Source of the DNA: Phycisphaerae bacterium
GTDB taxonomy: Bacteria > Planctomycetota > Phycisphaerae > Sedimentisphaerales > Anaerobacaceae
Assembly (NCBI GenBank): GCA_016782755.1
Contig: JADHXY010000005.1
Coordinates: 1 to 35,712, forward strand
Direction of reading: 5' to 3'
Length of the DNA: 35,712 nt
Notes under the pieces: generated by a model
Database searches by the model: none
What the model was told of the DNA's origin: nothing
Seen by the model: only the letters and a program-made list of their open reading frames with translations
Shown here: positions 1 through 35,712 of the stretch, piece by piece
Position numbering within the stretch: the stretch's first letter is position 1
Layout: every line of letters begins with the position of its first letter
Position numbers and translations under genes: made by a program

Positions 1-37
1 ATAACAGGATTGGACAGGATTTTAAAAAACATATTGA

Positions 38-398
38 ACCACGAAGCATACGAAGAGCACGGAGAAAAAAAGAGAGATTTCAGAGGTTAGAAAAAGACAA
101 AAAAGATTAGCCACGAATTGGTTAGAAGTCAGAGGTCAGAAATCAGATATCAGAAAAAGACAAAAAAGATTTTGACAGTCCCGATTTATCGGGGAACAGG
201 ATTGAACAGGATTTTTAAAAAGAAAAGATAAAAAACTTGAACCACGAATTGACACAAATTATCACGAATTTTAAAAAACTTTTTTATCCCGCAAAGGTGC
301 AGAGGCACAAAGTTATTATTCCCGTTGATTGGTCAATATTTATCCGCCCGTTCGACTTCGCTCAGGGCAGACTCTATGGCGGACTCGTCCAATCTCTT
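38..398 (+). repeat. Dispersed mosaic repeat, copy 1, left part
   Basis: About 302 bp (38-339) align almost without gaps to 30841-31142, roughly 95% identical by eye. The block is built of short modules: ACCACGAA..ACGAA, 'agaagtcagaggtcagaaatc', a CCCGATTTATCGGG palindrome (180-193) and doubled ACAGGATT. Positions 340-380 differ from the other copy and contain the TTCGAC..GCTCAGGG module. Homology resumes for 18 bp (381-398 = 31185-31202) and then stops where the restriction gene island begins. No convincing gene is present in 1-474. The bases before 38 hold a further ACAGGATT pair. Confidence 0.85.
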
Positions 399-474
399 GT
401 GTTGTAATTATATGGATTTGCGGGATTAATACAATATAATCTTTGACGGCAAGTGCGGGGATGAGTGACTTGCA

Positions 475-3234
475 CTAAATTCTTTTTGATTGTTTTTTCT
501 TTTTGGTTTTTTTGTTCAGGATTAACGGCTGAGTGTATTGGCTGTAGAGGGTGAAGAGGTATTCAAGGCGTTCGGTTTCGGTTTTGAAAGCTATGGGTCG
601 ATAGCATTTATCTACGGCTGAGTCTAAGGCATTATGCGTTTTGACCAGATCGGGCGGCATCGTGAGAGGGTCGTAAAGGTCGGCAAGAGAGGAGTCGGGG
701 TATTTTTTTCGAGTGTTGAGAACGGCTTGGGCGGTTGACTCTACGGCTGACATTTGCTTGCTGGTCGGGTTTTTCGGCCACGGATAATTATTGTAAACGA
801 TGTTATTTGAATATCGGTAGTCACTTTTCAATCGACCGCAAGTATATTTCACCCACGCCATGTGCATTTGTGATGTCAAAACGCCAAAGTGATACAAGGT
901 AGCGTCTGTGATAATTAAGCATAGATTACTTGCAATAACATTGGGCGGCATAAAACCAATTGGGATATATTGCCTCCGCTCGGAGGAGACACTAGGGATA
1001 ATTATGTATTTTTTCTCCGTATGTGATATATAGGCAAAAAGAGAAGGGCATGTAGCTAATTCATTGGTTACCTTTCTGGGACTACTCAGTCGAAACTCCC
1101 TAACCATTTCTAAACGCTTAACAATATCTGGATATTCTCGCAATTCCCTTGGATTTACATTTTTAAGCCATAGGCACCACCTCTGAATATTGTTAATTAG
1201 TTCCCGACTCCCAACATATTTTCTAAGAAACTTTTCAGCGCTGGAATTTCGTTTCAAAAATTCGCTTTTCTCGTGTTCATCCAAAAGAAGATGCCCACCA
1301 TCTATAGGTTGATTACCAAATCTAATTTGCGGGACATTAGATATCGGATTACTTCTTGAACCTACAATAACATCGTCTGAATCGACCAAATAAGGGTTGA
1401 TGTTCTTCGCTAAGACTTGATGTGGTTCCCCTTTTATATCTTCGTATTCAAAGATTGTTTTTTCTTCTGCATCAAACGCCGCAAATCCTATTATAACAAC
1501 ATGAACGGCGGCTTTTCCTTTTGCCTCGCTGCTCCAGCTAAACGTGCGGTGCGCAAAATGTATCTTAATGTTATACTTGTTAAATAATTCGTTCCAGAGT
1601 ATTCCTACCTGCTCACCCATTGTGATTGAATTGGTGGAGACGAAGGCGACTTTCTTTTGCGTTCCCTGAATATACTGTGCAGCTTTTAAGTACCATGCTG
1701 AGACATAATCCAGAACACCACAACCTTTAACACTATCAAAGATTTGTTTGATTTCGTCTCTTTGTTTTGTGTCCTGAAACTTTGAACCAATAAACGGAGG
1801 ATTGCCCAAGATATAGTTTATCTCTTCTTTGGGCGTGAATTCTTCCCAGTCAACCTGCAAGGCGTTGTCGTTTAGTATGTGTGCGGATTTGATGAGCGGC
1901 AGTGATGGTCTTTGCAGGTCGATTGCGACTGAGAGTTCGACGTTCATCTGGTGGTCAACGAGCCACATGGCGGTTTCGGCTATTCTGGCGGGGAATTCTT
2001 CGATCTCGATGCCGTGGAACTGTTCGACATTTATTAGCGACAATAATTCGCCCATTACGTGTTGGCGCCGGTGGATTTGTTTTAGAATTTCGATTTCGAG
2101 CCGGCGAAGCTCTCTGTATGTTACAACGAGGAAGTTGCCGCAACCGCAGGCGGGGTCGAAGAATTTGAGGTTTGCGAGTTTTTTGTGAAATTCTGTGAGG
2201 CGTTTGTCTTTGCCGCTCTTGAGGTTTTTTATGTGCTCAAATTCTGTGCGAAGGTCATCGAGGAACAATGGTTCGATAAGTTTGAGGATGTTTTTTTCGG
2301 TTGTGTAATGGGCTCCGATCTCTCTTCGCTGTTTTGTGTTCATTACCGATTGGAACATCGAGCCGAATATAGCGGGTGAAATGTTGCTCCATTCAAAATC
2401 ACAGCATTCTAAAAGCACTCCCCGCATCCTGCTGTTGAAATATACCGTCCGAAGATTCTCTTCAAACAGCCCGCCGTTGACATATGGAAAATCGTTTAGC
2501 GATTCATCGATGTTTTTCTGACGATCTGCTATTTCAGTATTAAGGGTTTGGAAAATGGATGTCAAATGAGTGCCAAGATCGCTGCCGTCCTCGTTGGTTT
2601 TGTCTCTTATGTAATCGGTAAAGATGTTTTTATCAAATATTGCTGTGTCATCTGCAAACATGCAAAAGAGCATACGCATCAAAAGGACTTCTAATTCATG
2701 GCCGGTATAGCCACTTTCTAAAAGTTCATCATGCAGTCTGCCCATCTGCTCGGCGGCTTTTATATTTACCGGCGATTCTTCTTTATATTTCTTTTTGGTA
2801 TATCCGGCTATGAATCCAAACAGACTTACGTTATTGTGCAGTTGAGCAAGGTTAAACTCATTCTGTGTATTGTCATCGAGATTATATAATCGGAAGCGGG
2901 CGAAATCAGAAACCAGCACATACTTGGGAAGCTCATGCTCTTTTAAGCCACTAAAATAATTCAGAGCCTGCGAATATGCCTTGTTAAGGTTTTCACCTCT
3001 GGACTTATGCTCTACGAGCAGCATACCTTTCCAGAATAGGTCTATGAATCCATAATTGTCGTCTACTTTTTTTACCGGTTCTTCAAAACTTGCAACACGT
3101 CTGCGGGTGATACCAAAGATATTGAAGAATGCGTTCCAGAAAGATTGAGCCTCAGAGCGTTCTCGGTTCTCGTTTTCCCAGTCTCTACTAAAATCCATCG
3201 CGCGATGTTTAATTTCATTCCAACTGATCGGCAT
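475..3234 (-). CDS. MmeI-like type IIL restriction-modification enzyme (fused endonuclease, methyltransferase and specificity domain)
   Basis: Single-chain restriction-modification enzyme: the family cuts DNA at a fixed distance from its site and protects the host by adenine methylation of one strand, using one target-recognition domain for both activities. From the chosen start it is 919 aa, the length I recall for MmeI. Visible parts: N-terminal nuclease D-X9-E-X-K (D65, E75, K77, in GFIDLFWKG..EHKSRG); helical linker; methyltransferase motif X GAHYT (307-311), motif I DPACGCGNFL (360-369), motif IV NPPF (478-481); putative target-recognition region about 610-790; C-terminal tail. An in-frame ATG 15 bp upstream (3249) exists, but the chosen ATG has AGGA six bases ahead and its SWNEIKHRAMDFS beginning matches the family. 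The gene stands alone, consistent with a self-sufficient type IIL enzyme, and sits inside a split repeat, suggesting horizontal acquisition. The recognition sequence cannot be read from this. Confidence 0.9.
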   Translation of the reverse strand: MPISWNEIKHRAMDFSRDWENENRERSEAQSFWNAFFNIFGITRRRVASFEEPVKKVDDNYGFIDLFWKGMLLVEHKSRGENLNKAYSQALNYFSGLKEHELPKYVLVSDFARFRLYNLDDNTQNEFNLAQLHNNVSLFGFIAGYTKKKYKEESPVNIKAAEQMGRLHDELLESGYTGHELEVLLMRMLFCMFADDTAIFDKNIFTDYIRDKTNEDGSDLGTHLTSIFQTLNTEIADRQKNIDESLNDFPYVNGGLFEENLRTVYFNSRMRGVLLECCDFEWSNISPAIFGSMFQSVMNTKQRREIGAHYTTEKNILKLIEPLFLDDLRTEFEHIKNLKSGKDKRLTEFHKKLANLKFFDPACGCGNFLVVTYRELRRLEIEILKQIHRRQHVMGELLSLINVEQFHGIEIEEFPARIAETAMWLVDHQMNVELSVAIDLQRPSLPLIKSAHILNDNALQVDWEEFTPKEEINYILGNPPFIGSKFQDTKQRDEIKQIFDSVKGCGVLDYVSAWYLKAAQYIQGTQKKVAFVSTNSITMGEQVGILWNELFNKYNIKIHFAHRTFSWSSEAKGKAAVHVVIIGFAAFDAEEKTIFEYEDIKGEPHQVLAKNINPYLVDSDDVIVGSRSNPISNVPQIRFGNQPIDGGHLLLDEHEKSEFLKRNSSAEKFLRKYVGSRELINNIQRWCLWLKNVNPRELREYPDIVKRLEMVREFRLSSPRKVTNELATCPSLFAYISHTEKKYIIIPSVSSERRQYIPIGFMPPNVIASNLCLIITDATLYHFGVLTSQMHMAWVKYTCGRLKSDYRYSNNIVYNNYPWPKNPTSKQMSAVESTAQAVLNTRKKYPDSSLADLYDPLTMPPDLVKTHNALDSAVDKCYRPIAFKTETERLEYLFTLYSQYTQPLILNKKTKKKKQSKRI

Positions 3235-3337
3235 GTTTTGTCCTGTCATCTCTTTTGGCTAAGTATTTTAATTGTTGGCATTATGACGGAATGGGGATAA
3301 AGAGTAAAGGGAAAACTATAAAAGAAGTTAGAAAGGT

Positions 3338-3412
3338 TTTAGATTGCCTCGCTTCAATCAACTACATCGGGAACAAATTTAATAGACCCATTCGGCTGCG
3401 CTCAGGGTGACG
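3338..3412 (+). repeat. Dispersed mosaic repeat, copy 1, right part
   Basis: Positions 3338-3412 match 31217-31290 with one indel, including TTTAGATTGCC, GGGAACAAATTTAATAGACCC and CTCAGGGTGACG. In the other copy this piece lies only 14 bp after the module that ends here at 398. In this copy the two pieces are 2,939 bp apart with the restriction gene between them. The rest of the 3235-3592 gap holds only AT-rich sequence and a possible coding remnant. Confidence 0.75.
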
Positions 3413-3552
3413 GAAATACTGGATTCGGGGCCTTCTTCCCGATCAAGTACATCTGGAAGAAGTGGGGCTGGGATGATATAATAATTCTGGCTCTTCGGAA
3501 TAATTTGTGGGTAAAAAAGTTTGCAATGGTATGGGAAAAGTTTAAGATGTAA
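3343..3552 (+). pseudogene. Possible 3' remnant of an unknown tryptophan-rich protein
   Basis: After a TAG at 3340 one frame stays open to TAA at 3550-3552, with no usable start codon near its beginning. The part after the repeat (from about 3412) reads like protein: TGFGAFFPIKYIWKKWGW followed by a hydrophobic/basic tail ending WEKFKM. This could be the C-terminal end of a gene whose front was lost when the repeat or the restriction island arrived. It may equally be chance; I do not recognise a family. Confidence 0.25.
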
Positions 3553-3592
3553 TAAGGATTACATAATATTATTTATTTGGGGGTTTTAAAAA

Positions 3593-4015
3593 ATGGGGAC
3601 AGAAATTAATCGAGTAGATATATGGGCGGCAAGTATTTCTGATAGTTGCGGCAGTTTGGCGTGCAAGTTTAGGTCTTTGGCGGAGGTTGGTATAGATATT
3701 GAATTTGGCATAGCTCGGCGATGTCATGATATCCCGGGAGAAGCAGTAGCTTTTGTTGCTGGTATTTCGGGGGCGGAACAGGAAAGAGCGGCTGAGAATG
3801 CCGGCTTTAAGGAGACAGAGTCTCTTGCGGCTTTGCGGGTTATAAGCGATGACCGGAGCGGTCTTGGTGCGAGCGTTACCGAATGTATTGCTAAGGCAGG
3901 GATTAATCTGCGTGGATTTTCTGGCGTTAAGGTCGGCAACAAAGTGGTATTCCATATCGCATTTGATTCAAATGAGGATGCAGATAAGGCGATGGCGAGC
4001 CTTAGTGAGATTTAA
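3593..4015 (+). CDS. Small protein with two ACT domains
   Basis: A 140-aa protein made of two ACT modules in tandem (about residues 8-72 and 80-140) and nothing else. ACT domains bind small ligands, usually amino acids, and pair into beta-alpha-beta-beta-alpha-beta regulatory dimers. The second repeat is the clearer one: RVISDDRSGLGASVTE, then a helix, then INLRGFSGVKVGNKVVF, with the D-x-x-G-x-G-like turn between strand and helix. Stand-alone ACT proteins of this size usually act as amino-acid-responsive regulators, but the ligand and partner here are unknown. A G-run lies 11-15 bases before the ATG. It is convergent with the ferritin-like gene and looks monocistronic. Confidence 0.7.
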   Translation: MGTEINRVDIWAASISDSCGSLACKFRSLAEVGIDIEFGIARRCHDIPGEAVAFVAGISGAEQERAAENAGFKETESLAALRVISDDRSGLGASVTECIAKAGINLRGFSGVKVGNKVVFHIAFDSNEDADKAMASLSEI

Positions 4016-4050
4016 GAAAATTTCAGATTACTACAATTGCCGAAGGGATT

Positions 4051-4473
4051 TTATTTCCCGAGTGCCTCGGTGAGGTCCATGGCGTGCTCCTGTTCGACGG
4101 CGAGAATTTTTCTTATCTGTTCAGCGAGGGCATATTCCTTTAGCTGCTCGGCTTGTTCTGTCCGCATTTTGTACCTGTTTATTGCATCGTTTTCCCCGGC
4201 GAGGTCCTGATCGAGCATTTCGATGTTGTCGTTCGAGATGTGAATCGCCCCGACATCTACGGACGGCGAGCCTCCGAGATAGTCAATCTGGTCGGCGAGT
4301 ACCTGTGCATGGCCGAACTCCTCGGTAGCGTGTATCTTTAGCTCTTTTATAATGCTGCCGTATGCGGCTCCGCTCATAACGGAGGCGTGGTTGATGTATT
4401 GTATGCCGGCAGAGTATTCGAGCTTCAAATCTACGTTCAATAAATCGATAAGTTTTTCAATAGTGATTTCCAT
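4051..4473 (-). CDS. Bacterioferritin-like diiron protein
   Basis: A 140-aa four-helix ferritin-like protein expected to oxidise and store iron, or protect against oxidative damage, in the cytoplasm. The full bacterioferritin ferroxidase set is readable at the right spacing: E19, E52 and H55 (EEFGH), E94, E127 and H130 (EQEH). The residue after E52 is Phe (F53), where classical bacterioferritin has the haem-ligating Met52, and the chain is about 18 residues shorter than E. coli Bfr, so a haem-free small ferritin is likely. A good ribosome site (TTAGGAG) lies seven bases before the ATG. About 280 bp separate it from the PEP-CTERM cluster; no clear Fur or PerR box was found upstream. Confidence 0.85.
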   Translation of the reverse strand: MEITIEKLIDLLNVDLKLEYSAGIQYINHASVMSGAAYGSIIKELKIHATEEFGHAQVLADQIDYLGGSPSVDVGAIHISNDNIEMLDQDLAGENDAINRYKMRTEQAEQLKEYALAEQIRKILAVEQEHAMDLTEALGK

Positions 4474-4629
4474 TTTTTTCTCCTAATTTTTTTATGCGTA
4501 TTGTCATAGTGATTTCCCCATGAGGGACAGACACTGTAATGTAATTCTTTTGTGATGATAATATGCTGCTTTGGGTGTGTATATAAGGGTAGTTTCTGTT
4601 TTTGGTATAGGGGGTTTTGCTGATAATCA

Positions 4630-4662
4630 AAAAACCCGACGATAAACTATCACCGGGTTTTT
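4630..4662 (-). terminator. Rho-independent terminator of the PEP-CTERM cluster
   Basis: A 9-bp inverted repeat AAAAACCCG (4630-4638) / CGGGTTTTT (4654-4662) with a 15-base loop. Read on the minus strand it ends in a T-run, and it lies 90 bp after the last PEP-CTERM stop codon. The stem is flanked by A and T runs, so it could also work on the plus strand. Confidence 0.75.
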
Positions 4663-4751
4663 AATTTGCCATATATATTATGGCCGCTAAGGGGGAAAAT
4701 TGTCAAAATTAAAATTTAGTTTTTTAATATCTCCAAAACTACATACTGAGA

Positions 4752-5312
4752 TTAAACTTTTCTTTTGTACCTTGCCATTAAGGCGGCTGCGGAAAGGAGG
4801 ATTATCGTTGCAGGCTCTGGAACTTCTGGCACAGGGAAAGGATCATCTTCTGGAAATTCTTCTTCGCCGCCTCCGCCATCATCACCACCGCCACCGCCAG
4901 TGTAAGAAGTGTTCGAATAATCAACGGCTTTTCCATAAAGACCACCGACAGGGGAACTCCTTATGACCTTTGATGCAGCAAGGTAATCGTATCCGACTCT
5001 CTGATAGACGGCTATGATTATCTTGGGCGAATCCAGGTAAGCTACCGTTGAATTAGATGTCGTATCCGATACATCGCCAATCCAATAAACAAATTGATAT
5101 CCAGGCTTTGGCACCGCGTTAAGAGTGACTTGCGAGCCTGTATCAAAATTATGCACTCCCGTTCCCGGGGTGATAGTTCCTCCATCGGGGGGCGACTGCT
5201 GTAGCATAATAGCGTTGCTCCCGACCTGCGCAGAAAGCCCTGCAGATATCATCATTGTACTAAATACAATGGCAATAAGCATTGTATTTAGACCTTTATT
5301 GAACCTTTTCAT
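4752..5312 (-). CDS. PEP-CTERM protein with InlB B-like repeat
   Basis: A secreted protein of 186 aa from the chosen start. It has a basic N-terminus and a hydrophobic signal segment (residues about 10-28). Next comes a region resembling the divergent InlB B-repeat fold (GGTITPGTG, then GSQVTLNAVPKPGYQFVYW), then a Gly/Asp/Glu-rich linker. The C-terminus is a PEP-CTERM sorting tail: VPEPAT, a hydrophobic helix and RYKRKV. In this pathway an exosortase in the inner membrane recognises PEP, cleaves the tail and the protein goes to the surface or matrix. The ATG at 5312 is chosen because GAGGA lies six bases upstream; the ATG at 5318 directly abuts that site. It is last in a run of four such genes, just before a terminator. 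Confidence 0.8.
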   Translation of the reverse strand: MKRFNKGLNTMLIAIVFSTMMISAGLSAQVGSNAIMLQQSPPDGGTITPGTGVHNFDTGSQVTLNAVPKPGYQFVYWIGDVSDTTSNSTVAYLDSPKIIIAVYQRVGYDYLAASKVIRSSPVGGLYGKAVDYSNTSYTGGGGGDDGGGGEEEFPEDDPFPVPEVPEPATIILLSAAALMARYKRKV

Positions 5313-5359
5313 CACCATTCCTCGTCATTCATTACCATTTCTTGTTAATTTCTTAGCAT

Positions 5360-5983
5360 CTACGATTGACGCTTTTTCTTTCTCAAAAGTAGAACCACTC
5401 CCGTTGTCATCAAAGCGATCGTAGCTGGCTCAGGGTTCGGTATCGGAGCCTGTCCATCAGCAGGCTGAGAAAAACTGTACGAACCGGCAGTCCAGTTATG
5501 GTCGCTGCTTAAAACCAGAAAATATGAATGCTCTCCGGCAACCAGCAAACCATTATCAAATACCCATGTAGCCTTTGAAAAAGACGGGTTGAAATATTCG
5601 TCAGTGGTATCAACATTGTCTCCGGAGCCGTCGTTCTGCGAATCTATATCGTTGTAGTTTGCGATTGCGTTTTCGCCTATATTGAAGATCGAGAAGAAAG
5701 AGATAGGGTCAGTATTTACCTGGTCACAAAATATCTGATAAGCGTAGATGTATTGTCCTGATCCCGGATTAGCAATTCCGGATGGCGAGGCCTGCTGTGT
5801 ATCGTAAACGGCAAAGTCAATTTTACCGGCTATTCCTCCGGCTGTGGTAGGCTGAGAAAAATAGCTTGTACCCTGATAGATTCCTCCGCCCGGCAAAATT
5901 TCTACTGTTCCGGCATCAGCTAAGCCAGTGATTGAAACAATCAACAGCACTGATGTCAGAATTTTAAAAACTGAACTACTCAT
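5360..5983 (-). CDS. PEP-CTERM protein, paralogue of its upstream neighbour
   Basis: A secreted protein of 207 aa: signal peptide (about residues 1-24, ending in ADA), a beta-rich body, and a PEP-CTERM tail (NPEPATIALM, hydrophobic helix, RKKKRQS). The stretch IDFAVYD...QYIYAYQIF closely resembles VDYAVYA...EYVYAYQLF in the protein encoded at 6010-6627, with the same spacing to the signal region, so the two look like a tandem duplication that has diverged. The ATG at 5983 has GGGAG five bases upstream; a TTG 12 bp earlier lacks a site. No enzymatic motif is visible; a structural or matrix role is an inference. Confidence 0.8.
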   Translation of the reverse strand: MSSSVFKILTSVLLIVSITGLADAGTVEILPGGGIYQGTSYFSQPTTAGGIAGKIDFAVYDTQQASPSGIANPGSGQYIYAYQIFCDQVNTDPISFFSIFNIGENAIANYNDIDSQNDGSGDNVDTTDEYFNPSFSKATWVFDNGLLVAGEHSYFLVLSSDHNWTAGSYSFSQPADGQAPIPNPEPATIALMTTGVVLLLRKKKRQS

Positions 5984-6009
5984 AATAACTCCCAAAATTT
6001 TAAGTAAAT

Positions 6010-6627
6010 TTACGCTTTTCTTTTTCTACGTAAGAGTGCAGCTGCACCAAACCCAAGTAGTGCAATTGTAGCCGGTTCCGGTACGCTCGGCGTCGGCAGG
6101 CTTATAACGGCTCCTCCGGAGATTCCGCCGCTAACGACGGCACCACCCATTTGGGGGCCATATTCGCTTGTAAATACCAAAGCTGTACTCTTGCTGCCGG
6201 CTGTAACAGGCTGAAAGAACATGTACATAACAGATTGACTCATGGTGAAGCCGGCGCCGGCACTCATTGCTCCTCCGGTTGTCCCTATAGAGGGATCTGA
6301 AAAGGCATTGCTTGCGGTAATACCAGGGCTGAGGCCAATCGTCAACGAATCCATCGAGACATCGGAATTGCTGCTGTTGAAAAGCTGGTAGGCATAGACA
6401 TACTCATCAGTAGGCAATGTCAACAAGCCTGAATATGCACCTGGAGCATACACAGCATAGTCAACATATCCTTCAAAATCGTAAGTGGTCGATCCGAATG
6501 TAATTGACGTGCTGAATGTAGGCGTGGAGCTTTTCATTAAAGCAGCGGGGTCAGTGGCTAAGCTGCCATATGCTGTCGGTATGCCCAATGCAACCAACAA
6601 TAAAAAATAAATCCATTTTTTCTTCAT
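6010..6627 (-). CDS. PEP-CTERM protein
   Basis: A secreted 205-aa protein: MKKKWIYFLLLVALGIP signal segment ending near AYG, a Gly/Ser/Thr-rich body, and a canonical exosortase sorting tail (VPEPATIALLGFGAAALL followed by RRKRKA). The body carries the same DYAVYA...YVYAYQLF block as the downstream neighbour. GGAGG lies ten bases before the ATG. Only 26 bp separate it from the next gene and 40 bp from the previous one, so the four PEP-CTERM genes are probably co-transcribed. No exosortase gene is in the window, so the sorting enzyme must be encoded elsewhere. Confidence 0.82.
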   Translation of the reverse strand: MKKKWIYFLLLVALGIPTAYGSLATDPAALMKSSTPTFSTSITFGSTTYDFEGYVDYAVYAPGAYSGLLTLPTDEYVYAYQLFNSSNSDVSMDSLTIGLSPGITASNAFSDPSIGTTGGAMSAGAGFTMSQSVMYMFFQPVTAGSKSTALVFTSEYGPQMGGAVVSGGISGGAVISLPTPSVPEPATIALLGFGAAALLRRKRKA

Positions 6628-6667
6628 CTTCTTTAGACCTCCAAATCTTCTTAAAAATAACTTTTAA

Positions 6668-7042
6668 TTACTCTTTTTTGTTTCTTATTAAGCCGCCCAA
6701 AAACAACGCAACCAAACCACCGAGACACGGAATAACAATAGTGGCAGGTTCTGGTACTTGAAAGCCGATAATTGCACAGCTGCTCTGGCCGGTGTTGTTG
6801 TCATCAAAAGAATCTATGGCGACAGCCTCGGGGTAACAATCGGCAAATACCTGATTTGAGATACCCTGGTTGTAATTTGCGGCAAGATTGCTGCTGGAAG
6901 TCAGTTGCGGTTTTTCGTTTAACTGGAAGGTGTACAAACCAACATCGCTACTCTCGAAATTCTGCCGCTGGCCAAATGCGGAGGAAAAAAGTATCGCGAA
7001 AACAATAATTACAGCCACACTCATAACATTTTTAATCATCAT
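6668..7042 (-). CDS. Small PEP-CTERM protein
   Basis: A 124-aa secreted protein, first in the PEP-CTERM run. It has a hydrophobic signal segment (residues about 5-24, ending SAFG), a short polar body of about 70 residues with two cysteines, and the sorting tail VPEPATIVIPCLGGLVALF followed by IRNKKE. Two adjacent ATG codons (7042, 7039) follow GGAGTAGG; either could be used. Its upstream region is the long leader with four repeated elements, so it is probably the gene that carries regulation of the cluster. The body resembles no family I know. Confidence 0.75.
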   Translation of the reverse strand: MMIKNVMSVAVIIVFAILFSSAFGQRQNFESSDVGLYTFQLNEKPQLTSSSNLAANYNQGISNQVFADCYPEAVAIDSFDDNNTGQSSCAIIGFQVPEPATIVIPCLGGLVALFLGGLIRNKKE

Positions 7043-7135
7043 CCTACTCCAAATTTACTATTTTGAATTCACATATTTCTGTTTGCAAAATTGCCCGGCT
7101 ATATCTGCCAGACAAATCTGCAAACAACGCCAATA

Positions 7136-7400
7136 TGAGTTTTCCTGCCTCCAAGCTGAACGCTATTGATTTTTTCAATTAAGCTTTCACCCGGTCTTGT
7201 GAGTTTTCTACCACCCCTGATAGATAAAAATACAACAACTAAATTTTCAAATATACAAACTGCAGGCGCAGAATCTGCGCGGTAACTATTTTGAGTTTTC
7301 TTCTATCCCCTGAAAATACAGCACCACTAATAAAAAATCATGGTGCAAAAAAAGTAAAGCCTTTGAGTTTTCTCTTCAGCCCCCAAGCTGATAGTGGGAT
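7136..7400 (-). promoter_or_regulatory. Four-copy TGAGTTTTC element in the leader of the PEP-CTERM cluster
   Basis: The 560-bp gap 7043-7602 has no gene. It holds four direct copies of TGAGTTTTCY followed after 2-7 bases by a C-rich stretch and CTGA, starting at 7136, 7200, 7292 and 7364 (spacings 64, 92 and 72). The copies at 7200 and 7292 also share AAAATACA..CA..ACTAA further on; those at 7136 and 7364 share CCAAGCTGA. In the direction of the cluster they read TCAG-G-run-AGAAAACTCA. A perfect 7-bp-arm palindrome GCGCAGAATCTGCGC lies at 7266-7280, and a GCACCA/TGGTGC hairpin at 7321-7346. These may be operator sites or repeated RNA motifs; function is unknown. Confidence 0.45.
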
Positions 7401-7602
7401 TAGAACATATTTGTAATTTAAAGTCAAGAATAATTTTGAAAATTTACGAAAAAAGATTGAAATGGTCTATTATAATACCCAAAATAAGCTGTTTTCCGCC
7501 TCAAAAAAAAGGTTTTATCGGAAGTTTGATAATATTTAAAAAAATAATTAGCAAATCAAAAATATGATTTTTCTTCATAAAAGCAAAGGCTGTTGATTTT
7601 TG

Positions 7603-8838
7603 TTATTTTATAATAGCCTTTCCTTTTCGTATCGGTTTCTGTTTTGCGTATCTGTCTATATTCCTTATGGCTTGTCTCAGCCGCTGCTCGTTTTCGACCA
7701 GTGCGATCCTCATATATCCCTCGCCGTTTTCGCCAAATGCCCTCCCCGGAGCCATAGATACTTCTGCATGTTCCATTAGTTCCATAGCAAAATCAATGCT
7801 TCCCAGGCCGCGCGAATGCTGCTGGGGATATTTTGCCCATACGAACATGCTTGCTCTCGGCTTTTCTACTTCCCAGCCGATCTTTGACAGGGCGTCGCAA
7901 ACTACGTCCCTTCTCGTTTGATAAATGGCGTTTTGCTTTATTCTGAAATCCTCGCAGTGCCGCAATCCTATGATGCTTGCAATCTGTATGGCCTGAAAGA
8001 TACCGTAATCGTAGTAGCCTTTTATGGTGGCTAAATAATTTATCATCTGCTTATTTCCGACCATGAATCCCACCCTAAAACCAGCCATATTATATGGTTT
8101 GCTCATGGTTATCATCTCTACGCCGACGTCTTTGGCGCCTTTCGCAGACAAGAAACTTGGCGGTTCATAGCCGTCAAAATTTGTCTCTCCATAAGCAAAA
8201 TCGTGTACTACTGCTATTTTGAATTTTTTTGCGAGATCCACGACCATTTCGAAAAAACCTTCATCGACGGTCATAGCCGTCGGGTTATGCGGATAGTTGA
8301 GTATTAGCATTTTCGGCTTGGGATAGAGGTGCTCGCAGACCTCTGCAATGGTATCGATAAACTTATCGTCACAGCCGAGCGGTACGGAGATGACGTTTCC
8401 TCCGGCTAAGGCTACGCCGTAATTGTGTATTGGAAATGCCGGATCGGGTACTATAGCGGTATCGCCTGACTGGAGCATTGCCAGGCATAAGTGGCTGAAA
8501 CCTTCCTTTGAGCCGAGGCATGCAAGTACCTCGGTATCCGGGTCAAGCTTTACGTTCCATTTCTTTTCGTATTTTATTGCGACTTCGCGGCGGAGGTTTT
8601 TTATACCCTTTGAGGCAGAATATCGGTGATTTCGGGGGTCATGCGCGGCTTCGCAGAGCTTTTCTATTACGATTGGCGGGGCCGGGTCCGAGGGATTGCC
8701 CATGCCAAGGTCTATGATGTCTGCACCCTGCTGGCGCATCTGGAGTTTTAAGGCGTTTAGTCTGCCAAAGAGATATGGAGGCAGACGTTTTATTCTTTGT
8801 GCTGGTTCGATATTAAAATCCGGCATATTATTATCCAT
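7603..8838 (-). CDS. alaC: AlaC-type glutamate-pyruvate aminotransferase
   Basis: PLP-dependent class I/II aminotransferase of 411 aa that most likely interconverts pyruvate plus glutamate with alanine plus 2-oxoglutarate in the cytoplasm. Long stretches resemble E. coli AlaC, such as RLPPYLF, IIDLGMGNP, GSKEGFSHL, and the run around MSKPYNMAGFRVGFMVGNK. The PLP lysine is K247; supporting residues are N185 in NYPHNPT and D213 in VHDFAY. LL-diaminopimelate aminotransferase is a relative and a less likely alternative. No strong ribosome site precedes the ATG; a second ATG lies four codons in. It is divergent from argB, 186 bp away, and probably monocistronic. Confidence 0.85.
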   Translation of the reverse strand: MDNNMPDFNIEPAQRIKRLPPYLFGRLNALKLQMRQQGADIIDLGMGNPSDPAPPIVIEKLCEAAHDPRNHRYSASKGIKNLRREVAIKYEKKWNVKLDPDTEVLACLGSKEGFSHLCLAMLQSGDTAIVPDPAFPIHNYGVALAGGNVISVPLGCDDKFIDTIAEVCEHLYPKPKMLILNYPHNPTAMTVDEGFFEMVVDLAKKFKIAVVHDFAYGETNFDGYEPPSFLSAKGAKDVGVEMITMSKPYNMAGFRVGFMVGNKQMINYLATIKGYYDYGIFQAIQIASIIGLRHCEDFRIKQNAIYQTRRDVVCDALSKIGWEVEKPRASMFVWAKYPQQHSRGLGSIDFAMELMEHAEVSMAPGRAFGENGEGYMRIALVENEQRLRQAIRNIDRYAKQKPIRKGKAIIK

Positions 8839-8956
8839 TCATAATTAATCAAGTCTATAAACGCCCTAAGTTTACAATCAAGTTGGGATTTTTCAAATCT
8901 TTTTATTCAGAATTTGCAGTAAATACGCTGGCAGTTTTGAAAATAGTAAGTTTGGC

Positions 8957-8985
8957 TTGACTAAGGGCGGCTGTGTCAATAAACT
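8957..8985 (+). promoter_or_regulatory. Sigma-70-type promoter of the arg operon
   Basis: TTGACT (8957-8962), 17-base spacer, TAAACT (8980-8985), placed 39 bp before the argB start. It is the best match in the 186-bp divergent gap. No convincing ARG-box palindrome was seen. Confidence 0.5.
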
Positions 8986-9024
8986 GACCGTTTGACGATT
9001 TTTGTTTGAGGAGAAAAAATAAGC

Positions 9025-9903
9025 GTGGAACAGGCTATAGCAAAAGCAGCAGGTCTTATCGAGGCGATGGAGTATATTCGCCGGTTTAAGGGTAAAATAG
9101 TGGTTGTAAAGCTGGGCGGGAGTGTTCTGGATAACGTGGATTTGCAGAAGAAAATGCTTACCGACATAGCATTCATGTCGACGGTGGGCATCTTACCGAT
9201 TGTGGTTCACGGCGGCGGTAAGGCAATAACAAAGGCAATGGACGAGGCCGGTATCGAGGTTGAATGGGTTCAGGGGCGAAGATATACCGACCAGCGGACT
9301 TTGAATATTGCTGAGCATAGTCTCGTGCATAAGGTTAATACCCCTATATGCCAGACACTCGGTGGATTGGGATGCGTGGCGATGGGGCTGCATTCTTTGA
9401 GCAGCTGTGTATTGACAGCGGAGATTTTGCGGCTGGAAGGTGAGGATGGCAGAAAGATAAACCTCGGACTCGTAGGCAAGGTGAGCAGTGTTAATGGAGA
9501 ACTGCTGGACAAGCTTTGCCGGGCAGGAACGATTGCGGTAATAGCGCCGGTGGCATTGGATAAATCCGGCGGCAAACTTAACGTCAATGCCGATAGTGTA
9601 GCCGGTATGGTGGCAGCTATAGTCAAAGCCGAGAAGCTCGTGATAGTTAGTGATACTCATGGGATACGCAAGGATATAAATGATCCTGATTCGTGGTTCT
9701 CGAGTCTGGATGAGAAGCAGATCGATGAGATGATCGACGAGGGTATAATAGGGTCGGCTATGCTGCCGAAAGTGGATGCGTGCATTACAGCACTTAAGGC
9801 CGGTGTCAAAAAGGCGCATATCATCGATGGCAGAATACCGCACTCGCTTTTACTGGAAATATATACCGACAAAGGAATCGGAACAGAAATACTGAAAAAT
9901 TAA
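9025..9903 (+). CDS. argB: Acetylglutamate kinase
   Basis: Phosphorylates N-acetyl-L-glutamate with ATP, the second step of arginine synthesis, in the cytoplasm. It is 292 aa, normal for the family. Motifs of the amino-acid kinase fold: K29 with GGS (31-33) at the nucleotide loop, HGGGK (62-66) for substrate, and RRYTD (85-89). The start is GTG at 9025, with GAGGAG about 11 bases upstream. It opens a cluster with argD and argF; 18 bp separate its stop from the argD ATG. In arginine-inhibited versions an N-terminal helix extension is diagnostic; the 20-25 residues ahead of the kinase core here (QAIAKAAGLIEAMEYIRRF) are compatible with one, so feedback inhibition is possible but unproven. Confidence 0.95.
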   Translation: MEQAIAKAAGLIEAMEYIRRFKGKIVVVKLGGSVLDNVDLQKKMLTDIAFMSTVGILPIVVHGGGKAITKAMDEAGIEVEWVQGRRYTDQRTLNIAEHSLVHKVNTPICQTLGGLGCVAMGLHSLSSCVLTAEILRLEGEDGRKINLGLVGKVSSVNGELLDKLCRAGTIAVIAPVALDKSGGKLNVNADSVAGMVAAIVKAEKLVIVSDTHGIRKDINDPDSWFSSLDEKQIDEMIDEGIIGSAMLPKVDACITALKAGVKKAHIIDGRIPHSLLLEIYTDKGIGTEILKN

Positions 9904-9921
9904 TTGAAAGAACTCAGAAAA

Positions 9922-11106
9922 ATGGAAACGCAAGAAACAATAGAAATGTTTGATAAATATGTTATAGCAAATTACAGCAGGCTGCCGAAGGTGATCGTCA
10001 AAGGTAAGGGCTGCTATATTTATGACGCCGATGGTAACGAGATACTTGATATGTTTCCCGGCTGGGCGGTCAGCGGAATAGGGCATTGTCATCCGAAGGT
10101 GGTCGAAGCGTTGAAGAGTCAGGCCGAGCAGCTTTTGCATATTGATAATACGTTCTACTCCGAGCCGCAGGGTATTTTGGCAAAGCTTTTGAGTGAGCGG
10201 GCATTCGGCGGCAAAAGTTTTTTCTGTAACAGCGGAGCGGAGGCCAACGAAGCGGCTTTGAAACTGGCACGGCTGTATACGGCACCTGAGAAGTATAAGT
10301 TCATCACAGCCGAGGGCAGCTTTCACGGAAGGACGTTTGCTACAGTTACAGCCACAGCCCAGCCGAAATATCATGAAGGTTTTCGGCCCTTGCTGCCGGG
10401 ATTTGTATATGTGCCTTATAACGATATCGAAGCTCTTGAGGCGGCGTTTGATGATGAGGTTGCAGCTGTTATGGTAGAGCCTATTCAGGGCGAGGGCGGT
10501 ATTAATATAGCAAGTGACGAATACTTAGCGACGATACGCCGGCTCTGCGACGAGAACGGTGCGGTTATGATTCTCGATGAGGTTCAGACGGGTATCGGCA
10601 GGACGGGTAAATGGTTCGGGTATCAGCATAGTGACGTTGAGCCGGATATTATTACGATGGCAAAGACGCTTGGCGGCGGAGTAGCTATCGGGGCCATGAT
10701 GGGAAAGGAAGAAGTTGCTGCGGCACTCGTGCCGGGTAAGCATGCATCTACATTCGGCGGTAACTGCCTGGCGTGTGCGGCGGCTATTGCGGTAATAGAA
10801 GCTATTGACGAGGAGGGGATGCTGCAAACGGCAGTTGAATTGGGGGAATATACGCGTGGGAAGCTTAACGAGCTTAAGGAAAAGTACTCGATAATCGAAG
10901 AGGTTCGCGGGGTCGGCTTGATGATAGGTGTCGAACTGAGCCAGAGCGGTTCTGAGATCGTAAGTAAGTGTCTCGCTAAAGGGCTGAGGATTAACTGTAC
11001 GCACGAGACGGTAATTCGTTTTATGCCGCCGATGATCGCGACGAAAGAGCAAATCGATACGGCGATTGAAATTCTTGATAACGTTTTGGCAGAGAGTGGA
11101 AAATGA
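9922..11106 (+). CDS. argD: Acetylornithine aminotransferase
   Basis: PLP-dependent class III aminotransferase converting N-acetylglutamate semialdehyde to N-acetylornithine with glutamate as amino donor; ArgD often also serves in lysine synthesis. It is 394 aa from the ATG at 9922. A TTG at 9904 directly after the argB stop would add six residues, but there is no ribosome site for it. Visible motifs: NSGAEANE (103-110), FHGRT (134-138), LDEVQTG (218-224) and the PLP lysine K248 in TMAKTLGGG. Its last four bases overlap the argF start (ATGA), indicating translational coupling. Confidence 0.94.
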   Translation: METQETIEMFDKYVIANYSRLPKVIVKGKGCYIYDADGNEILDMFPGWAVSGIGHCHPKVVEALKSQAEQLLHIDNTFYSEPQGILAKLLSERAFGGKSFFCNSGAEANEAALKLARLYTAPEKYKFITAEGSFHGRTFATVTATAQPKYHEGFRPLLPGFVYVPYNDIEALEAAFDDEVAAVMVEPIQGEGGINIASDEYLATIRRLCDENGAVMILDEVQTGIGRTGKWFGYQHSDVEPDIITMAKTLGGGVAIGAMMGKEEVAAALVPGKHASTFGGNCLACAAAIAVIEAIDEEGMLQTAVELGEYTRGKLNELKEKYSIIEEVRGVGLMIGVELSQSGSEIVSKCLAKGLRINCTHETVIRFMPPMIATKEQIDTAIEILDNVLAESGK

Positions 11107-12017
11107 AAGACTTTATTTCGATAAATAGTTGTTCGACGGAAGAATTAAATGAATTGATAGAACTGAGCGTTGAGCTGAAAAAAGCTTATAAGGCCGGCGA
11201 AAGGGATCTTTGCCTTGCAGGCAAGAACCTTGTGATGCTTTTCGAAAAGCCGAGCCTTCGTACTCGTATCAGTTTTCATATCGCGATGACGGATCTTGGC
11301 GGCAACCCGATTTATGTCAAGCCAAGTGACATAGGCGGGCTGGTCGGCGAGCGTGAGCCAATTAAGGATATGGCGAGAGTTTTCAGCGGCTATGTGCACG
11401 GGATAATGGCCAGGACTTTCAGACATGATACCGTTTTGGAGCTTGCGAAGTGGGCATCTGTGCCGGTGATCAACGCACTTACGGACTGGTCGCATCCTTG
11501 CCAGTCGATGGCGGATGTGCTTACGATACTCGAACATACAGGCCGCATCGAGGGGGTTAAGATTGCTTTCATCGGTGATGGTAATAACGTGGCAAGGTCG
11601 TTGGCCTTTGCGGCTGCGAAGCTGGGTATGAAGCTAACGGTTGCTTCACCGGCTGGGTATGAGCTTGACGCTGGTTCGATAGAAAAAGCCAATGCTATCA
11701 GCAGCGGCTGTGTCGAGCAGATGAGTGATCCTAAGGAAGCAGTATCGGATGCTGATGTTATCTATACGGATACCTGGGTAAGTATGGGTCAGGAGGAGGA
11801 AAAGCAGAAACGGATTAAAGAGTTTGAGGGTTTTGCGGTTGATAGCGATTTGATGGCTGCGGCTGGTGCGGATGTTAAGGTAATGCATTGTCTGCCGGCT
11901 TACCGTGGTCTGGAAATAAGCGATGAGGTTGCTGAGGGCGTGAATTCGATAATATTTGACCAGGCCGAGAACCGGCTGCACTTCCAGCGGGCACTACTCA
12001 AAAAACTCATGAGTTGA
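11103..12017 (+). CDS. argF: Ornithine carbamoyltransferase
   Basis: Makes citrulline from ornithine and carbamoyl phosphate, in the arginine pathway. It is 304 aa, typical length. Carbamoyl-phosphate loop SLRTR (51-55, a variant of STRTR seen in several lineages), HPCQ (131-134), ornithine loop SMG (227-229) and HCLPA (262-266) are all present. The SMG loop separates it from N-acetylornithine and other carbamoyltransferases only in part, but the argBDF context supports the classical enzyme. It overlaps argD by four bases and is followed 14 bp later by rdgB. argC, argJ, argG and argH are not in the window. Confidence 0.95.
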   Translation: MKDFISINSCSTEELNELIELSVELKKAYKAGERDLCLAGKNLVMLFEKPSLRTRISFHIAMTDLGGNPIYVKPSDIGGLVGEREPIKDMARVFSGYVHGIMARTFRHDTVLELAKWASVPVINALTDWSHPCQSMADVLTILEHTGRIEGVKIAFIGDGNNVARSLAFAAAKLGMKLTVASPAGYELDAGSIEKANAISSGCVEQMSDPKEAVSDADVIYTDTWVSMGQEEEKQKRIKEFEGFAVDSDLMAAAGADVKVMHCLPAYRGLEISDEVAEGVNSIIFDQAENRLHFQRALLKKLMS

Positions 12018-12031
12018 TAGCAGGGGCGAAA

Positions 12032-12658
12032 ATGCACAAGATTGTAGTCGCATCAACTAATCCGGGGAAGCTGGCGGAATTGCGGGCGATGCTGGATTTG
12101 GATATCGAGTGGCTCGGACTCGGTGACTTTGGGGTTATCCCGGAAGTTGTCGAGGATGGGGCGACCTTTGCGGAAAACGCACGCAAAAAAGCACTCGGTT
12201 ATGCTGAAGCGACGGGCTTGTGGACTATTGCCGATGATTCGGGTTTAGAGATCGACGCTTTAGGAGGGCAGCCGGGAGTCAAAAGTGCCAGATTCAGCGG
12301 CGAAAAAATCGAAGGTGACCAAAGGGGTCTGCTCGATCACCGCAATATAGCAAAGGTACTTGAGCTGATGAAAGATATTTCGCAAGAGCAAAGAACCGCG
12401 AGATTTATATGCAGCCTGTGCCTTGCAATGCCGGGCAGAGTTTTGGCAGAAGTCGAGGGCAGATTCGAGGGGGTTATCTCCGAAAAGGAGATCGGCGACG
12501 GGGGGTTTGGCTACGACCCGATATTTTTTATTCCACAGATGGGCAAGACGGCGGGGCAATTGAGTGCTGAAACTAAAAACGCAATATCGCACCGCGGCCA
12601 AGCCATAAAAAAATTACAGCCAATACTCGAAGAACTTATCGAAGAGCAATCCTTTTAG
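12032..12658 (+). CDS. rdgB: RdgB/HAM1 family XTP/dITP pyrophosphatase
   Basis: House-cleaning enzyme that hydrolyses non-canonical purine triphosphates (XTP, ITP, dITP) to monophosphate and pyrophosphate, keeping them out of DNA and RNA. It is 208 aa from the ATG at 12032, which has AGGGG six bases upstream. A TTG at 12014 overlapping argF is less likely. Motifs: STNPGK (8-13), ADDSG (67-71), PGVKSARFSG (81-90), GFGYDPIF (158-165) and SHRGQA (186-191). It is the last gene of the arg cluster, functionally unrelated to arginine, probably a passenger of the operon. Confidence 0.93.
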   Translation: MHKIVVASTNPGKLAELRAMLDLDIEWLGLGDFGVIPEVVEDGATFAENARKKALGYAEATGLWTIADDSGLEIDALGGQPGVKSARFSGEKIEGDQRGLLDHRNIAKVLELMKDISQEQRTARFICSLCLAMPGRVLAEVEGRFEGVISEKEIGDGGFGYDPIFFIPQMGKTAGQLSAETKNAISHRGQAIKKLQPILEELIEEQSF

Positions 12659-12687
12659 ATATATTTCCAATGGTGCTGTGATTAGTC

Positions 12688-12716
12688 TTGACGGGGACTG
12701 AAAATATTGGTAGATT
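12688..12716 (+). promoter_or_regulatory. Promoter of tRNA-Leu
   Basis: TTGACG (12688-12693), exactly 17 bases, TAGATT (12711-12716). Transcription would begin a few bases ahead of the mature tRNA 5' end at 12729. Confidence 0.6.
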
Positions 12717-12728
12717 TTTCATTCCGTT

Positions 12729-12812
12729 GCGGATGTGGCGGAATTGGCAGACGCGCAGGCTTCAGGTGCCTGTGGGGGCAACCCCGTGGAGGTTCGACTC
12801 CTCTCATCCGCA
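12729..12812 (+). tRNA. tRNA-Leu (anticodon CAG)
   Basis: Acceptor arms GCGGATG (12729-12735) and CATCCGC (12805-12811) pair fully; discriminator is A. Anticodon stem CAGGC/GCCTG encloses TTCAGGT, giving CAG at 12763-12765. The long variable arm (TGTGGGGGCAACCCCGTG region) is the class II form expected for leucine. CCA is not encoded. A T-run follows at once. Apparent open frames across it are artefacts. Confidence 0.95.
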
Positions 12813-12963
12813 TTTTTTACTGTCCACGAATTAAGCCTTTTGCATTATCTCAGGCAGAAAAAAGTCAATGCCCCCATACCAACCGTTCGAAATCCGCAAT
12901 ACGATCCGTATAAAGACAGCAATTCCTGACGAGAGGCTTGTTGTGAATCGAGTATGCAATAGA

Positions 12964-12997
12964 AAAAAGCTGCCGACTTTTAGGCCGACAGCTTTTT
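12964..12997 (-). terminator. Hairpin terminator after secDF (probably bidirectional)
   Basis: AAAAAGCTG (12964-12972) pairs with CAGCTTTTT (12989-12997), with partial further pairing (CCGAC..GGCCGA) inside. It lies 28 bp beyond the secDF stop and ends in T-runs on both strands, so it can end secDF transcription and plus-strand read-through from tRNA-Leu. The rest of 12813-13025 shows nothing recognisable. Confidence 0.7.
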
Positions 12998-13025
12998 ATG
13001 TAGATTAAATTTTTAACTTCCTGCT

Positions 13026-16000
13026 TCAACTCTTAGAAAGTTTATCTTTTTTCTTTCTATTTATGGCCTTGTGGCCGATCAGGAGTATCGGAGCGGCTAT
13101 CGCTATCGAAGAGTAAGTACCAACGATAATGCCGATTCCTATAGCAAATGTGAAGCCCCTCAGGCCCTGTCCGCCGAAGATATACATTATCAGCACAACA
13201 ATGAATGTTGTAAAGGAAGTTATAATAGTTCTTGATATCGTCTGGTTGATACTGTCATTGATAATACTCTTGCTCAGCAGGCCCTTGTGGCGGTTTTCAC
13301 GTATGCGGTCGAAGACAACAATCGTGTCGTTAAGTGAATAACCGATAAGGGTCAAAAACGCGGCTATCATGGCAAGGTCGATCTTGAAGTCGCCTATCAA
13401 GAGCATCTGGCCGATAGCTGTTTTGGCAAGATATGCACACGAAACTACAACACCGAGCGTTATACATACATCGTGAACCAAAGCCGCAATCGCAGCAAAG
13501 CCGTACCGAGCATCGCCAAATCTTACCCATACGTAAGTAACGATCGCAAAGAGCGAAAGAACTATGGCTATCAAGGCTTTTGTCTTTGCCTCGTCACCAA
13601 TTGATGGGCTGATTTGTGTAACGCGAGGCAGTGATGTCTCTAATGAAGTTGCAGCCGTGACCCTGCTTACTTCATTTTCTTTGAACTTATTCCACTCACT
13701 TTGGTCAAATTCCCTTAAACCGGCTTCGGGGTCAGCGGAAACATAAACAAAGCTTTCCAGTTGGTTTTCTTTAGGTTCTTCTATATTGTCATCAAATATT
13801 TTGTATGAATACCATTTCAGGTCTCTCATATCAGGCTTGAACCTGAGGTCCTTTAGCCGTCTATCGACCTGCTCGGCTGTGGCTTTTCTTTGCAGGGTGC
13901 ATTTAATCATTATACCGCCAACGAAATCAGAAAGCTCAGGATACTTGCCGATAACTTCGTCTGAAATTTTCTGGGTTTCTGCTATGCTGGGGATAAGATT
14001 ACGTTGGATAGCAAGCCGATCGCCAAATGCTTCAAGTATGGCATTATTCACAAGCTCATCAACCTGCGGCTCGGTGATCTGGACATTTTCAAAGGCATTA
14101 TTAACAGTTAGCTTTACCAGTGACTTGTTGGTAGTGCTTGTTACCAGCTCGAAAGTCTGTCCCTGTCCTGTAACATAAACGTTATCGAGTTTTTCACTTA
14201 AGGCGGCAACCATAGTTTCGATTGCAGGTGCCTGGCCCTCGAAAGTTATGTTCGCACTGGTCTTGTTTGTTGCTGTGGTAGTTATCTCGTATTGAAGACC
14301 TGTTTCGCCGACACTGTAAACATTTGCGGATGCAAGTGCGGAATTTTCAAGCTCCTTGCCTTTGCCGCAAATCATGTCTTCTACCTGCTGTCTGTTTAAT
14401 TGTACTCCTTCTTTGAAATTTATCTGAACCGAAGTTCCACCGGTAAACTCGATATCATATTTGCTGTTCCGGTTAAAGAAAACAAATAAACCAGCTACGA
14501 TCAAAATGGAGGAAACCGTCAAAAATACGCCTCTGGCCTTCATCCAGTTGATCTTTGGTTTGCCAATAATTCTGAGCATGAACAAATGCTTTGTTATGAG
14601 CTTATTTTTTATAAGCGTATCAAAGATGAGTCTTGTAACAAAAAGTGAGGTGAACATACTTGAGGCTATACCGAGCATCAAGACAATCGCAAAACCCTTT
14701 ATCTCCTCAGAAGCAACCCAGTAAAGAATCGCAGCTGTGATGAATGTGGTCAGGTTGGCATCGAAAATAGTACTGAAAGCACGTTCGTATCCGTTCTTTA
14801 CCGCAATCAAAAGCGAAGAACCCTTTCCCTGTTCTTCCCTTATTCTCTCAAAAATGAGCACGTTTGCATCAACGCTCATACCGATAGTAAGTATGATACC
14901 GGCGATACCCGGGAGCGTAAACGTGGCTCGGAGGAAAACCATAATGGCAAGAACAAAAAGCAGGTTAAGGAACAGGGCCACATCGGCAATTGAACCAGCG
15001 AGAGTGTAATAAACCATCATGAAAGCAACGACGATAATAAATCCAATGATACCGGCTTTGATACCTTTGTCCCTGTTGTCGGCACCAATAGAAGGTCCGA
15101 TTGTCTTTACGCTGATCGGCTGTTCTATGAGCATAGCAGGAAGTGATCCGGCGTTTAGTTTGTTAACCATGTCGTTTACCTGATCTTCGCTGTAGCTGCC
15201 TGTTATCTGGCCATGGCTGTATATCTGGCTATTGATATTCGGGGCTGAAATCGCAATGCCGTCGAGTAATATGCAAAGCGGCCTCTGGATATTTTTTGAA
15301 GTTACCTTGCCGAACAGTTTTCCGCCTCTTTCATCGAGGACAAAATCAATAGCCCTTCTTCCTGATTGGTCCCTTCCGGCGGAAGCTTCTTTGAGTTTCC
15401 ATTGCTTGTCCCCAGTGTGAAGTATGGCTTCATCTTCCTCTTGCTGGTCACTTGCTAATACGTAATATTTATTGCCAAATGTACCGACGACCGCTTTTGT
15501 CTGGTATATCCAGCTTACCACTTCCTTTTCATCTTTTGCCTCAAGCTCGACCCAGACGTAATCATCGTCGGAGGCGTATTGAGGTCCTTTTTCCTTTAGT
15601 GAAGCTACATATTCTTCCATGACATCTTTGCTTAGTTCACTGCGGTCGGTGGTGGGCAGTATTCTGAACTCAAGTATTCCGGCACCTTTTAGCATACGCT
15701 GAAGGTCTTTTGGGTCGTCGAGGTTGCCCCTGAAAGGTGCGTAATCATCGTAAGCAGCTATCAGGCCGGCTAACTCTTGCTGTCTTTGCTGGAATGTTTC
15801 GAGCAGTTTATCAATCGCTTCCTGTCTGCTGGAACTTTCTGATGGCAGGCTGAGGACGAATTCCAGCTGCTCCTGGCTTAGAGTGAACTTATCAAGCTCA
15901 TTAACCGCAACCGCATATCGGTCATTAAGACCAGTTTCAGGCTCGGTAAGCTCGTTGACTGTCTGTGCCCAGGAGGAATAGATATTGACATATTTTGTAA

Positions 16001-16676
16001 GCATATCCAGGTTGCCTTCGGAGCCGAGGTAGTTGAGCAGCTCATCTTTGAGGCTGTTAGGGTCGAGCTTTGACCATTTGTTAAGATTCGCTTCAATTTC
16101 TTCGCTGTTTAGCCCGGCTATTTTGACAATGTTCCGCGGCATATCGAGCTGTCTTTCGAAATCGTCCCTTTGCTTGCGTACGTCTTGTCTTTCGTTGTAT
16201 ACCACTGCAAGATCGTCAAGCACCTTGGCAAGCTTTTCGGAACCGCCGGAGAATCTTTCGAAGTCTTCGAGCCTTTGCTGAGCGTCTGCGGAAAGTGAAC
16301 GCAATATTGCTGCCTTGTTGATGTTTCCTTCAAGGACGGCTGTTAAGGCCAGCTCGTACTGTGATCTTTTTTCTCTGGCTTCGACATTGGCCAGCGGCAT
16401 CTGTATCTCAAAGCGAGTGTCACCCTGAGGCCTCCAGACGAGGTTCTGTACGTTGGCCGGATCGATCCTTCTTCTCAGAATCGTTATCATACTTTCCGAG
16501 AGACCGCTTTTCTTGCTTGAAGTAAGGCCGGATGCATCGATCTCGTAGATGAGGCTCGTACCGCCAGCGAGGTCGATACCGGGTTTGAGTTTCTTTTCCG
16601 GCGGAAAGAGCGTATAAGCTGCCACTACCGCAAAAGCTACTATCAGAATATTCTTCCAAAACAAATTCTTAGTCAT
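13026..16676 (-). CDS. secDF: Fused protein-export membrane protein SecDF with enlarged periplasmic domains
   Basis: Inner-membrane Sec accessory that uses the proton gradient to pull exported proteins to the periplasm. SecD and SecF are fused; 1,216 aa from the ATG at 16676 (GGGA eight bases upstream; a TTG six codons earlier lacks support). SecD part: TM1 (about 8-24), DLAGGTSL (35-42), GILEFRIL (333-340), TM2-6 (about 540-690) with the proton-relay motif SVDANVLIFERIREE (601-615). SecF part: TM at about 717-735, DIEFTGGTSV (741-750), TM bundle 1033-1202 with SLNDTIVVFDRIREN (1114-1128). Two unusual expansions: about 220 residues between 97 and 325, predicted mostly helical/coiled coil, where SecD usually has about 20, and a SecF periplasmic loop of about 290 residues instead of about 100. 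Downstream of yajC, as usual. Confidence 0.93.
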   Translation of the reverse strand: MTKNLFWKNILIVAFAVVAAYTLFPPEKKLKPGIDLAGGTSLIYEIDASGLTSSKKSGLSESMITILRRRIDPANVQNLVWRPQGDTRFEIQMPLANVEAREKRSQYELALTAVLEGNINKAAILRSLSADAQQRLEDFERFSGGSEKLAKVLDDLAVVYNERQDVRKQRDDFERQLDMPRNIVKIAGLNSEEIEANLNKWSKLDPNSLKDELLNYLGSEGNLDMLTKYVNIYSSWAQTVNELTEPETGLNDRYAVAVNELDKFTLSQEQLEFVLSLPSESSSRQEAIDKLLETFQQRQQELAGLIAAYDDYAPFRGNLDDPKDLQRMLKGAGILEFRILPTTDRSELSKDVMEEYVASLKEKGPQYASDDDYVWVELEAKDEKEVVSWIYQTKAVVGTFGNKYYVLASDQQEEDEAILHTGDKQWKLKEASAGRDQSGRRAIDFVLDERGGKLFGKVTSKNIQRPLCILLDGIAISAPNINSQIYSHGQITGSYSEDQVNDMVNKLNAGSLPAMLIEQPISVKTIGPSIGADNRDKGIKAGIIGFIIVVAFMMVYYTLAGSIADVALFLNLLFVLAIMVFLRATFTLPGIAGIILTIGMSVDANVLIFERIREEQGKGSSLLIAVKNGYERAFSTIFDANLTTFITAAILYWVASEEIKGFAIVLMLGIASSMFTSLFVTRLIFDTLIKNKLITKHLFMLRIIGKPKINWMKARGVFLTVSSILIVAGLFVFFNRNSKYDIEFTGGTSVQINFKEGVQLNRQQVEDMICGKGKELENSALASANVYSVGETGLQYEITTTATNKTSANITFEGQAPAIETMVAALSEKLDNVYVTGQGQTFELVTSTTNKSLVKLTVNNAFENVQITEPQVDELVNNAILEAFGDRLAIQRNLIPSIAETQKISDEVIGKYPELSDFVGGIMIKCTLQRKATAEQVDRRLKDLRFKPDMRDLKWYSYKIFDDNIEEPKENQLESFVYVSADPEAGLREFDQSEWNKFKENEVSRVTAATSLETSLPRVTQISPSIGDEAKTKALIAIVLSLFAIVTYVWVRFGDARYGFAAIAALVHDVCITLGVVVSCAYLAKTAIGQMLLIGDFKIDLAMIAAFLTLIGYSLNDTIVVFDRIRENRHKGLLSKSIINDSINQTISRTIITSFTTFIVVLIMYIFGGQGLRGFTFAIGIGIIVGTYSSIAIAAPILLIGHKAINRKKKDKLSKS

Positions 16677-16713
16677 ACTATTTTTCCCGATCAAATCTAA
16701 TTACCAATTAAAA

Positions 16714-17124
16714 TTATTTTTCCTGCGACAAGTTCTTGCCTATCGCATTTTTTGTAATCCGTATCTTTGTGTTGTTTGATTCGTCAACTTTAAGAACGAT
16801 CTCATCATCCTTAATGTCAACGACCGTACCCATTATGCCGCCTATAGTACGAATCCTGTCATTTTTTGACAGCTTCTGTACCATTTTCTTGTGCTCCTTC
16901 TGCTGTTTCTTCGGTCCGCGGAACATCATAAAATAAATCAATACAAAGATAAGTATCATCGGCAGCAGGCTCATTAGCGGCGAAGTTTTAGATCCCTTTT
17001 CGGTGGCCAGATTAGGGTCATCCGCTTTTGTGATCACCAATGTCTGCTGCTGATCAATACCTTGTGCTTCTATACCGTCGGGCAAATTAGGATTCGCCTG
17101 TGCCAATATCCAATTATTATTCAT
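16714..17124 (-). CDS. yajC: Preprotein translocase subunit YajC
   Basis: Small single-pass membrane protein that joins the SecDF-YajC complex. It is 136 aa: a poorly conserved N-terminal extension of about 45 residues, a transmembrane helix at about 49-68 (LMSLLPMILIFVLIYFMMF), a basic RGPKKQQKEHKK segment, then the typical small domain (KNDRIRTIGGIMGTVVDI). The N-terminal extension is longer than the handful of residues before the helix in E. coli YajC. AAGGAAG precedes the ATG. Only 37 bp separate it from the secDF ATG, so the two are co-transcribed. Confidence 0.92.
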   Translation of the reverse strand: MNNNWILAQANPNLPDGIEAQGIDQQQTLVITKADDPNLATEKGSKTSPLMSLLPMILIFVLIYFMMFRGPKKQQKEHKKMVQKLSKNDRIRTIGGIMGTVVDIKDDEIVLKVDESNNTKIRITKNAIGKNLSQEK

Positions 17125-17164
17125 CGTATCTTCCTTTCTATGTTTATTGCTGAATACAGAAAAA

Positions 17165-17191
17165 ATTATATATAACCGAATTTAGTGTAAA
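17165..17191 (-). promoter_or_regulatory. Possible promoter of yajC-secDF
   Basis: On the minus strand TTTACA (complement of 17186-17191), 15-base spacer, perfect TATAAT (complement of 17165-17170). The spacer is short, so this is tentative. It lies in the only sizeable gap between tgt and yajC. Confidence 0.35.
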
Positions 17192-17224
17192 TTTACAGTA
17201 AATTTGTTGTTTATTTTTTGTTTT

Positions 17225-18340
17225 TTAGTTCTTAAAGACCTCATAATCGGCAAGTTTGCGGCTCGACCATTTGTCAAACTCCCCGTTTTCTATATTTTCT
17301 TTGATCTCAGCTATCAATCGCTGGTAAAAGCTTATGTTGTGGATAGATACAAGAATGGGTGCAAGCATCTCGCCAACGTTGAAAAAATGCCTGAGAACAC
17401 CCCTGGAAAAATTGCGGCAGCAGTAGCAGTCACAATCTTTCTCAATAGGCTCATTATCATCTATATGAACGCTGTTGCGAAGTCTTATCGGACCGGATTC
17501 GGTGAAAGCGTAGGCATTTCTTCCATTTCGAGTGGGCATTACGCAATCGAACATATCAACGCCGGCGCGAACGGCTGCGATAATATCCGGTGGTGTGCCG
17601 ACTCCCATAAGATAACGAGGCTTGTCGGCAGGTAGATAATCGGTGGTGTGTTCAACTGTTTTTATCATATTCTCATGGCCCTCGCCGACACTCAATCCCC
17701 CGATCGAATAGCCGTCAAAATCCATATCTACCAGCGCCTTTGCACAACAACTTCTCATTTCAAGGTTTACGCCGCCCTGAACAATGCCGAAAAGCAGCTG
17801 GTCGGCGTTGGCGTGGGCCTGTTTGCACTGGCTTGCCCATTTGATCGTCCTGTCAACCGCTTTTTGGAGCTGATCTTTTTCGCATGGGAAAGGAGTGCAC
17901 TGGTCAAAGCACATAATAATATCAGCGCCGAGACGATTTTGTATGTTGGTGGCGATCTGGGCGTTGAGGTGAATTTTTGCCCCGTCGATATGGCTGGCAA
18001 AGGTGACGCCCTCGTCATCGATCTTGTTCAAACTGCTGAGTGAAAAGACCTGGTAACCGCCGCTGTCTGTGAGTATCGGCTTATCCCAGTTCATGATTTT
18101 GTGCAAGCCGCCTAATTTTTCGACGACATCGACTCCGGGCCTCAGGAGCATATGATATGTATTTGCCAATATTATAGTTGCGCCTGTTTGTTCGAGGTGT
18201 AGGGGTGTAATTCCCTTTACTGCTCCGGCTGTTCCGACGGGCATAAATACCGGAGTTTGGACCTGTCCGTGTGCCGTATTCAAAAGCCCTCTGCGGGCTT
18301 TCGTACAGCCGTCTGTCTGTATCAACTCAAATTTAGTCAT
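17225..18340 (-). CDS. tgt: Queuine tRNA-ribosyltransferase (TGT)
   Basis: Swaps guanine 34 of tRNAs with GUN anticodons (Asp, Asn, His, Tyr) for preQ1 on the way to queuosine. It is 371 aa, normal. Catalytic aspartates: D92 (TDSGGYQVFSL) and nucleophile D265 (DMFDCVMPTRNGRN). Substrate loop GGLSVGEG (214-221). Zinc site C303, C305, C308 (CDCYCC) and H335. The ATG overlaps the end of the SpoIID-like gene by eight bases, which implies coupled translation. With queA in the same block the window carries two of the queuosine enzymes; the preQ1 synthesis genes are elsewhere. Confidence 0.96.
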   Translation of the reverse strand: MTKFELIQTDGCTKARRGLLNTAHGQVQTPVFMPVGTAGAVKGITPLHLEQTGATIILANTYHMLLRPGVDVVEKLGGLHKIMNWDKPILTDSGGYQVFSLSSLNKIDDEGVTFASHIDGAKIHLNAQIATNIQNRLGADIIMCFDQCTPFPCEKDQLQKAVDRTIKWASQCKQAHANADQLLFGIVQGGVNLEMRSCCAKALVDMDFDGYSIGGLSVGEGHENMIKTVEHTTDYLPADKPRYLMGVGTPPDIIAAVRAGVDMFDCVMPTRNGRNAYAFTESGPIRLRNSVHIDDNEPIEKDCDCYCCRNFSRGVLRHFFNVGEMLAPILVSIHNISFYQRLIAEIKENIENGEFDKWSSRKLADYEVFKN

Positions 18341-19586
18341 CTTTAAATATCTTCACCAATTTTGAATCAGGATAATAATAACTTAATATTTGTTTATAGT
18401 CTTTTCCGCATCTTGCTATGTGTTCGGCTCCGCACTGGCAAAGCCCAACGCCATGGCCGTAACCTGTGCCGTTTGAAAAAACCCAGCTGTCATTTGCATC
18501 TGTTAGCTCAAAGCCGGTGCTTTTGATCTTAAGGCCTGAACGATCTATGGCAAGGCGAAAGTCCTCGGCCCGCAAAAAATCGCCTTCGCCGCTGCTTGAT
18601 ATCAGCTTTATAAAAGTGGCTCTTGTAAAATCGGCGTAATCGCTTTTTCGCACCGTCTCGATTCTTTGAATATCACCAAGCCGGGCCAGAGACGGATACC
18701 TTTCCATCAACCGGTTCTGGACGAAGCTTTTTTTAAAGCTGACCGGTTCCCAATTAAAAAATCTCTTTTTGGCTATGTCCTTACAAAAGGGACACTTTAC
18801 ACCATTCAGAGGCTTGATGTTATCTCCGCCGAATACATCGACACTGTTCTGGGTGTGTCCGCCGCAGTTGCTGGCATAATAGGTTGGGAAAATATCCAGC
18901 TTCGCTTCGTTTTTGTAAGTTAGAACCTCGCCGGCTGTCTGTTCGACGGCTGATCTTACCCGTTTTGTCTCAGCGGCTATGCCGGAATATACCTGGTGAG
19001 CCTGGCTCTTTTTCATATCCCAGTTGCGATTAGTAGCGAAACGCTTTTTGATATACAAACAATAAGTCCTTGACGCTACGGCTTGAGCCTTCAGGGCCTC
19101 CATTTCCCAGTAACTATACATCTCGGCACCTACGACACCTTTTAGATAGTCTTCAAGCGACAAAATATTCATGACATCGAAGCTGTTATTATCCTGTGCG
19201 AGCGAGATTACCATCTTGCCGCGATACTCATCGCCGTTGAGGCCTATTGTCTGGTTTTGCGATACAAGGAGCAGGTTCCGGGAATCTATTGAATTACTAT
19301 CAAGACTTATCTTGCCATCTGTAAGATTGACAGAGAAATCGCTTGTCGCTTTGTTGAAATCGGAAATTTCCTGCCCACTTAGGAAGCTTTCGTTACAATC
19401 ATATATCGAAATCTGGCCGTCACTGGCAAATTCACAGCCGTTTGCCTCGCTCAACAGCAAAACCCGCACTATCGGCGGACAGCTATCTTCCAACTGATAA
19501 AATTCAACTGTATCCTTGCTTTTTCGACAGCCCGAAAAAACCAGAAGAACACAAAAAACAATCAAATAATTTAAATATTTAAACAA
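18333..19586 (-). CDS. SpoIID/LytB-domain lipoprotein
   Basis: Probable peptidoglycan-modifying lipoprotein of 417 aa. N-terminus MFKYLNYLIVFCVLLVFSGC looks like a lipoprotein signal with C20 as the lipidated residue (F at -3 is not ideal). The SpoIID domain is clear: SLEDYLKGVVGAEM with E155 at the position of the catalytic glutamate of SpoIID lytic transglycosylase, then ALKAQAVASRTYCLY, and ASNCGGHTQ with C241 and H244 (zinc-ligand pair in SpoIID). A late HGVGLCQCGAEHIAR motif corresponds to the usual GVGLSQWGA. In non-sporulating bacteria such proteins act in cell-wall turnover or division. The start is TTG at 19586; no ATG is available that keeps the signal peptide. It overlaps tgt by eight bases. 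Confidence 0.85.
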   Translation of the reverse strand: MFKYLNYLIVFCVLLVFSGCRKSKDTVEFYQLEDSCPPIVRVLLLSEANGCEFASDGQISIYDCNESFLSGQEISDFNKATSDFSVNLTDGKISLDSNSIDSRNLLLVSQNQTIGLNGDEYRGKMVISLAQDNNSFDVMNILSLEDYLKGVVGAEMYSYWEMEALKAQAVASRTYCLYIKKRFATNRNWDMKKSQAHQVYSGIAAETKRVRSAVEQTAGEVLTYKNEAKLDIFPTYYASNCGGHTQNSVDVFGGDNIKPLNGVKCPFCKDIAKKRFFNWEPVSFKKSFVQNRLMERYPSLARLGDIQRIETVRKSDYADFTRATFIKLISSSGEGDFLRAEDFRLAIDRSGLKIKSTGFELTDANDSWVFSNGTGYGHGVGLCQCGAEHIARCGKDYKQILSYYYPDSKLVKIFKDD

Positions 19587-19682
19587 CGGGCCGCCAAATA
19601 AAAGTATTCAAAGTCAAGTTCAAACAAAATTTCAAATCAAAACCCGTCAATTAAATGACACCTGTGCAGATTCGGGTGGCCA

Positions 19683-21002
19683 TTAGTGATCTAAAGTTCG
19701 AAGCGACAAACCAAAATTCGTCAAAGCAGCCTTGATCTCGTTTAGACTTGTGACTCCGAAATTCTTACAGCCGAGAAGCTCGGCTTCGGTCCTCTTTACA
19801 AGCTCTCCGATAGTCCTGAGATTAAGCTTCTCTATGCATTTTCTTGCCCGCACCGAAAGCTGAAGATCTTCTACTGGTTTTGAAAGAAGTTCAGAATTTT
19901 CTCCTTCTTCAACGGTCTGTTCAATAGGAGAAATTCCAAAATCTCCACCACTCTCCACTGCCATTCCCAAACGAAGTCCCTTAGATTCGAGTATCTCCTT
20001 TATTTCAGTAAGTGAAGTCTCACCGAAATTCTTGTAAGAGAGCAGCTCTGCTTCTGTAATATTGAGCAGGTCGCCGACGGTATTCATCTTCATTTTCCTG
20101 AGGCAATTTCTACTCCTGACAGATAACTCGAAGTCTGAGATCGGTGTTTCGAGTATCTTATTTGTCCTGGTCTTTTTGATCTCCTTTTCCTCGTCATAGA
20201 ACATGGTCTTTGAACTTTCAACGTCCTTTTTGAACAGCAAAGCCCTTTTGTGATTCGGATGGAACTTAAGTACCTTTTCAATGCACTTTGAAGCCAGATC
20301 ATATTTAATCGCATCTTCATAAAGCACCGCAAGATTGAGCAGTGCATTAACATATACGGGATTTTCACTGACTATTCTTTTGTAATAATCAATCGCAGCT
20401 GACTCATTGCCTTCCATATCATATCGGCAGGCAAGATGGAAGAGGGCTTGCTGGTTGTCGGGATCAAGTTCTACGGCCTTCAAGTAATTTTTCTTAGCGG
20501 CTTTATATTCTCCCAGAAATTCGTTGACCCTGCCCAGCTGATAATGGTATTCGGCATTAAGATTCTCAAGACTCTTGAGGCTCTCAAGTTCGGCTGAAGC
20601 TTTGTCTGAATCCTTTGCAAGCCTGTATGTTGCAGCTTTTTGTAAACCAACAAATTCACCGGCTGCACCGGCAGACTGGGCCTTGTCAAGATTCTTTATC
20701 GCAGAATCAAAGTTACCTTCACTTCTCAGAGCGAAAGAAAGATAAACAAACTTTTGCACACAATCCGGTGCCTTTTCAAGTTTTTCTATAGCATCGCTGT
20801 ATTTGGCGAGTATGCAAAGACCGAGACCTGTTGAGAGAAGGGTTTTCTTGTCCTTGGCTGAAAGTTTTTCTTCAACCTGGTTTGAAAATGCGTTTCTTGC
20901 GTTTTCGCTCGAATTCACATAAGCGGACAATTGAGTAATATCTTCCAGGGACGGGATATTCTCTGAGAAAAGATCGACTTGACTTTGAACCATGTCTTCC
21001 AT
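19683..21002 (-). CDS. TPR protein with two RNA polymerase alpha-CTD-like domains
   Basis: 439 aa from the ATG at 21002, chosen because GGAG lies nine bases ahead; an ATG 15 bp earlier has no site. Residues about 55-265 form TPR-like helical repeats, clearest at YHYQLGRVNEFLGEYKAAKK and the following ALFHLACRYDMEGN. Two copies of the alpha C-terminal domain fold follow (about 285-347 and 375-435), each with SVR-x-R-x-C, a T-[VI]-G-[DE]-L turn, T-E-A-E-L-L, K-N-F-G and TSL-x-E-IK. The arginine equivalent to DNA-contacting R265 of E. coli alpha is present in both (R296, R385); the N268 equivalent is kept only in the first (Lys in the second), and the K298 equivalent is Thr in both. No sigma, catalytic or signal sequence is visible. 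It sits in the queA-tgt interval with its own strong promoter. A transcription-linked or nucleic-acid-binding adaptor is inference. Confidence 0.8.
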   Translation of the reverse strand: MEDMVQSQVDLFSENIPSLEDITQLSAYVNSSENARNAFSNQVEEKLSAKDKKTLLSTGLGLCILAKYSDAIEKLEKAPDCVQKFVYLSFALRSEGNFDSAIKNLDKAQSAGAAGEFVGLQKAATYRLAKDSDKASAELESLKSLENLNAEYHYQLGRVNEFLGEYKAAKKNYLKAVELDPDNQQALFHLACRYDMEGNESAAIDYYKRIVSENPVYVNALLNLAVLYEDAIKYDLASKCIEKVLKFHPNHKRALLFKKDVESSKTMFYDEEKEIKKTRTNKILETPISDFELSVRSRNCLRKMKMNTVGDLLNITEAELLSYKNFGETSLTEIKEILESKGLRLGMAVESGGDFGISPIEQTVEEGENSELLSKPVEDLQLSVRARKCIEKLNLRTIGELVKRTEAELLGCKNFGVTSLNEIKAALTNFGLSLRTLDH

Positions 21003-21063
21003 AAATTCGCACTCCATGACAAATTTAATAACAAAATAATAAATTTTAACTTAGAAACGAGGT

Positions 21064-21091
21064 ATTATAGTTTTTTATTTTAAAATTGCAA
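21064..21091 (-). promoter_or_regulatory. Promoter of the TPR/alpha-CTD gene
   Basis: On the minus strand TTGCAA (21086-21091), 16-base spacer, perfect TATAAT (complement of 21064-21069), about 60 bp before the start codon. It separates this gene and those downstream from queA, so the block need not be a single transcript. Confidence 0.6.
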
Positions 21092-21150
21092 CCCCCTTAA
21101 ATTACCTATTTTAACAAGCACTAAAAAAACGGCTCTCCCGACTATAAAAA

Positions 21151-22197
21151 TTACGATATAAGCATCGCATCTCCATACGAATAGAACCGATACTGCTGTT
21201 CTATGGCATGTCTGTACGCTTTTTGCATTTTATCCATCCCCGCAAATGCACCAACAAGAGCGAGCAATGTCGATTTGGGCAGATGGAAATTGGTTATCAT
21301 GGCATCTATAATTTTGAATTCAAAGCCCGGCAGGATGAAAAGGTCGGTCATTCCGCAGGCAGGTTTTACTAATCCGCTGGTGCCGACCGTCTCCAATGTG
21401 CGAACACTTGTGGTCCCTACAGCGATGATTCGGCGGCTTTGACTTTTGGCGTTGTTGATAATTTCAGCATTTGACTGGTCTATACTATAATATTCATGGT
21501 GAATCTGATGATTTTCAAGGTTTTCTTCAGTTACCGGTTTGAAAGTGCCAGCTCCTACATGAAGTGTTACCTTTGCGATGGATATATCATTTTTTTTAAG
21601 CTGGTCAAAAATTTCCTCGCTAAAATGCAGCCCTGCAGTAGGAGCAGCAACCGCGCCATCTTTTTTTGCGTAAATCGTCTGATAACGCTGGATATCCTGG
21701 CTGGCAACGTCAAGGTCGTCATCACGTTTTATATAAGGGGGCAATGGCGCAAAGCCGATTTTTTTCAAAACCACACTGGCAGAATCTTTAGTATCAATCT
21801 CAAAAAGACAGGCGTTGGCATCGCGCGAAGAAAGCTGAGCCTCGCAAAAGACCTCGGCATGTTTGTCTAAGAGCCAGAACTTCTCACCCGTCTTCAGCTT
21901 GCGAACGCCCTTTAGCATTACCTGCCAGAGGTTGTCGTGGGTCTGGTGCAAAAAAAGCCCCTCAAGCCTCGCACCACTTTTGCGTCTGGCAAAAAACCTT
22001 GCCGGTAAAACCTTTGTATCATTAATTACGAGCAGATCGCCCTGTTTAAGAAAAGAACAAAGCATGGAAAAACTGCTATCAACGATTTCTCCGTTTTTTT
22101 TGTCTAATACCATCAAACGTGACTGGCTGCGATCGGCTGAGGGTTCTTGAGCTATCAGCTCGTGGGGTAAATTGTAATCAAGCTCATCGGTTCGCAT
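21151..22197 (-). CDS. queA: tRNA preQ1(34) S-adenosylmethionine ribosyltransferase-isomerase
   Basis: Transfers and isomerises the ribosyl part of S-adenosylmethionine onto preQ1 in tRNA, making epoxyqueuosine; works after TGT. It is 348 aa, normal length. Family signatures: the N-terminal DELDYNLPHELIAQEP (4-19), DRSQSRLMVLD, INDTKVLPARFFARR, then GAVAAPTAGLHFSEE, VTLHVGAGTFKPV, HHEYYSID, IIAVGTTSVRTLE and TNFHLPKSTLLALVGAFAG. It is the first gene of the queA-tgt-yajC-secDF block in transcription order. A weak CGG..CCG hairpin with a T-run follows its stop, too short for me to call a terminator. Confidence 0.96.
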   Translation of the reverse strand: MRTDELDYNLPHELIAQEPSADRSQSRLMVLDKKNGEIVDSSFSMLCSFLKQGDLLVINDTKVLPARFFARRKSGARLEGLFLHQTHDNLWQVMLKGVRKLKTGEKFWLLDKHAEVFCEAQLSSRDANACLFEIDTKDSASVVLKKIGFAPLPPYIKRDDDLDVASQDIQRYQTIYAKKDGAVAAPTAGLHFSEEIFDQLKKNDISIAKVTLHVGAGTFKPVTEENLENHQIHHEYYSIDQSNAEIINNAKSQSRRIIAVGTTSVRTLETVGTSGLVKPACGMTDLFILPGFEFKIIDAMITNFHLPKSTLLALVGAFAGMDKMQKAYRHAIEQQYRFYSYGDAMLIS

Positions 22198-22241
22198 AAA
22201 ATTATAAGACCTTTAAAAAATCACAAAAAAAATATTCCCCG

Positions 22242-22269
22242 ATAATAAGCTATTTTACAGGCTTGTAAA
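22242..22269 (-). promoter_or_regulatory. Promoter of queA, with overlapping palindrome
   Basis: On the minus strand TTTACA (complement of 22264-22269), 16-base spacer, TATTAT (complement of 22242-22247), 45 bp before queA. The -35 hexamer is one arm of a 6-bp inverted repeat TTTACA-GGCT-TGTAAA (22254-22269), which could be an operator. No preQ1 riboswitch was recognised. Confidence 0.45.
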
Positions 22270-22365
22270 TATTTTATTAAAAACTGACAAAGCCGGTTCG
22301 ACTTTTTAGCGATAAAAGCATTGTTGATTTAACCAGTTTTTTGATTTTAGCAAAAGGCAGTAAAT

Positions 22366-22563
22366 ATGATACCCCGGAATCGTTTTGAAAAAACAACCGT
22401 CTCAATAGCAAGTCTGAATAAGCTTCAGCTGAAAAAAAAGATCAAAAACTACAAAGGCCGATTCAAACTCGATTTTACAGAAGAATATCTTGAAAAATCT
22501 TCTGCCGATAAGCTCAGGCATATACTGCTGGCTGCAATGATAAACTCAAAAGCCAACAACTAA
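22366..22563 (+). CDS. Small basic protein of unknown function
   Basis: 65 aa, divergent from queA and 168 bp from it. The first half is basic (FEKTTVSIASLNKLQLKKKI, then KNYKGRFKLDF), the second half looks helical (TEEYLEKSSADKLRHILLAA). No signal peptide, cysteines or known motif. A weak AAGGC lies nine bases before the ATG. Amino-acid use is protein-like, and no overlapping gene on the other strand explains the frame, so it is probably real. I do not recognise the family. The gap after it (22564-22645) shows no terminator. Confidence 0.5.
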   Translation: MIPRNRFEKTTVSIASLNKLQLKKKIKNYKGRFKLDFTEEYLEKSSADKLRHILLAAMINSKANN

Positions 22564-22645
22564 AACTCTCAGCCGCAGAAAACACCCCCACAACAAAAAC
22601 AGCTAATAGTCTCAAATAAAAACCATGTTTGCCAATCCCGCCCGA

Positions 22646-24889
22646 TTAGCTGGCATTTGGATCTGTCTGGTGTGTTTTTTCAACCGGCTCAAGAGGCAGT
22701 AATTTATTGATCTGGTTCTGCCAGTTAGGCCGATTATTTTCGGTCTTTATTTTCGAGAGAGCCTCTACAATCTGCCTGGATTTCACATTGCTTACCTGAT
22801 TAGTAAGACAATCGTTCAAAGTAACCATTATCGGGTTATCACCTGCTATGTCTGCCCCCTGCAGATAAAATTCCAACACATTACCAGCGGATTCAATGTT
22901 GTCATTTAGTAAGTGAGCCTTGACCAAATTAGCCAGCAACTCATCCTTCCTATTGGCATTTTCGGGGCGGCTTGCCAGCTGACCATAATATTCAGCCGCC
23001 AATTTGAATGAGTCGGTATTCAAATATATATCTGCAAGATCGCTCTGCACCTTATTGAGAAGCTCACTTTTATCTGCGATTTTCAGCTTCTTTTCTGCAA
23101 GTTCGAGGAAAGCTCTTTTTTGCGAATCACTGAACTGAATATTGCCATTATTATTACTGAGATTAGGCAGCCACCCTTCGAGAACCGAAACGTCAGAGAG
23201 TCTGAAAATTTCCATCAGTGCATCCCATGCCGGCTGACCTTCACCCTCATTTGCAATCTTGCTACTCAACCAGCTTACATCCTCAGCGGAACCGACCTCC
23301 GCTGCCAATGCTATCAGTTTCAACCTGATCGCCGGACTGCTGTCATTTACAAAATCCTTGCGAAGTATACCAAGAGCCTTGGCTTTATCGATATATATAA
23401 GCCCGTTGATAGCCGCTTCGCGAACCGTCGGATTCTCGTCTGTTGTTGCTTCTTGGAATAATTTACCAAAAACACTTGCAGCTTTTTCTTTATAAACGCT
23501 TTGAGCACACAAACGAGCCATGTCGTTGAGCAAACCCGCCTTTAGCTCGTGATCGAGAGCGGTCTCCGGCTGTTGATATTTATCCGCAAGCAAGGCTAAA
23601 TACTCATCTCTCTGCTTATCTTCGAGTCCATCCCGTTCCAACAGTCTTGCAAGCACATTCGCAGCTTTTGCAGCCTTTTCTGGGGAACTGTCATTTAGAT
23701 ATTTAGCTGCAATATCCAAAGTCTGCAATTTGACTTTCATATCAAGCTCTATGCCGGAATTTGGAGAAAAGGCGTAATGGCACGCCGCCCCGAGAGCAAC
23801 AAACTGCTCTAACTTAACATCCGGATCGGCTTCGACTTTCAACTGTTCAAGCAGCTTTTCCCCGCAATTGACTCCTCCCATAACACTCAAAAGGTTAGCA
23901 GCCGCAAAACGCACATCTCTGTCTGGGTCACTGATAAGCAAAATTAAGCCGGGTTCGACTTTTTTGAGTAACTGAGATTTGTCAATCGCCGTGCCAAGCC
24001 ACCCCTGGTAAACCCGTGCTACCGCCCACTGTCTGACCATGGAATCGGAATCACTAATCCGCTCGGAAAGAAAATCACCCCTGGCACCATCGCCCTCAAT
24101 ACTGGCGTAAACTTTGTCAAGCGAATCAAGATACCGCTTCTGCCAAAACTGTATCTGCTCTCTGAGCTGCCGAATTTGATTGTCCTGTCTGAGAAGCCAA
24201 TCCCGCAAAAATTCGTCGGCTCCCTTTTTCTTTATTTCCGTAATAATCTGTCTGCGACTTTTTACATCTTTGCCGGTAACATCTATTCCCAGGGATTTAA
24301 GAATATTTTCCGCCTCAGCGGCAACCTTAATATCACTATCGTCAAGCTCTTCGATAAGTGCAAATATCACTCGCATATCAGGATGCAGCTTCAGAGCAGC
24401 CAGGGCATTCAGTCTTGCGTTAGTGCCGGCACCTTCATCGTTAACGATCTCGACAAGCTGCTGGCCCATCTGCTCATAATCAAATAATAAAGTGGCCTCA
24501 GCACACAAAAGAGCAGTTTCACCTTTTTCGTTTTTCAGCAGAGACAAAAGCGGCTCAACAAAATCATTCTTCTGTGGAACCTTTTCCTCGGTACTGCGCA
24601 TCTGCACCAATGCCTTACAAACCGCAGCCCTGGCAGGCTCGTTTTCGCTTTGAAACAATGCATCTATCAATATCGCCCTGGCCCGTTTATCGGTATCTAC
24701 TAAAAGAACCATTGCGGCATCTATCCGCATTTGCTCTTTTGCGGCATCAAACAGGGCATCACGGTTGAGTTTAAGCTGTTTGTCTATGTGGTTTTCATCG
24801 ACGGCTATAACTTCCGGCTGCTGAGCATAGCAAATCGGAGCCGATAAAAACAACAATATCAAAAATGTTCTGCAAAAAACTATTTTCAC
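22646..24889 (-). CDS. Secreted HEAT-repeat protein
   Basis: 747 aa with a signal peptide (MKIVFCRTFLILLFLSAPIC, cleavage likely after CYA at 22), so periplasmic or outer-membrane facing. Most of the chain is alpha-helical HEAT-type repeats, such as ARAAVCKALVQM, DRDVRFAAANLLSVMGGV, TVREAAINGLIYIDK and SPAIRLKLIALAAEVG. Near the C-terminus a TPR-like pair appears (FKLAAEYYGQLASR, ELLANLVKAHLLND). No enzymatic residues seen; a scaffold role is inference. The start is GTG at 24889 without a clear ribosome site, forced by the signal peptide. A good promoter lies 50 bp upstream, so it is transcribed separately from rpoD. Confidence 0.75.
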   Translation of the reverse strand: MKIVFCRTFLILLFLSAPICYAQQPEVIAVDENHIDKQLKLNRDALFDAAKEQMRIDAAMVLLVDTDKRARAILIDALFQSENEPARAAVCKALVQMRSTEEKVPQKNDFVEPLLSLLKNEKGETALLCAEATLLFDYEQMGQQLVEIVNDEGAGTNARLNALAALKLHPDMRVIFALIEELDDSDIKVAAEAENILKSLGIDVTGKDVKSRRQIITEIKKKGADEFLRDWLLRQDNQIRQLREQIQFWQKRYLDSLDKVYASIEGDGARGDFLSERISDSDSMVRQWAVARVYQGWLGTAIDKSQLLKKVEPGLILLISDPDRDVRFAAANLLSVMGGVNCGEKLLEQLKVEADPDVKLEQFVALGAACHYAFSPNSGIELDMKVKLQTLDIAAKYLNDSSPEKAAKAANVLARLLERDGLEDKQRDEYLALLADKYQQPETALDHELKAGLLNDMARLCAQSVYKEKAASVFGKLFQEATTDENPTVREAAINGLIYIDKAKALGILRKDFVNDSSPAIRLKLIALAAEVGSAEDVSWLSSKIANEGEGQPAWDALMEIFRLSDVSVLEGWLPNLSNNNGNIQFSDSQKRAFLELAEKKLKIADKSELLNKVQSDLADIYLNTDSFKLAAEYYGQLASRPENANRKDELLANLVKAHLLNDNIESAGNVLEFYLQGADIAGDNPIMVTLNDCLTNQVSNVKSRQIVEALSKIKTENNRPNWQNQINKLLPLEPVEKTHQTDPNAS

Positions 24890-24939
24890 GTTAAAAAACC
24901 CAACTGAAAGTCTAATTACCCTGTTCGAAATATATCGTC

Positions 24940-24968
24940 ATAATATCTAATTAACTGTATTTAATCAA
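24940..24968 (-). promoter_or_regulatory. Promoter of the HEAT-repeat gene
   Basis: On the minus strand TTGATT (complement of 24963-24968), 17-base spacer, TATTAT (complement of 24940-24945), about 50 bp before the GTG start, within the 195-bp gap after rpoD. Confidence 0.5.
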
Positions 24969-25084
24969 CTTAGTTAGAGTAATTTTACCTTATCTGGTAA
25001 ACTTTTGTTCTTGAGTTATGGCTAAAAGGTGAAAATGTCGCCCAAAAAGCGAAACATCTCTTGTTGCTTAATAGATTTTGATGG

Positions 25085-26812
25085 CTATACAAATTTGTGC
25101 TCAAGAAAACCTTCAAGCTTTCTGGCTCTTACAGGATGCTGCATTTTACGTATCGCCTTAGCCTCTACCTGCCTTACACGCTCACGTGTTACCTTGAAGA
25201 TTTTTCCGACCTCTTCAAGCGTATAGGTATAACCATCGCCGATACCGTAACGCAGCTTAATAATCTCCCGCTCACGGTATGAAAGTGTCTGAAGTATGTC
25301 ATCGAGCCTTTCCTTGAGCATTTCCTGTGTCGCCGAAGCCACCGGTGAATCAATGTCATTATCTTCGATAAAATCGCCAAAATAGCTGTCCTCACTGTCG
25401 CCTATAGGCCGATCCAGACTTATGGGGTGCTTGGATATTTTGAGAACACGTCTGGTTTCCTCGATGCTCATCTTAGCATATTCAGCTATCTCCTCGATGC
25501 TCGGCTCCCTGCCAAGCTCCTGAACAAGCTCCTTGTTAGCCGTGCGGATCCTGCTCATGGTCTCTATCATATGTACCGGTATCCTGATCGTCCTTGCATG
25601 GTCCGCAATCGAACGCGTTATCGCCTGTCGTATCCACCAGGTTGCATAGGTGCTGAACTTGTAACCTCGCCTGTATTCGTACTTATCCACCGCACGCATC
25701 AACCCTGTATTGCCTTCCTGGATAATATCGAGAAAACTCAGGCCGCGGTTACGGTACTTTTTGGCAATCGAGACCACAAGTCGCAAATTCGCGCTCGATA
25801 GTGATCTTTTGGTTTCTTCGTACTGATCGAAAACTTTTGTAATAAGTGAAATTCTCTTTTCAAGCTGCTCGGGCGTCTCTACAACAAGACTCTGCAAGCC
25901 GGAAAGTTCCTGCTTCATAGCCTCAATATCTTCCCCATCGTAAATCTCGTCAGTGCCCTTTTCAATAGACCTTTTAAGCTCCTGCATCTTAAACAAAATG
26001 CCCTTAATTTTGGTCTTTAGCGGTTGAACCCTGCTGGTTCTGAGGCTCAACTCCTCCAGAAGAGTAGCAGCTTTTCTGCGATTGCGATTAAGTTTCTTAT
26101 TAATATCCCGACATTGAACTGGCGAGTTACTGCTGAGTAATTTTTCAAAAAGCTCTTTGTTCCAGCTCAACAATTTATTGATAGTAACTATACTAAAAGA
26201 TAGCCTTTCCTTAATGATATTCCTCATCGTGGTCTCAGAATTACTTATCTTCATGGTCCTGTCAAAAGAAAGCGTATTATCATTAACCTGCTGCAATGTC
26301 GAAACCGCTGCTCGTGCACAGTAATCATTCTCGAGCAATTTCCTGCGGAAAGCCATCCTCGTCAGCTCTATCTTTTTTGCAAGAGATATCTCTTCTTCAC
26401 GCTTGAGCAGGGGTATCTCTCCCATCTGCGTAAGATACATTCTGACCGGATCATCTACCCTGCCTCTTGCCTGCCCAACAGCAAGCTCCTTTTCGAGGAT
26501 AGCATCATCTTTATCAATATCGTCCGCATCCTCGGTCATCTCGAAATCTTCGTCTTCATCCTTGACAATATCCGATTCGTCAATAAGCTTTACGCCCTTC
26601 TCATCGAGTGTGGCCAGCAGACTGTCCAGCTGAGCCGGACTTGATGCATCGTCCGGCAGCTTTTCGTTCAACTCTCCATAAGTAATATAACCCTTCTTCA
26701 GAGCAGCCTCGATAATAGATTTTATCTGGGCATCAAAATCCTGTGCCTTTGCTAACGTCTCGGGCTCTACAACTGTATCCGGTTTTTTTGTTTTTATATT
26801 CTTTTTGACCAT
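25085..26812 (-). CDS. rpoD: Primary sigma factor (RpoD, sigma-70)
   Basis: Housekeeping sigma subunit directing RNA polymerase to -35/-10 promoters. It is 575 aa. Region 1.1 (about 27-85), a very acidic linker (84-105), region 1.2 ([16 protein letters not shown], 121-136), a non-conserved segment of about 185 residues (152-337), region 2 ([20 protein letters not shown] at 341-360 through [17 protein letters not shown]), region 3 (411-470), and region 4 with the helix-turn-helix [20 protein letters not shown] (531-550). Region 1.1 plus the non-conserved segment mark a group 1 sigma. GAGGAAG precedes the ATG. It lies 43 bp after dnaG, the classic dnaG-rpoD pairing; rpsU, often first in that operon, is absent here. 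Confidence 0.96.
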
Positions 26813-26855
26813 AAAAAAGGCTTCCTCAAATCAATCAAACAATAATAAATATATT

Positions 26856-28631
26856 TTAGACCAGACCTATATTACGCCTGTCAGACTTTTTCTTGCTGAA
26901 ACTGCGAAGGACATCTTCGGTTTTTGCCCCGGATAGACCCTGATCTCTGCTGGCAGCTCTTATATCTGCGAGTACCTCGACGGCAGCATTAAGCCTCGCT
27001 GAATAATTGCCCTTTCGGCAACCCTTATCCGCAAGATCAACAACCAAAGACCCCATCTCGATGCTCTCAATACGGCTCAGTATCTGCGAAACATCTATAT
27101 CGCCGTTCTGCTCAGAAAGCTGGAGTATTTTTTCCATTATTATCCTGAAGCTTTCCACATCAAAATCCTGCAAACTAAGCTTGCTCTCTACGACCGATAT
27201 CAAAGATGGTTCGTTAAGCAAAACCTCAACTATCTCCCGCTGAGAAGATTTTGCCAATCCCTCAAAAGACTCATCTTTTCGCACAAACGAATTTTTAACC
27301 GCATAACTTTCGCTTTTTTTCAAACGACCCAGCAATCTGTTAAGCTCTGAGTTTAGCTCCCCGGCCCCAAGCCCGACAACACCGGCAAGCTTATTTACTA
27401 TAACGCCCTTTTCGATAGCACTCACATTACCCGAGGCTACCGCCTTTGCAGCAGAGCTAAGATAATTCTCAATAGCTTCTGACTTTGCGGAAACAGTATC
27501 ATCTTTTGCCATTGATTCTTTCAGCCGTTTCCATTTGAACTCGAAAGCATCTTCAGCATCAGCCATCAGCTGCAAAAAACCTTCCCTGCCGCGAGCTACA
27601 ATAAAATCACAAGGATCCTTCCCCTCGCCGATAGATGCAACCTTAATATCCACTCGCTGATTCAAGCAAATATCAACCGCACGGTCTGCCGCCTTCTGGC
27701 CGGCCAAATCGCTATCAAACAGTAACACGATCTTGCGGGCAAACCTCTTCAATTGCCGAACATGACCCTCGGTAAAACTCGTGCCGAGCGTGGCAACCAC
27801 ATTGCAACAGCCGGCTTGATGTGCCATAATACAATCGGTATAGCCCTCAACAACAACCACAACATCCTGCTTAACTATCTCATGCCTGGCCTGAAAGAGA
27901 CCGTAAACACTATTGCTTTTGTCAAAAAGCACCGTCGCCGGAGAATTAATATACTTAGCACCGGAGCCGTCAAGCGTTCTTCCGCCAAATCCAATTATCC
28001 TTCCGCTAACGTCCGCTATCGGGAACATCAAACGGTTGACAAATTTATCCGTCTGGCCAGCTGTTACCAGCCCGGCCTTTTTCAAAATATCCAAAGGCCC
28101 CTTCTGTTCGATCGCCCTGCCGACAAGATCATTGTCCACGCTCGCCAAACCGATCATCCATTTATCAATGCTTTCCTGATTGATCTGCCTTTGAGCTGTA
28201 TATTCCCTGGCGGCTTTGCCCACTTCAGCATTTTGTAAATTCTCTACAAAAAGATCCTTCGCCCATTTATTAGCACCCGCGATCCGATTGGGGTCAACAT
28301 CGTCGCCCTGCTCGCGTTTGCTGGCTTTGTTGCGACTGAAATTATTTTTTACCTCAATCCCAGCCCGCTCGCCAAGCCGCTCTACCGCCTGAGTGAAACT
28401 GAGATTCTCCCGCATCTGTACGAACTTAAAAACATCTCCGCCCGCACCGCACGCAAAACACTTAAATATCTGCTTAACAGGACTAACATACATGCTCGGC
28501 GAATGATCGTCATGAAACGGGCATAAACTAACAAGCTCTTTACCTTTTTTATGCAGACTAACATGCTCGCTGATTATCTCCACGATATCATTCGCCTGCT
28601 GAATACGCTGTATTAAATTATGATCAAACAT
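26856..28631 (-). CDS. dnaG: DNA primase
   Basis: Synthesises RNA primers at the replication fork with DnaB helicase. It is 591 aa from the ATG at 28631, which aligns with the usual family start (FDHNLIQRIQQANDIVEII). A TTG at 28676 preceded by AAGGG would add 15 residues that look non-conserved. Zinc-binding domain: C37, H40 (CPFH), C58, C61 (CFACGAGGD). TOPRIM catalytic core: EGYTD (262-266) and DSD (306-308), with FDSDLAGQKAADRA. The C-terminal third is the variable helicase-interaction domain. It is upstream of rpoD in the same direction. Confidence 0.95.
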   Translation of the reverse strand: MFDHNLIQRIQQANDIVEIISEHVSLHKKGKELVSLCPFHDDHSPSMYVSPVKQIFKCFACGAGGDVFKFVQMRENLSFTQAVERLGERAGIEVKNNFSRNKASKREQGDDVDPNRIAGANKWAKDLFVENLQNAEVGKAAREYTAQRQINQESIDKWMIGLASVDNDLVGRAIEQKGPLDILKKAGLVTAGQTDKFVNRLMFPIADVSGRIIGFGGRTLDGSGAKYINSPATVLFDKSNSVYGLFQARHEIVKQDVVVVVEGYTDCIMAHQAGCCNVVATLGTSFTEGHVRQLKRFARKIVLLFDSDLAGQKAADRAVDICLNQRVDIKVASIGEGKDPCDFIVARGREGFLQLMADAEDAFEFKWKRLKESMAKDDTVSAKSEAIENYLSSAAKAVASGNVSAIEKGVIVNKLAGVVGLGAGELNSELNRLLGRLKKSESYAVKNSFVRKDESFEGLAKSSQREIVEVLLNEPSLISVVESKLSLQDFDVESFRIIMEKILQLSEQNGDIDVSQILSRIESIEMGSLVVDLADKGCRKGNYSARLNAAVEVLADIRAASRDQGLSGAKTEDVLRSFSKKKSDRRNIGLV

Positions 28632-28886
28632 CCGTGACTTTATAAATTTATAAGAATAAAAAAAAGGCGTACTCAATTACGCCCTTATCAATTTCCGATA
28701 ATAACATAGCACACAACCCTGATCCTCCGACTCTCACAGCTGACTACCTTATGTATAGGAAGAAATAAAGAAAAGTCAAATCGGCCCCAAAAAACCCTTA
28801 TACCACTTATAAAACGCATTTTTTTAAAAAAAGACACTTAGCTAATTCATACTTTTGATTGACCGACCAACGCCTTAATCAGCTTA

Positions 28887-29675
28887 TTAATACAGTTTAA
28901 TCCCAAAAAAATCTTGACTTACAGCCGTTATCTTCCTGGCAAACTCTTCAAATTCCACCCCCATAACCTCAGCCGCTAATCTGGCGGTGTGCACCATCAA
29001 TGCCGGCTCGTTTATCTTTTGCTTTCTCATCGGCGCCGGTGACATATATGGGCAATCCGTCTCTAACATAAGCCGCTCGATCGGAACCGCCTTCATAGCC
29101 GCCCGGGCTTTGTCGGCATTTTTGAAAGTTACAACGCCGGTAAACGAAACGTGCCAGCCGCGATCAATCACTAATTTCGCAGCTTTGTCGTCCTCGCTAA
29201 AACAGTGAAATACCACCCTCGGTATCTTGCCCTCAAAACCATCCAGCACTTCTAAGGTCTGCTCAAAAGCATCCCTGCTATGCACGATAACCGGCAAATT
29301 CAGCTTCGATGCCAATTCAAGGTGCGACTCAAACAAACGAATCTGATCCTGACACGACGACAAATTATAATGAAAATCAAGCCCCGTCTCGCCAATCGCC
29401 ACCACCTTTTGGGCTTGCGCGAGTTTCTCAAGCTCGCAAAGGCTCTGCCCATCCGCATCCTTTGCATAATGTGGATGTATCCCAACTGCCGCATACATAT
29501 TCTCATAATTTTTTGCAAGTTCAACCACTTTGCCGCACTGCTCGATATTCGTACCAACATTCACCCAGCCGCAAACCCCTGCCGCTTCGCTCCGGCTCAA
29601 AACGCCTTCCAAATCACACGAAAGCTCATCAAAACCCAGATGGCAATGCGTATCTATCAAACAAAATTCGCTCAT
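28887..29675 (-). CDS. TatD family metal-dependent hydrolase
   Basis: 262-aa TIM-barrel hydrolase of the TatD/YcfH group, two-metal enzymes with DNase or exonuclease activity. Metal-site residues are readable: DTHCH (H10, H12), E96 (GETGLDFHY), H132 (VHSRD), H157 (FHCFS) and D207 (ETDCPYMSP). Closest to the YcfH/TatD DNase subgroup. The ATG at 29675 is chosen, with AAGG nine bases upstream; a GTG two codons earlier is possible. It precedes dnaG by about 250 bp, a gap with no other recognisable feature, so co-transcription is uncertain. Confidence 0.9.
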   Translation of the reverse strand: MSEFCLIDTHCHLGFDELSCDLEGVLSRSEAAGVCGWVNVGTNIEQCGKVVELAKNYENMYAAVGIHPHYAKDADGQSLCELEKLAQAQKVVAIGETGLDFHYNLSSCQDQIRLFESHLELASKLNLPVIVHSRDAFEQTLEVLDGFEGKIPRVVFHCFSEDDKAAKLVIDRGWHVSFTGVVTFKNADKARAAMKAVPIERLMLETDCPYMSPAPMRKQKINEPALMVHTARLAAEVMGVEFEEFARKITAVSQDFFGIKLY

Positions 29676-29810
29676 AAACACAGACCTTATTAATTCAGCA
29701 CAATCAAAAAACGCATTGTATCAAAAATTCGCTTTTGACAAAGAATAATTTAGCTCGCCGCAACGGCTGTCAGGCCGCTGATAAATTTTGAGACTCAATA
29801 TATTTTCAAC

Positions 29811-29839
29811 TTGATAGTGTCCGGATTTTAAAATATAGT
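29811..29839 (+). promoter_or_regulatory. Promoter of the pseudopilin-like gene
   Basis: TTGATA (29811-29816), exactly 17 bases, TATAGT (29834-29839); transcription start expected near 29846. AAGGGGAG and the ATG at 29870 follow, so the gene is transcribed on its own. Confidence 0.65.
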
Positions 29840-29869
29840 AAACAGAACGTTAATACAAGGGGAGTTTTA

Positions 29870-30628
29870 ATGACTAAAAAAGCTTTCACACTTATCGAGC
29901 TTCTGGTCGTCATCTCAATAATTTCTATCCTGATGGCTATATTGATGCCTTCGCTTCAAAAGGTTCGCTACCAGGCAAAGTCGCTCGTCTGCAATTCAAA
30001 TCTCCGCCAATGGGGGATCATGCTAACGGCTTATACAAACGACTACGATGGCCGTTTTTTTGAAGGTTGGTACGAGGGATGCAGCAATAACGGCGTATGG
30101 GTATTTGTCATGGAAAAATATTACGCTGCCGACCCGGAAGTGCGCTGCTGCCCGCTGGCAAAAAATCCCGATGCAGAAAATCCGTATAAAGCATGGGGTT
30201 ATCTGGACAATCGCTTCTACGGCAGCTACGGTATGAATTCGTGGCTCTACGACCCGCCGAGAACCGTTAAAGAAACCGAAGGCCACCATACTATATTAAA
30301 CTGGCGGAGGCTTGCGATTAAGAAAGGCTACCAGGTGCCGATGCTCATGGATAGCCAGTGGATCGACGGCTGGCCCGAACATTATGACATACCGCCCACT
30401 TCTGCCGGACAGGATTGGCTCGAAGATGACGGCCATAACAAAAACCATATGCGAAGGTTCTGCATAAACCGTCATGTGGGGAATGTTAATTCCATTTTTG
30501 TGGATTTACACCTCGAAAAACTGGGACTAAAACAGATGTGGCGAACAAAATGGCACCAGCGATTCAGCTTTTCTGAGCCGCTGCCGGCTTGGCCGGAATG
30601 GATGGAAAAGTTCAAAGACCCAAAATAA
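29870..30628 (+). CDS. Pseudopilin-like protein with N-terminal methylation motif and H-X9-D motif
   Basis: 252-aa envelope protein of the type common in planctomycetes. Prepilin leader MTKKA, then FTLIELLVVISIISILMAIL: cleavage expected before F6 with E10 as the conserved Glu5 of the mature helix. The exported part has cysteines and aromatic residues. The C-terminal motif is H202-X9-D212 in RHVGNVNSIFVDLHLEKLG, close to the H-X9-DG signature but with Leu for Gly. Such proteins are processed by the type II secretion/type IV pilus peptidase; many genomes hold dozens of unlinked copies of unknown function. No secretion genes are nearby. Ribosome site AAGGGGAG is strong. No terminator found; the gene is followed by about 850 bp of repeats. 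Confidence 0.85.
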   Translation: MTKKAFTLIELLVVISIISILMAILMPSLQKVRYQAKSLVCNSNLRQWGIMLTAYTNDYDGRFFEGWYEGCSNNGVWVFVMEKYYAADPEVRCCPLAKNPDAENPYKAWGYLDNRFYGSYGMNSWLYDPPRTVKETEGHHTILNWRRLAIKKGYQVPMLMDSQWIDGWPEHYDIPPTSAGQDWLEDDGHNKNHMRRFCINRHVGNVNSIFVDLHLEKLGLKQMWRTKWHQRFSFSEPLPAWPEWMEKFKDPK

Positions 30629-30718
30629 AGCACCATAAAGTGAGGTAAACGTCAATCATTTGTGCATGTATAGGCAGCAACGGGGGTAAAAACAGGGGAA
30701 AAGTGGTGTGTTTTTTTG

Positions 30719-30748
30719 GAATTTTTACGAATTTTTACGAATTTTTTG
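30719..30748 (+). repeat. 10-bp tandem repeat
   Basis: GAATTTTTAC occurs twice in direct succession (30719-30738), then a third diverged unit GAATTTTTTG (30739-30748). It is in the AT-rich stretch between the pseudopilin-like gene and the mosaic repeat. Confidence 0.7.
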
Positions 30749-30817
30749 GAAAAGTTGTGCGTTTTTTACAAATTTTTTTACAGTACATGCGTAAACGATT
30801 GATTCCCGATAAATCGG

Positions 30818-31158
30818 GATGTCGCTTTGCTCCATATTTCACCACGAAGCACACGAAGAGCACGAAGAAAAAAAAGTCAGATTTCAGAGGTTAGAAAAAG
30901 ACAAAAAAGATTAGCCACGAATTGGTTAGAAGTCAGAGGTCAGAAATCAGATATCAGAAAAAGACAAAAATATTTTGACAGTCCCGATTTATCGGGGAAC
31001 AGGATTGAACAGGATTTTTAAAAAGAAAAGATAAAAAACTTGAACCACGAATTGACACGAATTATCACGAATTTTAAAAAACTTTTTTATCCCGCCAAGG
31101 CGCAGAGGCGCGGAGTTATTATTCCCGTTGGTTCTTCAATATGGAGCAAAGCGACATC
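30818..31158. repeat. Element bracketed by a 21-bp perfect inverted repeat
   Basis: The 21 bases 30818-30838 (GATGTCGCTTTGCTCC plus ATATT) are the exact reverse complement of 31138-31158. They enclose the 302-bp mosaic block. A palindrome TCCCGAT-AA-ATCGGGA (30804-30819) overlaps the left arm. The arrangement resembles a small non-autonomous element, but no transposase or target duplication is visible. The gene-free stretch 30629-31482 is otherwise the other repeats listed here plus unremarkable sequence. Confidence 0.6.
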
Positions 31159-31290
31159 TCGGCGCCTTTTGTCGGGATTTGTCGGGACTCGTCCAATCTC
31201 TTTTATTTTAGAGCAATTTAGATTGCCGCGTCCCGATCAACTACGTTGGGAACAAATTTAATAGACCCGTTCGACAAGCTCAGGGTGACG
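30841..31290 (+). repeat. Dispersed mosaic repeat, copy 2 (nearly uninterrupted)
   Basis: Positions 30841-31142 match 38-339 at about 95%. 31185-31202 match 381-398. 31217-31290 match 3338-3412. Only 14 bp separate the last two pieces here, against 2,939 bp in copy 1. Open frames through it are repeat translations (for example TKHTKSTK from the CACGAAG units) and not genes. Confidence 0.85.
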
Positions 31291-31437
31291 AAAAGAGTGG
31301 ACACTAAAACGGACACCTTTTTTGACACATACAGCTTTCCCCGTGTGTAACCAGTCGTCACCAGTTGGCAATAAGCAGGGTAATTACCCGAAAAACATAG
31401 GAAACGATAACTGCTTAGACAATGAACAGTTAGGAAC

Positions 31438-31465
31438 AAAAAAAGACAGTTTGGCATCGGCTGTC
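31438..31465 (-). terminator. Terminator of the tRNA-Lys/tRNA-Thr transcript
   Basis: On the minus strand GACAG (complement of 31461-31465) pairs with CTGTC (complement of 31445-31449) and is followed by seven T (complement of 31438-31444). It lies 18 bp after the tRNA-Thr 3' end. The stem is short but the T-run is good. Confidence 0.55.
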
Positions 31466-31482
31466 ATGGGGAAAAAAGGGAA

Positions 31483-31554
31483 AGCCAACGGTCGGAATCG
31501 AACCGACAACCGCTGGTTTACAAAACCAGGGCTCTACCGTTGAGCTACGTTGGC
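31483..31554 (-). tRNA. tRNA-Thr (anticodon TGT)
   Basis: Minus-strand cloverleaf with acceptor GCCAACG/CGTTGGC, D arm GCTC/GAGC, anticodon stem CTGGT/ACCAG enclosing TTTGTAA (anticodon TGT at 31520-31522) and T arm GTCGG-TTCGATT-CCGAC. CCA is not encoded. The discriminator base is T (U73) rather than the A typical of E. coli tRNA-Thr. It is 67 bp after tRNA-Lys in the same direction. Confidence 0.94.
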
Positions 31555-31621
31555 GAAGAGCTGATTCTAATAAAAACCGCACCAAAAGTCAATAGCCTAA
31601 AACCTCCGGCGATTTGAAAAA

Positions 31622-31694
31622 TGAGAGTGTTGGGGCTCGAACCCAAGACCTACGCCTTAAAAGGGCGTTGCTCTACCAACTGAGCTACACTCCC
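31622..31694 (-). tRNA. tRNA-Lys (anticodon TTT)
   Basis: Minus-strand cloverleaf with acceptor GGGAGTG/CACTCTC (one G-U pair), D arm GCTC..GAGC, anticodon stem ACGCC/GGCGT enclosing CTTTTAA (anticodon TTT at 31659-31661), T loop TTCGAGC and discriminator A. CCA is not encoded. It is first of a two-tRNA transcript with tRNA-Thr. Confidence 0.95.
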
Positions 31695-31710
31695 ATGAAA
31701 CAGGAAAAAG

Positions 31711-31739
31711 AAGATAAAACAATTCTCCGCAAAAGTCAA
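31711..31739 (-). promoter_or_regulatory. Promoter of the tRNA-Lys/tRNA-Thr transcript
   Basis: On the minus strand TTGACT (complement of 31734-31739), 17-base spacer, TATCTT (complement of 31711-31716), 17 bp before the tRNA-Lys 5' end. Confidence 0.65.
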
Positions 31740-31878
31740 CAAGTAAGAAATAATTTTAATCCCAGCTCTTTTCAACAAGTCTGATTATACCCAAACTACC
31801 CGCTTTTAAAAATAAATAATAAATTACCTTTAATTTTTTGGCACCTGAGGCGATTTTTGCATAATATCCGCCCCAACA

Positions 31879-31907
31879 TTGACATCAATACCGCAAACTA
31901 ATAACAT
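31879..31907 (+). promoter_or_regulatory. Promoter of the isocitrate dehydrogenase gene
   Basis: Perfect TTGACA (31879-31884), 17 bases, TAACAT (31902-31907). It lies 29 bp before the ATG, with AGGAG at 31928-31932. Confidence 0.6.
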
Positions 31908-31936
31908 AACGGTTTTTAATCCTGTTTAGGAGTCTT

Positions 31937-33025
31937 ATGCAAATGACAGATGTATCTTTGATCACAGGGGACGGAATCGGTCCCGAACTGGCAGAAGCCG
32001 CAAGAAGGTGTATCGACGCCACCAACCCCCAGATCAAATGGGATATAGTTGAAGCCGGAATTGATGTCATGGAAAAAACAGGAACCCCAATTCCAGACGA
32101 AACTATGGAATCAGTAAAGAGGAACAAGATCGCCCTCAAGGCCCCCATCACAACCCCAGTTGGCACTGGCTTTCGCAGCATAAACGTCCACCTTCGCCAA
32201 CAGCTCGACCTTTACGCCTGCCTGAGACCATGCAAAAGCTACAAAGGCGTAAGGAGTAAGTATTCTGATATCGACCTGATCCTTGTCCGCGAAAACACCG
32301 AAGACCTCTACGCAGGCATAGAATTCGAAAAAGGCAAGGATGACACACTCGAACTAATTAACTGGCTAAATGCTCACAGCCAAAGAAAAATCGGCCCAAA
32401 TGCAGGTATCAGCATCAAACCCATTTCAGTTGAAGGCACAACACGCATTGTCAAATTTGCCTTTGATTACGCGAAAAAACTGGGACGCAAAAAAGTAACA
32501 AGCGTTCACAAGGCCAATATCATGAAATACACCGACGGACTCTGGCTTGAAATCAGCCGGCAAGTCGCCAAAGACTACCCCGACATTGAATTCGAAGACC
32601 GGATAGTTGACAATATGTGCATGCAGCTGATTCAGAAACCCGAACTTTACGATGTCATCGTCCTGCCTAACCTCTATGGTGACATTCTTAGTGACCTTTG
32701 TGCAGGACTCGTCGGTGGCCTTGGGATGGCTCCGGGAGCCAATATCGGCGACACCAGTGCCGTCTTCGAAGCCACTCACGGCAGCGCACCAAAATACAAA
32801 GGCCTTAACAAAGTAAATCCCGTCGCCCTCATCTTAAGCGGCGTGCTAATGCTAAGACACCTTGACAAGACAGAAGAGGCAGACAAACTCGAAAGAGCCG
32901 TCGCTGAAGTTATAGCCGAGGGTAAAGACGTCACTTATGACATGAAACCCGACCGCAATGACCCAACCGCAGTAGGTACCAGCCAGATGGCTGATGCCAT
33001 AATCGAAAAAGTTAAAAGCTATTAA
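31937..33025 (+). CDS. NAD-type isocitrate dehydrogenase (isocitrate/isopropylmalate dehydrogenase family)
   Basis: Beta-decarboxylating dehydrogenase of 362 aa, most likely oxidising isocitrate to 2-oxoglutarate in the TCA cycle with NAD. Features: ITGDGIGPE (9-17), substrate loop S81-I-N-V-x-L-R87, R97, R118 with ENTEDLYAG (119-127), [20 protein letters not shown] metal-binding aspartates, and the cofactor loop [17 protein letters not shown] typical of NAD-dependent IDHs. Isopropylmalate and homoisocitrate dehydrogenases are homologous alternatives, but neighbouring leu or lys genes are absent and the [11 protein letters not shown] form favours IDH. An ATG two codons on gives a longer, also acceptable spacing from AGGAG. 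Confidence 0.85.
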
Positions 33026-33038
33026 TTTCTGTATTCGT

Positions 33039-33069
33039 CCGGCCTCTAAGACTAATTCTTACAGGTCGG
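33039..33069 (+). terminator. Strong hairpin between the isocitrate dehydrogenase gene and lpxK
   Basis: CCGGCCT (33039-33045) pairs with AGGTCGG (33063-33069, one G-U), and inside it TAAG (33047-33050) pairs with CTTA (33058-33061), leaving a 7-base loop. GGCC and four T follow at 33071-33078. It could end dehydrogenase transcription, or sit in the lpxK leader 23 bp before its start codon. Confidence 0.45.
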
Positions 33070-33091
33070 CGGCCTTTTAAGGGCGACGACA

Positions 33092-34162
33092 TTGAATCAG
33101 CAATTTTACCGCCATATAATTTCAGGTTCTGCAAAAAACATTTTTGCAAGCTTGATCCGACTCTCTTTATTTTTACCAGCCGTCCTCTATTCAGCCGTAA
33201 TAAGACTGCGAAACGTGCTGTATAATAAAAACCTGCTAAAAAGCTTCAAAGCCGCTGCTCCTGTGATAAGTATCGGAAATATAACTGCCGGCGGAACCGG
33301 AAAAACTCCACTTGTCATATGGCTGTGCAATTATCTTTGCCGAAAAGACTACAAATGCGCAATATTGACACGCGGCTACAAATCCAAAAAAAACAAATAC
33401 TCCGACGAGCCTGCCGCATTAGCAAAAAACTGCCCGAGTGCAAAAGTCATAATAAATCCCGACCGCTGCGAAGGTGCCCAGCAGGCTATAAATCAATACC
33501 ACTCCCAACTGCTGGTAATGGACGATGGTTTCCAGCACCGCCGCCTTAAAAGAGACCTCGACATAATAACTGTCGACAGCACCAATCCATTCGGATACGG
33601 CAAAATATTACCAGCTGGCCTTCTAAGAGAGCCGCTCTCTGCACTCAAACGTGCCAATGCCGCCATCCTGACACGATGCGATCAGGTCAGCGATTCTCAG
33701 CTGCACGAAATAGAACAAAAACTCAGAAAACACAATCCAGACCTCAAAATCGCAAGAACCATCCACAAACCCACTCGTGTTGTAGCTTTCGAAAAAGGCT
33801 GTATCCAACTCGATCAAATTCGAAACAAAAAAATATTTGCCTTTTGCGGGATAGGAAACCCCGATTCTTTCTTTAATACGATAAAAACTCTCGGCTGTAC
33901 CCTGACTGGCAAAAGAATCTATAACGACCACCACAACTACACAAAACAAGACCTCACAGACATATACGAAGAAGCTATCTACTTACAGGCGGATATGATC
34001 CTGACAACTCACAAGGACTGGACAAAGATAACCCTTTTGCCATCTGCGGAAAAACACCCCACCTTAGCCTGCCTGGAAGTTGACATAGATTTTACTCAGG
34101 GATTTGATACTATTAAAAAGTTGATTGATTGCTGTTTAGCGGATAAAATAACCCCGGCTTGA
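33092..34162 (+). CDS. lpxK: Tetraacyldisaccharide 4'-kinase
   Basis: Phosphorylates the lipid A disaccharide at the 4' position at the inner membrane; its presence argues for a true lipopolysaccharide outer membrane. It is 356 aa. The N-terminal hydrophobic anchor (about 18-38, LIRLSLFLPAVLYSAVI) precedes the P-loop GNITAGGTGKTP (62-73, K71). Next come TRGYKSK and MDDGFQHRRLKRDLDI (143-158; D145 and H149 are the catalytic positions in the family). The start is TTG, with AAGGG eight bases upstream; no in-frame ATG exists before the P-loop. Its stop lies 26 bp before the hldE ATG, forming an LPS gene pair. Confidence 0.93.
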   Translation: MNQQFYRHIISGSAKNIFASLIRLSLFLPAVLYSAVIRLRNVLYNKNLLKSFKAAAPVISIGNITAGGTGKTPLVIWLCNYLCRKDYKCAILTRGYKSKKNKYSDEPAALAKNCPSAKVIINPDRCEGAQQAINQYHSQLLVMDDGFQHRRLKRDLDIITVDSTNPFGYGKILPAGLLREPLSALKRANAAILTRCDQVSDSQLHEIEQKLRKHNPDLKIARTIHKPTRVVAFEKGCIQLDQIRNKKIFAFCGIGNPDSFFNTIKTLGCTLTGKRIYNDHHNYTKQDLTDIYEEAIYLQADMILTTHKDWTKITLLPSAEKHPTLACLEVDIDFTQGFDTIKKLIDCCLADKITPA

Positions 34163-34188
34163 CAAAATCCATAAAACAGGAAAATCGA

Positions 34189-35673
34189 ATGTATGAAAGA
34201 CTCATAAAAGTCGTTGCTAATCTCAAATCGCCAAGAATCCTTCTCGTCGGCGACTTCATGCTGGATATTTACACCTATGGCGATGCCCTTAGGATAAGTC
34301 CCGAAGCTCCAGTGCCAGTTTTGAAGATAACCAAAACCGAATATAGCGGCGGCGGCGCATCGTCGGTGGCGATGGACCTGGCTGCTCTCGAGGCCAAGGT
34401 AACTTGCATTGGAATTATCGGAAACGATGCCAACGGAGAAAAACTGAAAAAAATACTTTCTAATCCTAACATAGATACCAGCGGAATAATCGTAAGCCAA
34501 AATCGCCCTACCATAAGCAAACAAAGACTCATCGGACTCGCACAACATCGCCACCAGCAGCAGCTCTTCCGTATGGACAACGAAGTAACAGATGACCTCT
34601 CCACAGAAGAAACTTCTGTGATAATCGAAACTTACAAAAAACACATTAAAGATTGCGACATCGTCTGCCTCCAGGACTACAACAAGGGCTTGCTAACCAA
34701 CGACGTTTGCTCTCAAATGATTGAAATCGCTAATAAGGAAAACAAAAAGGTACTCGTAGATCCTTCTCCGACAAGCGATTACTCAAAATACAAATCAGCA
34801 ACACTTATAACCCCCAACAGAAAAGAAACATCTATAGCCGTCGGTTTCGCCGTCGAAGATATGCAAAATGCCGCTCAAGCCGCAAAAAAACTACACGACG
34901 ACCTGAACCTCCAAGCGGCTGTAATAACACTCGACAAAGAAGGAGCTTACCTTTATACGAGTGATTTTAACGGGATAATACCCACCAGGCCGCGAAACGT
35001 TTACGATGTTACCGGTGCCGGAGACATGGTACTTGCAACCATAGCCGTTGTTCTTGCCGCAGGTAATGATTACAAAACCGCCGTCGAACTCTCAAACATA
35101 GCCGGCGGACTTGAGGTCGAAAAATTCGGCGTAGCTACTGTATCCATCGATGAAATAATAAATGAAATCATAGGCCAGAATCGTGGCAAAACCGGAAAAG
35201 TAAAAACGATCGACAATCTTTGCACCGAACTAAAATGGCACCGCAATCAAAAAGAAAAAATCGTATTCACAAACGGCTGTTTCGATATCCTCCATCGCGG
35301 ACACATCGAATACCTCAAATTCTGCAAAGAACAGGGTAACATCGTAGTCGTCGGACTAAACAGCGACAGCTCAGTAAAAAAAATCAAAGGACCCGAAAGA
35401 CCCCTGAACAACCAGCACGATAGAGCCGCCGTGTTAGCGGCCCTTGAATCAGTCGATTACATAACAATCTTCGATGAGCCTGACCCGCTGGAACTTATAA
35501 AGACTATAAAACCGGATATCCTTGTAAAAGGCGAGGACTGGGCACAAAAAGGTGTCGTAGGACGTGAGTTTGTCGAGGAAAATGGCGGAAAAGTAGTTCT
35601 CGCAAAATTCGTTAAAGATAAAAGCTCAACCTCTATAATTGAAAAAATTAAATCACTTTTGAAAAAAGAATAA
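34189..35673 (+). CDS. hldE: Bifunctional heptose 7-phosphate kinase / heptose 1-phosphate adenylyltransferase
   Basis: Makes ADP-heptose for the LPS inner core: the N-terminal domain phosphorylates heptose-7-phosphate at C1 and the C-terminal domain adds AMP. It is 494 aa from the ATG at 34189 (AGGA eight bases upstream; a TTG at 34159 overlapping lpxK is less likely). Kinase domain 1-330 (ribokinase/PfkB fold): GDFMLDIY (21-28), SGGGASSVAMDLA (53-65), DVTGAGD (273-279) with catalytic D279. Nucleotidyltransferase domain about 355-494: FTNGCFDILHRGH (360-372) with the HxGH motif 369-372, and KGPERPLN. The next gene begins at its stop codon, so an LPS operon continues beyond the window. Confidence 0.95.
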   Translation: MYERLIKVVANLKSPRILLVGDFMLDIYTYGDALRISPEAPVPVLKITKTEYSGGGASSVAMDLAALEAKVTCIGIIGNDANGEKLKKILSNPNIDTSGIIVSQNRPTISKQRLIGLAQHRHQQQLFRMDNEVTDDLSTEETSVIIETYKKHIKDCDIVCLQDYNKGLLTNDVCSQMIEIANKENKKVLVDPSPTSDYSKYKSATLITPNRKETSIAVGFAVEDMQNAAQAAKKLHDDLNLQAAVITLDKEGAYLYTSDFNGIIPTRPRNVYDVTGAGDMVLATIAVVLAAGNDYKTAVELSNIAGGLEVEKFGVATVSIDEIINEIIGQNRGKTGKVKTIDNLCTELKWHRNQKEKIVFTNGCFDILHRGHIEYLKFCKEQGNIVVVGLNSDSSVKKIKGPERPLNNQHDRAAVLAALESVDYITIFDEPDPLELIKTIKPDILVKGEDWAQKGVVGREFVEENGGKVVLAKFVKDKSSTSIIEKIKSLLKKE

Positions 35674-35712
35674 TGGAAAAACAAACTGAAAAAATAATAC
35701 TCGATACGCTCT
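35673..35712 (+). CDS. Start of a gene cut by the window edge
   Basis: An ATG overlaps the last base of the hldE TAA (TAATG). The frame MEKQTEKIILDTL stays open to the edge. Tight coupling suggests another LPS or heptose gene, but 13 codons are not enough to identify it. Confidence 0.5.
   Translation, partial: MEKQTEKIILDTL

Follow-up and report, generated by a model that had tools for sequence, protein, structure and literature searches.

How did a solitary MmeI-like restriction gene come to stand between two short sequences that, elsewhere in the same stretch of DNA, lie almost side by side? The stretch analysed here (the window; 35,712 nucleotides) covers contig C17 from its first base on; the contig belongs to a 1.86-Mb draft genome with a completeness of 84.6%. 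An earlier note had pointed out that in one copy of a repeat (copy 2) positions 31185–31202 and 31217–31290 are separated by 14 bp, whereas the corresponding pieces of copy 1 (381–398 and 3338–3412) are parted by 2,939 bp containing the restriction gene; sequence inspection and repeat finding bear out both layouts. The first piece matches at 18/18 bp (88% when extended to 26 bp in repeat finding), and the second is 86% identical between 3338–3394 and 31217–31273 (83% in blastn of 3338–3423 against 31217–31301). Aligning the two copies confirmed these pieces and added, to the left of the first one, a composite intergenic repeat adjoining each copy, 310 bp long and 94% identical (plus strand; 30–339 and 30833–31142). 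A 24-nt inverted repeat (96%; 30815–30838 and 31138–31161) lies inside copy 2 and is also dispersed across the genome. The note had taken the gene to be acquired within an existing repeat, with copy 2 as its near-empty counterpart. While the underlying observation is confirmed, we suggest that this reading should mostly be replaced by another one, in which the gene is an accessory cassette bounded by a conserved element, termed H in the following.

The gene itself (475–3249, minus strand) is intact and encodes 924 residues, of which 16–909 are covered in one chain by the Pfam domains MmeI_N, MmeI_hel, MmeI_Mtase, MmeI_TRD and MmeI_C; PADLOC calls it REase_MTase_IIG with 1253 bits. This is the domain architecture of an MmeI-type IIG enzyme, with predicted cleavage and methylation activities. 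Close relatives are widespread and located in unrelated gene contexts, and sequence comparison supports the view that the gene is horizontally mobile. The closest family homologue (G004) is 88% identical over 441 residues, with DNA similarity ending a few bases upstream of the start codon. By eye, this homologue stops at about codon 441 and continues as enolase-like sequence (L091 4250–4796, on the same contig as G004:C185); the break may reflect either a chimeric contig or a real fusion. In a single-contig genome (G038), MmeI homologues occur twice, some 24 kb from each other (L002, G038:C1:2701056-2703785, and G038:C1:2676751-2678538), both of which contain in-frame stops within the matched region. 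In agreement with the note, no integrase is seen beside the restriction gene, and repeat finding in the window revealed no inverted repeat pair flanking 381–3412.

The 18-bp piece, an exact match, turned out to be the gene-side end of a longer element, H, with a core of about 76 nt and a middle that differs between the window copies. Copy 1 of H (311–412, minus strand) lies directly 3' of the MmeI stop and scores 63.7 bits (E = 6e-9; 4.7e-10 in another run) with R1, a covariance model trained on 14 H copies, all from other genomes. Copy 2 (31114–31216, minus strand; 43.3 bits, E = 5.6e-5) has no cargo gene; its neighbours are a prepilin-like ORF on one side and two tRNA genes (31483–31554 and 31622–31694) on the other; an Rfam scan of the window returned tRNAs only. 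The element is laid out as AAGAGATTGGACGAG, an optional hairpin and then TAAATATTGAAGAA(G/C)CAACGGGAACTTGTTATA, and its full form terminates in ...TGTATAATCATTGTTRG. The hairpin, TCCGCC-ATA-GGCGGA or TCCAGC-AAA-GCTGGA, is often lengthened by other palindromes and shows some two-sided base changes among its pairs; shorter copies have no hairpin at all. A REP-like palindromic piece in the variable loop of copy 1 (347–375, no strand assigned), recognised by blastn of the modules and by comparing the variable loop across genomes, is also dispersed alone in the genome. Between the MmeI stop and H runs a trailer (399–470, minus strand) which, as flank comparison revealed, is common to H loci of other genomes (L201, L202, L203).

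Of the 298 genomes that represent the class, R1 matches 14, each of them a member of the same order, and none of the matches listed lies outside that order. Near MmeI homologues of other lineages H is absent (52 loci, 480 kb scanned), so that H is a property of the lineage, not of the gene. Seven loci of this genome have TCGTCCAATCTCTT within intergenic repeats; on the gene strand it reads AAGAGATTGGACGA, the start of H. Because GACTCGTCCAATCTCTT has four exact occurrences in the whole 1.86-Mb genome (repeat counts in this genome being based on sequence searches), and because the longer GGACTCGTCCAATCTCTTTTATT pattern, with up to three mismatches allowed, is found in 15 of the order's 161 genomes while the reversed control gives two hits overall, a chance match is ruled out. 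Plasmids gave no match to H. In viral contigs, 13 exact 16-mers were found, but the model lends convincing support to none of them (its best hit, in L283, has E = 7e-5 and lacks a clear right half), and no match was obtained with the other half of H. Minimal copies yield QEIGRVLKKQREL in one frame; H as the end of a protein-coding gene was rejected, as no gene bears this sequence and hairpin copies disrupt the frame. Among the papers on integrons and planctomycete repeats whose titles and abstracts were seen, none describes the element there.

The boundaries of H were defined from 31 left ends and 25 right ends in genomes of the order. Inside H, each base carries about 1.3–2 bits of information; past AAGAGATTGG at the left end and past GTTRG at the right end, most bases carry less than 0.5, and the loss is sharper on the right. 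There, GTT (1.2–2.0 bits) is followed by R/G before conservation is lost (n = 25), with ATT, GCT and GTTC variants occurring too. In both window copies and in C65 the right end is truncated at CAACGGGAA and fused to another repeat. Within this genome, both C17 copies, C65 and C107 share the end CTCTT, their sequences parting at the next base, and the same base of H abuts different cargo, or none, in different copies. Such shared, sharp end points favour a defined junction, but homologous recombination, which the note had preferred, may still apply, also in the form of exchange between H copies.

The gene preceding H lies on the same strand at 30 of 33 sites, with a median distance of about 70 nt from stop to H, the set of 33 including a few loose matches, one of them probably a chance hit within a helicase gene; the following gene is on the same strand at 22 of 31. 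H separates genes in head-to-tail arrays in G071, where it thereby also stands shortly before the start of the following gene, and tandem sites of one orientation with cassettes between them were found at G071:C46 (four to five sites), G071:C15 and G096:C177. Copies without a cassette gene exist as well (L201 and window copy 2). The cargo that ends at H or close to it in this genome comprises, apart from the MmeI gene, orphans at C65 and C84, a T5orf172-type gene at C2 and a DUF2971 gene at C107, and two-gene cargo consists of a DNA methylase with either an MjaI-like endonuclease (C106) or a PIN-domain gene (C87). An intact HEPN/nucleotidyltransferase gene is found at C103 (L134 2813–3676), and shortened remnants of it were seen by eye beside the H-linked genes of C106 and C107 (L133 871–1119 and L137 6053–6247). 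Cargo in relatives comprises a methylase with an EcoO109I-like endonuclease, PDDEXK_5, FRG, AbiGi and many family-less genes, as well as AAA_21 with DUF4276, AAA_13 and DUF2971, which PADLOC names HEC-01, PDC-S06 and PDC-S31, respectively; N6/N4 methylases and HEPN/MNT are further cargo families. The accessory genes at H are largely anti-phage or orphan, and their link to defence is a strong impression rather than an enrichment measured against matched control sites. As about half of the cargo genes outside this genome belong to no known family, the label "defence" is only partly shown.

One cassette gene is found at two unrelated sites in two genera (91% identity over 683 bp), with the similarity extending from one H half to the next. 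What lies at a given chromosomal site, flanked by typA and a conserved rRNA-methyltransferase-like gene, differs among relatives: five genes with four to five H copies in G071, H copies together with other genes in G034, and a single gene without any H in G096. In G034, a cassette with H also lies between 3'-end fragments of the methyltransferase gene and typA (G034:C114; L207 2334–3986), a partial second copy of the hotspot that adjoins the real one and that we regard as a sign of recombination carrying the hotspot edges along. Beside the cassette array at G071:C15, two more methyltransferase-gene 3' ends surround an rlmN-like gene (L198 8055–8267 and 9482–9749).

The second piece of the window repeats is unrelated to H. 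It belongs to a separate family with the core GGGAACAAATTTAATAGACCC, present at five places of the genome, mostly without H in the order seen in copy 2; one member lies on the start side of the MmeI gene (3338–3423, plus strand) and another adjoins H copy 2 (31217–31301, plus strand). At C106 and C2 this piece is on the opposite side of H, at C103 it occurs without H, and C65, C107 and C87 have H without a good nearby copy of it, the outcome that the note had named as refuting its own reading; H directly followed by the second piece is unique to window copy 2 among the H loci of this genome. A third dispersed repeat (about 3277–3333, plus strand; blastn of 3250–3560), upstream of the MmeI start and also present at C2, C84, C103, C65, C107, C59 and C115, falls inside the supposed insert of copy 1. 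The genes flanking the repeats on the outside differ between the two copies, which are therefore paralogous, not allelic. Given two separate families and an order unique to copy 2, the latter is an H that lacks cargo and stands next to another repeat, rather than an empty allele, and the idea of a near-empty counterpart of the same site is not supported. Approaching the MmeI locus via its right neighbour (ACT-domain gene, 3593–4015) gave no empty site, with five clear homologues among 40 relatives and none in a common gene order. What survives of the proposed acquisition within a repeat is that the gene is horizontally mobile and tied to a dispersed repeat; this repeat is better understood as the 3' boundary of the cargo than as a sequence interrupted by it, which corrects the picture of a gene inserted into a repeat.

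The same family also contains a complete integron (G111:C172; L227 406–8409), made up of IntI at 7537–8409, canonical attC sites and a cassette array; four other contigs of G111 carry short pieces that match the IntI C-terminus only (L228–L231). Among 18 genomes tested, G111 is the one with an integron integrase above cut-off (IntI, 333 bits), and the best TIGR02249 match in the genome of the window (84.6% complete) reaches 75.8 bits versus a cut-off of 265; an integrase is not needed for CALIN status. According to published descriptions (PMC9024848; PMC8352920), attC sites keep their structure while their sequence varies. H behaves almost the other way round, its sequence being conserved rather than its structure: most copies fold with −1 to −9 kcal/mol per 100 nt, as opposed to −15 to −25 for the canonical G111 sites, and neither folding energies nor an ends-paired test against five canonical G111 sites indicated a single strand with R'/R'' and L'/L'' paired. 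L''/L' complementarity amounts to up to seven of eight bases, in a test that is non-significant for most real attC sites too and has no power. H as a canonical attC site was rejected on account of its folding, and since, in addition, a clear integrase was found in G111 alone among the 18 genomes, we do not file H as attC, though it may work like one.

Based on these results, we put the probability at roughly 55% that the MmeI gene is one of many acquired accessory cassettes bounded by H, that copy 2 is a cargo-less copy and that H is the exchange handle that brought the gene here. H would then serve as a handle for swapping cassettes, each consisting of a gene and its H, either through a site-specific recombinase acting at the H ends, where GTTRG resembles the integron core GTTRRRY, or through homologous recombination between H copies; the MmeI gene would have reached the window site by such an exchange. 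Should H indeed delimit mobile defence genes, these could be traced by their sequence boundary, the many orphans beside H included, with no need for homology to described systems, and one would have to ask which recombinase moves them in genomes lacking an integron integrase. For the order as a whole, H may provide a general means of finding such genes.

Other readings account for parts of the evidence. An insertion of the MmeI gene into a pre-existing repeat, by homologous recombination between repeats and with copy 2 as the near-empty counterpart, agrees with the equal order of the pieces in both copies and with the 94% identity of the flanking composite repeat, but it is improbable in view of the separate families to which the pieces belong, their copy-2 order being unique in the genome and reversed at C106 and C2, the third repeat within the supposed insert and the unrelated outer-flank genes. 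An assembly artefact, in which the contig start would be a chimeric join at a repeat, is more improbable by far: although copy 1 starts at contig base 1 and many genomic repeat hits lie near contig ends, the join of H and trailer (399–470) recurs in other genomes, and the window copies, as they differ by 6%, were not collapsed in assembly.

Less remote, if still doubtful, is the view of H as a miniature repeat or expression element (a terminator/promoter unit) that settles behind gene ends, where constraint is loose, without moving genes, its association with accessory genes reflecting tolerated insertion sites. Nested REP-like palindromes, solitary copies such as window copy 2 and L201, and a TATAAT-like motif near the start of the next gene would fit such an element; the orientation fixed relative to genes (30/33), the same-base junctions with unrelated cargo and the cassette that recurs between H halves at two sites would not. 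We hold it to be about equally tentative that H is a divergent attC of a sedentary integron (CALIN), mobilised in trans by an integron integrase. Cassette orientation, arrays, orphan and defence cargo, a variable middle, the right GTTRG and left AAC near R'/R'' cores, and the true integron of G111 speak for such a site, against its weak folding, the conservation of sequence rather than structure, and an integrase above cut-off in one of 18 genomes and not in that of the window. With similarly low confidence, H could be the recombination site of an as yet undescribed system, other than integrons, by which cassettes with anti-phage genes are exchanged within this one order, the site being sequence-specific, largely unfolded and delimited by AAGAGATTGG and GTTRG.

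In comparison with known systems, the restriction gene is an ordinary member of the solitary MmeI-family type IIG genes, with all five MmeI domains, a single-gene system and wide horizontal spread; the H boundary alone sets it apart. Like REP- and MITE-like dispersed repeats, H is short, intergenic and partly palindromic, with nested repeats, but it differs from these by its fixed orientation behind stop codons, its shared cargo junctions and about 40 non-palindromic bases whose conservation is confined to the order. With integron cassettes and CALIN, including sedentary chromosomal integrons, the H loci have in common the head-to-tail arrangement of accessory genes, a sequence resembling a recombination site behind each gene and always in the same orientation, a variable middle, and orphan and anti-phage cargo; the GTTRG of the sharp right end resembles their core. 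In contrast to these, H is conserved in sequence and mostly unfolded, is scattered over many loci, singly or in short arrays, in this genome without a detected integron integrase, and some of its units contain several genes. Finally, as in defence islands and hotspots, accessory genes are exchanged between the same two housekeeping genes (the methyltransferase gene and typA), but here every gene or small operon has a boundary element of its own, in place of bounds at the hotspot alone.
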